Source of the DNA: an uncultured Ruminococcus sp.
Lineage (GTDB): Bacteria; Bacillota; Clostridia; Oscillospirales; Ruminococcaceae
Assembly (NCBI GenBank): GCA_947627175.1
Contig: CANQVA010000001.1
Coordinates: 124,001 to 188,000 of the forward strand
Reading direction: 5' to 3'
DNA length: 64,000 nt
Made by a program: the position numbers and the translations under genes. Under the pieces are notes generated by a model. That model saw only the letters and a list, made by a program, of their open reading frames with translations. It had not been told where the DNA came from and did no database searches. Below are positions 1 to 64,000 of the stretch, piece by piece. Each line of letters starts with the position of its first letter. The first letter of the stretch is position 1.

Positions 1-376
1 TTGATGAAACTGTAGTTGTAGTAGTTGTTGTATTAGTATTAGTTGTTGTCGTAGCATCAGTAGTAGTTGTTGTTGTATTAGCATCGGTAGTATTTGTTGC
101 TGTTGTATTAGCATCAGCAACATTTGGTGCTGTTGTAGAATAAGAAGCAGGTGCTGCTGTAGCATAAGCAGGTGTCGTTGTCATCATAACATCAGCAACT
201 TTTGTTGTCAAAACATCGGCAGTAGTAGTTGTTGTTGCCGACACATCATAAGCAACCGTTGTTGCATCAGCAGGTGTTGCTGTTACATCAGCAGTATCTG
301 ACTCCGCAAACGATGTAAATGGAACACAAATTGTAACTAAAAATGCCGACAAAACGGCTGATAACATTTTTTTCAT
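1..376 (-). CDS. Secreted Thr-rich protein, N-terminal part only (runs off the window)
   Basis: Minus-strand reading frame that starts at the ATG at 376-374 and is still open at base 1, so only about 125 N-terminal codons are visible. The start follows a strong ribosome site (AGGAGG around 385-390). The first 24 residues form a signal peptide: MKK, a hydrophobic core, and a likely cut near SFA-ES. After it comes a low-complexity stretch of Thr, Ala, Asp and Asn with long runs of Thr, of the kind that links modules in secreted Ruminococcus glycosidases and scaffold proteins. The functional domain should lie beyond the window edge, so no function can be given. The GTT/GTA repeats seen on the plus strand are simply the complement of these Thr codons. 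Confidence 0.75.
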   Translation of the reverse strand, partial: MKKMLSAVLSAFLVTICVPFTSFAESDTADVTATPADATTVAYDVSATTTTTADVLTTKVADVMMTTTPAYATAAPASYSTTAPNVADANTTATNTTDANTTTTTTDATTTTNTNTTTTTTTVSS

Positions 377-537
377 AAAATATACCTCCTGAAATTTTTT
401 TTGCGGATTGTATATATCCATTTCAAATTATATCATATTACTTTCACAATTTCAAGGAATTTATTGCCACTTTGTATAAGTGACTAAAAAAGTTATGTGG
501 AAATTGCACAAATTCCACAAAAGAGTACAATTGTTAT

Positions 538-570
538 AAAAAAATTCCCTGACATAGGGAATTTTTTATA
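538..570. terminator. Bidirectional intrinsic terminator
   Basis: Perfect 11-bp stem (541-551 with 557-567, loop GACAT) rich in A on the left and T on the right, so it can work in either direction. It lies just downstream of the lipoprotein gene that ends at 623 on the minus strand. Confidence 0.8.
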
Positions 571-622
571 TTGTTACATATATTTCGATTATTTGGTGAA
601 TTATTTTTATTTCAAAAAATTA

Positions 623-1753
623 TTATCCAAGTGCAAGTAGTTCTTCTTCGGTAATTTTAGCGTTTAATCCTCCGTTAATCAAAATGTAGCAGTCATCATA
701 ATAAGTAACAATTTCATATCCGTTATATTCACCATAACCATGTTCTGTCATGTCCGATAAATCATACCACAAATCCGAAAAAAATATTTTATTGTTAATA
801 ATTTTAGCAGTATATGATGTTAAATCATAATGTGGTACAATATATTTTTCATCATTGTCAATGACTACTGTTGTATTAGTTTCATCATCAGGATAAGCAT
901 AAATATCATTATCCATATATAATGCAGGCGGAAGTGAACTTTCTGTAAGTTTTTTTGTATCAAAGTCAAATTCAAAGTTTACACGTGTAAAGTTTTCTTC
1001 CGGTTTTATTCCCAACTTTTTTGGATCTTCTTTCATAAAGACATATTGAATATACATTTTATTATTATATATTCCTGAAATATTTGCACCACTTGAAGAA
1101 TCAGCCATTTCATATTTTTTATCTCCGTCATATATACTTCCATAGTTTGTATATTCTCCTGTATCAATATTGATACTGCATAAAAAATGTGTTCCGCCGA
1201 CTTCACTATAACTTATTGCACCAAATTCATCTTCTGTCGGGCACATATCATTTCCTGTGAAAAATAATTCATTTCCTTTTAAAACATAATAACTTGGAAT
1301 ATTAGGCATACAGTCGCTAAAATCAGTAACAATTTCCGTTTCAGAAGAATCAATAGATGTTTTCATCAACTTTGAATCAATATAAAACTTTTGACCGTCG
1401 GACGTTTCCTCCACTCCCGCTATAGAACTGAAATAATATATATTTTCATTATAGATTATTGGATTTTCGCCGACTATATTTGCAAGACAATTTGAATTGT
1501 TATGCATACAATTCGGAATAGCACACAACGGAGTTTTTTCCATAGTATCAAAATCTAAAAACATTGTTTTATCTCTGCCAAATATAACTCCGTTTTTGTA
1601 AAAATCAGCATTAGATTCAATATACTGTATATCCGAAACTGTATTATTGAAGTTTGTTTTTTCGTTATTTAATTTACTTTCTGAAACATCATGATTTTGA
1701 CATCCGGTTAAAGTAAATATAGTTACCATTAAGAAAATACATAGTTTTTTCAT
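623..1753 (-). CDS. Lipoprotein of unknown function
   Basis: 376 residues starting at MKKLCIF. A lipoprotein signal is plain: positive start, hydrophobic core and a lipobox LTGC with the Cys near residue 18, so the protein should be anchored on the outer face of the membrane. The rest reads as a series of short beta-strand segments with phrases such as CAIPNCMHNN, YYFSS and YNNKMYIQY. That resembles the beta-propeller lipoproteins of Clostridia that carry a Cys-x4-Cys motif near the N-terminus (PLCAIPNCMH). I do not recognise an enzyme motif. A start four codons upstream (ATG at 1765) is also open, but neither has a strong ribosome site. It stands alone between a hairpin and a terminator. Confidence 0.7.
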   Translation of the reverse strand: MKKLCIFLMVTIFTLTGCQNHDVSESKLNNEKTNFNNTVSDIQYIESNADFYKNGVIFGRDKTMFLDFDTMEKTPLCAIPNCMHNNSNCLANIVGENPIIYNENIYYFSSIAGVEETSDGQKFYIDSKLMKTSIDSSETEIVTDFSDCMPNIPSYYVLKGNELFFTGNDMCPTEDEFGAISYSEVGGTHFLCSINIDTGEYTNYGSIYDGDKKYEMADSSSGANISGIYNNKMYIQYVFMKEDPKKLGIKPEENFTRVNFEFDFDTKKLTESSLPPALYMDNDIYAYPDDETNTTVVIDNDEKYIVPHYDLTSYTAKIINNKIFFSDLWYDLSDMTEHGYGEYNGYEIVTYYDDCYILINGGLNAKITEEELLALG

Positions 1754-1777
1754 ATAAACAATCATTCTTTTTTTTAA

Positions 1778-1812
1778 GGAATAAACTGCTGATACAAACA
1801 GCAGTTTATTCC
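1778..1812. repeat. Perfect 14-bp inverted repeat between two secreted-protein genes
   Basis: GGAATAAACTGCTG (1778-1791) is mirrored exactly at 1799-1812 around a 7-base loop. It sits right after the stop of the 132-residue gene (minus strand) and before the lipoprotein start. On the minus strand it is followed by an A-run, not a U-run, so it is not a textbook terminator. An mRNA-end or processing hairpin is possible. Confidence 0.6.
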
Positions 1813-1829
1813 TAAGATTTTGTTGATAA

Positions 1830-2228
1830 TTAACGTGAAAGTTCTATTGAGTATCCGCCAGCCTCATGATAAGACTCAGCATGAGTAAATCCGTTGCCCG
1901 TATAATTTAACGATACATATCCATCGTATCCATACTTATCTTTACTACCAGAAACAGAAGCACCGCTTGTGCTTTTGAGTTCAACATATACAGTTGAACC
2001 ACTTTTCCACTCTGTACTTATATTGATCTGTGTAGATGAACGATAGATACCTGCTGTAGCACCATCACCAAATGGAACATATCCTGAAGGTGCACCGTAT
2101 TCCTCAACGACTTCGGGAGTTACGGGAGTTGTTACATCTTCGGCACTTGTTACAATGCCGGTTGCACTTACTGCGAGTGAAGCTACTGCCATAATAGAAG
2201 CAGTAACTTTTTTGAGGTTATTCTTCAT
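1830..2228 (-). CDS. Small secreted protein, unknown function
   Basis: 132 residues. An N-terminal signal peptide (MKNNLKK followed by a hydrophobic Ala/Val/Ser stretch, likely cut after VTSA near residue 29) sends it outside the cell. The mature part of about 100 residues is Gly/Ser/Tyr rich with alternating polar and hydrophobic residues (TQINISTEWKSG, VYVELKSTSG), suggesting a small beta-sandwich. No Cys, no catalytic motif and no repeat. It may be transcribed from its own promoter, because an inverted repeat and a 230-bp gap separate it from queF. Function not recognised. Confidence 0.6.
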   Translation of the reverse strand: MKNNLKKVTASIMAVASLAVSATGIVTSAEDVTTPVTPEVVEEYGAPSGYVPFGDGATAGIYRSSTQINISTEWKSGSTVYVELKSTSGASVSGSKDKYGYDGYVSLNYTGNGFTHAESYHEAGGYSIELSR

Positions 2229-2258
2229 AGAAAAACAGTCCGTTCATTATTTTTTATA

Positions 2259-2288
2259 AGCATAAGCGTATATTATACGTTTTATGCT
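2259..2288. repeat. Inverted repeat upstream of the small secreted protein
   Basis: AGCATAA (2259-2265) and CGTAT (2267-2271) pair with ATACG (2275-2279) and TTATGCT (2282-2288). It lies about 30 bases upstream of the start at 2228. An operator or a 5' untranslated hairpin would fit; no family was recognised. Confidence 0.4.
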
Positions 2289-2404
2289 TTTTATGTATTA
2301 TATCACTATTTCCATAATCTGTCAAGTACTCTACTATAATTTTATGCAAATTACCAAAAAAATTGATTAGAATTAGGCGATTTCAACAAAAAAGCAAAAT
2401 TGTT

Positions 2405-2440
2405 ATAAAAAAATCCTCTGCCATAGGGAATTTTTTTTAG
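2405..2440 (-). terminator. Terminator of the queuosine-precursor operon
   Basis: Imperfect A/T-flanked hairpin followed by seven T on the minus strand, 20 bases after the queF stop. Its flank (TTGTTATAAAAAAA...AGGGAATTTTT) closely matches the terminator at 538-570, so the two look like copies of one element. Confidence 0.6.
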
Positions 2441-2458
2441 ATAATATTTTTGTTGATT

Positions 2459-3067
2459 TTATCTGTTGTCTACGCTTTCGGGGTAAAGGTCATGATGTGA
2501 AAGTCTTTCCCACGCCAATTGTTCCCACTTTGTACCGGGTCTGCCATAATTACAGTAAGGGTCAATTGATATTCCGCCACGTGGCAGGAACTTGCCCCAC
2601 ACTTCAATATATTTCGGATTCATAAGTTTTATAAGGTCATTCATAATGATATTAACGCAGTCTTCATGAAAATCCCCATGATTACGGAAACTGAACAGAT
2701 ACAGCTTTAAGGACTTGCTTTCAACCATTTTTATATCAGGAATATATGATATATAGATTGTCGCAAAATCAGGCTGTCCCGTAATCGGGCATAGGCTTGT
2801 AAACTCAGGGCAGTTGAACTTCACAAAATAATCACGGTCGGGGTGCTTGTTGTCAAACGTTTCAAGCACTTCAGGAGCGTATTCCTCAGCATACTTTGTA
2901 TTTTTACTGCCGAGATTCTTCAGGCCCTCCTCTTCACGTGTACCGCCGTTTTTCACTTCCGCAGATGTTTCTTTTTTCTCATTGAGAAAATCAGAAGTGC
3001 CTGCTTTAATCTCACTGATTACATCTTCAAACATTTTTTTCATTTCATCATGAAAATTCATATCCAT
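2459..3067 (-). CDS. queF: NADPH-dependent 7-cyano-7-deazaguanine reductase QueF
   Basis: 202 residues. QueF reduces the nitrile preQ0 to the amine preQ1, the last step before insertion into tRNA. The core from about residue 42 is a clear unimodular (Bacillus-type) QueF: the catalytic Cys93 and Asp100 lie in CPITGQPDF, and [10 protein letters not shown] and the C-terminal [11 protein letters not shown] are typical. Usual length is about 165 residues; the extra 41 here are an N-terminal polar, charged extension ([16 protein letters not shown] onwards). The start at 3067 has a good ribosome site (AAGGAG), so the extension is probably translated. Last gene of the operon, 21 bp after queC. Confidence 0.95.
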
Positions 3068-3088
3068 AATAATAACTCCTTTTTTTAA

Positions 3089-3778
3089 TTATTTTGATAA
3101 TACTGTCAGAGGGTCTTTAACGCCGTTAGCCTCAAAAGCCTTTATTCTGTCACGGCACGTTCCGCACACTCCGCACGGCTTTTCACCGCCTTCGTAACAA
3201 CTCCATGTCATTTCATAGGGTACGCCCAGTTCAAGACCTTTTTTCACAACGTCCGCTTTTTTAAGACCGACAAACGGTGCAATAATTTCAAGCTGTCCGC
3301 CACTTCCCAGATATATAGCACGGTTCATAGCGTCATTGAAATCAGATGAACAGTCCGGATATGCATTTCCGGCAGAATCGTCGCTGTGAACTCCGTAATA
3401 TATTACGGAACAATCATTTGAAAGTGCAACGCTTGCCGCAGATGACAGAAACAAGCCGTTTCTGAACGGTACATATGTAGAAACAGGCTTGCCGTCAGTT
3501 TTTTCAAGCTGTTCTGCATAAGTTTCCTGCGGTATATCGTTCTTTGAACCCGACAACAAGGAACAGTCCGAACCCGCAAATATTAAGGCAAGGTCAAGTT
3601 TTATAAGTTTAACGCCGTAATATTCCGCAATATTTTCAGAACATTTAATTTCTTTGTCGTGTTTCTGTCCGTAATATACAGACAACGCTGTAACATTTTC
3701 TGCTCCGTATCTGTCAACCGCCATAGCAAGACAAGTTGTGCTGTCTACTCCTCCGCTGAAAAGTACAAGTGCTTTCAT
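3089..3778 (-). CDS. queC: 7-cyano-7-deazaguanine synthase QueC
   Basis: 229 residues. QueC converts 7-carboxy-7-deazaguanine and ammonia to preQ0 with ATP. The ATP-pyrophosphatase P-loop FSGGVDSTT is at the N-terminus and a four-cysteine zinc site (SCYEGGEKPCGVCGTC) near the C-terminus. The reading frame is open for 31 more codons upstream, but those overlap folE. The ATG at 3778 has an ideal site (AAGGAGGAG) and begins with the family's MKALVLFSGG, so it is taken as the start. The gap to folE is 13 bp and to queF 21 bp, so all are one operon. Confidence 0.96.
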   Translation of the reverse strand: MKALVLFSGGVDSTTCLAMAVDRYGAENVTALSVYYGQKHDKEIKCSENIAEYYGVKLIKLDLALIFAGSDCSLLSGSKNDIPQETYAEQLEKTDGKPVSTYVPFRNGLFLSSAASVALSNDCSVIYYGVHSDDSAGNAYPDCSSDFNDAMNRAIYLGSGGQLEIIAPFVGLKKADVVKKGLELGVPYEMTWSCYEGGEKPCGVCGTCRDRIKAFEANGVKDPLTVLSK

Positions 3779-3791
3779 TAAAACTCCTCCT

Positions 3792-4352
3792 TCAGTCAAG
3801 CAACTCCTGCAAATCTTTTTTTTCTTTGAATGCTCCGCAGTAGGTTCTTGTTTCGGTTTTTGAAGATGCATTTCTTATTCCTCTTGCTGTCATGCAACTA
3901 TGCGAACCTACTATTTTTACGCCCACATCTTCCGAACCCGTAGCCTCTGAAATAATTTCGGCAATATCACGTCCGAGACGTTCCTGCAACTGTAGTCTTT
4001 TAGATGCCATATCACATATGCGTGCAATCTTGCTAAGACCTAATACACGTCCTTTCGGGACGTATGCAACACTTACATTCATATCATACATTAACGCCAT
4101 ATGATGCTCACAATAACTGAAAACTGTTATATCTTTCATGACAACTGCCGTCTGTGAATTATTTTCTTCTTCCTCAAAGGTTTTTCCGAACATTTGGGCT
4201 ATTTCGTGGTTTGTATAGGAAATTCCTTCAAAAACTTCCTCAAACATTCCGGCTACTCTTTTCGGAGTTTCACGCAGTCCCTCACGGTCGGGGTTTTCTC
4301 CTATTGCCTCAAGCAGTCCCCTTATGTGAAATTCTATTGCTTTTTTATCCAT
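3792..4352 (-). CDS. folE: GTP cyclohydrolase I FolE
   Basis: 186 residues. It makes 7,8-dihydroneopterin triphosphate from GTP, the entry step for both folate and deazaguanine synthesis. Family features: the zinc and active-site motifs YCEHHMALM and [11 protein letters not shown], plus [12 protein letters not shown] near the N-terminus. The start MDKKAIEF at 4352 is preferred over an upstream in-frame ATG that would overlap queE. Its place between queE and queC says this copy feeds preQ1 synthesis, although it could also supply folate. Confidence 0.95.
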
Positions 4353-4357
4353 AAAAA

Positions 4358-5023
4358 TCAAACACCTTTCCTGTACGGATTCCATATAAATTTATGCAAT
4401 TGCAACTGTAAACGGACATCATTAAGTTTCTTTGCTTTTAAAAACTCAACTATCTCCGACGGACTGATTTTTCCGAAAACTGCACTGAAATAAACCGCAC
4501 ACTTTTCAGTAAGAGAAAATTTTTCAATTATTTCAACCGCTTTTTCCAAATCAGAAATACTTCCTGCAACAAATTTCACAACGTCATTTTCCGACAAATA
4601 ATTATAATTCTCCGTAAGCATAAAGTTTTCCATATTGCTGGAGGGGAGTTTATAGTCAATTGTAAAATCAGGACGGTATTTCTTTCCGCTTAATTCTTTA
4701 ATCAGAATACTTCCGTTTGTTTCTATTTCAACACGACAATTATTTTTCATAAGCATTTCAACAAGGCTGTATATATCAGGCTGTAATAAAGGTTCACCGC
4801 CTGTAAGTGTAACATTTTTAACACCCGTACTTACAACATATTCTGTAATTTCTTTCAGCGAAAGCGTCTGAATCGGACAATTATCGGAATTTGCCCACTT
4901 TGTGTCACAATATGAACAATTAAGATTGCATTTTCTGAAACGTATGAAAACAGCAAGTTCACCGGCTCGCTTTCCCTCACCGTTTATACTGACAAATTTT
5001 TCTGCAACAGGATAAATAATCAT
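4358..5023 (-). CDS. queE: 7-carboxy-7-deazaguanine synthase QueE (radical SAM)
   Basis: 221 residues. A radical-SAM enzyme that contracts the ring of 6-carboxy-tetrahydropterin to 7-carboxy-7-deazaguanine. The [4Fe-4S] motif is CNLNCSYC (C-x3-C-x2-C), preceded by the substrate region [18 protein letters not shown] and followed by the SAM-binding [10 protein letters not shown]. The start at 5023 has an AAGGAG site lying in the end of queD, whose stop is 3 bp away. Part of the tight queDE-folE-queCF operon. The C-terminus ends in [10 protein letters not shown], normal for the family. Confidence 0.95.
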
Positions 5024-5026
5024 TTT

Positions 5027-5446
5027 TTACTCCTTATAAACAGCACAATTATCGGGTGTTTCATAGACTGTCACGTCTGCAATGCTGAAACCCTTTTCGG
5101 AAAATTTTCTGTAGAAATAATATGCAAAATTTTCGGCTGTAGGTCTGAAATCTACTTCAATAAGGCGGAATTTTTCGTCATTGAGAGCCTGAACAGTTGC
5201 AGGTTTAAGCGTATTTTTTTCATAAATAAGAGCATGGTCGAAACTATCCGCAGCCGCACGGACTTCATATTTCAAGTCGCCGAAATCAACAAGCATACCC
5301 CTTTTTGTACCTGATAACTGTAAATTTTCGCCTTTTGCCCTCACTTCAATTGTCCAGCGATGACCATGTATATTGGCACATTTTCCCTCATATCCCGCAA
5401 GAAAATGTGCTGAATCAAATGAAGCCGAAGTTTTTAGATAATACAT
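5027..5446 (-). CDS. queD: 6-carboxy-5,6,7,8-tetrahydropterin synthase QueD
   Basis: 139 residues, first gene of the preQ1 operon. It converts dihydroneopterin triphosphate to 6-carboxy-tetrahydropterin. The zinc-binding histidines are visible in FDSAHFL and NIHGHRW, and the catalytic Asp/His pair in DSFDHALI. The C-terminal VYETPDNCAVY is typical. Ribosome site AGAGGTG sits 5 bases before the ATG. The 124-base leader holds a preQ1-I riboswitch and an intrinsic terminator, so the operon should be shut down when preQ1 is plentiful. Confidence 0.95.
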   Translation of the reverse strand: MYYLKTSASFDSAHFLAGYEGKCANIHGHRWTIEVRAKGENLQLSGTKRGMLVDFGDLKYEVRAAADSFDHALIYEKNTLKPATVQALNDEKFRLIEVDFRPTAENFAYYFYRKFSEKGFSIADVTVYETPDNCAVYKE

Positions 5447-5461
5447 TTTACACCTCTTTTC

Positions 5462-5496
5462 AAAAAATGCAGTCAGAAAAAAATTCGGACTGCATT
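5462..5496 (-). terminator. Attenuator hairpin in the queD leader
   Basis: On the minus strand TGCAGTC (complement of 5488-5494) pairs with GACTGCA (complement of 5468-5474), then six T, ending 15 bases before the queD ATG. A competing pairing is visible: GCATTATAT just after the aptamer (5519-5527) is complementary to ATATAATGC (5492-5500), which overlaps the left arm of the terminator. That is the classic antiterminator layout. Confidence 0.8.
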
Positions 5497-5527
5497 ATAT
5501 CAAATCAAATCAATCAAAATATAATGC

Positions 5528-5570
5528 CCTTAGTTTTGTTTTAAGACAGGATGGTGCAAACGAACTGTCT
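5528..5570 (-). promoter_or_regulatory. preQ1-I riboswitch aptamer
   Basis: Minus-strand RNA with P1 stem AGACAG / CUGUCU (5565-5570 with 5544-5549), a loop beginning UUCG and containing CACC, and the A-rich tail UUAAAACAAAACUAAGG that folds back as the pseudoknot. This matches the known small preQ1-I class: UUC or UC right after P1, A-rich tail, closing CUA or AAGG. Its place ahead of a preQ1 operon makes the call firm. preQ1 binding should favour the attenuator downstream. Confidence 0.88.
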
Positions 5571-5579
5571 GTTGAAATT

Positions 5580-5608
5580 ATAATAACACAAAATAATTAT
5601 AAAGTCAA
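5580..5608 (-). promoter_or_regulatory. Promoter of the queDE-folE-queCF operon
   Basis: TTGACT (5603-5608), 17-bp spacer, TATTAT (5580-5585), reading on the minus strand. The predicted start of transcription is only a few bases ahead of the riboswitch P1 stem. Confidence 0.65.
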
Positions 5609-5620
5609 TACAAATATCAA

Positions 5621-6829
5621 CTATCCGACTGAATTTTCCGCAGGGGTTCCGTCGGATTTATAAAGACATTTAAGTATAATAGGAGTTGCTACGGACGAAA
5701 CAATAATAAGAAGGATTACACAAGCAAAATATTTTGCATCAAGCATATTGACGGAAAGACCTTTCTGTGCGACAATAAGTGCGACTTCGCCTCTTGTCAT
5801 CATTCCGACACCTACTTTAAGACTGTCTTTGAAACTATATTTCATAAGTTTTGCAGTAATTCCGCAACCGATAACTTTTGTAAGAAGTGCCACAATAACA
5901 AAGCATATTGAGAATAACAGAAGTTCCTTTGTAAAACCGCTAAATTCAGTTTTAAGACCGATACTTGCAAAAAAGACGGGGCCGAAAATCATGTATGAAT
6001 TTATATCCACTTTTCTTGCAATATATTCCGAATCATTCAGACTGCAAAGAATAAGCCCTGCAACATATGCACCTGTTATATCTGCTATTCCGAAAAATTC
6101 CTCAGCCGCAAACGCCATGAACATACACATTGCAAGACCGAGTATTGGTACTCTTCTCTGATGAGGATATTTTTTGTCAATAAGTTTGAATATATAATAA
6201 GTAAGAAATCCTATACCGAAACTGAACACAATGAAAAGCCCGGTGTTTATAAGTACGTCTGATGGCTTTGAATCGGGGTTTCTGAAACCTATTACAAAAG
6301 TAAGAACTATAATTCCTATAACGTCATCAATAATTGCACTGCTTAAAATAAGCGTTCCTATATTTTCTTTAAGATGTCCGAGTTCTTTAAGTGTCTGAAC
6401 GGTAATTCCTACTGATGTTGCTGTCATTATAGTACCAATAAAGACCGCTCTGAAAAAACTTTCACTGCCTACCGCACCGAATCCGTAAAAACTGCCATAA
6501 AGAACCGTTCCCCCCGCAAGCGGAACAAGTACACCGACACAAGCTACAAGAAAGGCTTTTCCCCCTGTTTTCAAAAGGTCTTTCATATTTGTTTCAAGTC
6601 CTGCTTCAAACATAAGCATTACAACGCCTATTTCCGCAAGAAGTGAGAGATATTCAGAACCTGCATAACCTTCACTCCCTAAAATTCCCAGACAACTTGG
6701 CCCTATCAGAAGACCTGCAATAATTTCGCCGACAACTTGCGGTGCTTTGAGTTTTTGTGCAATAAGTCCGCAAAGTTTTGCTGATACGATTATTATTGCC
6801 AAATCTCTGAAAAATGATATTCTGTCCAT
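5621..6829 (-). CDS. Cation:proton antiporter (CPA2, NapA/KefB/GerN type)
   Basis: 402 residues, about 12 membrane helices with almost no soluble tail. Family signatures: KAPQVVGEIIAGLLIGPS in the second helix, MLMFEAGLETN, SSAIIDDVIGIIVL with the paired Asp that carry cations in electrogenic antiporters, and MTRGEVALIVAQKG. It should exchange Na+ (or K+) for H+ across the membrane. There is no C-terminal TrkA-N domain, so it is not a full KefB-type channel. The start MDRISFF at 6829 follows GAAAGGA; a longer frame to 6898 lacks a site. Single-gene unit. The exact ion cannot be read from sequence. Confidence 0.88.
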   Translation of the reverse strand: MDRISFFRDLAIIIVSAKLCGLIAQKLKAPQVVGEIIAGLLIGPSCLGILGSEGYAGSEYLSLLAEIGVVMLMFEAGLETNMKDLLKTGGKAFLVACVGVLVPLAGGTVLYGSFYGFGAVGSESFFRAVFIGTIMTATSVGITVQTLKELGHLKENIGTLILSSAIIDDVIGIIVLTFVIGFRNPDSKPSDVLINTGLFIVFSFGIGFLTYYIFKLIDKKYPHQRRVPILGLAMCMFMAFAAEEFFGIADITGAYVAGLILCSLNDSEYIARKVDINSYMIFGPVFFASIGLKTEFSGFTKELLLFSICFVIVALLTKVIGCGITAKLMKYSFKDSLKVGVGMMTRGEVALIVAQKGLSVNMLDAKYFACVILLIIVSSVATPIILKCLYKSDGTPAENSVG

Positions 6830-6931
6830 AAAAATCACTTTCCTTTCATGAAATTTTATACCGGAAACTATTGTATCACTTTTATTTCCAAATTTCAATA
6901 TAAATTCAAAATTTAATTAGATTAAATGAAA

Positions 6932-6963
6932 TAAAAAAATCCCTGCAATCAGGGAATTTTTTT
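6932..6963. terminator. Bidirectional-looking terminator after rlaP
   Basis: CCCTG (6941-6945) and CAGGG (6950-6954) around a CAAT loop, flanked by A7 and T7. It serves the minus-strand RlaP gene, ending 2 bases before its stop. Confidence 0.75.
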
Positions 6964-6964
6964 A

Positions 6965-7723
6965 TCACAATTTTATGCATTTCAGAAACATTTCGTCAAG
7001 CTGTTTCCAGTCACGTTTTTTGTCATCTTTCATAGAATCGGCGTATTCTTTTATTTCAGTTATATTTTTCTCTATATATCGGTCAAGTTCGGGAATGTGC
7101 TTTCTTTTTTCTGTTTCGGGTACTTCTGTTTTTATGCGGACAAGTTCCGCAATAACAGGTTTTATATTTTCGTCTGCAAAACTGTCAACGAGTTTTTGAA
7201 AAAGTACCGGCGGAGGGGTTTTGTTTTCCAGAATCCACCTGCACGCCAACAACGGGCGTATTACGTAAAAATATTTTTTTATTTTTATGTATTCATCTTT
7301 CAGATATTTACTGTTATTAAGTGCGGTGCTGATATAGTGGTATATTCCTGACTTACAGGAAAAAAAGCTGTCAATTTCCGTGGTGAGTTCTTTAATAATA
7401 CTGTGTGAACTGTATACAATCGGCGAATGAATCCATTCAAATACAGTCGGATTTGAGTTATGAAGCAAGCGGAGAGTTTTTGAAATATCCCAACCGTTTA
7501 TATCATATATATCATTTAGTTCATATTCAATAGTATCACGTATTTTTTCAAGACGCAGATAATCATTTTCATTTCTTGCATAAATAAATCTTACATCATA
7601 ATCACTGTCAGGCGATGCAAAACCCCATGCACGGCTTCCCGATTCAACTGCATGAAGTATTTTTATATTTTCTTTCTGCTGTATTTCAATGATTTTGTCG
7701 GAAATTATATTTTCAATTATCAT
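6965..7723 (-). CDS. RlaP-type nucleotidyltransferase (DNA polymerase beta superfamily)
   Basis: 252 residues. The N-terminal catalytic motif GSRAWGFASPDSDYDVRFIY gives the GS and the D-x-D metal ligands of the pol-beta fold. The longer shape with a helical C-terminal half matches the RlaP family (Pfam PF10127), named for its link to RNA ligases in RNA-repair loci. The chemistry is inferred: transfer of a nucleotide to RNA, perhaps to a damaged tRNA end. The context supports this, because it is divergent from hen1-pnkp with a shared 160-bp promoter region. Ribosome site GGGGTGA precedes the ATG. Its own -35/-10 lies at 7754-7782. Confidence 0.85.
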   Translation of the reverse strand: MIIENIISDKIIEIQQKENIKILHAVESGSRAWGFASPDSDYDVRFIYARNENDYLRLEKIRDTIEYELNDIYDINGWDISKTLRLLHNSNPTVFEWIHSPIVYSSHSIIKELTTEIDSFFSCKSGIYHYISTALNNSKYLKDEYIKIKKYFYVIRPLLACRWILENKTPPPVLFQKLVDSFADENIKPVIAELVRIKTEVPETEKRKHIPELDRYIEKNITEIKEYADSMKDDKKRDWKQLDEMFLKCIKL

Positions 7724-7753
7724 ATAGTCACCCCTTATAATTATTTACAATTC

Positions 7754-7782
7754 ATTATATCATTGACTGAATGTATTGTCAA
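7754..7782 (-). promoter_or_regulatory. Promoter of rlaP
   Basis: TTGACA (7777-7782), 17-bp spacer, TATAAT (7754-7759) on the minus strand: a consensus vegetative promoter about 30 bp ahead of the RlaP start. It is back to back with the hen1 promoter. Confidence 0.75.
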
Positions 7783-7811
7783 GAAAAACAAAAATTTTCA
7801 TGACAAATTTG

Positions 7812-7840
7812 TTGCATAAAATCAAAAATTATGATATAAT
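7812..7840 (+). promoter_or_regulatory. Promoter of hen1-pnkp
   Basis: TTGCAT (7812-7817), 17-bp spacer, TATAAT (7835-7840). The start of transcription would be near 7847, giving a leader of about 36 bases. Confidence 0.75.
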
Positions 7841-7882
7841 TATTTCAGCTAAGGAGAAAAAAATTATAAAGGAGTGAAATAC

Positions 7883-9271
7883 TTGCTTTTAACTATCACA
7901 TATGAAGGGAAAAATACTCAGGATTTAGGCTATCTTTTGCATAAAAATCCTTACCGTTCACAACAGTTTGAACTTAATTCGGGAATGGCATATGTTTTTT
8001 ATCCTGAAGTATCAGACGAACGCACAACAGCCGTTTTATTGCTTGACATCAACCCTATAGACCTCGCAAGGGGAAAACTCGGTTCTAAAGACGGCGGACT
8101 GTTCGATTACGTCAATGACCGTCCCTATACTGCTTCTTCGTTTATGAGTACAGCAATTTCACGTATTTTCGGCACTGCCATGAGTGGAAGATGCGACAAA
8201 AAACAAGAACTGGCAGACAGTCCGATTAAACTTACCGCCTGTATACATATGATTCAGGGGAAAGACGATTTTGCACGAAAAATCTTTGAACCGCTCGGAT
8301 ATACAGTGAAAACTTCAAAGACAGTTCTTGACGAAAAATTTGAAGAATGGGGAGAAAGTCCGTATATAGATATTGAAATAAGCGGTACTGTAAAACTTTC
8401 TGAACTGCTTAATCATATATATGTGCTTATTCCTGTTTTTGACAAACAGAAACACTACTATATCAGTGAGGACGAAATTGAAAAACTCCTTTCTCATGGC
8501 GGTGAATGGCTTGCCGGTCACCCTGCACGGAATGAAATTATTTTCCGCTATTTCCTTATGAAAAAAAGCTATGCACACAGAACAATTGACCGCCTGCTTG
8601 AAAGTGAACCGACAGAAGAAGAAACAGAAGAAGAAAATGTTCCGAAAGAAGTAGAGGAAAACAGAATTTCCCTTAATACACAGCGTATAGAGGCAGTAAA
8701 AAATGCCGTTCTTGAAAGCGGTGCATCAAGCGTTATAGACCTCGGTTGCGGAGAATGTCGACTTACTAAAATTCTGCTTAATGAAAAACAGATACAAAAA
8801 GTCACCGCCGCAGACGTTTCAGTGCGTGAACTCGAAAAAGCAAAAACAAGACTACATTATGATACTATGCAATCATACAGAAAAAATAAACTCACTCTTA
8901 TTCAGGCATCACTTACATATAAAGATAAACGCTTTTACGGTTATGATTGTGCCTGCGTTGTTGAGGTAATAGAACATATAGAACCGTTGAGAATATCGGC
9001 TTTTGAACGTTCATTATTTGAATTTGCAAAACCTAAAACAGTAGTTCTCACTACCCCCAACAGGGAATATAATGAAAATTATGATTTTCTGAAAACGGGT
9101 GAATTGCGTCACAATGACCATCGCTTTGAATGGACAAGGGAAGAATTTGAAAAATGGACTCGGCATATATGTGAAAAATTCGGGTATACAGTTAAAATAA
9201 GCGGAATCGGCGATTATGACGAAAAATACGGAACGCCGACACAGATGGGAGTGTTCACAAAATGCGTATAG
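7883..9271 (+). CDS. hen1: Hen1: 3'-terminal RNA ribose 2'-O-methyltransferase
   Basis: 462 residues. It methylates the 2'-OH at the broken end of an RNA before Pnkp seals it, protecting the joint from being cut again. The N-terminal half (TITYEG, DLGYLLHKNP, FYPEVSDERTTAVLLLDINPI) is the ligase-activating domain of bacterial Hen1. The C-terminal half is the SAM methyltransferase with VIDLGCGECRLTK and the metal-binding VVEVIEHIEP, then TTPNREYN. The start is probably the TTG at 7883 (AAAGGAG eight bases ahead, protein begins MLLTITYEG as in the family). The GTG at 7874 lies inside the ribosome site. Overlaps pnkp by 10 bp. Confidence 0.95.
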   Translation: MLLTITYEGKNTQDLGYLLHKNPYRSQQFELNSGMAYVFYPEVSDERTTAVLLLDINPIDLARGKLGSKDGGLFDYVNDRPYTASSFMSTAISRIFGTAMSGRCDKKQELADSPIKLTACIHMIQGKDDFARKIFEPLGYTVKTSKTVLDEKFEEWGESPYIDIEISGTVKLSELLNHIYVLIPVFDKQKHYYISEDEIEKLLSHGGEWLAGHPARNEIIFRYFLMKKSYAHRTIDRLLESEPTEEETEEENVPKEVEENRISLNTQRIEAVKNAVLESGASSVIDLGCGECRLTKILLNEKQIQKVTAADVSVRELEKAKTRLHYDTMQSYRKNKLTLIQASLTYKDKRFYGYDCACVVEVIEHIEPLRISAFERSLFEFAKPKTVVLTTPNREYNENYDFLKTGELRHNDHRFEWTREEFEKWTRHICEKFGYTVKISGIGDYDEKYGTPTQMGVFTKCV

Positions 9272-11823
9272 AAATACCTGAATTTGCCCTTGTCGCAATG
9301 GTAGGGGCAACTTCAAGCGGAAAGACAACATTTGCAAATAAAAAATTCAAATCTACGGAAGTACTATCATCAGACTTTTTCCGTGCAATGATTTCGGACG
9401 ACGAAAACAATCAGGACGTTTCACATGAGGCTTTTGACCTGCTTTTCTATGCAGCAAAAAAACGTCTTGAACTTATGAAACTTACTGTAATTGATGCTAC
9501 CAACTTACAGCAGTCAGCAAGAAAACAAATTATAAATCTCGCCCATGAACAGAACGTCCACAGTGTCGCAATAGTTCTCAATCTGCCCGAAAAAATTCTT
9601 ATTGAAAGAAATAACACACGTGAAAACCGTGGTTTTCCTGAAAGGGTTATTCATAATCACTGCAACGACCTGAAAAGAAGTATAAGAAATCTGAAACGTG
9701 AAGGATTCAGATTTGTATATGTACTTAATTCAATTGAAGATATTGAAAACGCTGAAATTGTCCGTACAAAGTTATGGAACAATAAAAGCGACGAACACGG
9801 CCCTTTCGATATTATCGGAGATATTCACGGCTGTTTCGGTGAACTTAAAGAATTACTGACAAAACTCGGATACGTTGAAAATGAAAACGGCGTACCTGTT
9901 CACCCCGACGGCAGAAAAGCCGTTTTTCTCGGTGATTTCTGCGACAGAGGTTCGGATAATGTCGGAGTTCTGAAACTTGTAATGAAAATGGTAAAATCAG
10001 GTAATGCCCTTGCGGTTGCAGGAAATCATGATGTAAAACTTGTAAAATATCTGAATGGAAAAAGATTACAGCTTACTTACGGTCTTGACAAAACTGTTGA
10101 CGAACTCTCACTTCAAAGTGAAGATTTCAGAAAAGAAGTTCATGATTTCATGGACGGTCTTATAAGTCATTATGTACTTGACGACGGAAAACTTGTTGTA
10201 TCTCATGCAGGAATAAAACAAGAATATATCGGTCGTGGTTCGTCACGTGTAAGAGAATTTTGCATTTATGGCGACACTACGGGAGAAACTGACGAATTTG
10301 GACTTCCCGTCCGTCTTGACTGGGCTTCCGATTACAGAGGACGTGCAACTATTGTATATGGTCATACGCCGTCAAAAGAAGTGCAGGCTGTAAACGGTAC
10401 TTTCTGCATTGATACAGGTTGTGTTTTCGGAGGAAAACTAACTGCTATGCGTTATCCCGAAAAAGAATTTTCAAGCGTTGACGCATATGAACAATATTAC
10501 GAACCCGCCAAACCCCTTGATACAAAAGAAGATATTGGCGATATGCTTACAGTAGGCGATTTTCAGGGAAAAATGCATCTCACAACAGAACTTATTCCGT
10601 CCATAAGCATAGACGAAAACAACGCCGCTGCCGCACTTGAAATAATGTCACGTTTTGCCGCTGACCCTCATTGGCTTATTTATCTTCCGCCTACTATGTC
10701 ACCATGTGAAACAAGTAAAATTGACGGCTGGCTTGAACATCCACTTGAGGCTTTTGAATACTACAGAAAAAACGGAATTAAAAATGTAGTGTGTGAAAAG
10801 AAACACATGGGTTCAAGGGCGGTAATAATTCTTTGTCATGACATAAAAACCGCTGAAAAGCGTTTCGGAATAAATGACGGCACTTTCGGTATTATCTACA
10901 CAAGAACAGGCAGACGCTTTTTTGAAAATACAGAAACAGAAAAGGAACTGCTTGAAAGACTTGACAATGTTCTTACTTCAAATAATTTCTGGGACGATTT
11001 CAACACGGATTGGGTTTGCCTTGATACTGAACTAATGCCGTGGTCTGAAAAAGCACAAGGACTTATTAAAACACAGTATGCACCCGTCGGAAATGCCGGA
11101 CATAATGCACTCGGTTCAGCGGTTGAACTGCTTGAAAAAGCCTGCCGTCGAAATAATAACGCATATGAAGTCAGTGAAAAGACTTCCGGGCAGAATACTG
11201 ACCTGAATGAAGTTCTTGAAAAATTCCGTTTCAAAAAGAACGCAATTGACAAATATATAAACGCCTACAGAGAATACTGCTGGACAGTAAAATCAACCGA
11301 CGATTTCAGAATTGCACCGTTTCACATACTCGCAGTTGAGGGAAAAGTTTTTGACCATGAAAAACACATATGGCATATGACGAATATCAAAAAGTATATC
11401 AGCGGAAATGACCCTGTTTTTATTGTAACTCCGTATATATGCGTTGATACAGAGGACGAAATAAGCATTGAAAACGGTGTGAAATGGTGGGAAGAACTTA
11501 CTGCTTCGGGCGGTGAGGGAATGGTTGTAAAACCTGAATACTATACAGCAAAACAAGGCGTAAAACTTCTACAGCCTGCTGTAAAATGCAGAGGACGTGA
11601 ATATCTTAGAATTATTTACGCTTCGGAATATCTTGAACCCTCCAATCTGAAAAGACTGAAAAAACGTTCTCTTTCAAGAAAAAGAAATCTCGCATTAAAA
11701 GAGTTTTCTCTCGGTATGGAATCACTTAAAAGATTTGTAAGGAATGAACCGCTTTACAAAGTACATGAATGTGTTTTCGGCATACTGGCATTTGAAAGTG
11801 AACCTGTTGACCCACGACTTTAA
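9262..11823 (+). CDS. pnkp: Pnkp: polynucleotide kinase-phosphatase-ligase
   Basis: 853 residues with all three modules of bacterial Pnkp. Kinase (about 1-170): P-loop GATSSGKT at 15-22, phosphorylating 5'-OH ends. Binuclear-metal phosphatase (about 180-400): GDIHG (Asp187, His189), GDFCDRG (Asp225, Asp228), GNHD (Asn255, His256), removing 2',3'-cyclic or 3' phosphates. Ligase/adenylyltransferase (about 470-853): KHMG with Lys514 as the likely AMP acceptor, LDTELMPW, EGMVVKP and a late PAVKCRGREYLRI. It needs Hen1 to seal. Starts inside the last codons of hen1 (ATGCGTATAG overlap), so the two are translationally coupled. Full length and intact. Confidence 0.96.
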   Translation: MRIEIPEFALVAMVGATSSGKTTFANKKFKSTEVLSSDFFRAMISDDENNQDVSHEAFDLLFYAAKKRLELMKLTVIDATNLQQSARKQIINLAHEQNVHSVAIVLNLPEKILIERNNTRENRGFPERVIHNHCNDLKRSIRNLKREGFRFVYVLNSIEDIENAEIVRTKLWNNKSDEHGPFDIIGDIHGCFGELKELLTKLGYVENENGVPVHPDGRKAVFLGDFCDRGSDNVGVLKLVMKMVKSGNALAVAGNHDVKLVKYLNGKRLQLTYGLDKTVDELSLQSEDFRKEVHDFMDGLISHYVLDDGKLVVSHAGIKQEYIGRGSSRVREFCIYGDTTGETDEFGLPVRLDWASDYRGRATIVYGHTPSKEVQAVNGTFCIDTGCVFGGKLTAMRYPEKEFSSVDAYEQYYEPAKPLDTKEDIGDMLTVGDFQGKMHLTTELIPSISIDENNAAAALEIMSRFAADPHWLIYLPPTMSPCETSKIDGWLEHPLEAFEYYRKNGIKNVVCEKKHMGSRAVIILCHDIKTAEKRFGINDGTFGIIYTRTGRRFFENTETEKELLERLDNVLTSNNFWDDFNTDWVCLDTELMPWSEKAQGLIKTQYAPVGNAGHNALGSAVELLEKACRRNNNAYEVSEKTSGQNTDLNEVLEKFRFKKNAIDKYINAYREYCWTVKSTDDFRIAPFHILAVEGKVFDHEKHIWHMTNIKKYISGNDPVFIVTPYICVDTEDEISIENGVKWWEELTASGGEGMVVKPEYYTAKQGVKLLQPAVKCRGREYLRIIYASEYLEPSNLKRLKKRSLSRKRNLALKEFSLGMESLKRFVRNEPLYKVHECVFGILAFESEPVDPRL

Positions 11824-11836
11824 GAAGGTGAGAAGA

Positions 11837-12544
11837 ATGAATTTCAGAGATATGAACGGGCATTTTTCCGCACAGACCGATGCAGAAAAAGGCAATTGCC
11901 GTTTCCGTGATATGAACGGTAAAATGCCGAAAAAAGTCACTAAAAATATACCTGCTCCGAAAAAGATACCGCCTGACAATACAAATAATATTTATACACA
12001 GAATCAAAGTATACAATTTCCGCAGAATCAGAGTATGCAATTTTCGCAGAATCAGAGTATACAGTTTCCACAGAATCAGAGTATACAGTTTCCGCAAAAT
12101 CAAAGTATGCAGTTTCCACAGAATCAGAGTATACAGTTTCAACAGAATCAGAGTATGCAGTTTCAACAGAATCAAAGTATGCAGTTTCCGCAGAATCAAA
12201 GTATGCAATTTCCGAACAGTCGGAATATTTATCAGAACAATATGCCGAATGTGCAAGAAAAACCGCATAATAAATTTGCATATAATAATTATAATAATAC
12301 TCCCGTTTCTCCGCCTACGCCTCCACCTCTTCCGAAACCTGACCCGCCACAACCCCCGAAACCCGAAATTCCTGTACCGACACCACCGCCAAGAATGGTA
12401 AAGCCTGCCCCCGTCAAAAGAAGAAAAACTGATGATTTCAGTATGGATTACGGTTCATTTGCAGGAACTTTTGATGACAACCCCGACCAGTCAACGCCAA
12501 TAGCCGATATTCCGGTAATGAATATTGACGATTATAAATTATAA
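11837..12544 (+). CDS. Q/N-rich tandem-repeat protein downstream of pnkp (unknown)
   Basis: 235 residues, third gene of the RNA-repair operon, 13 bp after pnkp with its own AAGGTGAG site. I do not recognise a domain. N-terminus: the phrase FRDMNG occurs twice (about residues 3-8 and 24-29). Middle: nine perfect-length 8-residue repeats of the form QNQS(I/M)QF(P/S/Q). Then a segment rich in Pro (PPTPPPLPKPDPPQPPKPEIPVPTPPP), a basic patch (PVKRRK) and an acidic tail. The whole chain looks disordered and is prion-like in composition. No signal peptide or membrane helix. A scaffolding or condensate role with Pnkp/Hen1 is only a guess. Confidence 0.7.
   Translation: MNFRDMNGHFSAQTDAEKGNCRFRDMNGKMPKKVTKNIPAPKKIPPDNTNNIYTQNQSIQFPQNQSMQFSQNQSIQFPQNQSIQFPQNQSMQFPQNQSIQFQQNQSMQFQQNQSMQFPQNQSMQFPNSRNIYQNNMPNVQEKPHNKFAYNNYNNTPVSPPTPPPLPKPDPPQPPKPEIPVPTPPPRMVKPAPVKRRKTDDFSMDYGSFAGTFDDNPDQSTPIADIPVMNIDDYKL
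11999..12214 (+). repeat. Nine tandem 24-bp repeats
   Basis: Nine in-frame units of 24 bases (CAG AAT CAR AGT ATR CAR TTT ...) encoding QNQS(I/M)QF(P/S/Q). Differences are mostly third-base or Ile/Met swaps, so the array is recent or kept uniform by slippage. The minus-strand ORFs seen here are shadows of the array. Confidence 0.95.
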
Positions 12545-12594
12545 TTATCAGACAATGTTCGACAAAATTAGAAAAAATCAGACAAATTATCCTA

Positions 12595-12623
12595 TTGCAA
12601 AAATATTCAGCAGGTGATATAAT
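12595..12623 (+). promoter_or_regulatory. Strong promoter in the gap after the RNA-repair operon
   Basis: TTGCAA (12595-12600), 17-bp spacer ending in TGA, TATAAT (12618-12623), i.e. an extended -10. It points at no open reading frame but at two hairpins, which suggests a small RNA. Confidence 0.65.
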
Positions 12624-12629
12624 ATAGTT

Positions 12630-12716
12630 GTCGGTGATGAACCGATTTTATAATTTCCTACACAGCAAAATGCCGTCCGACCGCTCTCCTTTTTCGGTTG
12701 GACGGTTTGCTGTTAT
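12630..12716 (+). ncRNA. Candidate small RNA (about 85 nt), unknown family
   Basis: Downstream of the promoter at 12595-12623 the transcript would hold a short 5' hairpin (TCGGT 12631-12635 with ACCGA 12641-12645) and a long 3' hairpin: CAGCAAA (12663-12669) with TTTGCTG (12706-12712), CCGTCC with GGACGG, ACCG with CGGT, loop of 11 bases, then TTATTT. No start codon with a ribosome site is present. The GC-rich stem stands out from the AT-rich surroundings. It may instead be only the terminator of the pnkp operon, but that would not explain the promoter. Family not recognised. Confidence 0.45.
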
Positions 12717-12762
12717 TTAACAAGAAAAATACAAAAATTTCAATTTAAGTAAATATTACAAC

Positions 12763-12797
12763 AAAAGCGACTAAAATTTTTCAGTCGCTTATTTTTA
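12763..12797. terminator. Bidirectional terminator between converging units
   Basis: AAGCGACT (12765-12772) and AGTCGCTT (12783-12790) form a perfect 8-bp stem. It lies 11 bases past the stop of the binding-protein gene on the minus strand and also faces the plus-strand operon. A T-rich tail is present on the plus side. Confidence 0.75.
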
Positions 12798-12807
12798 TTG
12801 GCATTTC

Positions 12808-13590
12808 TTATTCTCTTACAATAATTACCTGACTTGAAACTGCATAGCTTTGTGTGAAATCAACGTTTTCTGAGCGTTCGGGAGTAACGGAAATTCCTGC
12901 GACACCTATATCCGATTCACCGCATGAAACAGATGCAATTATTGAGCTGAAATCCATATTTTTTACTTTCAGTTCCATTCCGAGTTCATCACATATAGCC
13001 GTTGCCATATCAATATCAAAACCCACTATTTCACCTCCTTGTTCAATACTTTCATAAGGCGGAAATTCGGCATTTGTTGCCATAACAAGAGTGCCTGTTC
13101 TTTCTACATCTGATTTCGGGGTATATGACTTATGGTCAGGCTTATTTCCAATCCAATGTCTTGAAATATCATCAAGTGTACCATCACTTTTTAATTTTTC
13201 AATGGCACTGTTAAGTTTTTCGCCAAGTTCTGTATTTCCCTTTTTATATGCAATAGCATATTCTTCTTCATTGAAAGGATTTGACAGTATTTTAAGATTA
13301 TCATTTTCATTTATCAATTCCTGTGCAGTGAGTTTGTCAATAATAACAGCGTCCACATCTTTTTTTAAAAGTGCCTGAACAGCTTCGTTTCCGTCCTTGT
13401 ATTTTTGAACTTTTGCGTCCTGAATATCTCCTGCAAGAATAAAGCCTGTTGTACCAATCTGTGCACCTATAGATTTACCTTTAAGGTCATCAGCATTGTT
13501 AATATTAACAGAATCTTCTTTATCACCGCAACCGCTGAAACATGAAACAGCAATTATAAATGCAGATAGTAAACCGACAACTTTTTTCAT
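12808..13590 (-). CDS. Circularly permuted amino-acid-binding lipoprotein (SBP_bac_3)
   Basis: 260 residues. Signal with lipobox FSGC (Cys21), so a membrane-anchored solute-binding protein. The order of its halves is reversed. Residues about 31-147 (NADDLKGKSIGAQIGTTG to DDISRHWIG) are what normally forms the middle and C-terminus of a family-3 binding protein. Residues about 166-260 (TLVMATNAEFPPYE, GFDIDMATAICDELG, PERSENVDFTQSYAVSSQVIIV) are what normally comes first. A 17-residue linker joins them. The cut falls exactly at the hinge between lobes, so a normal fold with new ends is likely. No permease or ATPase gene is nearby. The ligand is probably an amino acid. Confidence 0.9.
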   Translation of the reverse strand: MKKVVGLLSAFIIAVSCFSGCGDKEDSVNINNADDLKGKSIGAQIGTTGFILAGDIQDAKVQKYKDGNEAVQALLKKDVDAVIIDKLTAQELINENDNLKILSNPFNEEEYAIAYKKGNTELGEKLNSAIEKLKSDGTLDDISRHWIGNKPDHKSYTPKSDVERTGTLVMATNAEFPPYESIEQGGEIVGFDIDMATAICDELGMELKVKNMDFSSIIASVSCGESDIGVAGISVTPERSENVDFTQSYAVSSQVIIVRE

Positions 13591-13764
13591 AAAAAATTCC
13601 TCCTGATTAAATTCATTATTATTTTGCCATGCATTATTTTATCATTTTTGAGTGAAAGTGTCAAGTCGTTTTAAATGAAAATGTTTTAATTTATGAGAAT
13701 GTTATTTTTTTCACAAAGCCGTCATAATATTAACTTATAGTTTACACTAAACAGTATTAGTATT

Positions 13765-13781
13765 ATTTAACCTGGTTAAAT
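13765..13781. promoter_or_regulatory. Palindromic operator ahead of the MarR gene
   Basis: ATTTAACC-T-GGTTAAAT, perfect 8-bp arms, 20 bp before the marR start. Its size and place fit a MarR dimer site used for self-control. A weaker relative lies at 14260-14272. Confidence 0.65.
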
Positions 13782-13800
13782 AAAAGGGAGGGATATTTTT

Positions 13801-14244
13801 ATGGCGACTCGTGAGTATACTCTAAGTGTTTTGGAAAGACTTCACGGAAAAACCTCTGAAGACGTTGTCAGAAAATTCAATGACGACAACGCCGGCATAA
13901 GCTGTATGCTTAAATATCTTCAGGAAGTAGGCAAACCTGTTTCCGCCGGAGAAATAAGCAGGCATATGCACGTAAGCACGGCAAGAATTTCTGTACTGCT
14001 TAAAAAAATGTCGGAGAGGAATTTTATAATCCGTGGAAATAGTTCAGAGGACGCAAGAAGACTGATGATTTCGCTTTCAGAGAAGGGCAAAGCTGAATGT
14101 TTAAGACGTAAGGAAGAAATGATTGATATTTTCAGCAGAATTATTGATGAAATAGGTGAAGAAAGAATGGAGGAATTTATAAGTATTTCGCAAGATATAA
14201 AAAAAGTTGTGAATGAAGAGATAAAAAAGCTCCCAACAGATTGA
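13801..14244 (+). CDS. MarR-family transcriptional regulator
   Basis: 147 residues. Winged helix-turn-helix in the centre: VGKPVSAGEISRHMHVSTARISVLLKKMSERNFIIRGNSSEDARRLMISLSEKG, with the wing Asp-Ala-Arg-Arg typical of MarR. The long helices at both ends form the dimer interface. Ribosome site GGGAGGG ahead of the ATG. It lies 49 bp upstream of a two-subunit ABC exporter on the same strand, so it most likely represses itself and the exporter and lets go when a toxic ligand binds. Two inverted repeats with TAACC/GGTTA half-sites flank the gene. Confidence 0.92.
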   Translation: MATREYTLSVLERLHGKTSEDVVRKFNDDNAGISCMLKYLQEVGKPVSAGEISRHMHVSTARISVLLKKMSERNFIIRGNSSEDARRLMISLSEKGKAECLRRKEEMIDIFSRIIDEIGEERMEEFISISQDIKKVVNEEIKKLPTD

Positions 14245-14259
14245 TTTTTAATAGATTGT

Positions 14260-14272
14260 CTAACCGTGTTAG
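14260..14272. promoter_or_regulatory. Possible second MarR half-site pair
   Basis: CTAAC-CGT-GTTAG inverted repeat between marR and the first exporter gene. It shares the TAAC/GTTA half-sites of the operator at 13765-13781 but is shorter. Tentative. Confidence 0.35.
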
Positions 14273-14293
14273 CAGTCGGAAAGGTGGATATTT

Positions 14294-16060
14294 ATGATAA
14301 AGATTTTCAAGAACCTGAAATGTCGTGATGTATGCTTTATACTGATATGTGTGGTTCTCGTTGTAACACAAGTATGGCTTGACCTTACAATGCCCGACTA
14401 TACGCAAAAACTTACTGAATCAGTTTCGGCAGGTGATATAGATATGGGGACAGTCATGAAAAACGGCGGAATGATGCTTTTATGTGCCGTCGGAAGTATG
14501 GCGGCGGCTATGATGTGCGGATTTTTTGCATCGCAGGTTGCGGCGAATTTTGCAAAGACTGCCCGTGAAAGACTTTTCGGTCATATACTTAAATTTTCAA
14601 ATGCAGAGATAAACAAGTTTTCTACTCCCAGTCTTATTACAAGAACAACTAATGACGTTGTACAGCTTCAGATGTTTATTGCAATGGGTATGCAGATGAT
14701 GATAAAAGCACCTGTTACTGCAATATGGGCTATTGCGAAAATCTCAACATCAAGCATTGAGTGGACAACAGCTATTCTCGTTTGTGTGGGAATTATTGTT
14801 GTTACAATAACAACACTTGTACTTCTTGCATATCCTAAATTCAAATCAATTCAAAAATTAACTGATAATCTTAACGATGTAACACGTGAGAATATAAGCG
14901 GTGTAAGAGTTGTACGTGCGTTCAATGCCGAAAAATATCAGGAAAAAAAGTTTGATGTGGTAAATACGGCAATAACGAAAAATCACCTTTTTACAAGCCG
15001 TATAATGGGCATTATGATGCCTATTATGACTATGGCTATGAGTGGGCTTACACTTGCTATTTATTGGATAGGTGCATATCTTATCAATAAGGCGGAAATA
15101 ATTGAACGTGCTGAAATTATCGGAAATATGGCTGCATTTACACAGTATGCACTTCAGGTTGTAGGTGCATTCATGATGCTTGTAATGATATTTATTATCA
15201 TGCCGAGAACTATGGTTTCAGCAAAGCGTATAAATGAAGTTCTTGAAACAGAACCTTCAATAAATTATAAGAATGAAAAACTTGTGACTTCAGGGCAGGG
15301 AAAGATTGAATTTAAAAATGTTTCCTTTTCATATTCCGATTCCGGAAAACCGTGCCTTAAAAATATAAGTCTTGAAATTGAACCGGGTGAAACATTTGCA
15401 ATTATAGGTGCAACAGGTACGGGTAAATCAACACTTATAAACCTTATACCGAGATATTACGATGTTACGGACGGTGAAATTCTGATTGACGGAAAAAATA
15501 TAAAGGAATACCCCGAAGAACAGCTTGAAAGGCTTGTTTCCGTCGCACCGCAGAAAGCGACTTTGTTTTCAGGTGATATAAAATCAAATATAACTTACGG
15601 CTGTACAGAGGATATAAAGGACGATGACGAAAGAATAAAGCGTTCTCTTGATATATCAAAATCTGATTTTGTGAACAGTCTTAAAGATGGTATTCACTCT
15701 AAAGTAGCACAGGGCGGTACAAATTATTCAGGCGGACAGAAACAGCGTCTTTCTATTGCAAGAGCCGTATTCAAAAATTCACCCATAATTATTTTTGATG
15801 ATACTTTTTCGGCACTTGACTACAAAACAGATATGCTTGTAAGAAAATCTCTCCGTGAACAACTTTCAGATACAACTGTAATTATAGTTGCACAAAGAAT
15901 CGGCACTATAAAAAATGCCGATAAAATACTCGTTCTTAATAACGGCGAAATTGCAGGTATCGGAAAACATGACGAACTTCTTGAAAACTGTCCTATTTAT
16001 AAGGAAATTGCACTGTCGCAGTTATCCGAAAAAGAATTAGCAGGAAAGGAGAGTGCATAA
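14294..16060 (+). CDS. ABC exporter subunit A (degenerate ATP site)
   Basis: 588 residues: six membrane helices (about 1-320), then the ATPase domain with Walker A GATGTGKST, signature YSGGQKQRLS and Walker B IIIFDDTFSALD. In Walker B the catalytic Glu is Asp (DDT in place of DEA), the mark of the non-consensus partner in heterodimeric multidrug exporters such as BmrC/LmrC. It should pair with the next gene to pump a drug or toxic compound out of the cell. MarR control is inferred from the order marR-abcA-abcB. Ribosome site GGAAAGGTGG before the ATG. Confidence 0.92.
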   Translation: MIKIFKNLKCRDVCFILICVVLVVTQVWLDLTMPDYTQKLTESVSAGDIDMGTVMKNGGMMLLCAVGSMAAAMMCGFFASQVAANFAKTARERLFGHILKFSNAEINKFSTPSLITRTTNDVVQLQMFIAMGMQMMIKAPVTAIWAIAKISTSSIEWTTAILVCVGIIVVTITTLVLLAYPKFKSIQKLTDNLNDVTRENISGVRVVRAFNAEKYQEKKFDVVNTAITKNHLFTSRIMGIMMPIMTMAMSGLTLAIYWIGAYLINKAEIIERAEIIGNMAAFTQYALQVVGAFMMLVMIFIIMPRTMVSAKRINEVLETEPSINYKNEKLVTSGQGKIEFKNVSFSYSDSGKPCLKNISLEIEPGETFAIIGATGTGKSTLINLIPRYYDVTDGEILIDGKNIKEYPEEQLERLVSVAPQKATLFSGDIKSNITYGCTEDIKDDDERIKRSLDISKSDFVNSLKDGIHSKVAQGGTNYSGGQKQRLSIARAVFKNSPIIIFDDTFSALDYKTDMLVRKSLREQLSDTTVIIVAQRIGTIKNADKILVLNNGEIAGIGKHDELLENCPIYKEIALSQLSEKELAGKESA

Positions 16061-16061
16061 T

Positions 16062-17855
16062 ATGCCACCTATGAGGCGTATGATGGAGGCAAATCAGCAC
16101 CCCGAAAAGGCTGATTTCGGTTCAATAAAGAAAATACTTATATATTGCAAACGCTATCTTCCGGCAATTATCGTTGCATTGATTTTTGCTGTAGGCGGTT
16201 CTGTTGCAACTATTGTAGGGCCTGAAAAAATCAGTGACCTTATGGACGAAATAACAAACGGAATTATGACGGAAATAAATATGGAGTCATTTGAAAAAAT
16301 CTGTTTCACGCTTGTTGTAATATATGCTACAGGAGCAATTCTGAATTACGGACAACAATTTATTACAGCTACAGTAACACAGAGAACATCAAAACGTCTT
16401 CGCACTGATATAAATGAAAAAATAAACCGTCTGCCCCTTAGTTATTTTGATACTACCACAAAGGGCGATATTCTTTCAAGAGTTACAAACGATGTTGACA
16501 CTATAAGTATGACGCTTTCATCAAGTTCTGCAAATTTAATCAGTTCACTTGCTCTTTTTGTCGGAGTAATATACAAAATGTTCCGCACAAATTGGATTCT
16601 TGCAGTTGTTACAATAATATCTTCACTTCTCGGATTTGTTTTCATGTCGTTTATTCTTAAAAAGTCACAGAAATATTTCAACCGCAAGCAAACGGACTTA
16701 GGTATTATGAATGGTCAGATTGAAGAAATTTATACAAATCACAATATAGTACACGCTTTCGGTGCAAAGTTTCAGGAAAAAGAAAAATTCGATGAAGTAA
16801 ACAACAGACTTTATGATTCAAACTGGAAATCGCAATGGCTTTCAGGTATGATGCACCCTGTTATGCAGTTTGTCGGAAATCTTGCATATGCTTTAATTTT
16901 TATAGTAGGCGTTATATTCATTGTCAATGAAAATGATGCTGTAACACTCGGTACTATTATGGCATTTGTAATCTATGCAAGACTTTTTTCGCAACCTCTC
17001 GGAACGTTTGCACAATCTCTGACTTCTATTCAGCAGGCTTCCGCAGCGTCAAGACGTGTATTTGAAATGCTTGAAGCAGAAGAACAAGCAGACGAATCTG
17101 CAAAGACTGAAAAAATCAGCAATGTAAAAGGCAATGTTGAATTTCGCAATGTGAAATTCGGTTATTCTCCCGAAAAAACTATTATACACAATTTTTCAGC
17201 AAGTCTGAAAGCAGGACAGAAAGTCGCAATTGTAGGGCCTACCGGAGCAGGAAAAACAACTATGGTGAATTTGCTTATGCGTTTTTATGAAATAGACAGC
17301 GGTGACATTCTTATTGACGGAGTGTCTACAAAGTCAGTAAAGCGTGAATATATTCATGATATGTTTGATATGATATTGCAGGATACATGGCTTTTTGACG
17401 GTACAATCCGTGAAAATCTCGTCTACAACAAGGAAAACGTGACTGACAGTGAACTTGACACGGCGTGTGAAGCTGTAGGTCTTAAACATTTTATTGAAAC
17501 ACTTCCGCAGGGGTATGACACTGAACTTAATGAATCTCTTAATCTCTCGGACGGTCAGAAACAACAGCTTACAATTGCAAGAGCTATGATAAAGGATGCA
17601 CCTATGCTTATTCTTGATGAGGCTACTTCTTCCATTGACACAAGAACGGAACTTGTAATTCAGAAAGCTATGGATACACTTACAGTCGGCAGAACATCAT
17701 TTGTAATTGCACATCGTCTTTCAACTATCAAAAACGCTGATATTATTCTTGTAATGAAAGACGGCGATATAATCGAACAGGGAAATCATGACAAACTTAT
17801 TGCAGACGGTAAGTTCTATGCAGAATTATATAACAGTCAATTTGTCGTTACGTAA
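16062..17855 (+). CDS. ABC exporter subunit B (catalytic)
   Basis: 597 residues. Six membrane helices, then an ATPase with Walker A GPTGAGKTT, Walker B LILDEATSSID with an intact catalytic Glu, and the switch His in IAHRLSTI. The signature reads LSDGQ instead of LSGGQ, common in the partner that serves the degenerate site. The start at ATG 16062 is preferred (AAAGGAG ten bases ahead) over the GTG at 16053; this leaves one base between the two subunit genes. N-terminus MPPMRRMMEANQHPEKA is typical of the longer subunit in clostridial exporters. Substrate unknown. Confidence 0.92.
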   Translation: MPPMRRMMEANQHPEKADFGSIKKILIYCKRYLPAIIVALIFAVGGSVATIVGPEKISDLMDEITNGIMTEINMESFEKICFTLVVIYATGAILNYGQQFITATVTQRTSKRLRTDINEKINRLPLSYFDTTTKGDILSRVTNDVDTISMTLSSSSANLISSLALFVGVIYKMFRTNWILAVVTIISSLLGFVFMSFILKKSQKYFNRKQTDLGIMNGQIEEIYTNHNIVHAFGAKFQEKEKFDEVNNRLYDSNWKSQWLSGMMHPVMQFVGNLAYALIFIVGVIFIVNENDAVTLGTIMAFVIYARLFSQPLGTFAQSLTSIQQASAASRRVFEMLEAEEQADESAKTEKISNVKGNVEFRNVKFGYSPEKTIIHNFSASLKAGQKVAIVGPTGAGKTTMVNLLMRFYEIDSGDILIDGVSTKSVKREYIHDMFDMILQDTWLFDGTIRENLVYNKENVTDSELDTACEAVGLKHFIETLPQGYDTELNESLNLSDGQKQQLTIARAMIKDAPMLILDEATSSIDTRTELVIQKAMDTLTVGRTSFVIAHRLSTIKNADIILVMKDGDIIEQGNHDKLIADGKFYAELYNSQFVVT

Positions 17856-17883
17856 ATAGAAATATATCTTAACACAAAATAAA

Positions 17884-17931
17884 TAAAATGCTCCTTAAAG
17901 ACCTTTTAAACAGTCATTAGGGGGCATTTTT
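17884..17931 (+). terminator. Terminator of the MarR-exporter operon
   Basis: AAAATGC(TCC) pairs with (GGG)GCATTTTTT across a partly paired loop, then T6. It starts 29 bases past the last stop. Confidence 0.7.
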
Positions 17932-18095
17932 TACGAATAAGTATAAATATATAATTATATAAATATAATAATAAAATAATGTCATTCAGTAATATTTTGT
18001 GTCTGTTGAATAATAATTCTTTACTCTATTGACAATTATTCCGTAATGTTATAATATGTTAGTATATAATAATTTTTTGAAAGCAGTGATGTGAA

Positions 18096-20438
18096 TTGAC
18101 TCTGAAAGAGTTGAAAATAGGAAAATATGCCGTTATAACTTCTGTAGGGGGTGAGGGAGCATTAAGACAGCATTTTCTTGATATGGGAGTTATTCCCGGT
18201 ACAGAAGTAACCATAATAAAATATGCACCTATGGGCGACCCTATGGAACTGCGTATTCATGGATATGAATTAACTTTAAGACTTGCCGATGCAGACCATA
18301 TTGAAGTACAGCCGATTGAGGAGAAAAAAAATATTCCCGAAAATAATGTGAAATTACGTAAGCCTGAACACCCCGGATTCGGCGAAGGCGGAAAATTTCA
18401 CCCTAAAGGCAGCGGCAATCCCCTACCCGACAATACAGAACTTAAATTTGCTCTTGTCGGTAATCAAAACTGCGGAAAAACTACACTTTTCAACCGTCTT
18501 ACCGGCTCAAATCAACACGTCGGAAATTTTCCGGGCGTTACAGTAGACCGTAAAGACGGTGCTATAAAAAATCACATCAATACAAAGGTTACTGACCTAC
18601 CGGGGATTTATTCAATGTCACCGTACAGCAAGGAAGAAATAGTTTCACGTAATTTTGTTCTGAACGAAAAACCACACGCCATTATAAATATAGTTGATGC
18701 TACAAATATTGAGAGAAATCTCTATCTTACAATGCAACTTCTTGAAATGAATATACCTATGGTTGTTGCTCTGAATATGATGGATGAAGTTACCTCTAAT
18801 GGCGGAAGTATTGATGTTAATGAAATGGAATTGATGCTCGGCGTGCCTGTTGTACCTATTTCAGCAGCAAAAAATGAAGGCGTTGAAGAACTTATCGAAC
18901 ACGCCCTGCACGTTGCACATTATCAAGAACGCCCTCAAAGACAAGATTTTTGCAGTGAAAATGACAACGGAGGAGCGGTTCACAGATGTCTGCACGGTAT
19001 AAGTCATCTGATTCAGGACCATGCAGAAAATGCAGGTCTGCCTGTAAGATTTGCGTCGGGAAAAGTTGCTGAGGGAGATGATTTAATTATTTCTCAGCTT
19101 ATACTTGAACAAAACGAAAAAGAAATGATTGAACATATTGTTTCACAAATGGAAAAAGAGAGAGGGCTTGACAGAAGTGCGGCAATAGCTGACATGAGAT
19201 TTTCATATATACATAAAGTCTGTAAAAACTCCGTCCGAAAACCAAATGAAAGCAAGGAACATATAAGAAGTCAGAAAATAGACAAACTTCTTACGGGAAA
19301 ATATACTGCTATTCCGTCATTCATATTTATTATGGCTCTTGTTTTCTGGCTTACTTTTAATGTTATAGGTGCATGGCTTCAGGGACTGCTTGAAATTGGC
19401 GTTGACGCTCTGACAGAAATTACCGACAAGGCTCTTACTTCAGCAGGAGTAAACGAAACTATTCACAGTCTTATTACAGATGGAATTTTTGCGGGCGTGG
19501 GAAGTGTTTTAAGCTTTTTGCCTATTATTGTAATTCTCTTTCTTTTTCTTTCACTTCTTGAGGACAGCGGTTATATTGCAAGAGTTGCGTTTTTTATGGA
19601 TAAATTGCTCCGTAAAATAGGGCTTTCGGGTAGAAGTATAGTTCCCCTGCTTATCGGTTTCGGCTGTACTGTTCCGGCTGTAATGGCAACACGCACAATG
19701 CCGAGTGAACGTGACCGCAAAATGACTATACTGTTGACACCGTTTATGAGCTGTACTGCTAAACTTCCGATATATGCCTTTTTTGTAAATGCATTTTTCA
19801 GAGAATACGGCGGTCTTATTATGATTGCACTTTATCTTTTCGGAATTATTACAGGTATTCTTATCGCATTTCTTTATAAGGAAACACTTTTCAGAGGTGA
19901 AGCCGTGCCGTTTGTAATGGAACTCCCTAATTACCGTATGCCAGCATTTAAAAACGTTGCACAGCTTTTATGGGAAAAAGCAAAAGACTTTCTGCAAAGG
20001 GCTTTTTCAGTAATACTTATAGCAACTATTGTTGTATGGTTTCTGCAAAGTTTTGACGCACATTTCAATATGGTTGAGGATTCAAAAGACAGCATACTTG
20101 CCATTATATCAGGTTTTCTTGCACCTGTTATGAAACCCGTCGGTCTTGGTGACTGGAGAATATGCACATCTTTAATCAGTGGTTTTATGGCTAAAGAAAG
20201 TGTTGTTTCAACTCTTAAAATTCTGTTCTCCGAAGGTATCGGAACGGCACTCAGTTCAACATCGGCAATATCACTTTTAGTATTCTCTCTTATTTATACG
20301 CCGTGTGTTGCTGCAATTGCATCAATAAAACGTGAACTTGGTACAAAGTGGGCAGTAGGTGTAGTTGTATGGCAATGTGTTATTGCGTGGTTTGCTGCTT
20401 TTGCCGTTTATCTTGTTGGTACTTTAATAGGGGGCTGA
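18096..20438 (+). CDS. feoB: Ferrous iron transporter, FeoA-FeoB fusion
   Basis: 780 residues. Residues 1-75 are an SH3-like FeoA domain (LRQHFLDMGVIPGTEVTI). After a linker of about 40 residues comes the FeoB G-domain: G1 GNQNCGKTT at 122-130, G3 DLPG at 167-170, G4 NMMD at 227-230. The rest is the membrane part with two Gate domains (for example LPIIVILFLFLSLLEDSGYIARVAF and GFGCTVPAVMATRT). It imports Fe2+ across the inner membrane. The frame starts at TTG (18096), which gives the usual FeoA start MTLKELKIG; the ribosome site is weak. Followed after 3 bp by its Cys-rich partner peptide. Confidence 0.95.
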   Translation: MTLKELKIGKYAVITSVGGEGALRQHFLDMGVIPGTEVTIIKYAPMGDPMELRIHGYELTLRLADADHIEVQPIEEKKNIPENNVKLRKPEHPGFGEGGKFHPKGSGNPLPDNTELKFALVGNQNCGKTTLFNRLTGSNQHVGNFPGVTVDRKDGAIKNHINTKVTDLPGIYSMSPYSKEEIVSRNFVLNEKPHAIINIVDATNIERNLYLTMQLLEMNIPMVVALNMMDEVTSNGGSIDVNEMELMLGVPVVPISAAKNEGVEELIEHALHVAHYQERPQRQDFCSENDNGGAVHRCLHGISHLIQDHAENAGLPVRFASGKVAEGDDLIISQLILEQNEKEMIEHIVSQMEKERGLDRSAAIADMRFSYIHKVCKNSVRKPNESKEHIRSQKIDKLLTGKYTAIPSFIFIMALVFWLTFNVIGAWLQGLLEIGVDALTEITDKALTSAGVNETIHSLITDGIFAGVGSVLSFLPIIVILFLFLSLLEDSGYIARVAFFMDKLLRKIGLSGRSIVPLLIGFGCTVPAVMATRTMPSERDRKMTILLTPFMSCTAKLPIYAFFVNAFFREYGGLIMIALYLFGIITGILIAFLYKETLFRGEAVPFVMELPNYRMPAFKNVAQLLWEKAKDFLQRAFSVILIATIVVWFLQSFDAHFNMVEDSKDSILAIISGFLAPVMKPVGLGDWRICTSLISGFMAKESVVSTLKILFSEGIGTALSSTSAISLLVFSLIYTPCVAAIASIKRELGTKWAVGVVVWQCVIAWFAAFAVYLVGTLIGG

Positions 20439-20441
20439 TTT

Positions 20442-20576
20442 GTGAATAGTATTGATATTCTGCTCATAATATTGATAGCCGTTTCTTTACTGCTTGCAAT
20501 AAGAACGTGTATACGCAACAGAAGAAAAAACAAGTGTAACGGTTGTTGTTCCAAATGCAATAAATGTGTAAAATAA
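20442..20576 (+). CDS. FeoB-associated Cys-rich membrane peptide
   Basis: 44 residues starting at GTG, 3 bp after feoB. One membrane helix (about 5-20, DILLIILIAVSLLLAI) is followed by a basic tail with cysteines (CNGCCSKCNKC). This is the known small family found next to FeoB in Clostridia (Pfam FeoB_associated). It may take Fe2+ at the inner mouth of the pore or stabilise FeoB; the role is not proven. Too short for ordinary ORF calling, but the position, strand and composition leave little doubt. Confidence 0.85.
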   Translation: MNSIDILLIILIAVSLLLAIRTCIRNRRKNKCNGCCSKCNKCVK

Positions 20577-20618
20577 AAAACAAATCACCATGCGTAATAC
20601 ATGGTGACTTGTTTTTTT
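20577..20618. terminator. Terminator shared by feo and glucanase units
   Basis: CAAATCACCATG (20581-20592) and CATGGTGACTTG (20600-20611), one mismatch, followed by T7 on the plus strand and flanked by A-rich sequence on the left. It sits between converging genes. Confidence 0.85.
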
Positions 20619-20635
20619 ATATTTGAGAGGATGTT

Positions 20636-23600
20636 TTACTGTTTATTATATGTTACCCACTGATAACGTGCTGTAAGCGGTGTTTTTCCGTCAAAAGGAT
20701 TGAGCCAATCGTCAACGCCTATCCCGTTCCATGTGTTCATCATAATTTTTCCGGGTGTTGAAGGAATATCAGTTGTTGCAGTGTAGACTGCTTTTCCGTC
20801 AACATACCATGTAATATGGTCTTGCTGCCAGTCAAAACCATATGTATGGAATCCCTCTGAAGCATCAAATCCGAGGTCATACATATATTCATGATTTCCT
20901 ACACCGTTTGTATAATAATTAAACTGAACTTTTGTTGTGTCTTTTCCTAAAATTTCTATGTCAATTTCGTCCCATGGGTTATTATCTGATTCGCCTGTGT
21001 ATGTAAAGAATGAAGATACAACGCCATCATTCTTTATAGCCTGCATTGAAGTTTCAAAGTAACCATAATGATAGAAATCTGTTGTTCTGTACTCTGCACC
21101 GGAATAATTATACTGTCCTGAATGGTCTTTGTCAATTGTAAGACTGAGACAACCGCCGTCAAGAGATGTATTCTGTTTATACCAGCCACAATCGAAACAA
21201 CTTCCGTTTGTCCAACCGTCAGAGGCTAAAAACAGCGGTGATTCACCTTTTCTGAAATCAGCAACAGCAGAGGCGTTTTCATTCATTGGAGTGCCATAAT
21301 CCTTTATTCCTGAAACGGACGACTGATTTTCAGGAGCTGTTGTTGTGGTTGTTTCATTTGTATCAGGTGTAGTAGTAGTAGTAGTAGCAGTAGTTGTTGT
21401 TGTTGTTTTTGTTTCACTTGTATCAGGTGTAGTAGTAGTTGTTGTTGATTCGCCTGAAGAAGCATTTTCTAAATTATCATAGTTGAAATCAGCGGAAAGT
21501 GGGAGGTCTTTAGCGGAAAGTGTTTTTATTTCAACATACTGAATTACAAGAGCGTCTTTTGCTGTAATGCCGTCTCCGTGGTCTGCAACGTCGCCGTTAA
21601 TAATTCCCTGTTCTGAAATCTTAAATTCATCGGGATTTGCTATAGACTGCATTATAAGTACAGCGTCAGATATATTAACTTCACCATCACAATTTACGTC
21701 GCCCCACTTAGTATCAGTAGTCGGTACATCGGGTTTATCAGGTTTATCGGGGTTATCAGGATTTTGTTTGTTACTGCTTTCTGTAAGGGAAAGCAAATAA
21801 GTCAGAGGTGAGTTCCAATAAATAGTTATTTCATTTGTAGAATAGCTTTCGGAATTGTCAACATAGCACTTTGCAGCCGGTAAGTCACGACAATATGCCT
21901 TTGCTGCACTGTCTTCAAGTCCTGAATTTACACCGCCTACAAGCATACCCTTCATAGCTGTATTTTTAGCCATTGACGGTCTGTGGTGCGGATGTTCGGG
22001 AGATACTGTACCATATCCTGTAACAAAACATTCACCTATAGGATTTACTCCGAGAAGATAATCAAGTTGTCCCTGTGCGTTCTGAATATATTTCTGTTCG
22101 CCTGTAAGTTTATATGCAATGCCAAGAAGAACACCTGAATTTGCAATAGTCATATTACTGCCCCAGTTGAATTTACTCTGTGATACACCATAGGGGGATT
22201 TTTCGGAAACAGAAACAAATTTATTTGCTTGTTCTATTATATTTTTTGATGCCTTTTTATAAATATCGGACTCCTTGTCTATGCCATCCATTGTCACAAT
22301 AGCTATATTTCCATAGTCGCCTACTGTTGACCAATCCATACCTGTTGTATCTAAAATATTATTAAGATACTTGCTGTCACCTGTTGCACGGTACATCTGA
22401 GCAGCTGCCCAATAACGTTCATCTACATCGGTTTTATCGCCATAATCGCCTGTAACAATATCTTCAGGATTCTTGAAAATAAATTCGGGGTGCTGTTCAA
22501 GGAAAGCCCATGCTTTTTCAGCACATCTGAGACAATCATCTGCAAATTCCTTGTCAATATCCTTGTAAAATTCATAAGCCATTGCCATTGATGCACAGAA
22601 ATCAGCCGTTGCAGTAGTTGAAATTTCCGTTACAATAAGGGGTTCTTTTTCATCTTCGGGCATAACATATCCCGGGAAACTTTCACACGATACTTTATGA
22701 TGAACACCGCCATTAGCATTCTGCATTTTCTTCATCCATTCAAGTTCAAAACGTGCTTCATCAAGAATATCCGGAACGCCATTATTACTTTCAGGTATAC
22801 CTATACTATCGCTGTAAAGTTCAGGATTTTCACCGTAAGCATAAAGAAGGTCTGCAACTGCCTTAGCCGCAGGAACTACATAACGACCATAGTCGCCTGC
22901 ATCATGCCAACCGCCTGAAACGTCAATTTTTTCATTCGTACCATAAACTGTTGCAAGGGTATTGTGACAAGCCTCATGACTGAAAACATCATCTTTAACT
23001 TCAGTACCGCAACGCTGTAAATACAACATTCTTACACTGTCATCAAGAAGATTTTTATATATATTGTCACCGATTTCAAAAGTATATGAATCGTCAAGAT
23101 TTCCGCACTTTATAAAATATTTTCCTGCTGTTGTAACCTGTGAAAAATCACCCTGCCAGTTTGTTTCACCTGCTAAAGAATTATCAGTTCTGTTTTCAAG
23201 TTTTCCTGCATATACTGTTTCATTAGTATCAGCGTTTATTACTGAAAATTCGCTTTCATCTGTTACATTCTTAAATACGGCTATTTTTCGGCTGTCCGTC
23301 TTATAACCTACCTGATTTGTAACTATCTGCGGTTCATAGGGGCGTGTTGCACTGTAGTCAACGTTGCTGTCGTCTACAAGTTCAAGGGAAACGTTGTCAA
23401 TATATATTTTATGTTCAGGCAAATCTTCTCCTGTTGTTCCGCAGTTGAAAACCATTTTTGCCATTATATCAGTATCTTCTTCCATTGTGAACTCATAGTC
23501 AACCGTCTGCGGTTCAGAAGTAAGTGAAAGACCTTTCCATGTATAAGCCTGATATGTTCCGCCATTCTGCTGAATCATTCCTTCAACATCTCTGTCAATT

Positions 23601-23917
23601 GTAGAAGAAATATCATATTTTAGGTGATAAACACCGTTCTTATAAAGCGGGATTATATCATAGCACACCTGCACTGAATAGTTTAATTTGCCGACACTCT
23701 TTACAGTAAGGGCAAGTTTACCGTCTTCAAGACCAAGAGAACAATCTCCGCCGCTTTCCTTGTATGTACTCCAACCTGCTGTACTGCTGTCAAAAGTTGA
23801 ATTTTCTATTATATTTGATGCCGCACTTACAGGGAATGACGCAACAGGCAATGATGCTGCCATAATACTGCATACTGCAAAAACAGATGCACAACGTTTG
23901 AATATATTCTTTTTCAT
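20636..23917 (-). CDS. Cellulosomal bifunctional glucanase: CBM4-like / Ig / GH9 / dockerin / GH16
   Basis: 1093 residues. Signal peptide 1-33. A CBM4/9-like binding module (about 34-182) and an Ig-like GH9 N-domain (about 192-283) come first. The GH9 catalytic module (about 285-712) has DAGD at 339-342 (Asp342 the likely base) and STNE with Glu696 the likely acid. A dockerin (about 738-807) with two calcium-loop repeats docks it to a scaffoldin. A Thr-rich linker (824-860) leads to a GH16 module (about 872-1093) with the motif EIDIE: Glu984 nucleophile, Glu988 acid/base. Expected substrates are cellulose or beta-glucan (GH9) and mixed-linkage beta-1,3-1,4-glucan (GH16). The dockerin sits between the two enzymes, not at an end. 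Confidence 0.93.
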
Positions 23918-24037
23918 AAAAAACTCCTCTCATTCTTATATTCAACCGAACATAATAATTATCACTGTGCTTATTATATTATATTCCTGCACAGAAATAT
24001 ATAACTTTAATGATAAAAATAGTAAAATAATGACATA

Positions 24038-24775
24038 TTAAAAATCAAGAATCTTATATTGTTTCTTGTATTGTTTCGGGGTAATTCCTATTTGTTTTTT
24101 AAAAATCTTTATAAAATGACTTTGTGAACTGAATCCGAGAATATTGCTTATTTCAAGGTCGCTGTACTCTGTGAAAAGCAGTAATGAAGAGGCTTCTTCA
24201 ATTTTCAGTTTATTTACGTATTCACTGAAAGTTGTGCCTGTTTCCTGTTTGAAAAGCCGTGAAAGATATGCAGGACTTATTTTCAGATATTCCGCCGCAT
24301 CATCAAGAAAAATCCGGCTATGAATGTGAGATATTATATAATCAATTGCACGTACTATCTGTTTTGAATATATCCCGTCAATCTTTATTCTTCTCATTTT
24401 TCCCGTATATCCCTCAATCATTTCCACATGAACCGCACGGACTTCGTTTTCAGTTCTGCATTTGTCTGTTTTCATTATATAAAAATCACTAAGACTGTAC
24501 GATTCTTCAGGCGACATTCCGCCCTTTATGCAATAGCGTGCTATCAGAGCGGCAAGAACTACCATATGATATTTTAAATTCCGCAGTGAATCTTCACTTA
24601 AAATTCCGCACCCCTCACTGAAAAGCGGTTTCATAAACATATGAACAAGTTCCAGATTTCCGGAGCATATACTTTCATAAAAAGCTATTTCACGGTCAAA
24701 TGAGGAATGTTTAAAATCTTCCTCACGTTGTGTGAATAAATGTTCAGCAAGAATTTTTTCTGTATTTTCACCCAT
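24038..24775 (-). CDS. AraC-family transcriptional regulator
   Basis: 245 residues. The C-terminal 100 residues hold two helix-turn-helix units of the AraC/XylS type: IFLDDAAEYLKISPAYLSRLFKQETGTTFSEYVNKLKIEEA and YSDLEISNILGFSSQSHFIKIFKKQIGITPKQYK. The N-terminal half is helical (no cupin barrel seen), like YesN-class regulators without a receiver domain. It lies directly upstream of the GH9-GH16 gene on the same strand (120 bp gap), so control of plant glucan use is likely but not shown. Ribosome site AGAGGTG before the ATG. Confidence 0.9.
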   Translation of the reverse strand: MGENTEKILAEHLFTQREEDFKHSSFDREIAFYESICSGNLELVHMFMKPLFSEGCGILSEDSLRNLKYHMVVLAALIARYCIKGGMSPEESYSLSDFYIMKTDKCRTENEVRAVHVEMIEGYTGKMRRIKIDGIYSKQIVRAIDYIISHIHSRIFLDDAAEYLKISPAYLSRLFKQETGTTFSEYVNKLKIEEASSLLLFTEYSDLEISNILGFSSQSHFIKIFKKQIGITPKQYKKQYKILDF

Positions 24776-24862
24776 AAAAAAACACCTCTGACATAATTAT
24801 AACATATATACAACAAATATTCCAGAAGTTCAAAAATGTAAAACATTTTTTTATTTATATAC

Positions 24863-24891
24863 TTGAAAAATTCAAGTTAATGTGATATAAT
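24863..24891 (+). promoter_or_regulatory. Promoter of the 182-residue unknown gene
   Basis: TTGAAA (24863-24868), 17-bp spacer, TATAAT (24886-24891). The -35 lies in a small palindrome TTGAA-AAA-TTCAA. Confidence 0.65.
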
Positions 24892-24925
24892 TCTGTATAA
24901 TACGTTTAAGCAGGAGATGCCCGTA

Positions 24926-25474
24926 ATGAAAAAATTTGCAATATATAAATCCGAAACAGGATATTATTATTATAAATATTTTGAAAGTATGGAACAGTTG
25001 GCAGGTACGCACCTTGAAGATATAGTCACTGACGATAAACTCCCTATATTAGTAGACGAAAAAGGCGGATATTTCCGTTTCAAGAAAAAAGACTACAAAT
25101 TTGTCAAAATCGTTGAAACTGAAAAAGATTGTCCGCTCACCCTTGAAGAAATGTTTTTCAAGAACAATGAAAATTTCAAACTCGGTTGGATTGCTCCAAA
25201 TGGTGATACTTATTCATGCGATTATACAGGTCATTCAAAAGCCGCAAAAATGATTGCAGAAAAATTTTTCCCGAACGCAAAGTTTCCCGAACTTACCCTC
25301 GGAAGACACGGCTGGTTAAAGGTCATTGATTCATGGAACGGCACAGAACGTGAACACAGACAGTTTGTATACTCTCTTAACGGTAAAATTACAAGACGAC
25401 AGGCAGATGTACTTTTTGATTTGGGACTTTATAAAAATCAGGAAGTAAAAGAATTACTCGAAAACAACGATTAA
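24926..25474 (+). CDS. Conserved-looking protein of unknown function
   Basis: 182 residues, soluble, charged and rich in Lys and aromatic residues. No signal peptide, membrane helix or enzyme motif I can name. Two parts can be told apart: an N-terminal beta-rich part (ETGYYYYKYF, KGGYFRFKKKDYKFVK) and a C-terminal helical part from about residue 105 (SKAAKMIAEKFFPNAKFPE, TRRQADVLFDLGLY). The GWIAPNGDTYSCDYTGHSKAA segment looks like a conserved core. The start at 24926 gives a nine-base spacing from GGAG; the upstream ATG at 24917 abuts the site. Single-gene unit with its own promoter. Confidence 0.7.
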   Translation: MKKFAIYKSETGYYYYKYFESMEQLAGTHLEDIVTDDKLPILVDEKGGYFRFKKKDYKFVKIVETEKDCPLTLEEMFFKNNENFKLGWIAPNGDTYSCDYTGHSKAAKMIAEKFFPNAKFPELTLGRHGWLKVIDSWNGTEREHRQFVYSLNGKITRRQADVLFDLGLYKNQEVKELLENND

Positions 25475-25611
25475 ATTAACCAATACTTTCACAAAATTTT
25501 TTAAAAAGACTATATTCTTAAAAAAATTGATATTATATGACTTTATTGTAGAATATATATGTGTTTTTTTGTGCAGTCGGTATAAAAAATAAGAGAGAAT
25601 AAAAAAATCTA

Positions 25612-25640
25612 TTGACATTTTTAAAAAAATAGTGTAAAAT
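25612..25640 (+). promoter_or_regulatory. Promoter of the DivIVA-like gene
   Basis: TTGACA (25612-25617), 17-bp spacer, TAAAAT (25635-25640), about 80 bp upstream of the start at 25721. The rest of the 246-bp gap after 25474 is AT-rich with nothing else seen. Confidence 0.65.
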
Positions 25641-25720
25641 ATATTTATATAATTTATACTGCGTATTTGTGCGTTTTTACAGTCTTTTCTATTTATGGAA
25701 AGATACAGGAGGATTTGCCA

Positions 25721-27145
25721 ATGACTGAAACCAGATTTTTAAAGACAGTGACTTTCGGCGGATACGACAAAGAAGACGTTGAAAAACGTATTTCTTCTTT
25801 GTATTCCCGAATATTTGAACTCGAAAACGAATTGAGAGAAACAAAACTCTCTCTTGAAAAATACAAGTCAGGAGAAAAAAGCGGAAAAGTTAATGAATCT
25901 GTTCTTGCCGAAGAGAGAAAACGGCTTACAGAATGTCAGACGGAAAAGCAAGCAATGTCCGACGAAATTCAATTACTGAAAACCGAAAATGAAGAAAAGG
26001 AAAAAGAAATATTGAATCTGAAATATTCTATAGCTGAACTTGAACAGAATCTTTCAGATGCAGATATGAAAATTACTTCTCTTCAGGCAAAAGATGATGC
26101 TACATCTTTTAGCGTTGTTTTTGTAGAGGCAAAAAAGTCCGCCTCAATGCTTATAGAAAATGCTCAGAAAAAAGCCGATGACCTTGAGGCAAATTCAAAA
26201 AAACTCGCTGAAAATATAGTTGCAGAGGCTAACAACAAAGCCGCTGAAATTGTGTATGAGGCTGAAACTTATGCCGCTGAAATGACTGCGGAAGTAAATA
26301 ATGAGTCTGAACAGCTGAAACACGCTTCAGGCAACATGAAAGCCCTGATTCTTGAAGATGTCAATAAAATAAGTTCGGAAATGCTGAAACTGAAAGCAAT
26401 TTTTGAGCAGTCCGAAAAGATACTTTCAGATACAAAGGACGCTATCGAAAAAGACGGCGTTCCGACTTTCCGTGTCCCTGAAAAATTCACACCCGAACTC
26501 CCTGAAAAACCGGTATATGAAAAAACAGACTATTCATATAACGGTGCAGTTTCTGAAAATACAAATAACAATGAATATCATGGTTATTATGATGATGACG
26601 ACGATAACGCCGTTGATTTTGATGACCTCAACGCTGTTGATATTTTGGGAGATGATGACGATGATTTTGACCTTTCGGGTCTTGCACGTCCTACACAAAA
26701 TAACGCCACAAATAAGAGGGGCGTTAATCTTGATGCACTCACAAAACAGGCAGAAGAATTTGTTGCTATGAGCAAAAAGTCTAAAAAGGAAGTCCCAAGC
26801 CTTGACGAAATTGAAAAACAGGTTGTAAAAATCGATGATTCTAAACCAAAGAAAAAAACAACGAACAGTTTCAGTCTTGACGAACTCGCAAAACAAGCCG
26901 CCGAACTTGATGATTCCAAACCAAAGAAAAAAACAACGAACAGTTTCAGCCTTGACGAACTCGCAAAACAAGCCGCCGAACTTGACGATGCTAAACCAAA
27001 GAAAAAAACAACGAAAAGTTTCAGCCTTGACGAACTCGCAGAACAAGCCGCCGAACTTGATGATGCCAAACCAAAGAAAAAAACAACAGGCAGTTTCAGC
27101 CTTGACGAACTTGCAAAACAAGCTGCCGAACTTGACGAAAACTGA
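25721..27145 (+). CDS. DivIVA-like coiled-coil protein with C-terminal tandem repeats
   Basis: 474 residues. The start FLKTVTFGGYDKEDVEKRISSLYSRIFELENEL resembles the membrane-curvature-sensing N-terminus of DivIVA/GpsB. Residues about 30-250 form long coiled coils (EKEKEILNLKYSIAELEQNL, KKADDLEANSKKLAEN). A very acidic stretch (YDDDDDNAVDFDD) follows, then four near-identical 25-residue repeats DDSKPKKKTTNSFSLDELAKQAAEL. No membrane helix. A role at the cell pole or division site is likely from the N-terminus. The start at 25721 follows a perfect AGGAGG. The gene is 48 bp upstream of the hydrogenase-like sensor on the same strand. Confidence 0.75.
   Translation: MTETRFLKTVTFGGYDKEDVEKRISSLYSRIFELENELRETKLSLEKYKSGEKSGKVNESVLAEERKRLTECQTEKQAMSDEIQLLKTENEEKEKEILNLKYSIAELEQNLSDADMKITSLQAKDDATSFSVVFVEAKKSASMLIENAQKKADDLEANSKKLAENIVAEANNKAAEIVYEAETYAAEMTAEVNNESEQLKHASGNMKALILEDVNKISSEMLKLKAIFEQSEKILSDTKDAIEKDGVPTFRVPEKFTPELPEKPVYEKTDYSYNGAVSENTNNNEYHGYYDDDDDNAVDFDDLNAVDILGDDDDDFDLSGLARPTQNNATNKRGVNLDALTKQAEEFVAMSKKSKKEVPSLDEIEKQVVKIDDSKPKKKTTNSFSLDELAKQAAELDDSKPKKKTTNSFSLDELAKQAAELDDAKPKKKTTKSFSLDELAEQAAELDDAKPKKKTTGSFSLDELAKQAAELDEN
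26834..27133 (+). repeat. Four tandem 75-bp repeats
   Basis: Units at 26834, 26909, 26984 and 27059, each encoding 25 residues with the core SFSLDELAKQAAEL. Substitutions are few, including at silent sites (the run AAGAAAAAAACAAC is identical in all). A decayed fifth copy (PSLDEIEKQVVKID) precedes them. Confidence 0.95.
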
Positions 27146-27193
27146 ACCGTCATATAGTTAAACCTTTTTAAAAAACAAGGAGTTTTTTGTATT

Positions 27194-28870
27194 ATGAATG
27201 AAGTTATTATAGTAAAACCTGAAAAATGCGTGGGCTGTAATGCCTGCGTCAGAAACTGTCCCGCCCCTGAGGCAAATATAACAAAAATGCTTGAAGACGG
27301 ACGTTTCATCACAACAGTTGACCCGAGCAGATGTATTACTTGTGGTGAATGTGTAAGAACCTGCAACCACGGTGCAAGAGATTATATAGACGATACAGAA
27401 ACCTGTATGTCAAGACTGTCAAAGGACAAAATGATTATTCTTGCCGCACCTGCCATAAAAACAGTATTCCCGACACAATGGAAAGGCATACTTGACTGGT
27501 TCAGAAAAAAAGGCTGTATAATATATGATGTTTCTTTCGGTGCTGATATATGCACATGGGCACATCTGCGTATGATTGAAAGCGGAGGTGTAGGAAACGT
27601 TATTACTCAGCCATGTGCAGCTATTGTAAAATACATAGAAATATATCAGCCGAGACTTTTGAGAAATCTCTCCCCCGTTCACAGTCCTATTGCTTGTGCG
27701 GTAACTTATATAAAAAAGTATATGAGAAGAACAAATCCTATTGCCGTTCTTTCCCCATGTATAGCGAAAAAAACAGAGTTTTCAGAAACAGGTCTTGTTG
27801 AATACAACGTGACTTTCAATAAATTAAATGAATATTTTGAAAGAAACGATATAAAAATACCGGCAAATTCAATACATGACTTTGAATATCCTTTTGATGA
27901 CCAGCAAGGACAAGTTGGTGCAGTTTATCCACGTCCGGGCGGATTGAGAGATAACTTGTGGTTACATAACCCCGACATAAATATTACAACGTCCGAAGGC
28001 GTTCACAAGGTTTACCCTGAACTTGATATGTATGCAAGTATGCCTGAATATAAACACCCTGAAGTTTTCGACGTTCTTTCATGTGAATTTGGTTGTAATG
28101 TGGGTCCTGCGTCAGGTACTTCACAAACCGTTTTCGACGTAATGGCAACTATGAGAGAAGTTGAAAAAGAAGCTAAAAAAAGACGTAAAACAGGCGTTTT
28201 CCGTTCAGGTGAGGACAGACTTTTCAGAAAATTTGATGAAGAACTTCGTGTTTCAGACTTCACAAGAAGTTACCGTCCTATGAATCCGTCGCCTATTCCT
28301 ACAGAAAAACAACTTGCCGCAGTCTATGAAATGATGGGCAAACATACAGAGGCTGACCGCAATTATAACTGTCATGCCTGCGGATACCGTTCATGTCGTG
28401 ACATGGCTATAGCTATATCAAGAGGTCTTAACACGCCTAACAACTGTATTGTACACGCAAAATCTGTACTTCTTGCACGTCACAGCGAACTTGCTGCACA
28501 GCATGAAAGACTTGCTGAAATTACAAGCCAGTGTCTTGAACTTTCTGACAAACTCAAACATGATATAAAGAAAATTTCCGAAAATATGAATACTATTGAT
28601 GCTTCTACATCAAAAACAAGTAAGAAGTCTGAACAGGTCAACAGTCTGCTTAATAATATTATCACATTTTGCAACAATAACGAAGTTATGGACGCAGACA
28701 GCGTAAAACAAATGGTAAATATTCTTGAAATGACTATAAAGGCTTTCAGCGTTCTTGATGATAACGTAAACGCCACAAATGAAAGTACAAGCATTATTAA
28801 CAATTCTATTTCTGAAATAACAAAACTCATTGACGAAATAAATGTCACTCTCCACAAAACCGAGGAATAA
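27194..28870 (+). CDS. Sensory-type [FeFe]-hydrogenase homologue
   Basis: 558 residues. Two [4Fe-4S] ferredoxin motifs at the N-terminus (Cys12, 15, 18, 22 and Cys47, 50, 53, 57). The H-cluster domain follows with the four cluster cysteines kept (Cys141 in TQPC, Cys189 in SPCIAKK, Cys297 and Cys301 in SCEFGC). The loops differ from those of catalytic HydA: no TSCCP and no GGG after the last Cys. Next a 4Fe-4S motif (CHACGYRSC) near 395, and a C-terminal helical coiled coil that could pass a signal on, as in a chemotaxis receptor. It probably senses H2 or redox state and does not turn over H2 fast. The maturases HydEFG are not in the window. Confidence 0.85.
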   Translation: MNEVIIVKPEKCVGCNACVRNCPAPEANITKMLEDGRFITTVDPSRCITCGECVRTCNHGARDYIDDTETCMSRLSKDKMIILAAPAIKTVFPTQWKGILDWFRKKGCIIYDVSFGADICTWAHLRMIESGGVGNVITQPCAAIVKYIEIYQPRLLRNLSPVHSPIACAVTYIKKYMRRTNPIAVLSPCIAKKTEFSETGLVEYNVTFNKLNEYFERNDIKIPANSIHDFEYPFDDQQGQVGAVYPRPGGLRDNLWLHNPDINITTSEGVHKVYPELDMYASMPEYKHPEVFDVLSCEFGCNVGPASGTSQTVFDVMATMREVEKEAKKRRKTGVFRSGEDRLFRKFDEELRVSDFTRSYRPMNPSPIPTEKQLAAVYEMMGKHTEADRNYNCHACGYRSCRDMAIAISRGLNTPNNCIVHAKSVLLARHSELAAQHERLAEITSQCLELSDKLKHDIKKISENMNTIDASTSKTSKKSEQVNSLLNNIITFCNNNEVMDADSVKQMVNILEMTIKAFSVLDDNVNATNESTSIINNSISEITKLIDEINVTLHKTEE

Positions 28871-28877
28871 TAAAAAA

Positions 28878-28904
28878 TTGCGGACATTTGTGTCCGCTTT
28901 TTTT
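28878..28904 (+). terminator. Terminator after the hydrogenase-like gene
   Basis: GCGGACA (28880-28886), TTTG loop, TGTCCGC (28891-28897), then T7. Eight bases after the stop. Confidence 0.88.
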
Positions 28905-28924
28905 GCATTGAAAAATTTTATATA

Positions 28925-28955
28925 TAAAAAAAGTCCGGATTTCTCCGGACTTTTC
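28925..28955 (-). terminator. Terminator of the pyruvate formate-lyase unit
   Basis: AAGTCCGGA (28931-28939) pairs with TCCGGACTT (28944-28952) and T-rich sequence follows on the minus strand. It lies just beyond the stop of the glycyl-radical subunit, which shows that this small gene is the last of the operon. Confidence 0.88.
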
Positions 28956-28963
28956 AGTGTTGA

Positions 28964-29206
28964 TTAAAGTGAAGCATGGAACGTTCTTGAAATAACGTCG
29001 TCCTGCTGTTCCTTTGTGAGCTTTACAAAGTTTACGGCATAGCCGGAAACTCTTACTGTAAGCTGAGGATACTTTTCAGGGTGTGCCTGAGCGTCGAGAA
29101 GTGTTTCCCTTGTGAATACATTTACGTTGAGGTGATGACCGCCTTTTTCAACGTAACCGTCGAGGAGTTCAACAAGGTTATTAACCTGAGTAGAATTGTT
29201 TTCCAT
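28964..29206 (-). CDS. Stand-alone glycyl-radical domain of pyruvate formate-lyase
   Basis: 80 residues. The sequence is the C-terminal domain of [40 protein letters not shown] (radical Gly55) and VISRTFH. In other bacteria this is fused to the catalytic chain, or exists as the repair protein GrcA/YfiD beside a full-length PFL. Here the big subunit upstream lacks it (see 29493-31550), so this polypeptide must supply the radical. Good ribosome site GGAGG. The PFL-activating enzyme that makes the radical is not in the window. Confidence 0.92.
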
Positions 29207-29273
29207 TTTAATAATCCTCCTTAAATAATTTTTATATAGACAGGAAACGGCGAAAACCGCTTCCCGTCACTGC

Positions 29274-29489
29274 CTAATCTTCATCGGGAGAAATTGAGGT
29301 TTCAGTCGGCTGCATACAAGCACCTTTTGCACCGCAGTCCGTGCTGTTCACCGTGTCAACTTTCATACCCTTTCCGTCTTTATCAGACGAAATATTTACA
29401 TGACCACTACCCTGAGCCATGAGCTTGTCAATAAGGTCAGCTAATTCTTCAGGGCTGTCACTTTTGCCGAGCATATCAGGAGTTACCAT
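29274..29489 (-). CDS. 71-residue protein between the two PFL pieces (unknown)
   Basis: 71 residues, starting 3 bp after the pflB stop, with AAGGGTGA as ribosome site inside the pflB end. No known domain. Its first half, DMLGKSDSPEELADLIDKLMAQGSGHVNIS, reads like a loose copy of the PFL region just before the radical loop (LGKDD...L..LDGY...GGHH.NV). The second half has two Cys (DCGAKGAC) and an acidic end. It may be a linker or assembly peptide for the split enzyme, or a decayed duplicate. Its tight packing in the operon argues that it is translated. Confidence 0.7.
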   Translation of the reverse strand: MVTPDMLGKSDSPEELADLIDKLMAQGSGHVNISSDKDGKGMKVDTVNSTDCGAKGACMQPTETSISPDED

Positions 29490-29492
29490 TTA

Positions 29493-31550
29493 TTATTCAC
29501 CCTTGAAATTTTCAATATCAATATCGCCGGCAAAAACCTGCATATCCTTACCGAGAGCATCAGGAATAATTGAGAATGTATTTGAAATACCGTCCTGAGC
29601 GTGTTTGAAAGGAATCTTTGCAACAGACGAAAGTGAAGCTACTGCACCGTGAGTATCTCTGCCGTGCATCGGATTTGCACCCGGAGCAAGCGGAACGCCT
29701 GCTTTACGTCCGTCAGGTGTGTTACCTGTCTTTTTACCGTAAACAACGTTTGATGTAATTGTAAGAATTGACATTGTCGGAACGCTGTCACGATATGTAT
29801 GATGTTTTCTTATCATATCCATGAATGTACGTACAACCATAACAGCAAGGTCGTCAACTCTGTCATCGTTGTTTCCGTATTTCGGGAAATCTCCCTCTAC
29901 TTCATAGTCAACTACAACGCCATCTTCATCACGTATACACTTAACCTTAGCATACTTAATAGCTGAAAGTGAGTCTGCAACAACTGAAAGACCTGCAATA
30001 CCTGTAGCGAAATAACGCTTTACGTCTCTGTCATGAAGAGCCATTTGTATTCTCTCATAGCTGTACTTGTCGTGCATATAGTGGATAATGTTAAGAGTAT
30101 TTACATAAAGTCCTGCAAGCCATTCCATCATATTCTGGTACTTTTCCCAAACATCGTCAAAGTCGAGGTAATCGCCTTCAACAGGTCTGTATTTAGGGCC
30201 TACCTGAACCTTCATTCTTTCATCAACACCGCCGTTGATAGCATAGAGGAGACATTTTGCAAGGTTAGCTCTTGCACCGAAGAACTGCATTTCCTTGCCG
30301 ACTCTCATTGAAGATACACAGCAAGCAATAGCATAATCGTCACCGTGAGTAACTCTCATCATATCATCGTTTTCATACTGAATTGAGGAAGTCTTTATAG
30401 ACATCTTAGCACAGTATTCCTTGAACTTTCTCGGGAGTTTCTGAGACCAGAGAATAGTCATATTCGGTTCGGGAGCAGTACCGATATTTTCAAGAGTATG
30501 GAGATAACGGAAACTGTTCTTTGTTACAAGGTGATGACCGTCAACATCAACACCGCCGATTGACTCTGTAACCCAAGTCGGGTCGCCTGAGAAGAGCGAA
30601 TTGTATTCAGGAGTTCTTGCAAACTTAACGATACGGAGTTTCATAATGAAGTGGTCAATAAGTTCCTGAGCCTCTTCTTCAGTAATAACACCGTTGTCAA
30701 GGTCACGCTGAATATAAATATCAAGGAAAGTTGAAGTACGTCCGAGTGACATAGCTGCACCGTTCTGTTCCTTAACAGCTGCAAGGTAGCCGAAGTAGAG
30801 CCACTGAATAGCTTCCTGTGCATTCTTTGCAGGTCTTGAAATATCGAAACCATAAATTTCGCCGAGTTTTTTGAGTTCACCTAAAGCACGAACTTGTTCT
30901 GCGAGTTCTTCACGGAGTCTGATATTCTTTGAAGTCATTCTTACAAGAGATGTTTCAATCTGATGTTTTTTGTCAGCAATAAGGTTATCAATACCATAAA
31001 GTGCAACTCTTCTGTAGTCGCCTATGATACGACCTCTTCCGTAAGCGTCCGGCAGACCTGTAATAATAGCGGACTTACGAGCCATACGCATTTCAGGTGT
31101 GTATGCATCGAAAACGCCCTGATTGTGTGTTTTACGGTATTCTGTAAAAATCTTTACAACTTCATCGTCAACTTTGTATCCGTTTTCTTCGCAAGCTTTA
31201 ACAGCCATTCTGATACCGCCGAAAGGCTGAAGTGAACGCTTAAAAGGCTTATCTGTCTGAACACCAACGATTTTTTCAAGGTCTTTGTTGAGATAGCCGG
31301 CATCATGAGATGTGATAGTGGAAACAATTTTTGTATCCATATCAAGAACTCCGCCTTTTTCACGTTCCTGTCTGGTGAGTTCCATAACCTGCTCCCAAAG
31401 TTTTGTAGTAGCCTCTGTAGGGCCGGCGAGGAAGCTTTCGTCACCATCATAAGGGGTATAGTTCTTCTTAATGAAGTCACTGACATTAACATCGAGACTC
31501 CATTTGCCGGGAGTGAATCCTTCCCATTCTTTTGCAAATTCCATATTCAT
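29493..31550 (-). CDS. pflB: Pyruvate formate-lyase catalytic subunit lacking the glycyl-radical domain
   Basis: 685 residues. It converts pyruvate and CoA to acetyl-CoA and formate under anaerobic conditions. Matches PFL from the N-terminus ([10 protein letters not shown]) through the active-site pair Cys410-Cys411 (AIACCVSSM) to [10 protein letters not shown] near residue 665. There a normal PFL (about 740-760 residues) runs on into the Gly-radical loop. This one turns into [16 protein letters not shown] and stops. The missing part is encoded separately at 28964-29206, and 685 plus 80 residues gives the usual total. A palindrome (31625-31642) lies upstream. Ribosome site AAAGGAG. Confidence 0.94.
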
Positions 31551-31624
31551 TTATTTAAAGCTCCTTTAAAGAATATTTTATCCAGTTTTATATTATCACA
31601 ACGGTTATTAAATGTCAATAATTT

Positions 31625-31642
31625 TGTTAACCGTGGTTAACA
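31625..31642. promoter_or_regulatory. Palindromic operator upstream of pflB
   Basis: TGTTAACC-GT-GGTTAACA, perfect 8-bp arms, 75 bp upstream of the pflB start. It shares the TTAACC/GGTTAA core with the MarR site at 13765-13781. A Rex site (TTGTTAA-N4-TTAACAA) is close but the spacer here is six, so the regulator is left open. Confidence 0.6.
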
Positions 31643-31791
31643 GCGACAGCAATTTTTTACAAAAATATAATAATTAATTATTTCCGTCAGGCATCGTAAA
31701 ATAGGGATTTTTTCGGTCTGTCTATTCATAATTTGTATATTTTTTGCAATTTATTTGTTGAAATTTACTAAAAAATATTATATTTTTTTGT

Positions 31792-32724
31792 TTAAAACAG
31801 AGATTTTGCACATGGATATATTTTTCGGAAAAGTTCATTGATTTCATGCTTTTCTGCAAGCCCTCCCGAAAACGTCGTAGCACTCCCCGAAGCCGTTCCG
31901 AGCATAAGAGCCGTATAATAATCGCCCGTCATTTCAAGTCCGGCAAGAAAACCTGCAAGCATTGAATCGCCTGCACCTACAGAATTTTTTACTTTTCCGT
32001 GCGGTGCTGAAACTTCATATTTTTCCCCGTTTTCAGTGAGAAGAACAGCACCTTTTTCCGCAAGTGAAACAAGAACAGTTCCTGCACCGAGTTTTTGAAG
32101 TTCAGACGCTCCGCCAAAAGCCTCCTCACGTGTTGAAATATCCCTGTTGAGAATTTCTCCGAGTTCAAAATTATTCGGCTTAATAAGAAACGGTTTCAGC
32201 GGAAGAATTTCTGCAAGAGGTTTTCCCGACGAATCAACAGCTATGCGGATATTTTTGCCGTAAAGCCTTTTCATTATGCGTGCATAAATATCCGACGGAA
32301 CAGACGACGGTATACTTCCGGCAAGTACGAGAATATCGCCGTCATTCAGTTCGTTTTCAATTTTTTCAATGAAATTTTCGAGAATATCAGGTGCTATTTC
32401 AGCCCCTTTTCCGTTTATTTCCGTTTCGTTTCCGTCACAACGCAGTTTTACATTTATTCTTGTAAGCTGATTTTCGAGCCATGTCATCGAATGAGGGCAT
32501 TCCATGCCGTCAAGCAGACTGCAAAGTAATTTTCCCGTTTCCCCTCCGCAGAATCCGAAAGCCTTTGTTTCTATTCCGAGGCGATGCAGAATAACAGATA
32601 TATTTATACCTTTTCCGCCTGCTGTAAGTTGCTGATAGTCCGCACGATTTACTGCATTTTCGTGATAGTCGGAAACTCCCATTAAACAATCAACAGCAGG
32701 ATTAAGCGTTACAGTTAAAATCAA
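31792..32724 (-). CDS. fruK: 1-phosphofructokinase / PfkB-family sugar kinase
   Basis: 310 residues, PfkB (ribokinase) fold. N-terminal VTLNPAVDCLMGV, the glycine-rich AGGKGINISVILHRLG and the C-terminal catalytic KNSVGAGDSMLAGFLAG are typical of FruK (fructose-1-phosphate kinase) and of the LacC tagatose-6-phosphate kinase. FruK is the better fit from the start MILTVTLNPAVD. No PTS transporter or FruR gene is adjacent, so the assignment to fructose is not supported by context. Single-gene unit; the gap to pflB is 241 bp. Confidence 0.82.
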   Translation of the reverse strand: MILTVTLNPAVDCLMGVSDYHENAVNRADYQQLTAGGKGINISVILHRLGIETKAFGFCGGETGKLLCSLLDGMECPHSMTWLENQLTRINVKLRCDGNETEINGKGAEIAPDILENFIEKIENELNDGDILVLAGSIPSSVPSDIYARIMKRLYGKNIRIAVDSSGKPLAEILPLKPFLIKPNNFELGEILNRDISTREEAFGGASELQKLGAGTVLVSLAEKGAVLLTENGEKYEVSAPHGKVKNSVGAGDSMLAGFLAGLEMTGDYYTALMLGTASGSATTFSGGLAEKHEINELFRKIYPCAKSLF

Positions 32725-32902
32725 AAAATATCACTCCAATATTATTTATTATATTATTACTATTATATCACAAATGCATTATTTCGGTCAAGAGTTCAAA
32801 GAATTTAATAATTCACTAAAAATTAACATTTTTTATAGTTGCATTATCACATATATATATTATAATAAGAATATTAAGTTCAATTTAAGGAGTAATTTTT
32901 AT

Positions 32903-34078
32903 ATGAAGAAAAAAGACATCAAACGATACTGTTTTATTGCAGTACTTATTTTAGCGGTATGCATTGCGGTAAGAAATTTTTCCGTAATATCGAAACTGCT
33001 GAAAAATGCTTTCAGTGCTTGCGTACCTCTTTTGACGGGCTGTATAATTGCATACATATTCAATATTCTTATGACGTTCTATGAAAAGCACTATTTCCCG
33101 AAAAGAAATTCAGACTTCATAAACAGTTCACGCCGTCCCGTATGCACCATACTTTCATTTGCAAGTGCCGCTGTAATTATTGCACTTATTTTAAATATAG
33201 TATATCCCGAACTTGTAAAAGCCGTAAAAATTATTTATGACGAAATACCGCCGTTTTTTTCGGAAATACAGAAATTCGCAAAAACTACGCTTAAAGAATA
33301 CCCCGAAATACAGAATTTCATAGACAGATTTGAACCCGATATTCAGAGCATTACCGAAAAAGTGGGTAACGGTGCATATGATATATTTGATTCTGTAATT
33401 TCATTTATAGGTTCAACTGTGTTATTGATAACTAACACTGTAATAGCCATTATTTTTGCGTTGTATCTTCTTCTCCGCAAAGACAAACTGAAAAAAGATA
33501 TATCACGTTTTCAGAAAGCATATCTCGGCAATAAGGCAAACAGACGTATAAATCATATCTTTGAAACAGCAAACGAAACTTTCAGAAATTTTTTTGTCGG
33601 ACAGTTTATTGAAGGTATTATTATAGGTTCACTTTGTTTTATAGGAATGACTATTATGCGTTTGCCTTATAGTGCTATGGCTGCGACAATTGTCGGCGTT
33701 ACCTCGCTTATTCCGATTGTTGGCGGGTTGTTAGGTGCTGTAATAAGTGCATTTATAATTTTCACGGTAAATCCTATGCAGGCACTTATTTTTCTAATTT
33801 TCCTTGTTATTCTGCAACAGGTGGAGGGAAACTTAATATATCCGAAAGTTGTCGGTTCATCTGTAGGTCTGCCGGGAATATGGGTAATTGCCGCCGTAAC
33901 TGTGGGCGGAGGACTTTTCAATATACTCGGAATGTTACTCGGTGTTCCGATTGCCGCAACAGCATACAAACTCATTTTTGAAATACTTGAAAAACGTGAA
34001 CGTTCAATTGCCATGACTGAAATTGAAACCGATGATGAAGAAGATTATGATGATAATGATAATTATGAAGATGAATAA
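32903..34078 (+). CDS. AI-2E family transporter (UPF0118 membrane protein)
   Basis: 391 residues with about eight membrane helices. The family core FFVGQFIEGIIIGSLCFIGMTIMRLPY, VTSLIPIVGGLLGAVISA and QQVEGNLIYPKVVGSSVGLPGIWV is clear. Members are exporters of varied small solutes or Na+/H+ exchangers; the AI-2 role comes from a single homologue and should not be assumed. The C-terminus is strongly acidic (TDDEEDYDDNDNYEDE). The start MKKKDIKRY at 32903 has AAGGAG upstream. A longer frame to 32774 has none. Followed after 18 bp by the GGDEF-like gene. Confidence 0.88.
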   Translation: MKKKDIKRYCFIAVLILAVCIAVRNFSVISKLLKNAFSACVPLLTGCIIAYIFNILMTFYEKHYFPKRNSDFINSSRRPVCTILSFASAAVIIALILNIVYPELVKAVKIIYDEIPPFFSEIQKFAKTTLKEYPEIQNFIDRFEPDIQSITEKVGNGAYDIFDSVISFIGSTVLLITNTVIAIIFALYLLLRKDKLKKDISRFQKAYLGNKANRRINHIFETANETFRNFFVGQFIEGIIIGSLCFIGMTIMRLPYSAMAATIVGVTSLIPIVGGLLGAVISAFIIFTVNPMQALIFLIFLVILQQVEGNLIYPKVVGSSVGLPGIWVIAAVTVGGGLFNILGMLLGVPIAATAYKLIFEILEKRERSIAMTEIETDDEEDYDDNDNYEDE

Positions 34079-34096
34079 TTTTCAGGAGGCAGTTTC

Positions 34097-35884
34097 ATGA
34101 ACAGTTTACCCGGCTTTCTAAATGAAGAAATGTACAGTGTCGGAAAAGTCATAATAGACAGCAGTTTCCATATGCAGAGGGCGGACGAATCTTTTTTCCG
34201 CTATTTTGGTAACGACGTTATATATTCAATAAAGAGAACAATAGATGAAAACGATTTTGAACGTATTTCAGAGTGTCTGAAAATTGCTGAAAACGGCGGT
34301 ACGGCAAAAACGGTTATAAGAATGAAAGGAATAAATAATTATCTGAGGTGGATTCTTGCATCTGTAAGAATGATTTCAAGCATTGATGAACCACTTTACA
34401 GCATAATTTTCAGCGATATATTTTCACTTGAAACCCTCGCTTACAGCAGGGAAAGAAAAATTTCCGAATACCGCCATATATTAAGCCTTATAAATGACCT
34501 TGCATTTGAATACAGCTTTGAAACAAAAAAAATAAGAATATACATATTTGACTGTTACCGTGAAGTAGTCCTTATTGATGAGGAACTTGAAAAATGGCAG
34601 AAAAATTCCGCTGAATCGGGATATATTCCGTCACGCTATACGGAAACTTTCAATAATCTCTGCAATGACATAAAAAACGGTGTTTACCGATTTGACTATG
34701 AATTTGAATCTTCACTTCTCACTTTCGGAAAATCACGGGAATTATGCCTTTTCAGGGGTATAACACGCCATGATGACCCCGATATAAAAAAAGTAAGCGG
34801 AATAATTTCCGTTGTAAGTTCGGGGCATAAGTCAAAAGAAATAAATCCTGCCATTGAAGCAAACAGAGATTCATTGTCAGGAGTTCTTAACAAGCGTGCA
34901 GTCACTTCTTATGCAATGGAAATACTATCTGAAAAACCGTCACACAATATTAACCTTGTACTGCTTGATATAGACGATTTCAGCGAAACAGTAAGCAGTT
35001 ACGGGCATCTTTTCGGTGATGAAGTTATTTTCACTGTTGCAGGAATAATAAAAAATGAAATAGGTACAAGAGGAATTGCAGGCAGAATTACGGGTGCAGG
35101 TTTTCTTATAGTTCTTGAAGATACACAAGATGAAACAGACTTGCGTGGCATTCTCAGGGCAATAAGGACAAAAACAGAATGGGCTTTTTCTGACCGCTTT
35201 GAAAACCTGAAACTTACTTGTTCAATGGGCGTTTCAACTTATCCCGTTGACAGTTCCGACTATGACGAACTTTTCATGCAGGCGGACAAGGCACTCTATA
35301 TTGCACAGCAGAAAGGCAAAAATCGTTATGTAATATATGATGTAAACAAACATGGCACTATTAAAAAAGATATAGAAAACAAAATAGCTTTTTTGAGTGA
35401 TAAAAAACAAAGTACACAAAAACTAACATTTATAGGTCAGCTTGCTGAAAATCTTGTATTCGGAAATATTCCCGATATTTCAGTTTTGCTTGAACAGATA
35501 CGTCTGCAATTTGAAATTGATGATATATGCATTTTTGCAGGAAAAGATATGAACCTTATACTAAGTTGCGGAAACTCCTCATCAAAAAATGCCTCTTATC
35601 TTTTTGAGAACCACTATACAGAAAGATTTTCGGGGGACGGTATATTTGCAGTAGATAATGTAAACGAACTTGAAGGACGTGATGACAATGCATTTATTCA
35701 GCTTACAGAACAGAACATAGGCGGTGCTGTACAGTATCTTATGACGGAAAACAGCATTATAAAAGGTATGATTTCTTTTTGTTATATAGGACGTTTCAAA
35801 AAATGGGCTGTTTCTGACCTGAATTATCTGACCATTATCGGACGTACTATAACAGCTATCCTCAAAAAACAAGCTTATATATGA
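34097..35884 (+). CDS. PAS / degenerate GGDEF signalling protein
   Basis: 595 residues, soluble. The N-terminal part (about 15-115) looks PAS-like. The central GGDEF-like domain (about 260-415) keeps the frame (NLVLLDIDDFSETVSSYGHLFGDEVIF, CSMGVSTYPVDSSDYDELFMQADKALYIAQQKGKNRYVIYD), but the signature GGDEF is replaced by TGAGF. A c-di-GMP synthase activity is therefore unlikely. The C-terminal 150 residues could be a GAF-type sensor. It might bind GTP or c-di-GMP or act by protein contacts. Ribosome site CAGGAGG; likely co-transcribed with the AI-2E family permease upstream. Confidence 0.82.
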   Translation: MNSLPGFLNEEMYSVGKVIIDSSFHMQRADESFFRYFGNDVIYSIKRTIDENDFERISECLKIAENGGTAKTVIRMKGINNYLRWILASVRMISSIDEPLYSIIFSDIFSLETLAYSRERKISEYRHILSLINDLAFEYSFETKKIRIYIFDCYREVVLIDEELEKWQKNSAESGYIPSRYTETFNNLCNDIKNGVYRFDYEFESSLLTFGKSRELCLFRGITRHDDPDIKKVSGIISVVSSGHKSKEINPAIEANRDSLSGVLNKRAVTSYAMEILSEKPSHNINLVLLDIDDFSETVSSYGHLFGDEVIFTVAGIIKNEIGTRGIAGRITGAGFLIVLEDTQDETDLRGILRAIRTKTEWAFSDRFENLKLTCSMGVSTYPVDSSDYDELFMQADKALYIAQQKGKNRYVIYDVNKHGTIKKDIENKIAFLSDKKQSTQKLTFIGQLAENLVFGNIPDISVLLEQIRLQFEIDDICIFAGKDMNLILSCGNSSSKNASYLFENHYTERFSGDGIFAVDNVNELEGRDDNAFIQLTEQNIGGAVQYLMTENSIIKGMISFCYIGRFKKWAVSDLNYLTIIGRTITAILKKQAYI

Positions 35885-35908
35885 ATTATAACACCTTTAA
35901 AAAAACTC

Positions 35909-35937
35909 TTGATTTTTTATGACAAATGTTATATAAT
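35909..35937 (+). promoter_or_regulatory. Promoter of the dapF-dapL operon
   Basis: TTGATT (35909-35914), 17-bp spacer, TATAAT (35932-35937). The leader then holds a hairpin of AACGGAAAAAA (35945-35955) with TTTTTTCCGTT (35963-35973). It is too short for a lysine riboswitch. Confidence 0.7.
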
Positions 35938-36009
35938 ATATCTGAACGGAAAAAATCAGCATTTTTTTCCGTTTCTACTCTTAATGAGTTACAGATAGGA
36001 GAAATAAAT

Positions 36010-36888
36010 ATGAAATTTTCTAAAATGCATGGCATAGGCAACGATTATATCTATGTGAACTGCTTTGAAGAAACAGTCACAGAACCTGAAAAAGTTTCTG
36101 TTATCGTAAGTGACAGACATAAGGGCATAGGCTCTGACGGTCTTGTTCTTATTATGCCGTCTGAAAAGGCTGATTTCCGTATGCGTATATTCAATGCCGA
36201 CGGCTCTGAAGCTATGATGTGTGGTAATGCCACACGCTGTATAGGCAAGTATGTATACGATATGGGGCTTACTGACAAGACAGACATCACTCTTGAAACA
36301 AATTCAGGTATAAAATATCTTAAACTCTTCCTGAAAGACAACAAAGTTTCTCTTGTTCAGGTAGATATGGGAAAGGCAATTCTGAAACCGTCAGACATTC
36401 CCGTAAAAAGCAGTCTTGACAGATTTATTGACCAGCCTGTTGAGGTTGACGGAAAAACTTTCCGAATGACCTGCGTTTCTATGGGCAACCCGCACGCCGT
36501 TATATTTATGGACGATATTGACAGTCTTGACCTTGAAAAAATAGGTTCTTCATTTGAGAATCATGAAATATTCCCCGACCGTGTAAACACAGAGTTTGTT
36601 GAAGTGATTGACAGCCATACGCTGAAAATGCGTGTATGGGAAAGGGGAAGCGGTGAAACTTTCGCTTGCGGTACAGGAACTTGTGCAACAGTTGTTGCGG
36701 CAGTTCTTAACGGTATATGCAGACAAGATGAAGAAATACTTGTTCACCTCAGAGGCGGTGACTTACGTATTATCTATAAGTCTGACGGTACTGTAATGAT
36801 GACCGGAGAAGCAGAGTATATTTGTGAAGGAACTATTTCAGATGAATTTATCAATAAGAAAAAGGAGAATATTATATGCCGAAACTGA
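36010..36888 (+). CDS. dapF: Diaminopimelate epimerase DapF
   Basis: 292 residues. It interconverts LL- and meso-diaminopimelate for lysine and cell-wall synthesis. Both active-site cysteines are visible: MMCGNATRC and ACGTGTCATVVAA. The N-terminal FSKMHGIGNDYIYV is typical. The start MKFSKMHG at 36010 with TAGGAG ahead is taken over a longer frame from 35926. It overlaps dapL by 13 bp, so the two are one transcript and the pathway is the DapL (aminotransferase) variant. Confidence 0.96.
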   Translation: MKFSKMHGIGNDYIYVNCFEETVTEPEKVSVIVSDRHKGIGSDGLVLIMPSEKADFRMRIFNADGSEAMMCGNATRCIGKYVYDMGLTDKTDITLETNSGIKYLKLFLKDNKVSLVQVDMGKAILKPSDIPVKSSLDRFIDQPVEVDGKTFRMTCVSMGNPHAVIFMDDIDSLDLEKIGSSFENHEIFPDRVNTEFVEVIDSHTLKMRVWERGSGETFACGTGTCATVVAAVLNGICRQDEEILVHLRGGDLRIIYKSDGTVMMTGEAEYICEGTISDEFINKKKENIICRN

Positions 36889-38087
36889 ATGAAAATTTTC
36901 TCAAACTTGAGAAAAATTACTTGTTTATAAATATCGCAAAAAAAATAAATGCCTTTAAACAGGCTAACCCCGATGCCGATATTATCCGCATGGGTATCGG
37001 TGATGTTACACTCCCGATTGCCCCTGTCGTAATCGACGCAATGAAAAAAGGCTGTGACGAAATGGGCGTAAAAGAAACTTTCAAAGGATATGAGGACAGC
37101 GGTGCGGGCTATGATTTCCTGAAAGAAGCCGTTTCTGACTATTATAAGAGTTTTGGTGCAGACATTTCACCCGACGAAATAAGAATAAATGACGGTGCAA
37201 AAAGCGACTGCGGAAATATCGTTGACATTTTCGGAAATGACAACATTATTCTTGTAACAGACCCTGCTTATCCCGTTTATGTCGATTCAAACCTTATGAG
37301 CGGACGTAAAATTATATACGCCGACTCAAACGAAAGCAACGGTTTTGCCGCTATGCCCGACTATGACGTTCATGCGGATATTATATATCTCTGTTCCCCG
37401 AACAACCCGACAGGTTCAGTATATACAAGAAAACAGCTTGAAATATGGATTGATTACGCAAAGAAAAATAATGCCATTATAATTTACGATTCAGCCTATG
37501 AGGCTTTCATTACAGACCCTGACGTTCCAAGAAGTATTTTTTGCGTTGACGGTGCGAAGGAAGTCGCAATAGAAATGTGTTCTCTCTCAAAAACGGCAGG
37601 TTTTACGGGTATGAGATGCGGCTATACAGTAATTCCCGATGCTCTTAAAGTGACAGCATCAGACGGTACTGTTGTTTCAGTTTCGCAAATTTGGGGACGC
37701 AGACAAGGCAGTAAGTTCAATGGTGTTTCCTACCCCGTACAATGTGCGGCAAAAGCAGTTTTCACTGATGAGGGAATGAAACAAATTCACGAAAATATCT
37801 CATACTATCAGGAAAATGCAAGAATTATTTCTGATACTATGACAAAACTCGGCATAAAGTTTACAGGAGGAGTAAACTCACCCTATATATGGTTTAAGTG
37901 TCCGAATAATATGGGAAGCTGGGAATTTTTTGACCTCATGCTTGAAAAAATTGCAGTTGTAGGTACTCCCGGTGCAGGATTCGGCAAAAATGGCGAAGGT
38001 TGGTTCAGGCTTACAGCTTTTGGCGACAGACAGAGAACCGCCGAAGCTATGGAACGTTTTGAAAAATTTGTAAATTCACTGAAATAA
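36876..38087 (+). CDS. dapL: LL-diaminopimelate aminotransferase DapL
   Basis: 403 residues. PLP enzyme that makes LL-DAP directly from tetrahydrodipicolinate and glutamate, bypassing the succinylase and acetylase steps. Features: the N-terminal ENFLKLEKNYLFINIAKKI, GIGDVTLPIAP, KGYEDSGAGYDFL, LCSPNNPTGSVY, and the PLP lysine in SLSKTAGFTGMRCGYTV. Length is normal for the family. Ribosome site AAAGGAG lies inside the end of dapF. Confidence 0.95.
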   Translation: MPKLNENFLKLEKNYLFINIAKKINAFKQANPDADIIRMGIGDVTLPIAPVVIDAMKKGCDEMGVKETFKGYEDSGAGYDFLKEAVSDYYKSFGADISPDEIRINDGAKSDCGNIVDIFGNDNIILVTDPAYPVYVDSNLMSGRKIIYADSNESNGFAAMPDYDVHADIIYLCSPNNPTGSVYTRKQLEIWIDYAKKNNAIIIYDSAYEAFITDPDVPRSIFCVDGAKEVAIEMCSLSKTAGFTGMRCGYTVIPDALKVTASDGTVVSVSQIWGRRQGSKFNGVSYPVQCAAKAVFTDEGMKQIHENISYYQENARIISDTMTKLGIKFTGGVNSPYIWFKCPNNMGSWEFFDLMLEKIAVVGTPGAGFGKNGEGWFRLTAFGDRQRTAEAMERFEKFVNSLK

Positions 38088-38098
38088 AAGGAGAAAAT

Positions 38099-39019
38099 AT
38101 GTCAGGAAAAATAGGTCTTGTCCTCAGCGGAGGAGGTGCAAAAGGTGCTTATGAAGCAGGCGTATACAAGGCACTTTCCGCTATAGGTGCAACAAGATAT
38201 ATAGACGTTATTGCCGGTACTTCCGTAGGTGCATTGAATGCAGTACTTTTTGAAAGCAGGGGGGCGGATTACTCTGAAAATATCTGGCATAACTTGAAAT
38301 TTTCAGATATGTTCAATATTGACAAACAGAGAATTGCAAAATCTCCCCTGTTGGTTGACTATAACAGCCCTGACTACATCGGAATAAAACCCGATAATAT
38401 ATTTGACAATTTTGTTCTCAGAAGTGCAAGTTTTATAAAATCAATGAGAAAGGAAAATCCGCTGATTGACTTCTTGAAACACGGTCTGCCGATAAATCAG
38501 GACAAAATTTCACATCTTATAGACAAAAATGTTGACTTCAACAGACTGCACCGCAGAATTTATGTTGCGTGCAGTGACAGTTACGGTGATATAAAATATT
38601 TTAACCTTAACAGCTATAAGAATGAAATAAAAAAGAAAATCATTCTTGCGTCCTCTGCACTTCCTGTAATTTATACCGGAATTGCCGGAGGTATAGAGAT
38701 AAACGGAGAATATTATTCAGACGGCGGAATAAAAAATGAGGGAAATACGCCTGTTCCGTTCATATATGACAACGGTTGTCGTTCAATTATTGCCGTACAT
38801 CTTAAATATGATGCCGACATTACAAATCAGTACCGCATGAAAGATGCAGATATTATAAATATTATACCATCAAGAGACCTCGGCGACTTTGTAAGCGGTA
38901 CTATCAATCTCAATCCGCAGAAAGTAAAATCTGATATTGAACTCGGCTATAATGATACAATAGAAAAAACAAAAGAAATCTATTCTATGATAAATAAAAT
39001 AAGATTAAGGTTAAATTGA
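38099..39019 (+). CDS. Patatin-like phospholipase (RssA/YlbK type)
   Basis: 306 residues. Patatin fold: oxyanion loop LSGGGAKGAYEAGVYKAL at the N-terminus, nucleophile Ser in GTSVGALNA, and catalytic Asp in YYSDGGIKNEG. No signal peptide, so probably a cytoplasmic or membrane-associated lipid esterase. It follows dapL by 11 bp with an AAAGGAG site and is followed by a strong terminator, so it is the last gene of the dap operon. The reason for that link is unclear. Confidence 0.9.
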   Translation: MSGKIGLVLSGGGAKGAYEAGVYKALSAIGATRYIDVIAGTSVGALNAVLFESRGADYSENIWHNLKFSDMFNIDKQRIAKSPLLVDYNSPDYIGIKPDNIFDNFVLRSASFIKSMRKENPLIDFLKHGLPINQDKISHLIDKNVDFNRLHRRIYVACSDSYGDIKYFNLNSYKNEIKKKIILASSALPVIYTGIAGGIEINGEYYSDGGIKNEGNTPVPFIYDNGCRSIIAVHLKYDADITNQYRMKDADIINIIPSRDLGDFVSGTINLNPQKVKSDIELGYNDTIEKTKEIYSMINKIRLRLN

Positions 39020-39024
39020 CATAA

Positions 39025-39062
39025 GACAAGCCGGACAGTTTATATAAGCTGTCCGGCTTTTA
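39025..39062. terminator. Strong bidirectional terminator
   Basis: AAGCCGGACAG (39028-39038) with CTGTCCGGCTT (39049-39059), perfect 11-bp stem, between converging genes. Confidence 0.9.
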
Positions 39063-39881
39063 TTATTCTGCACCTTTTCCCTTTATAACTGCAACAACTG
39101 TTTTAGCCAATATTTTAAGGTCAAGCAAAGTACTTCTTTTCTTTATGTATTCAATATCGGTCTGAACCCACTTTTCAAAAGCCATTTCACTCCTGCCCTC
39201 CGCCTGACAGATACACGCAAGACCACCTTTTACAAGTAATCTGTTCATCTGTTCGGGAGTATAAAGAACAACTTCTCTCGGAAGTGGCGGACGGGGTCCT
39301 ATTATTGACATATCGCCTTTCAGAACATTCCAAAGCTGTGGAATTTCATCAATTGAAGTTTTTCTGATAAAACGACCTATTGGTGTGATTCTCGGGTCAT
39401 CATCGCTTTTAAACGCCAGTCCGTCACATTTATTTTTTTTCTGAACTTCTACAAATTTTTCTTCAGCATCCATACACATGGAACGAAGTTTGTACATTTT
39501 AAAAGGTCTGCCGTCTTTTGTAAGGCGTATTTGAGTAAAAATAGGATTTCCTCCGTCATTAAGATAGATAACAAGTGCAACAGCACCAACCGGTATTGAC
39601 AAAACAACAAGAGCGGCGGACGAAACTGCTATGTCAAATGCCCTTTTTAAAATTCTGTATGTCAATGTTCCTGCCGGTTTCACATTGGAATGCTTTAAAG
39701 TTTCTTTTACTCCCATACTGAGGAGTTCAAGGTCTCTTTCACTGAAATTAAGTTTCGGATAATCCGTAACGCCCTCGTTTTTGCTATTTTCTCTGTTAAT
39801 TTTGCATGATTCTTGAATTACTTCGGCGAATTTACTGTCATTAACAGTTTCATTTCCGGCATTAAAAAAAGTAGCCTGCAT
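39063..39881 (-). CDS. Polyprenyl-phosphate sugar-1-phosphate transferase
   Basis: 272 residues of the bacterial sugar transferase family (WcaJ/PglC type). An N-terminal soluble segment of about 80 residues is followed by one hydrophobic hairpin (ILKRAFDIAVSSAALVVLSIPVGAVALVIY) and the catalytic core: PIFTQIRLTKDGRPFKMYKLRSM, FIRKTSIDEIPQLWNVLKGDMSIIGPRPPLPRE. It starts an exopolysaccharide or glycan repeat unit by moving a sugar phosphate onto undecaprenyl phosphate. No other glycan genes are next to it, so it is an orphan initiator here. Its leader carries three promoters and an internal duplication. Ribosome site GAGGGGG. Confidence 0.9.
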   Translation of the reverse strand: MQATFFNAGNETVNDSKFAEVIQESCKINRENSKNEGVTDYPKLNFSERDLELLSMGVKETLKHSNVKPAGTLTYRILKRAFDIAVSSAALVVLSIPVGAVALVIYLNDGGNPIFTQIRLTKDGRPFKMYKLRSMCMDAEEKFVEVQKKNKCDGLAFKSDDDPRITPIGRFIRKTSIDEIPQLWNVLKGDMSIIGPRPPLPREVVLYTPEQMNRLLVKGGLACICQAEGRSEMAFEKWVQTDIEYIKKRSTLLDLKILAKTVVAVIKGKGAE

Positions 39882-39986
39882 AATATTCCCCCTCTGTAAA
39901 AATAAATCAGATTCATTTATAGTACATTAACATAAGCGTCATCAATTTTCTATTTTCATAACAGCAATTGTTCTAAAGATAAAAAC

Positions 39987-40015
39987 ATTATAACACAGTG
40001 CTTTAATAATGTCAA
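39987..40015 (-). promoter_or_regulatory. Leader promoter 3 (nearest the sugar transferase)
   Basis: TTGACA (40010-40015), 17-bp spacer, TATAAT (39987-39992). Fully consensus; about 105 bp ahead of the start at 39881. Confidence 0.75.
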
Positions 40016-40182
40016 TAAATTTTAAACAATTCCATATATTACAGGAAATACTGTTTTTTTATAACGCTTTCTTTCATTTCAGCATGGTAAACCATTCATG
40101 TCAAGGTGGTTATGTAAAAATTCTACAAATACATTTCTTTCCTCTCCTTTTTTAGCGTAAATCAGAATTGTTTTCTGCTTTT

Positions 40183-40211
40183 ATTATACCATATTCTTCA
40201 CTGAAAATCAA
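40183..40211 (-). promoter_or_regulatory. Leader promoter 2
   Basis: TTGATT (40206-40211), 17-bp spacer, TATAAT (40183-40188). A good ribosome site and the short ORF M-Y-L-stop lie about 50 bp downstream. Confidence 0.7.
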
Positions 40212-40221
40212 TAGTATAAAC

Positions 40222-40245
40222 ACCACCACTTATAGAAGTGGTGGT
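40222..40245. repeat. Perfect GC-rich hairpin
   Basis: ACCACCACTT (40222-40231), ATAG loop, AAGTGGTGGT (40236-40245). No U-run follows on either strand. It lies between promoters 1 and 2. Confidence 0.75.
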
Positions 40246-40313
40246 ATTTCGTTTAACGTTTGACAAATTTCAAACAATCTCATGCAAAAAATGCTGTTTT
40301 AACGCTTTTTTCT

Positions 40314-40342
40314 ATTTTATCACATAGTTCAATAAAAATCAA
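40314..40342 (-). promoter_or_regulatory. Leader promoter 1 (farthest)
   Basis: TTGATT (40337-40342), 17-bp spacer, TAAAAT (40314-40319). Confidence 0.6.
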
Positions 40343-40429
40343 GTCTTTTTTTAAATTCGGCTTATTTTCGTCATATTTTACAATAGGTGTTAATTATAAT
40401 ATGGTTTATATATCGCAATAGTCATTTTT

Positions 40430-41095
40430 TCAGTCGGTGAAATGTAAAAGTTTTTTTATTTCGTTAAAAATATCATCTACAGAACGCATTTTACCGTTTT
40501 CTATACATTCAACAGTATTCCAGCCGAGTTTATATGCACAGTAATCAGCAGACATTTCGGAACGTTTCAGATATTCAACATCACGTTCATGAATATCCTT
40601 TTTTGACTCATCACTTTTATAACGTGATGTAATAAGTTTCTGACTTATTTCAAGTTCTGAACGCAGATAAATTACAGTATCCGGTTCGGGAATGCCCATA
40701 TATTTATACTCAAATTCAAACAGCCAGTCAAGAAAACTGTCCCATTCATCTTTTTTTAGTTTTGAACATTGATGAATTGCATTTGATGTAGTATAGCGGT
40801 CAGCTATTACAATACCGCCGTTTTCATAAAATTCATGCCATTCAGATTTAAAACTTGCGAAACGGTCAACCGCATAAAAGCAAGATGCGGCATAAGGATT
40901 TACCGCATCAGCCTTTTTCCCGAACTCCCCTTTAAGATACATTTTTACAAGTGATGACGATGGACTCCCATAATTTGGGAAAGATACCATTTTAACGGAT
41001 TTTCCGATACTTTCGCAATAGTCTTTCAGTTTTACAGTCTGTGTATATTTACCGCTTCCGTCAAGCCCCTCTATTACAATGAGTTTTCCTTTCAT
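40430..41095 (-). CDS. tmk: Thymidylate kinase-like protein
   Basis: 221 residues. P-loop GLDGSGKYTQT at the N-terminus, FPNYGSPSS, the DRYTTSNAIHQ catalytic/LID-like segment and PDTVIYLR identify dTMP kinase, which makes dTDP. The residue after the P-loop Lys is Tyr where Ser/Thr is usual, but clostridial relatives also vary here (GSGKQTQ). It starts 11 bp after the DUF5682 gene with TAAGGAGG as site, so it is the last gene of the MoxR-VWA operon. Whether it is the housekeeping copy cannot be told from this window. Confidence 0.88.
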   Translation of the reverse strand: MKGKLIVIEGLDGSGKYTQTVKLKDYCESIGKSVKMVSFPNYGSPSSSLVKMYLKGEFGKKADAVNPYAASCFYAVDRFASFKSEWHEFYENGGIVIADRYTTSNAIHQCSKLKKDEWDSFLDWLFEFEYKYMGIPEPDTVIYLRSELEISQKLITSRYKSDESKKDIHERDVEYLKRSEMSADYCAYKLGWNTVECIENGKMRSVDDIFNEIKKLLHFTD

Positions 41096-41106
41096 AAACA
41101 GCCTCC

Positions 41107-43491
41107 TTATATGCCTATGATTCTACATATTTCCATGTCAAGTTCTTCACCGAACAGAAACAGATTTTCGTCAACCGCCTTAGTGTTGAGAATGTCCTTT
41201 TTTTCCACGTTATGAATTTCCGCAACTGATTTTGCGGTATCCTGAATTTCAGACGGTGTGAAATAGCTGAATGCCAGTTTCATTGACGGCAGAATTTCAA
41301 GAAAATCATCATATTCCATTTCCGTTATAAGTTTATCAGTCATTTTCAGGAAAGAATCATCAGAGAGAATAATATCACGTGCAGTACAGAAAAGACCTTT
41401 CAAAAAGTCAGCACCTTTTTTCTTTATTTCAAGACTTCCCATAAGATAACCACGCATTGCCGTTTCAGCGTCCGTTCTTCTTGAAGAATCAATAGCATAC
41501 AAAAGACCCGACACTGCCCCATATACTGATGCTTCTTTATCATCTGCCCCTGCCATAGTTATTAAAGCCTGCTCAAATACAGGTAGTTCAGATGTAAGAA
41601 TATTTCCTGCAATGCCGTACATACTTTTCATAATTGAAATAAGTTCGTCTGCACGTTCAGATGCAACATTCACCATTGACGGCAATGAAATTATCAGCTT
41701 TTCAAAGCACTGTCTTATATAATCAAGCGATGATATATCGGAAAAACCATAAAGTTCTTGTAAACTGTAAAGCGTTTCAAAATAACGCAGACCGTTTCCG
41801 ACTGAAAAGAAATCACCGTCCGCTGTAAGAATTTCGTCTATAAGGTCAAGCTCCGTTTTTTTAAGAGTAATTCCCATAAGGAAACAGTCAACAGCAACTT
41901 GTGCGGCAGATGAACAACGCATTTCGTCACGGAGTTTTTTAACTGCTGTTGTACTGCACGCTTCTTCAATTGTGAAACCGTCTGTTGTGTGGTCAATAAG
42001 AGTTGCATCAACATCGGGAGTTCTCCTGTAACGCCATTCTTCACGCACACGGCTTCTTCCCTTGTTATTATGAAGGTCAGGGCCTTTTTTCATTTGTGCA
42101 AATCCTGTTTCAAGAAATTCCATTCTATGCAAAAAACGGCTTACTTCCATATCTTTCTGTTTAGTGAAAATTGATAATTCAATATCATTCGGCATAACGT
42201 CTTTTATTTTAAGGCGGAATTTATTGCTCTGTTCCTCAAAATCCGTTATAAGAGGAGGGACATGGTTTTTGTCGCCTATAAATCCGACATCTTTTCCGGT
42301 TGCAAGCTGTCTGAGAATATCAAGAGGCAAAGAAGATGAAACAGTTTTTTCACCCTTTATAAAAGTACTTGTAACACCGTCAAAAAGTTCATACATTCCG
42401 CATTCCCTTGAACCTCTTAAAGCTGAAAGACCGTCCATAAGAGTTTTTGCTGAAGAAACATCTGCAATAGAAACGGGAATATCTTTCTTATTTGTCTGTT
42501 TTGCAGTACGCACAAGCAAGTCAAGAGTAAGATTATTATAGACATTTTCAGGAGAATCATTTTTAAGAAGATTATTTATTATTGTATCGTAGAAATACGG
42601 AAAACTCATTCCTGAAGAATAACCGTGAAGTGCGTCGGCTGATTCATAAGAATAAGCCATAGGATAACAGCCATGAAGATTTTCGGGAATTTTACGGATT
42701 TTAGTCGGTTTTATCTTTCCGCCTTTAATAAGACTGTAAATTCCGAGACTGTGAAAACCTCCCGTAACAACAAGAACTTTTTCATATTTCTGCATAGTTT
42801 CCGTGATACGCTGTGCCATATGATTTTCACGTGCGAATGTACCGTCCGTTTTCATTTCCTCTTCTGAAGTTTCAAGACGTGTTATTATACAGTAAGTATG
42901 GAGTTGTTTCACGAATTTTTCAGGAGTAAGAAAAATTCCGGCTATCTCAAAATATTTTTCCCAAAATTCGTCGAAGTTGCGGACATTTGTTTCTTTACAG
43001 ATTTTTTCATAGAATTTACTTTGTGCAAGATATGAATCGTCTGCATAGCTGTGTTTTTCGGTATTTTTACGCAAGCCTTTCTGTTCTGCCGTATTTATGA
43101 GTATGTCACAATACGGCAGGTCAATGAACTCCGCAGGAATATCAAGCATTTTCGCCTGTTTCATTGCGTTATATTCAGGTGACGAATAAAGAAAAGGATA
43201 ATAACATTTATAATCTTCCGCACTTTCGTTGACAAGTTTTTTACTGTCTTTGTAATAATAGTAAACCGCCGCAGGCAATTTTGTATTGTTATCTGTAAGA
43301 ACTGATATAAGACTGTTTGCGTTTTCAGGGCCTTCAATGAGAATTATATCGGGTTTATATTCATTTATCGTTCTTATAAGCTGATATGAACAAGCCGGGC
43401 TATGATGACGTACCGGAAAAAGCAAAAGTTTTTCCGATAAGTCAAAAGGAATCATTTCAGCAATTTCGCTGTTTCCGAGTATTTTTTCCAT
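41107..43491 (-). CDS. DUF5682 family protein of a MoxR-VWA operon
   Basis: 794 residues. The start FPVRHHSPACSYQL (His29, His30) followed by KPDIILIEGPENA (Glu53) is the mark of DUF5682. Further on are RENHMAQRI (about 221-229) and VVTGGFHSLGI (His247). These recall the TraB/EreA/ChaN superfamily, whose members are metal-dependent hydrolases or peptidase-like; this link is my inference from motifs. The C-terminal 400 residues are helical with no known motif. It overlaps the MoxR gene by 40 bp. Family members sit with MoxR ATPase, VWA and SWIM genes in many bacteria. Function unknown. Confidence 0.85.
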   Translation of the reverse strand: MEKILGNSEIAEMIPFDLSEKLLLFPVRHHSPACSYQLIRTINEYKPDIILIEGPENANSLISVLTDNNTKLPAAVYYYYKDSKKLVNESAEDYKCYYPFLYSSPEYNAMKQAKMLDIPAEFIDLPYCDILINTAEQKGLRKNTEKHSYADDSYLAQSKFYEKICKETNVRNFDEFWEKYFEIAGIFLTPEKFVKQLHTYCIITRLETSEEEMKTDGTFARENHMAQRITETMQKYEKVLVVTGGFHSLGIYSLIKGGKIKPTKIRKIPENLHGCYPMAYSYESADALHGYSSGMSFPYFYDTIINNLLKNDSPENVYNNLTLDLLVRTAKQTNKKDIPVSIADVSSAKTLMDGLSALRGSRECGMYELFDGVTSTFIKGEKTVSSSLPLDILRQLATGKDVGFIGDKNHVPPLITDFEEQSNKFRLKIKDVMPNDIELSIFTKQKDMEVSRFLHRMEFLETGFAQMKKGPDLHNNKGRSRVREEWRYRRTPDVDATLIDHTTDGFTIEEACSTTAVKKLRDEMRCSSAAQVAVDCFLMGITLKKTELDLIDEILTADGDFFSVGNGLRYFETLYSLQELYGFSDISSLDYIRQCFEKLIISLPSMVNVASERADELISIMKSMYGIAGNILTSELPVFEQALITMAGADDKEASVYGAVSGLLYAIDSSRRTDAETAMRGYLMGSLEIKKKGADFLKGLFCTARDIILSDDSFLKMTDKLITEMEYDDFLEILPSMKLAFSYFTPSEIQDTAKSVAEIHNVEKKDILNTKAVDENLFLFGEELDMEICRIIGI

Positions 43492-44555
43492 AATCCACCA
43501 ACTTTACCTTTTTCTTTTACTGCTGTACGGAAATAGCCTTTAAGTTTTTCGAGGTCGTCCTTGTTTTCTTTGCAGACCGCACCGAGAAGATTTTCAGTCA
43601 TAACGTTAAGGTCAACTTTTCCGTCGCCATAATACCAGGCATGACTTATAGTCTGATAGTAAACAGAAACTGCCTCCGCTGTACTCATAACGGCAGATGG
43701 TTTGTCAATGCGTGTTCCTTTGTCTGTAACGCCTTCACGGAGTTCATGATATGTAACAGCAAGAAGTTCAGCCGCATCAGTATCAACAGGCATATCAATA
43801 TGACCTGCTTCTGCAAGGTTCTGAGCCTCACGTATAATAATTTGCTTTTCAAGTCTTACATCTTTTACAGGTTCAACCGTTTCAAAATTAAAACGCCTTT
43901 TCAATGCTCCTGACATTTCATTTACGCCTTTGTCACGTGTATTTGCCGTGCCGATTATATTGAATCCGGGACGGGCAAAAACAAGACCTTCATCACCAAG
44001 TTCGGGGATATTAAGTATCTGGTCACTCATAACTGAAATAAGGCTGTCCTGAATTTCGGCAGGTGTACGTGTTATTTCCTCAAAACGTGCGAAAATTCCC
44101 TTTTCCATTCCGACAAGAAGAGGTGACGGAACGAGAGCCTCACGGCACGGACCTTTTGAAAGCAGAAGTGCATAATTCCAACTGTATTTTATCATATCTT
44201 CCGTTGTGCCTGCCGTTCCCTGAACGGTATTTGTACTTGAACCACAGCAGGCAGCTGAAAGAAGTTCTGAAAGCATTGTTTTAGCCGTTCCGGGTTCGCC
44301 TACAAGCATAAGCCCACGGTTTCCGGCAAGTGTTATTATACACCTTTCAACAAGTGCGTCGTTACCGTAGAATTTTCTTGAAATCTCAACATTTCCGCTG
44401 TCAGTCTTTACTTTTCCGCCGAGAATGAAAGTTCTTACAGCTTTAGGGGAGAGTTTCCAGTTTTCAGGGCGTTTTCCGTTGTCATACTTTGCAAGCAGTT
44501 CAAGTTCATCTGCATATCGAACTTCAACAGGCGGTTTAATTAAATTCTTTTCCAT
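43452..44555 (-). CDS. MoxR-type AAA+ ATPase
   Basis: 367 residues. Walker A GEPGTAKT (86-93), Walker B region IFARFEEITRTP (154-165) and sensor 1 IGTANTRDKG. The NEMSGALKRRFNFET box with the arginine finger is typical of MoxR. These ATPases work as chaperones that load or remodel a partner, usually a VWA protein, and such a protein is encoded three genes upstream in the same operon. The start at 44555 is chosen because AAAGGA lies ten bases ahead; the longer ATG at 44573 overlaps the DUF4132 stop. Confidence 0.93.
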   Translation of the reverse strand: MEKNLIKPPVEVRYADELELLAKYDNGKRPENWKLSPKAVRTFILGGKVKTDSGNVEISRKFYGNDALVERCIITLAGNRGLMLVGEPGTAKTMLSELLSAACCGSSTNTVQGTAGTTEDMIKYSWNYALLLSKGPCREALVPSPLLVGMEKGIFARFEEITRTPAEIQDSLISVMSDQILNIPELGDEGLVFARPGFNIIGTANTRDKGVNEMSGALKRRFNFETVEPVKDVRLEKQIIIREAQNLAEAGHIDMPVDTDAAELLAVTYHELREGVTDKGTRIDKPSAVMSTAEAVSVYYQTISHAWYYGDGKVDLNVMTENLLGAVCKENKDDLEKLKGYFRTAVKEKGKVGGLWKKYSETAKLLK

Positions 44556-44572
44556 TTTATAATATCCTTTCA

Positions 44573-47500
44573 TTATTTTTCGTCAGTTCCCGCAACCATA
44601 GTCAACTGCATTATTATTTCACTGAAATATCGTGGGTTTACATCTTTGATTTTTATTTTATGCCTTTCTGTCTGACCGTCATAGAAAAACAAATCTCCGA
44701 GAGTCATCATTTCATTCTGCATAAAATCAATGCACATTCCGCTGAACTCTATTTCCGTGCTGTAAGATTCTGAAACAGTAATTTCATCATTATGTACAAA
44801 TTCCATAAAGTAACCTCCGTCCTGCGGGGTACCTGCTTCCCAGCCGAGTTTTGTTAATTTGCCCCTGAGAGTATAGTCACTTACTTCCTTTCCGTCAAAA
44901 CGTGATATATAATCCTGTTTAAGTTCTGATTCGTCGGGTTTATAGAACGGTCTGCCGAGTTGACTGAACGGCTGAATTATTTCATAGTCTGAAAGCTGTT
45001 CAGCCCACAAATTACGCTGTTCGTCGGTGAGTTCAATCGAATGCACAAGTCCTATTTCAGCATTTTCGGGAATTTCAAATTCATCTTCATCAATATTTGT
45101 AAAACTTCCGTCGTCCATATATCTGAAACTTTCTTTAAGCTGTCCGTTCTCATAAATACCCCATATAAGACCGATTGCAAAACAGTGCATAACGGGATTC
45201 TTTACAAAAAGATTCTTCCATGCGTCATCCGTCCACTTTCTGTCGCACATAAGAACATATTCAAGACGGCTTTTCTGATTTTCAATAACTGTCTTTATTT
45301 GCTTTTTCATTGTCTTGAAATCATTGTACGACTTTTCAGCAATTTCTTTTTCATCGTTCACACCGGGTTTAGGCATATTTTTTACCTTTTTATCGCCGTT
45401 GTAAATCTCTAATTCAAGTGAAGGAGTAAGATAAACATTAAATTTCCTTTTGCCGTAATCAAAAACACGACACATATTTTCATCAAAATTCATGTCGGGA
45501 ACGATTCTGTCACCAAGTTCCTCTTTTGTTATTCCGAGTTCCTTTGAGGCTATTTCTAAAGCGTGATTTGCGGCACTGCGTACCTGTCTGTGCTTGAATT
45601 TGCGTGCTATGCTGTCAACGTTCATAAGAGCATCAGAACTACCGTTGACCGCCATTGCATAAACCGCTTCAGAGGCTATCGCACCCCTTGAATGTTCTGA
45701 CCATTCTTTTATATAATACATGAGATTTTTTATAGTATCATAACCGCCATGAACTCCGCAGAACCAAAGCACCCACTTTGTTTTTGCAGCCGCACCTTTT
45801 TCAATCCAACGACTTAAAACATCAAGTGTAAAAATGCCCAGTTCGTCAGGGTTTATTTTATCAGCAAATTCAAGGGCTGTTTTGCTTACTGAAACTGAAG
45901 ACATTTCCGAATAGATTATAAGCAGTGCTTTCAGATAATCTTCAGGAACTTCACCGCCGTCCTTGAAATGTACAGTTTTATAAGGCTGTTCAAAAAGCCA
46001 TGCGACTTTTTTAGACTTCATGCCCTTTACAAGCCCTGAAACAATATCAACTTTTCCTGAATCATTTCCGCTTATTTCCGAAACGACGTTCATGCCGAGA
46101 AGTATTGCCATTTTTTCCTTGACTTTTTCGGACTTTTCCTTTGCAAAAGCCTTTTCAAGTTCTTCACGGTAACTGTTGATATTTTTATTCTTTTCAATTG
46201 CCGACAAAGCAATTTCACGCATACCTACCTTTTTAGACTGCAAAAGCTGAATAATATCATCTTTCCAGTTTTTAGAGGAAATAACGTCTGTCAACACACG
46301 CTGTATCACTTTGCTTGTGTCACCAGCAATTGCAAGAATCTCTGATTTATATTTATCTGCATCTGCTGTTGCAAGACCTGATATATATATCCATCTTGAA
46401 TTTACGTTCATTCCTTTAATGTCAACATCTGCAAATATATCAGCGTATTCTGCAACGGCATTTGCAATATTCAACATAACTTCGTCTTTTCTTTCCCAAA
46501 TACTGTCAACATATTCTCCGAGTGTTTCAAGGATTATATTTACAGGAACATTCTGTTCTTTCAGAATATCTATAAAAGTTTTTTCATTTTCTCTTATATC
46601 AAAATTTGCATAAAACTTCTGTGAGTAATAACTACCGGAAATTGCTATCAGTGTAACAACACGTTTCATAAAGTCATCAAAACCGTAAACTACGCTGTAA
46701 TTACTTCTTTCACCGGGGCAGGATATTCTTTCATTGGAACCAAAAAGCGGGATAATATCGTTTATATCTCCATTTCCCATAAGATAATTACGCACTTCAT
46801 CACTGCATTTGAAGAAACCGCTTAAAACTTTTGAAATACGCTTCTTTGCTTTTTCCTGAATACGGTCTTCCTTTGTTTTACAGCCGGGATAATCTGCATT
46901 CGGATTTGCCTTTAACAAAATATCTTTCATTTCCTTTGCTTTAAGAATATCTTGGCGTAATTCCATTGCCTTTATATATTCATCAGTATACTTTAAAGCA
47001 AGTTTGCCGAGACTTTTTTTGACATAATCATTATATATATATCTGTCAACAAGATAAGCTATATATGAAGAATCTATTTCGTTCGGATTTTCGGCAATCA
47101 TGTCAAGAACTCTGTCAGGATACGGCATATATTTTATGGCATATTCCGCAACCTGAGTCACTCCGGCTTTTCTTGAAGCATAATCAAAATATTTACGGCA
47201 TTTGTCCGAAAAATAAGCTCCCTCCCCTGCTGCATTTATAATTGCTAAATCATAAGAAATTCTGTCAGTAAGTTTATGAACGTATTCAAGAGATTTTTCA
47301 ACAATAGGGTCAGTTTTTGTCTTTGAAATTAGTTTTTCTATTACTCCTTTCTTTTCCGGTATGGGGCATTGATTTAAAGCATATGCACAAAGCTGTGCAA
47401 CTATAGCAGGGTCGTCGTTTACAAACTCAACAGCATCAATGCAGGTCTGAGGAGATTTTATTTTATATTTTGAGTTAACATAATATCTTCCCGAAAAACC

Positions 47501-47926
47501 TGCATCAAATATTGCAAAAACACAAGCTTCTGCTTTTTCTCCGAATCTTGAAGAAAAAATTTTAACAAATTTTTCCTCATATTTCTTAAATTCACCACCA
47601 TAAAATCCTACAGAATCAAACATAAATATATATGCATCAGAACCATAAACAGCTTGTGAAAGCAGTATATAACGCTCAAAAAGTTCCTCATTTCTTGACG
47701 AAAGTATTTCACGCTTTACAGCTTTTTCAAGCTGGTCACGTATTTTCCAATCCACACTGTTTATAAGTTTGTGCTTTGGTATTTTGTCAAGCAAAGCGTT
47801 GTTTCTGTCCTTTGATGTGTTGAGATACTCAACAGCAATTTGAATAGTTTCCTGGCTTATGCCGAAAGCATTCATAGCTTCGGAAAGTTTCGGAAAATCA
47901 GTTGTGTTTCCGTTTGAATAAAGCAT
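44573..47926 (-). CDS. Very large DUF4132-domain protein
   Basis: 1117 residues. The C-terminal part (about 850-1117) is a DUF4132 domain: LTDEQRNLWAEQLSDYEIIQPFSQLGRP, LTKLGWEAGTPQDGGYF, and the end FSEIIMQLTMVAG. The first 800 residues are helical, with HEAT-like pairs of helices (for example KVGMREIALSAIEKNKNINSYREELEKAFAKEKSEKVKEKMA), so a large solenoid is likely. No catalytic motif is seen. No WGR domain at the N-terminus, which some relatives have. It lies in the middle of the operon, 1 bp after the SWIM gene. It could be the substrate or scaffold for the MoxR ATPase. Confidence 0.85.
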   Translation of the reverse strand: MLYSNGNTTDFPKLSEAMNAFGISQETIQIAVEYLNTSKDRNNALLDKIPKHKLINSVDWKIRDQLEKAVKREILSSRNEELFERYILLSQAVYGSDAYIFMFDSVGFYGGEFKKYEEKFVKIFSSRFGEKAEACVFAIFDAGFSGRYYVNSKYKIKSPQTCIDAVEFVNDDPAIVAQLCAYALNQCPIPEKKGVIEKLISKTKTDPIVEKSLEYVHKLTDRISYDLAIINAAGEGAYFSDKCRKYFDYASRKAGVTQVAEYAIKYMPYPDRVLDMIAENPNEIDSSYIAYLVDRYIYNDYVKKSLGKLALKYTDEYIKAMELRQDILKAKEMKDILLKANPNADYPGCKTKEDRIQEKAKKRISKVLSGFFKCSDEVRNYLMGNGDINDIIPLFGSNERISCPGERSNYSVVYGFDDFMKRVVTLIAISGSYYSQKFYANFDIRENEKTFIDILKEQNVPVNIILETLGEYVDSIWERKDEVMLNIANAVAEYADIFADVDIKGMNVNSRWIYISGLATADADKYKSEILAIAGDTSKVIQRVLTDVISSKNWKDDIIQLLQSKKVGMREIALSAIEKNKNINSYREELEKAFAKEKSEKVKEKMAILLGMNVVSEISGNDSGKVDIVSGLVKGMKSKKVAWLFEQPYKTVHFKDGGEVPEDYLKALLIIYSEMSSVSVSKTALEFADKINPDELGIFTLDVLSRWIEKGAAAKTKWVLWFCGVHGGYDTIKNLMYYIKEWSEHSRGAIASEAVYAMAVNGSSDALMNVDSIARKFKHRQVRSAANHALEIASKELGITKEELGDRIVPDMNFDENMCRVFDYGKRKFNVYLTPSLELEIYNGDKKVKNMPKPGVNDEKEIAEKSYNDFKTMKKQIKTVIENQKSRLEYVLMCDRKWTDDAWKNLFVKNPVMHCFAIGLIWGIYENGQLKESFRYMDDGSFTNIDEDEFEIPENAEIGLVHSIELTDEQRNLWAEQLSDYEIIQPFSQLGRPFYKPDESELKQDYISRFDGKEVSDYTLRGKLTKLGWEAGTPQDGGYFMEFVHNDEITVSESYSTEIEFSGMCIDFMQNEMMTLGDLFFYDGQTERHKIKIKDVNPRYFSEIIMQLTMVAGTDEK

Positions 47927-47927
47927 T

Positions 47928-49694
47928 TTATTTACTTCCTTTCATATTATATAATGATGTGATAATTTCAAGACGTTTTTTACCCTGACGGATATATTCG
48001 TCTATTTCACGCATTTTAAAGAGAATGTCCGTGCTGTTGCCGTCGATACTGTGACGATACGATGACGCACACTGCATAAATTCTCCTATAAGCCTGCTAA
48101 GCCCTTTTAAACCATAGTTGAAAGCAATATTTTCCAGTTTATGGTCATTTTTTATATCTGCCTGTAGTCCCCCACGAACAGTAACACATATCATGTCATT
48201 TACTTCGGAAAAAAGGGAAAGTATTCTGTCCGCATAGACTGCCGAAACATCAATATTTTCATACTTTTCGGGAAGTTCGTACTCTTCGGAAACGGGCGGT
48301 TTTATAAAGTCGTATATCTCTATCGGAAAAAGAGTAAGTTCCCCTTCATATATATATGCAGATGCAAGAAAGACATAGTTTTTATCCGGCTTTTCAAGCA
48401 TTTTTTCGCCTATACTTTCAAGCAGTTTTATAAAATTTTTCGTTTCCGAACGGTACTTCGCACGCACTGAAATGCTGTTTCCCTTTACGTCCTCAAGAAT
48501 AATTATATACTGCTGACTGTATTTGTCAAACATACTTTCAACACATTTTTCAGGCTGTACAAAACAGAGTTTTTCAAGTTCGTTTTCGGGGTTTTTTTCA
48601 GAAATTTCTATAGCAAGTTTTCTGAAATCCGTATATATAATGTCACGTATTTCGTCGCAGTCAAGAACGGCTTTACAAACTGATAAAATCTGTGTTTCCT
48701 GTGAAGATGATAATTTACCTCCGCTTATTTTAGCATTTGCAAGTTTCATTTCATGGTGCATCATATCTTTCATTGGTGAATCCATGCCCCAGGGATAAGT
48801 TACACCTCTGAAATGCCTTTTTGTATCGTCATAAAAAACGGGTCTTAAATCTGACAATGACATAAAACGATGTTCCGCATAAACGTCCATATTCAGAAAA
48901 TAGTAAATCTCTCCTTCATATTCACTTCCTTTTATACTTCGCTGACCTATAGGCATAATGTCAAGTTTTCCGTTGTAGGCGGTGTACGTCTGACGGAAAG
49001 TTCCGAGTTGTTCCGTTTCAATACAGTCTGTTTCAAGAATTTCAAGAACAGCAATACATCTGCATAATTTTGCGGTAAAGTTCTCTATATTGAAAGATGC
49101 ACGCCTTGCTATACAGTCTGAAAGATTACTGCCTGTTTCCCTCAATGCACGTTCCGCATCTGCCATTTTCAGCGAATGACAACGAACGGCTGAAGCCTCA
49201 ATAACATCAGGTAAATTGTCAGGTATACGCACAAGACCGTATTTCAAGATACTTCCGAGAGTTTCAAGACACTGTTTAACGCATTTATGGATTTTTTCGG
49301 TATCACGTTCTGAAACTTGCTCTTTCTTTTTTTCTTCCTTTTTTTCATTGACTTCCGCAACGGGTTCAGGCTTTTCGGCAGGTGTTTCTTCCGGCACTGT
49401 TTCATGAATTTCCGCCGTAACGTCAAGAGTGATATTATTTTTAAGTATAAGTACAGCTCCGATTATATGACGGCATATTCCCCTTGCAACACAAGTACAT
49501 TTACTTTCGGTAAGCGGTACATTTATTGTACACGTTTCACCGCCTGTACGCACTGTTGCTGAATTTTCGCCCAAATCAAAATCAGGTTCCGCACCGTCAG
49601 TATCTTTACACGCACGCTTATATGTTCCCTTGTTTGAAAGACCGACAAGAAAATTTTCGTCTGCAAAAGCAAGGGCTTTTTTCAGTTCTTCCAA
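47928..49694 (-). CDS. SWIM zinc-finger protein
   Basis: 588 residues. The SWIM motif Cys66-x-Cys68-x5-Cys74-x-His76 (KCTCVARGICRH) is near the N-terminus. A Glu/Pro/Lys-rich linker follows (about 95-135), then a mostly helical 450-residue region without a known fold. SWIM fingers bind nucleic acid or protein. It begins at TTG (49694), preceded by AAAGGAGGT. The gap to DUF4132 is 1 bp. SWIM proteins of this kind travel with MoxR, VWA and DUF5682 genes across bacteria. Confidence 0.87.
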   Translation of the reverse strand: MEELKKALAFADENFLVGLSNKGTYKRACKDTDGAEPDFDLGENSATVRTGGETCTINVPLTESKCTCVARGICRHIIGAVLILKNNITLDVTAEIHETVPEETPAEKPEPVAEVNEKKEEKKKEQVSERDTEKIHKCVKQCLETLGSILKYGLVRIPDNLPDVIEASAVRCHSLKMADAERALRETGSNLSDCIARRASFNIENFTAKLCRCIAVLEILETDCIETEQLGTFRQTYTAYNGKLDIMPIGQRSIKGSEYEGEIYYFLNMDVYAEHRFMSLSDLRPVFYDDTKRHFRGVTYPWGMDSPMKDMMHHEMKLANAKISGGKLSSSQETQILSVCKAVLDCDEIRDIIYTDFRKLAIEISEKNPENELEKLCFVQPEKCVESMFDKYSQQYIIILEDVKGNSISVRAKYRSETKNFIKLLESIGEKMLEKPDKNYVFLASAYIYEGELTLFPIEIYDFIKPPVSEEYELPEKYENIDVSAVYADRILSLFSEVNDMICVTVRGGLQADIKNDHKLENIAFNYGLKGLSRLIGEFMQCASSYRHSIDGNSTDILFKMREIDEYIRQGKKRLEIITSLYNMKGSK

Positions 49695-49710
49695 AAATTT
49701 CGACCTCCTT

Positions 49711-50856
49711 TCATGAAAAAATTCTTCCTATGTAATTACCGAGTTGTTCGGGAGTCAACGCCCCTACAAACGCCCCCATATTTGCAAGTATCTGTCCGAG
49801 ATTTCTGTCATATGACGGGCGTGCCTCTTCGTCAAGTGCAGTAAGAAAATTAAGTTTAGCACCACTTTCAATAATATTTTTACTTATATTAAGCAGACGG
49901 CTTCTTGCTGCACCTTCATATAAATCAGTAACAACTATAACACAAGTATGCGACGGCGTTCCTATAAGGCTTTCACAATATCCCAATGCACTGCCTATGT
50001 CAGTACCTCCGCCAAGCTGTACACTCATTAGAACTTGTGCAGGGTCGTCCGCCTCGTCTGAAAGGTCAACAATACTTGTATCAAATATAATAAGCTTTAC
50101 TTCAGCAAAAGGAAGATTTGAAATAATCTGTGCCATTACTGCACTATATATTATTGAACCCGTCATTGAACCGCTTTCATCTATGGCAATAATTACATGC
50201 TTGTTATTATACCGTCTGACACGACTGCTGAAATATATATCTTTAAGCATAATCTGCTGACGTTCCACATCATAATTTTTAAGATTTCGGCGAATAGTCT
50301 TATTTATGTCAAGATTACGGGCAGAATGTACGGGACTTGAAGAATTTCTGTCTATTCTTCCAAGAACTGAACGACGTATATCGTTTTCAAGTTTCTTTCT
50401 TATATCGTCGGCAACTTGTTTTGCGATTTTTTTTGCCGTTTCAAGAACTTCACCTTTCATAAGGTGTTTAAGCTGTAAAACACTTTTAAGCAGGTTCATA
50501 TCAGGTTTCATTTGTTCAAGAACTTTTTTATCAGTAAGCAATTCTGTCATTTCAAATTCTTCGAGGGCGTGTTTTTCGAGGACTTCGGCTGTCTGATTAG
50601 GAAAAAGTGTCCGTACCTTTGTAATCCACTCTGCGGCTGTAAGAACAGTTTCGTCAAGACTGCCTGTCCTGTCATCTGAACGTACATCATCGCCTTGTGA
50701 CCTGCTGTAGAGATAGTCAAGCAATTGTTCCATATCATTGAATTTCTGTATTTCACGGCTTTCACCGCCGAATTGTAACTGTCTGTCGGAAAGACTTCCG
50801 AGAACAAGTCGCCAGCGGTTTATAGCAGTCTGTGAATAATTATCGGGAGTATTCAT
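49711..50856 (-). CDS. VWA (von Willebrand A, CoxE-like) protein
   Basis: 381 residues, first gene of the operon. The C-terminal VWA domain has an intact metal site: DESGS at 226-230, then IIFDTSIVDLS and LGGGTDIGSAL. The N-terminal half is helical and charged. VWA proteins of this type are partners of MoxR ATPases, and metal-dependent binding of a ligand protein is expected. It is cytoplasmic, with no signal or membrane helix. Ribosome site AAAGGAG; a 159-bp gap with a terminator separates it from the HD gene upstream. Confidence 0.92.
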   Translation of the reverse strand: MNTPDNYSQTAINRWRLVLGSLSDRQLQFGGESREIQKFNDMEQLLDYLYSRSQGDDVRSDDRTGSLDETVLTAAEWITKVRTLFPNQTAEVLEKHALEEFEMTELLTDKKVLEQMKPDMNLLKSVLQLKHLMKGEVLETAKKIAKQVADDIRKKLENDIRRSVLGRIDRNSSSPVHSARNLDINKTIRRNLKNYDVERQQIMLKDIYFSSRVRRYNNKHVIIAIDESGSMTGSIIYSAVMAQIISNLPFAEVKLIIFDTSIVDLSDEADDPAQVLMSVQLGGGTDIGSALGYCESLIGTPSHTCVIVVTDLYEGAARSRLLNISKNIIESGAKLNFLTALDEEARPSYDRNLGQILANMGAFVGALTPEQLGNYIGRIFS

Positions 50857-50973
50857 TTAATAAAAGTTTCTCCTTTCGGTGTATTATAAATAAGAAAAAA
50901 TATGAACGTTTATTCTATTTTTTTATTATATCATACTTTTTATTAAATTTCAATAATTTTTCAATAATTTTTC

Positions 50974-51012
50974 AAAAAAATAAAACTGCCGTCATAAAAC
51001 AGCAGTTTCATA
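50974..51012 (-). terminator. Terminator after the HD-domain gene
   Basis: AAACTGC (50983-50989) pairs with GCAGTTT (51002-51008); T-rich tail on the minus strand. It ends the HD unit ahead of the VWA operon promoter. Confidence 0.75.
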
Positions 51013-51015
51013 TTT

Positions 51016-51522
51016 TTATTGTTGACGTGTGGAAAGAATACTACATATTTTAGGTATGCAGACTTCAAGAAGTGCACAATATTTGTCAATCACGGTTATA
51101 ACATAGCTTTCCATGTATTTAGGTAACGGACGTGTTGCCGGCCACATATGCTTTACAATAATATCACGTTCCAGTTCCGTTATATCTGTAATTTGTGAGG
51201 CATTCCGCAAAGCTATGAGGGAATGCATAAGGCTGTGTGAATACTGTCCCTTTTCACGCATTGCATTATATTCCTTGCGGTCATAATAGAAAAGGTCATG
51301 AAGTAGTCCTGCTCTTGCGGCTGAACGTGCATTCAGTCTGAATTTCTTACACACTATATAACTATAATATGAAACATTCAGACAATGTTGAAAACGTGTT
51401 GTTGAAATATGGTGTGTTATATCTTTAAGTTGTTCAAGCTCACATGAATTTATAATATCACATATGCAATCATAATATGCACATAGTGAGAGGTCTTTTT
51501 TTGAACATATAGCTTTCAGCAT
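51016..51522 (-). CDS. HD-domain phosphohydrolase-like protein
   Basis: 168 residues. Metal ligands of the HD superfamily: TRFQHCLNVSYYSY (first His), GLLHDLFYYD (His-Asp pair), and later KHMWP (His). The compact helical shape suggests a small nucleotide phosphohydrolase; the substrate cannot be inferred. A run of basic residues and Cys is spread through the start (MLKAICSKKDLSLCAYYDCICD). Single-gene unit with its own terminator, between the VWA operon and an unknown gene. Confidence 0.83.
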   Translation of the reverse strand: MLKAICSKKDLSLCAYYDCICDIINSCELEQLKDITHHISTTRFQHCLNVSYYSYIVCKKFRLNARSAARAGLLHDLFYYDRKEYNAMREKGQYSHSLMHSLIALRNASQITDITELERDIIVKHMWPATRPLPKYMESYVITVIDKYCALLEVCIPKICSILSTRQQ

Positions 51523-51599
51523 AAAATTCCCCCTGTAACGGTAAATAATAATTTATAACGTTATTATACACTAATATTACAGTGAAGTCAATAGTAAAT

Positions 51600-52028
51600 T
51601 TATCGAAAATCCGATATTTCCGCAATTATTTCAGAACTGAAAATTATCTCCAGACCGGTTAACATATCATTTCCAACACAAAACGACAAATAATAATCAT
51701 CTGAAATAAAATAATTATACCTGTCATAATTTTCAAAAAAAGTATCAACGGAACTTTCTGCACCGAAAATCTTTATAATTTTTTCAAGACTGTCGCCGAA
51801 TCTCAAAGGAAAACCAATTTTTTCAAGAATATAATTACAGAAGTCAAATTCATTCGGGGATATTTCATCAAAACTTAAAGCTTCCAGTAAATCATTTTTG
51901 TTTTTTCTGAAAAATACAATCTTACAGCCAATAACTTCCGCATAGCCGAAAATTCCCGAATAACAGAAATCATATTCTTGTGTAACGGAAACGCCGTCAA
52001 GTGATGATAAATAAAAATCCCTGTCCAT
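51600..52028 (-). CDS. Unknown protein coupled to the aldo/keto reductase
   Basis: 142 residues, acidic and rich in Phe and Tyr (YDFCYSGIFGYAEVIG, ENYDRYNYFISDDYYLSFCVG). No motif recognised. The start codon overlaps the reductase stop (TAATG), so it is translationally coupled and expressed with it. The alternation of strands suggests a small beta-rich fold, possibly an immunity-like or SMI1-like protein, but this is weak. Confidence 0.65.
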   Translation of the reverse strand: MDRDFYLSSLDGVSVTQEYDFCYSGIFGYAEVIGCKIVFFRKNKNDLLEALSFDEISPNEFDFCNYILEKIGFPLRFGDSLEKIIKIFGAESSVDTFFENYDRYNYFISDDYYLSFCVGNDMLTGLEIIFSSEIIAEISDFR

Positions 52029-53014
52029 TATTTCAAAATATCTCCTATTTTTTCAATCTCTGCGGTGCTGAAATCAAGATGATTTATACATTCAACATTC
52101 TGTAAAATTTGTTCGGGACGGCTTGCACCAACAAGAACAGTCGTTACAGATTTATTGTGCAGAACCCACGACAACGCCATTTGAGAAAGAGTCTGACCTC
52201 TTGAAACAGCAATTTCATTAAGTCTGTTAAGTTTTGAAATCATACTTTCGTTAAGCTGATTTTTCAATTCTGATTTGCTGTATGCCCTTGAATCTTCCGG
52301 AATGCCTTTTAAATATCTGTCTGTAAGGAATCCCTGATATAATGGCGAAAATACAGCAAGTCCAAAACCGTTTTCACTTGCATAAGCGTCAAGACCGTCA
52401 TTTTCAATCCAACGGTTTAACATAGAATAAGACGGCTGATTTATTATAAACGGCGTTTTCAATTCTTTGAATATACGCTGAATTTCCGCTGTCTGAATTT
52501 TATTATAGTTTGAAATTCCTACATATAACGCTTTTCCCTGTCTTACTGCGTTATCAAGTGCAAGTGCAGTTTCTTCAACGGGCGTTTCAGGGTCGGGAAC
52601 ATGATGATAAAAAATATCTACATATTCAAGTCCCATTCTTTTCAGACTTTGGTCAAGTGATGCGGTGAGATATTTGCGTGAACCGTTTCCGTCGCCATAA
52701 GGCCCTGCCCACATATCATAGCCTGCTTTTGTGGAAATGCACATTTCATCACGGTATTTTCTCATGCCCCTGTCAAGAATATGACCAAAATTTTCCTCTG
52801 CACTTCCATAAGGAACACCGTAATTATTGGCAAGGTCAAAATGAGTTATACCGAGGTCAAACGCCGTGTGTACCATTTTTTCAGCGTTGGCAAAACTGCA
52901 TGAATGCCCGAAATTTTGCCAAAGTCCCAAAGAAACCGCCGAGAGTTTAAGACCGCTTTTTCCGCACCTGTTGTAAATCATTTTTTCATAACGTTTTTCG
53001 TTTGGTACGTACAT
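52028..53014 (-). CDS. Aldo/keto reductase (YghZ / Gpr type)
   Basis: 328 residues, TIM barrel. The N-terminus MYVPNEKRYEKMIYNRCGKSGLKLSAVSLGLW is that of the YghZ subfamily (L-glyceraldehyde-3-phosphate reductase, methylglyoxal detoxification). Catalytic Asp and Tyr are in FDLANNYG, Lys in STKAGYDMW, His in DIFYHHVPDP. NADPH is the expected cofactor. Ribosome site AAGGAG. It heads a two-gene unit with the unknown gene downstream, and is separated from the SCP2 gene by a terminator. Confidence 0.92.
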   Translation of the reverse strand: MYVPNEKRYEKMIYNRCGKSGLKLSAVSLGLWQNFGHSCSFANAEKMVHTAFDLGITHFDLANNYGVPYGSAEENFGHILDRGMRKYRDEMCISTKAGYDMWAGPYGDGNGSRKYLTASLDQSLKRMGLEYVDIFYHHVPDPETPVEETALALDNAVRQGKALYVGISNYNKIQTAEIQRIFKELKTPFIINQPSYSMLNRWIENDGLDAYASENGFGLAVFSPLYQGFLTDRYLKGIPEDSRAYSKSELKNQLNESMISKLNRLNEIAVSRGQTLSQMALSWVLHNKSVTTVLVGASRPEQILQNVECINHLDFSTAEIEKIGDILK

Positions 53015-53091
53015 AAAAAAATTCTCCTTATTTTCATAATTTTAAATAATACCATATTATAATTATACTGTTTTTGACAGAAGTTGTCAAC

Positions 53092-53125
53092 AAAAAAACA
53101 GAACCCGAATATCGGATTCTGTTTA
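53092..53125 (-). terminator. Terminator of the condensation/carrier/ligase operon
   Basis: AACAGAA-CCCGA with TCGG-TTCTGTT (53097-53108 with 53112-53123), one mismatch, then T7 on the minus strand. Seven bases past the SCP2 stop. Confidence 0.82.
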
Positions 53126-53131
53126 AAATTA

Positions 53132-53473
53132 TTACTTGCTGTTTTTCTGGAATTTCTTGACAATCTTGCTAAATTCAAGAGCTTTTTCAATACTGCCTTC
53201 AACTTTGAGTTTGCCTGTAGTGAAAGCAACAACTGCATCAAGTTTTCCCTCACATATCTTTAAAAAGTTCTTTGCAGAAATGATAAAGATACAGTCACGG
53301 TCATAATATTCATACGGTTCAACATAAACCTTACCGTCTTTGAGTTCAATATAGAAAGCACCTTCGCCTTCACCTGTGATGTTGACTTGTACTGCAATAT
53401 GTCCCTCAAGACCTTCAACATCATTTGCAAGTATAAGTTCCTTTGACTTTGCAAAAATTTCTTCGTATGTCAT
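53132..53473 (-). CDS. SCP2 sterol-carrier-like lipid-binding protein
   Basis: 113 residues, whole length an SCP2 domain: GAFYIELKDGKVYVEPYEYYDRDCIFIISAKNFLKICEGKLDAVVAFTTGKLKVEGSIEKALEF. Such domains bind acyl chains or other lipids in a tunnel. It is the last gene of an operon with a free AMP-ligase, a carrier protein and a condensation-type enzyme, so it may hold the acyl substrate or the product. Ribosome site AAAGGAG. No catalytic residues are expected. Confidence 0.88.
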   Translation of the reverse strand: MTYEEIFAKSKELILANDVEGLEGHIAVQVNITGEGEGAFYIELKDGKVYVEPYEYYDRDCIFIISAKNFLKICEGKLDAVVAFTTGKLKVEGSIEKALEFSKIVKKFQKNSK

Positions 53474-53490
53474 AAAAAATCATACTCCTT

Positions 53491-55032
53491 TTATTTTATT
53501 ATTCGTCCCTGTTCAGACTGTTTGCGGACTATCTTCTTTGAAGCAGTCTTGTCAAATTCCTTGTCTCTTATACGCAGACGGCGAATAGCCTTTGCAGGGG
53601 GAACGGTTTTATTTATGCTGTCTACAGCTTCACGGAACTTTGTTTCAAGTTCCTCTGATGAACAATCGGGGTATAAATCGGTGTTCGGGAAAATTTCAGC
53701 ACATATAACGCTGTCATCACTGTAAACAAGAATTTCAGAAATATAGTCCGAACCGGCAAATTTATTTTCAAGTTCCTCAGGAGAAACGTTTTCACCGTTT
53801 GAAAGAATAATGAGATTCTTTTTTCTGCCGGTGAGGAAAAGCTTGTTGTTATCGCCTACATAGCCAAGGTCGCCTGTATGAAGCCAGCCGTCGGGAGTGA
53901 GAGCCTCTGCTGTTGCCTGTTCGTCCTTATAGTAACCTGCCATAACAGATGGACTTTTTACCAAAATTTCGCCATCAACTGTTTTCACCTGACAGCCATT
54001 GACAATTACGCCTACATCGCCCGCACATTCAGTATCAAATCTATCACCCGTTGAAATTCTCGGAGAACATTCTGTCATTCCGTAACCCTGAGCCATTTGA
54101 AAGCCCATGTCAATATATGCCTTTTGAAGTTCGGGGCGGAGATATGCACCACCGCTATATATTGTTTTAAGTCTGCCTCCGAAAACGTCCTGAGCGATTT
54201 TGCTTATCGGAATATCGGGTTTTGATGCAGAAACATTTTTTATCTGCTTGTATATAGTTTCCGCAATCATCGGAACAAGAAGTATTACTGTAGGTCTGAA
54301 GAGTTTCAGATTTTGCGGTATTCTCATCATAGAATCATTGAAACAAAGTTCAGTGCCATAACGGATAGAAAGAAGAATATCACAAGTAAAACAATAAATG
54401 TGATGAATAGGAAGAACAGACATTATAACGTCTTGCTGAGTGCTTTCGTTGTCCTGACACATAGTGTTGTCAATAAGATTACTGTTAAGGAGCATAACGC
54501 CCTTGCTTTTGCCTGTTGTGCCGGAAGTATAAGAAATTGCAGCGAGTGCGGACGGGTCTACGGGAGTAAATTCCTCCGGCTGATTTTCGTCAAGAATTTT
54601 CTGAAAATCTTTGTCAAATGAAATACATTCCTTTACATTCAGACAATTTTTTCTTATGTCGGGAATCATGCTTTCATGTCTTGCATCGCAGAAGAAAATT
54701 TCAGAATCAGAACGATTTACGAGTTCGCATATATCTGCACTTGCGAGTTGTGCATCAAGCGGAACAGCGGCATTTCCTCCGCATACAGTTCCGAAATAGC
54801 TGACAAGCCATGCATAGCTTGAACCGCCGACAACTGCCGCTTTAATGGGTTCTTCGCTTTTACATACGGAATTTATCCATGACATCATTTTCTTTATGTC
54901 GCTGCAAAAGTCATTGAATGACTTTTCGGAAATTTCCTTTCCCTTTTTTTCCTTGATGAAAATTTTATCACCGTATTCATTAGCAGCAGCAACAACAAGT
55001 TCTTGCAAGGTTTTTACATCATTCTTATTCAT
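53491..55032 (-). CDS. Free-standing AMP-dependent ligase (acyl/adenylation enzyme)
   Basis: 513 residues of the ANL superfamily. P-loop SYTSGTTGKSKGVM, YGMTECSPRIS, the TGD motif in WLHTGDLGYVGDNNKLFLTGRKKNLIILSNGENVSPEEL, and the C-terminal catalytic Lys near DKTASKKIVRK. It activates a carboxylic acid as AMP ester and should load it on the carrier protein next door (8 bp away). Shape and phrases fit long-chain fatty acyl ligases better than amino-acid adenylation domains. The start ATG at 55032 is preferred over the GTG at 55038. Confidence 0.9.
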   Translation of the reverse strand: MNKNDVKTLQELVVAAANEYGDKIFIKEKKGKEISEKSFNDFCSDIKKMMSWINSVCKSEEPIKAAVVGGSSYAWLVSYFGTVCGGNAAVPLDAQLASADICELVNRSDSEIFFCDARHESMIPDIRKNCLNVKECISFDKDFQKILDENQPEEFTPVDPSALAAISYTSGTTGKSKGVMLLNSNLIDNTMCQDNESTQQDVIMSVLPIHHIYCFTCDILLSIRYGTELCFNDSMMRIPQNLKLFRPTVILLVPMIAETIYKQIKNVSASKPDIPISKIAQDVFGGRLKTIYSGGAYLRPELQKAYIDMGFQMAQGYGMTECSPRISTGDRFDTECAGDVGVIVNGCQVKTVDGEILVKSPSVMAGYYKDEQATAEALTPDGWLHTGDLGYVGDNNKLFLTGRKKNLIILSNGENVSPEELENKFAGSDYISEILVYSDDSVICAEIFPNTDLYPDCSSEELETKFREAVDSINKTVPPAKAIRRLRIRDKEFDKTASKKIVRKQSEQGRIIK

Positions 55033-55039
55033 AAGCACC

Positions 55040-55267
55040 TTAGCCTTTCAGTGATTCAAAGTAAGCGATTGCTTCGCCTACAGTGCGGATATTTACAATT
55101 TCAGATTCGTCAACAGAAATGTCAAATTCTGTTTCAATATCTCCGAGCATACACATGAAGTCATACGAATTAAGACCGATATCTTCAATAAAGCGTGATT
55201 CTTCGGTTATTTCGTCAGGATTCACTTCAACATAGTTTACTATAATTTCCTTAATTTTTTCCAACAT
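55040..55267 (-). CDS. Free-standing acyl/peptidyl carrier protein
   Basis: 75 residues, four-helix carrier protein. The phosphopantetheine Ser is Ser34 in DIGLNSYDFMCML, where the usual DSL/DSM reads NSY. Strongly acidic like ACPs. A second, housekeeping ACP would be expected elsewhere in the genome. It lies between the condensation-type enzyme and the AMP-ligase in the TetR-controlled operon, which makes it the thioester carrier of this pathway. Ribosome site AAGGAGGT. Confidence 0.92.
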   Translation of the reverse strand: MLEKIKEIIVNYVEVNPDEITEESRFIEDIGLNSYDFMCMLGDIETEFDISVDESEIVNIRTVGEAIAYFESLKG

Positions 55268-55281
55268 AAAAATATACCTCC

Positions 55282-56688
55282 TTAAATCATTTCAAGAATT
55301 TCACCGATAGTACGGTCTTTGTCTTCAATGCCCCTGAAAAGAACACGGCAGAGATAATAATAGAAATATTGCATTTCGTATTCTGTGACAGCGTCCTTTC
55401 TGTACTCAAAGTTGAAGTTAAGACCATTATCTTCAGGGCGATGCATTACTGTAAGATACAGGGGTTGTCCTGCAACTCCGTTTGTATACCACATACTTTT
55501 GTACGGAATGTCAGGCATTTCTTTTGTGTTATCATTCATTGTAAGCGGCTGATAAGTAAGACTGATACTTTCATAGCTTGCACCGGGCTTTAATTTCCAG
55601 TACTGACCCCTTTTAATATTAAGTTCAATCGGGTCATAATCTGCATGACGGAAAATTTTATTCTGTTCTGCCTGAATCATGTGTATACCATCGAGGAAAG
55701 TCATTTCAGGTTTCATAATAGTACGCATAGGGAAGAAATGTATTCTTGTACCGCCTGAATATTTTTCTGAAAGAGTTCCTCTGCGTGCAATACAAGTCTT
55801 TACTGAAACATCTTCTTCATTGTCATTGAACTTTGAAAGAACAGTTCTGAGACCCATAAGAAGCAGACTTGCCATAGGAACGTGATACAACTCACAGAAC
55901 TTTACAAGACGCATTGATGCATCTTTTTCAAGAGAGTAAACAGAAATTGAAGCCTCCGGACTTCTTGAAACAACCATTGCCCACTTCTGATCAGGATTAT
56001 TATTTTCACGACGCTGTGTAAGCAATCTGCCCTGCCCTGAAAAATCAGTATACATGGGTTCATCTCTCTCAATTTCCTCTTTCCAGAATTTTTCGTCACG
56101 TTTTCTTGCAGGAGAATCAGCCTCATATGCAAGGTCTTTTTCAAGTTGCTTTATATATGACTTCATAGGTTTCGGCATTTCAGTGCCGTATCTCATAGAA
56201 CAGTAAATTTCCAGCACTGCACGGTTGAAACCTATAATTGAACTTGAATCCATTGTCATATGGTCAACTTTAAGATAAATACCGTTGTAACCGTTCGGAA
56301 GTTTTATCATTATTACCTGATTCATGGGACTATTATATCTCGCAAACGGGAGTGCAGTCCATTTACGCATTTCATTGTGTGCGTCCTCCTCGTTTCTGTC
56401 GGAAAAATCACAAAGTGGTATGTCACGTTCTTCAAAAGGTGTAATATACTGATAAACTTCGCCGTTTTCGTCCTCAATGAAACGCAGACGCATTGTTTCA
56501 AACATCTCATAAGCCTTATATATTGCCCTTTTCAGAAGTCCGAAATCAACTTCCTGCTGAACATAAAGTCCCGTTCCTATGCAGAGAACCTGAGAAGGAC
56601 AAAAACGAATGGTGTAATTATGGAGTTTCTGTGCAGCACATAAAGGATAACATTTCATCACTGCACCGTTTACATTTAATTCTTTCAT
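55282..56688 (-). CDS. Free-standing condensation-domain acyltransferase
   Basis: 468 residues, the size and pattern of a non-ribosomal peptide condensation domain. N-terminal motif YPLCAAQKLHNYT. The active-site motif, HHxxxDG in the family, reads DHMTMDS (Asp142, His143, Asp147): the catalytic second His is kept, the first His is Asp, and the Gly is Ser. It should join the carrier-bound acyl group to an amine or alcohol. The acceptor is unknown. Ribosome site AGGAGG; 14 bp separate it from the hydrolase and 14 from the carrier gene. Confidence 0.87.
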   Translation of the reverse strand: MKELNVNGAVMKCYPLCAAQKLHNYTIRFCPSQVLCIGTGLYVQQEVDFGLLKRAIYKAYEMFETMRLRFIEDENGEVYQYITPFEERDIPLCDFSDRNEEDAHNEMRKWTALPFARYNSPMNQVIMIKLPNGYNGIYLKVDHMTMDSSSIIGFNRAVLEIYCSMRYGTEMPKPMKSYIKQLEKDLAYEADSPARKRDEKFWKEEIERDEPMYTDFSGQGRLLTQRRENNNPDQKWAMVVSRSPEASISVYSLEKDASMRLVKFCELYHVPMASLLLMGLRTVLSKFNDNEEDVSVKTCIARRGTLSEKYSGGTRIHFFPMRTIMKPEMTFLDGIHMIQAEQNKIFRHADYDPIELNIKRGQYWKLKPGASYESISLTYQPLTMNDNTKEMPDIPYKSMWYTNGVAGQPLYLTVMHRPEDNGLNFNFEYRKDAVTEYEMQYFYYYLCRVLFRGIEDKDRTIGEILEMI

Positions 56689-56702
56689 TTTTTCCTCCTG
56701 TA

Positions 56703-57656
56703 TTATACAATATACTTACTTGTAAATTCTTCTATCTTTTCTTCATAAGCCGGCGGATTTTCATAATATGCAGCACCATGTCCGGCATTTTCGACAAGCA
56801 TCATGTCCTTTTCAGACTGACAGGCTTCATAATTCTGCTTTGTCATGTAAAGCGGTACAAAATTATCGTCCATACCATGAATGAAAAGAATAGGTACTTT
56901 TGTTTCACGTACTGCGTCAAGAGTTGAATATTCATCAAAACTGTACCCTGCTTTTTTACGGCAAATTGAATTACTGATATTCATTATCGGAAAAGGCGGA
57001 AGATGATAGTCTTTTTTCAAAACGTGCTTAAATACTTCATACGGAGAAGTAAACGCACAATCAGCAACAATTGCCTTTACAGAGTCGGAAAGGTCTGAAA
57101 AAGCGGAAGTCATAAGTATAGTAGTTCCGCCCATTGAAACACCGTAAAGCAGAATCTGTTTACTTTTTTCAAAGCGTTTGTCAATATATTCAATCCATTT
57201 TTTGCAGTCGTAACGGTCAAGTATTCCGAAACCTATGTAATCACCGCCACTGTTTCCGTGTCCTCTGTGGTCAACAATAAGACAGTCATAACCTATTCTG
57301 TGGAAAAATACAGAGATTGATGAACAGTCTTTCATTCCACGTCCTGTATAACCATGATTGCAGATAACAAGCTTATTGCTTTTTTCCTCTGCCGGAAAAT
57401 AATCCGCATGGAGTTCAATGCCGTCACGTGCTTTAATGGTTATATGTTCCATTTCCTGAGTTTCAAGCCATTCACGATTAGGAACCATGAATTTCTTGTA
57501 TTCCTCCCACTTTGACATATCTGCCATTTCGTCAAGGTTGACCCTCAAAGTGTCTTGTCTTGGAATTGTACGGTTAAACAGAGTTTTCGCACCTGCCACA
57601 CAAGCAGTATAAGTACCGCCTGCCGCAAGAACTGCACCCAATAATAATTTAGACAT
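56703..57656 (-). CDS. Membrane-anchored alpha/beta hydrolase
   Basis: 317 residues. An N-terminal hydrophobic segment (LLLGAVLAAGGTYTACVAGA) likely anchors it. Serine-hydrolase motif YGVSMGGT with the nucleophile Ser, oxyanion HGYTGRGMKD, acid in HGMDDNFVP and final His in NAGHGAAYY. The family (BAAT/peptidase S9-like) often acts on acyl esters or peptides. First gene of the TetR-controlled operon, so it may free, move or edit the acyl product. Ribosome site AGAGGTG. Confidence 0.9.
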   Translation of the reverse strand: MSKLLLGAVLAAGGTYTACVAGAKTLFNRTIPRQDTLRVNLDEMADMSKWEEYKKFMVPNREWLETQEMEHITIKARDGIELHADYFPAEEKSNKLVICNHGYTGRGMKDCSSISVFFHRIGYDCLIVDHRGHGNSGGDYIGFGILDRYDCKKWIEYIDKRFEKSKQILLYGVSMGGTTILMTSAFSDLSDSVKAIVADCAFTSPYEVFKHVLKKDYHLPPFPIMNISNSICRKKAGYSFDEYSTLDAVRETKVPILFIHGMDDNFVPLYMTKQNYEACQSEKDMMLVENAGHGAAYYENPPAYEEKIEEFTSKYIV

Positions 57657-57675
57657 AATTACACCTCTTATTATT

Positions 57676-57736
57676 TTCGACCGTCGGTCGAATTTTGGAC
57701 TAATATTATTATATCACGTTTTCGACCGTTGGTCAA
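57676..57736 (-). promoter_or_regulatory. TetR operator pair over the operon promoter
   Basis: Operator 1 TTCGACCG-T-CGGTCGAA (57676-57692, perfect) and operator 2 TTCGACCG-T-TGGTCAA (57721-57736, near perfect), centres 45 bp apart. The minus-strand promoter lies between and on them: -35 TTGACC (57731-57736, inside operator 2), 17-bp spacer, -10 TATAAT (57708-57713), with operator 1 just downstream of the start point. A repressor on both would block both binding and escape of polymerase. Confidence 0.85.
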
Positions 57737-57759
57737 GTATCTTTTTTCATAACTTTGAC

Positions 57760-57788
57760 TTGAAAAAAATATATTTTTATGTTATAAT
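57760..57788 (+). promoter_or_regulatory. Promoter of the TetR gene
   Basis: TTGAAA (57760-57765), 17-bp spacer, TATAAT (57783-57788), pointing at the GTG start 46 bp away. It is 23 bp from operator 2, close enough for self-control. Confidence 0.7.
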
Positions 57789-57833
57789 AGCACACAGACT
57801 ACTTGAAATACATCAAACGAAAGGAAAATCACT

Positions 57834-58451
57834 GTGAAAGAAAATAAGATTGATATTATACTCAATTCGGCTGAAAAACTTATGTGTTCAATGGAAGAAC
57901 CAAATAAAGACATGACAGTTGACATGATAGCAAAAAATGCAGGCATCGGCAAAGGAAGTATATATTATTACTTCGGAAGCAAAGATGAAATTATTGACGC
58001 TGTTATTGAAAGAAGTTACTCTATTGCAATAAAAGAATATTTTGCATCTACTGAAAACTGTGAAACGACTTATGAAAAAATGCATCATCTTTTTGCCTCC
58101 ATGATAAAAAAAGAATTTATCGACAACAGGCATAATGTAATGATTTCACTTCATGTACAGGACGATATTGTTCTACACTATAAAATGATGATGACTGCAA
58201 TAAAAACAGTTTCGCCTATTCTCACTCAGATTCTTGAGGACGGCGTAAAAAATGGTTCAGTCCACACGGAAGCACCGAAAGAAAGTTCAGAAATGATTGT
58301 TGCAATGCTTACATTTCTGCTGAACAGGTCTTTTTTTCCGTCTGATGACGCAAGTATGTACCGAAAATTGAAAATGTATGCAGGCGTTCTTGAAACTTGC
58401 CTTGAAACAGAAAAAGGAACTTTTGATTTTCTTTTCACAAAACCCGAATGA
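57834..58451 (+). CDS. TetR-family repressor of the adjacent operon
   Basis: 205 residues. The N-terminal helix-turn-helix DMTVDMIAKNAGIGKGSIYYYFGSKDEIIDAVIE is textbook TetR. The C-terminal ligand-binding half is helical and not assigned to a ligand. It starts at GTG with AAAGGA ahead. Divergent from the hydrolase-condensation-carrier-ligase-SCP2 operon, with two palindromes in the shared region, so it very likely represses that operon and perhaps itself. The ligand could be the acyl substrate or the product. Confidence 0.93.
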   Translation: MKENKIDIILNSAEKLMCSMEEPNKDMTVDMIAKNAGIGKGSIYYYFGSKDEIIDAVIERSYSIAIKEYFASTENCETTYEKMHHLFASMIKKEFIDNRHNVMISLHVQDDIVLHYKMMMTAIKTVSPILTQILEDGVKNGSVHTEAPKESSEMIVAMLTFLLNRSFFPSDDASMYRKLKMYAGVLETCLETEKGTFDFLFTKPE

Positions 58452-58510
58452 AAATCATTGTTTCAGATATATTACGCCGTTCAGACATTATTTTTGAATC
58501 CGATACAGAA

Positions 58511-58548
58511 AATGCCTGTATTTCTAAATTTGAAATACAGGCACTTTT
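58511..58548. terminator. Terminator shared by tetR and tRNA-Pro
   Basis: TGCCTGTATTTC (58513-58524) and GAAATACAGGCA (58532-58543), perfect 12-bp stem, with T4 on each side. Confidence 0.88.
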
Positions 58549-58552
58549 ACAG

Positions 58553-58626
58553 TCGAGGTGACAGGATTTGAACCTGCGGCCCCTACGTCCCGAACGTAGT
58601 ACTCTACCAAACTGAGCCACACCTCG
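58553..58626 (-). tRNA. tRNA-Pro (anticodon CGG)
   Basis: 74 bases on the minus strand. The acceptor stem CGAGGTG pairs with CACCTCG, the D-arm is present, the anticodon stem CTACG/CGTAG encloses the loop TTCGGGA (anticodon CGG), and the T-arm GCAGG-TTCAAAT-CCTGT is standard. The 3' CCA is not encoded. Discriminator base A, as in tRNA-Pro. Confidence 0.96.
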
Positions 58627-58701
58627 CTAACAGAGAACATTATATCACAAAAAGGCAATATTGTCAAGGGATTTTTTTAAAATAGAATATATTTTTATTT
58701 T

Positions 58702-59484
58702 TTAACTAAATTCAGCAGGGTCAACGTAATAATACGTTTTTATATTGTCAATATCATAAAGCATTTCATCAACTGTTTTATATCTGTCAATGACATCATA
58801 AGCACAGGCTTTATTTATAATTTTCAAAAACTCTGCCGAAACGTCAATACCATGTGAAAGTTTTACAAGACTTACACCGAAAGAATATATATCTGTCTGA
58901 TAACTGCATACTGCTCCCGATTCTGAAATTTCCGGGGCTATATAGCCTTTAGTTCCGCCGATACCCTTGTTTTCATCTGCATACTTTGAGATATTGAAAT
59001 CACCGAGTTTATAATTGCCTGATAAATCACAGAAAAAATTAGCCGGTTTTACGTCGCAGTGAATAATGCCGTTTTCATGAATATATGCAAGGGCTTTTCC
59101 TATATCGTGGGCAATTTTTATAATACTTCTTTCTGACATGATATAATAATTTTTCATAATCTCTGTAAGCGGACTGACATATTCCATTCTTATCATAAAA
59201 ATATATCCCAAATCTACAATTTTTTGTATTGCTTTTTCCTGATATTCGACAATATACGGACAATTTTTAAGACGGTACATAATATCTGATTCAATTTCCG
59301 CAACAGCAAGTTTTCTGTTTAAGCTGTCAATGCTGTCTGCAAAAACAGGCTTTACTTTAAGTGCGGAGATTTTATTTTCGTAGTATATTTTATAGACTTC
59401 ACTATAATTTCCTTGTCCGATTTTTTCACCGACAAACCAGTTTTTCCATAGAGGCTGTTTTATATATTCAATAAGTTTTCCCAT
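58702..59484 (-). CDS. Small soluble Ser/Thr protein kinase
   Basis: 260 residues, kinase domain only. Gly-rich loop GQGNYSEVYK, the lysine in SALKVKP, catalytic loop IIHCDVKPANF, then DFN in place of DFG, and APE in IAPEISE. The HCD variant of HRD and the DFN are seen in some bacterial kinases and may lower activity. No membrane helix and no PASTA repeats, so it is not PknB. The start is the ATG at 59484 (AAGGTGA ahead); an in-frame GTG lies at 59493. Its targets are unknown; it is isolated between the tRNA and a dockerin gene. Confidence 0.9.
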   Translation of the reverse strand: MGKLIEYIKQPLWKNWFVGEKIGQGNYSEVYKIYYENKISALKVKPVFADSIDSLNRKLAVAEIESDIMYRLKNCPYIVEYQEKAIQKIVDLGYIFMIRMEYVSPLTEIMKNYYIMSERSIIKIAHDIGKALAYIHENGIIHCDVKPANFFCDLSGNYKLGDFNISKYADENKGIGGTKGYIAPEISESGAVCSYQTDIYSFGVSLVKLSHGIDVSAEFLKIINKACAYDVIDRYKTVDEMLYDIDNIKTYYYVDPAEFS

Positions 59485-59530
59485 AGAAATCACCTTATTT
59501 TATAATAACAGATTGTACAAACCATGTCAA

Positions 59531-59567
59531 CAAAAAAAGAGAGGATTTTTTTAAAACCCTCTCTTGA
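59531..59567 (-). terminator. Terminator of the dockerin protein gene
   Basis: AAGAGAGG (59537-59544) pairs with CCTCTCTT (59558-59565), followed by T7 on the minus strand. Confidence 0.85.
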
Positions 59568-59574
59568 TTCATTA

Positions 59575-62500
59575 TTACCAACGACCGCCGAAACCGCCGC
59601 CGAAGTTTCCGCCGCCGCCACCGGCTGAACCTGTACCCGCACTTATTTCTGTACCGCCTGAAATAGTGCCGTCTGAATATACTGTTATTGAATCATCAGA
59701 TGTAATAAGGTCTGTACCGCCTGATATTGTACCGCCTGTATAACAAGTCATACCGCTTCCGCTTACAAATGACGGTGAACCCATTCCCTGCATAGTTGTG
59801 AATGAAACAACAACTTCCGAACCATTCGCAATTGTAAACTGTGTATTTGCAGAAATTGAACCTGCTCCCTGTGATGAACATTCTACAACTGTACCGCCTG
59901 TTATATTTTCACTGTAGCCGTCGCCACAGTCAATCGGTTCCTGACCGTTTGCAATTACAATACCGCCCGAAATATCGACATTTCCGTTTGAATCAAAACC
60001 ATCATGGTCACCGCTTGCGGACTGTACAATTGCAATACCGCCTTCAATATGGAGAATGTTTCCGCTTGAACCGCCCATCATTCCGCCACCGAAACCGCCT
60101 TGTCCCCAGCCGGTATTATTTCCTGTGCCTGAACCGTCAGCACCTCCTGCGGCATTATAACCGTCATCACCTGATTTTACTATTACAGTTCCGCTATACT
60201 GATAGATATTTCCGCCTTCAACGCCCTCATAGCATTTTGAAACATATACTTCAAAATCATTATTTGCACCGCCACTTTTACCGAGTATAAGGTCATGGTC
60301 GGAGTGCATAGCATCATCAGCAGTTGCGAGTTTGAATATACCGCCATTTATATTCATTTGTCCTCCGCAGTGGAGAGAATCATCAGAAGAATCAACAGTA
60401 ATATTACCGCCATTTACAGTAATGTTTCCGCCGCTCTGCCATGTAGTGCCTGATGTATCATAAAGACCTACAGCCTTTATACCTTTTGCGGAAATGTCAG
60501 TTTTATTGGAATTTCCTTCCTGCATTCCGCCTCCCATTCCACCGCCCCACGGGCTTCCGCCTGTTGAGCCTGTAGATGAACCGCTTGTAAATTCTGAACC
60601 CTCATAGGTATGAATATTTATATTACCGCCATTTATAACAACATCTTGTTCGCCCTGAATACCATCGGAATAAGAATCAATATCAATAGTACCGCCGTTT
60701 ATTATAACAATGCCGTATGATTTATTTTCATCTGTATCAGTTGCAGTTGATTTTATACCATCACCCGACTGAGATTTTAAAACAAGATTAAGTGTACTGT
60801 AATCAGTTGCAGTATCATTTCCTATAACAACACTGTCTTTTCCTCTTACAGCATCGTCAACTGCATTTACAGTAATATTGCCGTTATAGATTTTTACATC
60901 ATTCTTTGAAACAATGCCGTCAGCAGTATTGCCGTTTACAGTAAGACTTCCCGAGCCTTTTATTTTAATATCATCACGTGAAAAAATTGCCGAATCAATC
61001 TGATTTGTATTTCCGTCACTGTCTGTATATGTATCAGTGTGTGAAGTACCGTCAGAAATAGTATTTACTGTATCGCCTTTTGCAACTATCTGAACTTCAT
61101 CGCCGATTGATGCAACATAAATCGGTGCAACAGTATCATTTGAAATACTTGCATTCATGAGGTCAAGCTCAACAACGCCGTCGGGGTATTCGGTTTTGTC
61201 AACATCAACAACAATCTGTCCGCCATTGTTTTCCCCTGAAACACTTAATACTGCCGGTTTTTTTATAGTGAGGACGTTATTATCCACACTTGCAACATCT
61301 GAGGGGGCATTTGTTTCAATTGAATTTGCTGAAAGTGATATAGTATATGAAGTAACTGACGGGTCAACAGTAGTATTTCCGCCTGATGCACCTGCGGGAT
61401 TTACATTATCAAAAATGTTTACACCCGACTTTATGTCAAATGTTTCAGAATCATCATGAATGAAATTTCCGCCCGTGCTGTTGTTTTTGAAAGTATATGA
61501 ACCGTCTGCAAGACTTGAATCACTAATAAGAACATATTTATATTTCTTTAAAAATTCTGTTGTTGTGCTGTTGTAAGTAACAGAATTATCTTTTTTCCAT
61601 GTACCGTCATTATTTGTTGTATCATCAATGCAGTTGAAAATAAGTGTATTCTGTGAAGCTGTCAACAGTGCTGTATCTGTCTGATTATCAGTAGCAGTGG
61701 CAAGAACATAACCACCCGTTATATTAACACCGCCAACGCCTGTAAGACCTTTGTCACCGCCTGCAATCAATGTACCGCCTGAAATATCAATAGTAGTTTC
61801 TGCCTGTACAGCGTCATTTCCTGCCTTTATACGTGCATTTCCTCCTGTTATGGAAACATTTCCCTTTGAGGATTTTATGCCATCGCCCTCTGCATCAACA
61901 TTAAGCGTACCGCCCTTTACAGTAAGTGATTTTTTGCCGTTTATGCCGTTTGTTTCATCTGTTGCGTTAAACGTTGTGACATTTACAACACCGCCTGTAA
62001 CTTTAATATCATTGTTGCAGACAATACCGTCCTGAACGTTTGCTGTAAGATTAAGAATACCTGTTCCAAGTTCTCCGCCCTTAATTGTAATATCATCCTT
62101 TGCCTCAATGACCGCATCGCCGAGATTATCGCCTTCATAAGCTGTATCACCATCAGAAATAAAGTTTTCCGTGCCGTCCATAAGATTTATTGAAGTATTC
62201 TCTGCATTTGTAACAAGAATTGCAGGGGCAGACTTACCTGTAATATTTACGCCGTTCAGGAAAATTTTAACGGTTTCGGGGTCTGCTGTTTCGTCTGCAA
62301 CATTGACATTTATCTGTCCATCGTCAAGAGTTCCGTCAAAATAGAAACTTCCTGAATGAGTTATAGTTACTGTTGTACCGTTTACTTCTGCATAGTCACC
62401 TTCAACTTCTATTGAAGTGCCGTTGAGATGAATTTTTGTACCGTCTGAAACGGGTTCATCATCAAGCCATGATTCGGGGAGGTCTTCAGCAGTCAGAGTT

Positions 62501-62790
62501 TTTATTTCAACATACTGAATTGTGAGAGCGTCATTATTTGTAACGCCGTCGCCTCTTTTGTAGACATCAGCGTTATTTTTTCCCTGCTCTGTCATTTTAA
62601 ATTCGTCAGGATTTGCTATTGACTGCATGATAAGAACGGCATCAGAAATATTTACATTTCCGTCCTCATTTGAATCACCGTATACAACATTTGTTTCATC
62701 TGTCTGAACTGCAAGTGCAGATACAGGCATAGCTGCGGCAAATATACAAGCCGATGAAAGACCGGCAAGAATTTTTTTAATTTTCTTCAT
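59575..62790 (-). CDS. Dockerin protein with two Cthe_2159-like carbohydrate-binding beta-helix domains
   Basis: 1071 residues. Signal peptide 1-28. An N-terminal dockerin (about 35-104: [18 protein letters not shown], then [21 protein letters not shown]) docks it to a scaffoldin. Two copies follow of a repeat-rich region (about 115-440 and about 475-1071) typical of Cthe_2159 (DUF4353), a right-handed beta-helix that binds polygalacturonate and possibly cleaves it: DAVIEAKDDITIKGGELG, DGIKSSKGNVSITGG, SDGIQGEQDVVINGGNINI. A Gly/Ser-rich stretch (SPWGGGMGGGMQEG) interrupts the second copy and the C-terminus is Gly-rich. Pectin binding is expected. The dockerin is nearly the same as that of the GH9-GH16 protein. 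Confidence 0.9.
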   Translation of the reverse strand: MKKIKKILAGLSSACIFAAAMPVSALAVQTDETNVVYGDSNEDGNVNISDAVLIMQSIANPDEFKMTEQGKNNADVYKRGDGVTNNDALTIQYVEIKTLTAEDLPESWLDDEPVSDGTKIHLNGTSIEVEGDYAEVNGTTVTITHSGSFYFDGTLDDGQINVNVADETADPETVKIFLNGVNITGKSAPAILVTNAENTSINLMDGTENFISDGDTAYEGDNLGDAVIEAKDDITIKGGELGTGILNLTANVQDGIVCNNDIKVTGGVVNVTTFNATDETNGINGKKSLTVKGGTLNVDAEGDGIKSSKGNVSITGGNARIKAGNDAVQAETTIDISGGTLIAGGDKGLTGVGGVNITGGYVLATATDNQTDTALLTASQNTLIFNCIDDTTNNDGTWKKDNSVTYNSTTTEFLKKYKYVLISDSSLADGSYTFKNNSTGGNFIHDDSETFDIKSGVNIFDNVNPAGASGGNTTVDPSVTSYTISLSANSIETNAPSDVASVDNNVLTIKKPAVLSVSGENNGGQIVVDVDKTEYPDGVVELDLMNASISNDTVAPIYVASIGDEVQIVAKGDTVNTISDGTSHTDTYTDSDGNTNQIDSAIFSRDDIKIKGSGSLTVNGNTADGIVSKNDVKIYNGNITVNAVDDAVRGKDSVVIGNDTATDYSTLNLVLKSQSGDGIKSTATDTDENKSYGIVIINGGTIDIDSYSDGIQGEQDVVINGGNINIHTYEGSEFTSGSSTGSTGGSPWGGGMGGGMQEGNSNKTDISAKGIKAVGLYDTSGTTWQSGGNITVNGGNITVDSSDDSLHCGGQMNINGGIFKLATADDAMHSDHDLILGKSGGANNDFEVYVSKCYEGVEGGNIYQYSGTVIVKSGDDGYNAAGGADGSGTGNNTGWGQGGFGGGMMGGSSGNILHIEGGIAIVQSASGDHDGFDSNGNVDISGGIVIANGQEPIDCGDGYSENITGGTVVECSSQGAGSISANTQFTIANGSEVVVSFTTMQGMGSPSFVSGSGMTCYTGGTISGGTDLITSDDSITVYSDGTISGGTEISAGTGSAGGGGGNFGGGFGGRW

Positions 62791-62897
62791 AATAAATCAT
62801 ACTCCTTAGACTTTATTTTAAAAATGCATTTTCGTTTTCTATGGTTATGATTATATTACCTATTTCTTAAAATAATCTTAAACATTTTTATACTTAC

Positions 62898-62930
62898 AAA
62901 AAAAATCTGCGGAAAATTCCGCAGACTTTA
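62898..62930 (-). terminator. Terminator of the HU / DUF6465 unit
   Basis: TCTGCGGAA (62906-62914) and TTCCGCAGA (62917-62925), perfect 9-bp stem, followed by T7 on the minus strand. Confidence 0.85.
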
Positions 62931-62936
62931 TTTTTT

Positions 62937-63512
62937 TCAGAGTAAATCAAAAGGTTCAACACCTGCTACATCATCAACAACATAGTAAACTTCATTACTC
63001 TCAGGCTTTATATAAATGTCAATCTTCTTGGGTGACTTTACACCTGAAAGTTTCTTTGCTGTTTCAACGATTTCAGAAACCGACTTTTCGCCGTTCTGCT
63101 GAATGTATACATTAACTTCGGGCTTTTTAGTTTCTGTTTCTTTCTTTGCAGTTGTCTTTTTTGCTGTAGTTTTTCTTGTGGTTGTCTTTTTGGGTTCGGC
63201 AACAGGGATGTCAACAACTACTTCCTCAACTTTTGCAGTTTCGTCAGGAGTTTCTACAGCAGTTTCAACCTTTACTTCTTCGGCTTTTGTTTCTTTAGCT
63301 TTTGACTTTTCGGCTTTTGTCGTTTTAGCCTTTGGCTTTTCAGCCTTTACTTCTTCAGTCTTTGTTTCTTCGGTCTTTACTTCTTCAACCTTTACTTCTT
63401 CAGCCTTTACAGCTTCAGTCTTTACTTCTTCAGCCTTTACAGCTTCAGACTTTTTTGTTCTGCTTGTTTTAGTAGCAGGTTTGGCTGCTGCATTTTTTCT
63501 TGGTCTTGCCAT
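62937..63512 (-). CDS. DUF6465-type protein with Lys/Ala/Glu-rich histone-like tail
   Basis: 191 residues. The C-terminal 60 residues (VNVYIQQNGEKSVSEIVETAKKLSG, IDIYIKPESNEVYYVVDD) form a DUF6465 domain. The first 130 are low complexity: repeats of (K/T)AEEVKTE and then the basic TTRKTTAKKTTAKK. The basic part resembles histone H1 tails and HU-like DNA-binding extensions. It follows the HU gene by 18 bp on the same strand, so a nucleoid role is likely, by context only. Ribosome site AAGGAGG. Confidence 0.8.
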   Translation of the reverse strand: MARPRKNAAAKPATKTSRTKKSEAVKAEEVKTEAVKAEEVKVEEVKTEETKTEEVKAEKPKAKTTKAEKSKAKETKAEEVKVETAVETPDETAKVEEVVVDIPVAEPKKTTTRKTTAKKTTAKKETETKKPEVNVYIQQNGEKSVSEIVETAKKLSGVKSPKKIDIYIKPESNEVYYVVDDVAGVEPFDLL

Positions 63513-63530
63513 GTTTGCCTCCTTAAAAAA

Positions 63531-63806
63531 TTACTTGTTTACAGCGTTCTTGAGAGCCTGGCCTGCTCTGAAAGTAGCAGCCTTTGAAGCGGGAGTAGTC
63601 ATCATTTCCTTTGTCTGAGGGTTAATAACCTGCTTTGCCTTACGGTCACGCACTTCAAAAGTGCCGAATCCGACTACTGACACCTTCTCACCCTTTGCAA
63701 GTTCGTCTGTAATGATAGAAAAAATTGTGTTTACAGCAGTTTCAGCGTTTTTCTTAGTAGACTTAGTCTTAGCTGCAACTGCACTAATCAATTCAGTTTT
63801 TGTCAT
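63531..63806 (-). CDS. hup: HU-family DNA-binding protein
   Basis: 91 residues. Standard HU: MTKTELISAVAAKTKSTKKNAETAVNTIFSIITDELAKGEKVSVVGFGTFEVRDRKAKQVINPQTKEMMTTPASKAATFRAGQALKNAV, with the DNA-clasping arm in the middle. It is a dimeric nucleoid protein. The ATG at 63806 is chosen because GGAGG lies eight bases ahead; the frame opens five codons upstream. It is followed by the DUF6465 gene in the same operon. Confidence 0.96.
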   Translation of the reverse strand: MTKTELISAVAAKTKSTKKNAETAVNTIFSIITDELAKGEKVSVVGFGTFEVRDRKAKQVINPQTKEMMTTPASKAATFRAGQALKNAVNK

Positions 63807-63821
63807 TTTTGTTTCCTCCAT

Positions 63822-64000
63822 TGATAAAATTTTACAATTTGAATTATATACCCTTTATTCCGATTTGTCAAGTAATTAGAAAAAAAACCGCAAAACGCCT
63901 GATATTTGGCTATATACTGATATTTTTTTATTCAAATCATCTATAAAGACGGGCTTTTTCGGGTATTTTCAGAAAAAAATATACCCGACACACACCGAGT
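63822..64000. other. Non-coding end of the window
   Basis: AT-rich leader of HU, with no gene seen. An inverted repeat CGGGTAT (63960-63966) / ATACCCG (63981-63987) with a 14-base loop lies near the edge. It could be a hairpin of a neighbouring unit outside the window. Confidence 0.4.

Follow-up and report, generated by a model that had tools for sequence, protein, structure and literature searches.

The window, by which we mean the whole stretch of 64,000 nucleotides analysed here (uncultured Ruminococcus sp., GenBank assembly GCA_947627175.1, contig CANQVA010000001.1, positions 124,001 to 188,000), carries on its minus strand an open reading frame of 260 amino acids at positions 12808-13590, with an ATG start and an intact frame. 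The gene, its parts and its flanking signals were assigned as follows:

12808..13590, minus strand: CP1-type permuted family-3 solute-binding lipoprotein, whole gene, 260 aa
13528..13590, minus strand: signal peptide and lipobox FSGC with Cys21
13147..13518, minus strand: canonical C-half in first place, residues 25-148, comprising most of lobe 2, the hinge-2 strand and the C-terminal part of lobe 1
13099..13146, minus strand: hydrophilic linker NKPDHKSYTPKSDVER, residues 149-164, bridging the former C- and N-termini
12811..13098, minus strand: canonical N-half (lobe 1), residues 165-260, ending in the intact hinge-1 strand QVIIVRE, which is the new C-terminus
13636..13664, minus strand: sigma-70-type promoter TTGACA-17-TAAAAT, 11/12 matches, with extended -10 TG
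13599..13604, minus strand: ribosome-binding site AGGAGG
12765..12790, minus strand: intrinsic terminator with an 11-bp stem

The name CP1 is used here for the order of the window protein, C-half then N-half. Cys21 was invariant in the alignment of 53 CP1 relatives, and similar TTGAC(A/T)...TAAAAT elements lie upstream of the permuted gene at the loci L035 and L036, its closest relatives. That the gene is whole, with signal and lipobox, had been stated in an earlier sequence-only reading of this DNA and was borne out by the complete frame and the FSGC motif. Elsewhere in the window, a perfect palindrome, TATTTAACCTGGTTAAATA (13764-13782), lies just upstream of a divergent MarR-type gene (13801-14244) and is likely an operator, and a 24-bp tandem repeat occurs nine times at positions 11999-12214, encoding QNQS(I/M)QFP/Q units within an ORF rich in proline and glutamine. 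A predicted 853-aa kinase-phosphatase-ligase resembling bacterial Pnkp is encoded at 9262-11823; the 465-aa ORF just upstream of it appears to be Hen1-like, and the two would form a putative RNA repair pair.

Using phmmer against PDB chains, residues 27-148 of the window protein were matched to residues 106-232 of AncQR (4zv1), an ancestral amino-acid-binding protein, and residues 165-259 to AncQR residues 9-103. The Pfam model PF00497 (SBP_bac_3) was matched in two stretches (E = 4e-36; 124 bits compared with a cut-off of 26.4), the best of which placed profile positions 1-92 at query residues 168-260, at the C-terminus of the window protein. The sequence-only reading had proposed an alignment to a normal protein doubled in tandem as a check, and for this the canonical clostridial protein L158 was used as reference. 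Residues 24-260 of the window protein aligned continuously to the doubled reference, in one match across the junction, with a score of 586, compared with 312 for single L158 and a maximum of 68 for 50 shuffled controls. The E. coli proteins gave doubled versus single scores of 312 vs 186 for GlnH, 294 vs 190 for ArtJ, 182 vs 133 for HisJ, and 322 vs 206 for TcyJ. The segments follow the order C-half then N-half, and the canonical order with N before C was not found. Halves from two different families, or incomplete halves, were looked for and did not turn up: both halves are complete, belong to a single family, and are continuous with the doubled normal protein. With phmmer, Pfam and the doubled-reference alignment in agreement that the halves are swapped, the window gene encodes a family-3 solute-binding protein (SBP) that is naturally circularly permuted, as had been proposed. 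Against the NCBIfam model TIGR01096 the window protein scored 147.9 (curated cut-off 256.35), and it fell below the cut-offs of the NCBIfam equivalog models for GlnH, TcyJ and ArtJ by a wider margin still. The NCBIfam and Pfam models that it matched were all of the family-3/type II kind; type I sugar binders (MglB family) were not among them.

Mapped onto E. coli GlnBP (mature numbering), the permuted chain begins and ends at Lys95/Ala96. With the GlnBP hinge strands at ~85-89 and 181-185, the cut falls within the first lobe-2 loop, directly behind the hinge-1 strand, and leaves both hinge strands in place. The proposal that the new ends fall at the hinge between the lobes was thus right as to their being beside the hinge, but the cut itself is located in lobe 2. 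Of the ligand-contact positions of GlnBP, the window protein keeps F13, F50, A67, G68, R75, and D157 and has substitutions at five others (D10N, T70S, K115Q, G119T, and H156I); K115Q and H156I may alter ligand specificity. Gln44, Asp85, and Arg239 (window numbering) are invariant in the 53 CP1 relatives. The fold prediction that had also been suggested was performed using AlphaFold2 with an alignment of the 53 permuted relatives, and the chain in its permuted order was confidently modeled as one compact chain (pLDDT 91.9, pTM 0.83). A Foldseek search of the CP1 model against the PDB gave TM values of at most 0.5 for all matches listed; the method is order-dependent, and such values are expected of a permutant but do not on their own establish the fold. 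Among the matches listed, no PDB sequence covered in order the profile of CP1, or that of the second permutant CP2 described below, except for the GlnPQ SBD1-SBD2 junction.

Full-length collinear matches to the window protein (36-61% identity) were found in ~60 of 298 other genomes of the same family, by hand count among the matches listed, and the CP1 frames of these genomes are mostly about 260-340 aa long. Class and phylum samples added more families with the CP1 order, which is widespread across Clostridia, and the plasmid collection gave no match. Domain order was checked in 59 CP1 neighbourhoods (L069-L127) using a profile from 21 canonical proteins; one of these loci, L098, has an internal stop and was not cleanly classified. 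In 54 of the 59 neighbourhoods a GlnP-type permease adjoins or is fused to the CP1 protein, and a GlnQ-type ATPase is nearly always present at these loci too. The recurrence of this order in dozens of genomes, accompanied by a conserved operon, rules out both an assembly error and a two-family chimera, and the CP1 rearrangement is natural and kept by selection. One further protein (L180:2683-4530) combines a type I binding domain (Peripla_BP_4) with a C-terminal CP1 family-3 domain.

The second natural permutant, CP2, came to light through matches spanning just query residues 94-260. It consists of a signal peptide, canonical positions 200-253, a linker, and then canonical positions 32-202; this order was found in 20/20 sampled loci (L128-L147, e.g., L129:6767-7573), and a permease and an ATPase accompany it in 19 of them. 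The AlphaFold2 model of CP2 had a pLDDT of 87.9, and its in-order 170 residues superposed at ~1.7-2.0 Å on several ligand-bound canonical proteins. The CP1 and CP2 cuts are both in lobe 2, the former next to the hinge-1 strand and the latter next to that of hinge 2. A third cut, slightly downstream, was seen at L184:2724-3581 and L185:193-1044, where the new C-terminus retains the helix that follows hinge 1.

Tandem arrays of the order C-(N-C)k-N were present in frames of about 600-1300 aa, in which a C-half comes after the signal sequence and an N-half comes last. A permease domain follows the array in all Pfam-scanned cases (L169, L172, L177, L179, and L187), and further arrays of this order were found at L125, L171, L173, L174, L176, and L178. 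At L179 the array, permease and ATPase make up a whole importer in one chain. In these arrays either the outer halves pair together or the chain is a string of CP1 domains, and for a C-NC-N array both possible pairings of halves give an identical coevolution signal. The arrays would be natural intermediates of permutation or of its reversal, and may be products of permutation instead of precursors; an origin of the window protein from such an array, or from tandem copies as the sequence-only reading had suggested, is possible.

For the phylogenetic analysis, trees were constructed from 224 alignment columns with the halves restored to canonical order. CP1, CP2, and canonical proteins intermingled in these trees, and the AU test rejected a single clade both for all CP1 proteins (p 0.0005) and for all CP2 proteins (p 0.001). 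With L126, L113, and L184 left out, a single clade was not rejected for the main CP1 group (p 0.21), the groups having been set by domain order before the trees were built and this reduced CP1 set having been chosen after they were seen. The canonical protein L152 adjoins the CP1 protein L089 with support of 100/97, and CP1 L113 and canonical L160 are 68% identical. Since neither CP1 nor CP2 is one clade, permutation arose or reverted repeatedly; there were several events, each a gain or a reversion, and the 224 columns with the present sampling fit both. We would suggest tentatively, and with slightly more doubt than confidence, that recurrent permutation has a hotspot in the clostridial family-3 SBPs, with two main lobe-2 cut points, several independent origins and possible reversions, probably by way of permease-fused C(NC)kN arrays that closed end-to-end or formed strings of permuted domains.

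The explanation that we consider very likely, taken with all of its steps, is that the window protein is a type II SBP of family 3 (polar amino acid) in a naturally permuted form. The chain would have been cut in the first lobe-2 loop, and the old termini, both on lobe 1, would have been joined by a linker of ~16 residues. With both hinge strands and most ligand-contact positions kept, the protein should still close on an amino acid in the manner of a Venus flytrap, and its lipid anchor would have been transferred from lobe 1 to the start of lobe 2. For most relatives, whose CP1 protein is encoded with a GlnP-type permease or fused to one, with a GlnQ-type ATPase alongside, the operon structure points to a role as uptake receptor. 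The permuted order most likely originated from a tandem or fused intermediate that shed its outer halves. The window copy would most likely be an orphan amino-acid-binding lipoprotein under selection that serves in scavenging, sensing, or ligand hand-over to some partner, which is the least certain step.

The orphan status is the most likely one because a polar-amino-acid permease of the TIGR01726 (HEQRo) type was not found in the window's genome (98.7% complete, 70 contigs). The same permease search succeeds in other genomes, and this one yielded 11 matches to other ABC permeases; a distant permease could have been overlooked in the 70-contig assembly. The sole other SBP_bac_3 protein of the window's genome is a hybrid sensor kinase (L168:2352-5576, contig C4) with two binding domains, HisKA, HATPase, and a receiver. 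The lack of a cognate permease, together with the longer branch to the group of the window protein, L035, and L036 (0.38-0.5), might also be explained by a decaying relic, that is, a functionless binding protein that lingers after loss of its transporter operon. We regard this as unlikely: dN/dS between the window gene and L035/L036 is 0.12-0.16, with synonymous change near saturation, and the gene retains an intact frame, its lipobox, promoter and terminator, and most of the ligand residues. The three genomes also have the same synteny, a neighbourhood of divergent MarR gene, ABC exporter, and ABC exporter. These neighbours were considered as definers of the function of the permuted gene, and this was dropped, orphan CP1 genes elsewhere having unrelated neighbours. 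The window copy is best read, from its sequence, as a selected single-gene amino-acid-binding lipoprotein that probably outlived its own transporter.

It could further be argued that the window protein is a piece of a tandem SBP array, the C-half of one domain with the N-half of the next, and that it does not fold into a single domain, given that C(NC)kN arrays occur in relatives and that SBD1-SBD2 of GlnPQ (6h30) has the same order across its domain junction. We hold this to be very improbable, as the window protein has a stand-alone frame with a signal peptide of its own, dozens of relatives likewise stand alone and have their own permease, and AlphaFold2 predicts one compact chain (pLDDT 92, pTM 0.83). 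The source genome is a draft of 70 contigs, and yet the chance of an assembly or annotation artefact is negligible: full-length copies 78-79% identical to the window protein are present in two other assemblies (L035 and L036), and independent assemblies of about 60 further family genomes, including megabase-size contigs (G118 and G187), refute it.

Compared with the canonical family-3 SBPs (PF00497; E. coli GlnH, ArtJ, and TcyJ; AncQR 4zv1), the window protein has all the same structural segments, the same lobe architecture and most of the contact residues, and its relatives share the GlnP/GlnQ-type operon genes; it differs in having the C-half first and both termini and lipid anchor at the start of lobe 2. 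Natural permutation is already known from other binding proteins. TpMglB-2 (Tp0684), a glucose-binding lipoprotein of the circularly permuted 'Type Ic', has homologs in Gram-positive bacteria, and membrane tethering was put forward as a possible reason for its permutation (PMC4990184). Like the window protein it is a binding lipoprotein whose chain is naturally permuted, whereas its fold is type I (cluster B, sugar-binding) and of another family, with a one-lobe permutation and an added fourth cross-over. The glycine-betaine-binding proteins OpuAC (2b4l) and ProX (1r9l) and molybdate-binding proteins were grouped by CPSARST into a permuted structural family with members below 24% identity (PMC2395249). 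They too show permutation in two-lobed binding proteins, but their relation is structural, whereas the present case can be read in the sequence at ~50% identity and concerns an amino-acid family. GlnPQ, with a tandem SBD1-SBD2 fused to the permease (6h30; PMC8025302), is like the arrays described here in combining multiple SBPs with a permease and in having a C-half followed by an N-half at its domain junction, but its domains are each canonical, whereas the arrays open with a C-half and close with an N-half. No description of a CP1 or CP2 family was found in NCBIfam, PDB sequences or the literature, and no report of permutation in family-3 amino-acid-binding proteins was found in the freely accessible literature.

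Natural permutants that can be read in the sequence at high identity are uncommon. In the present family permuted and unpermuted members coexist with their transporters, which makes the origin and reversal of permutation directly testable. The normal-order family models score the permutants far below their cut-offs, and gene naming overlooks them for this reason. For biosensor design the natural cut points offer ready-made sites, and the system is suited to asking whether the shift of the anchor from lobe 1 to lobe 2 affects docking to the permease and how a flytrap works with a hinge strand at the end of the chain.
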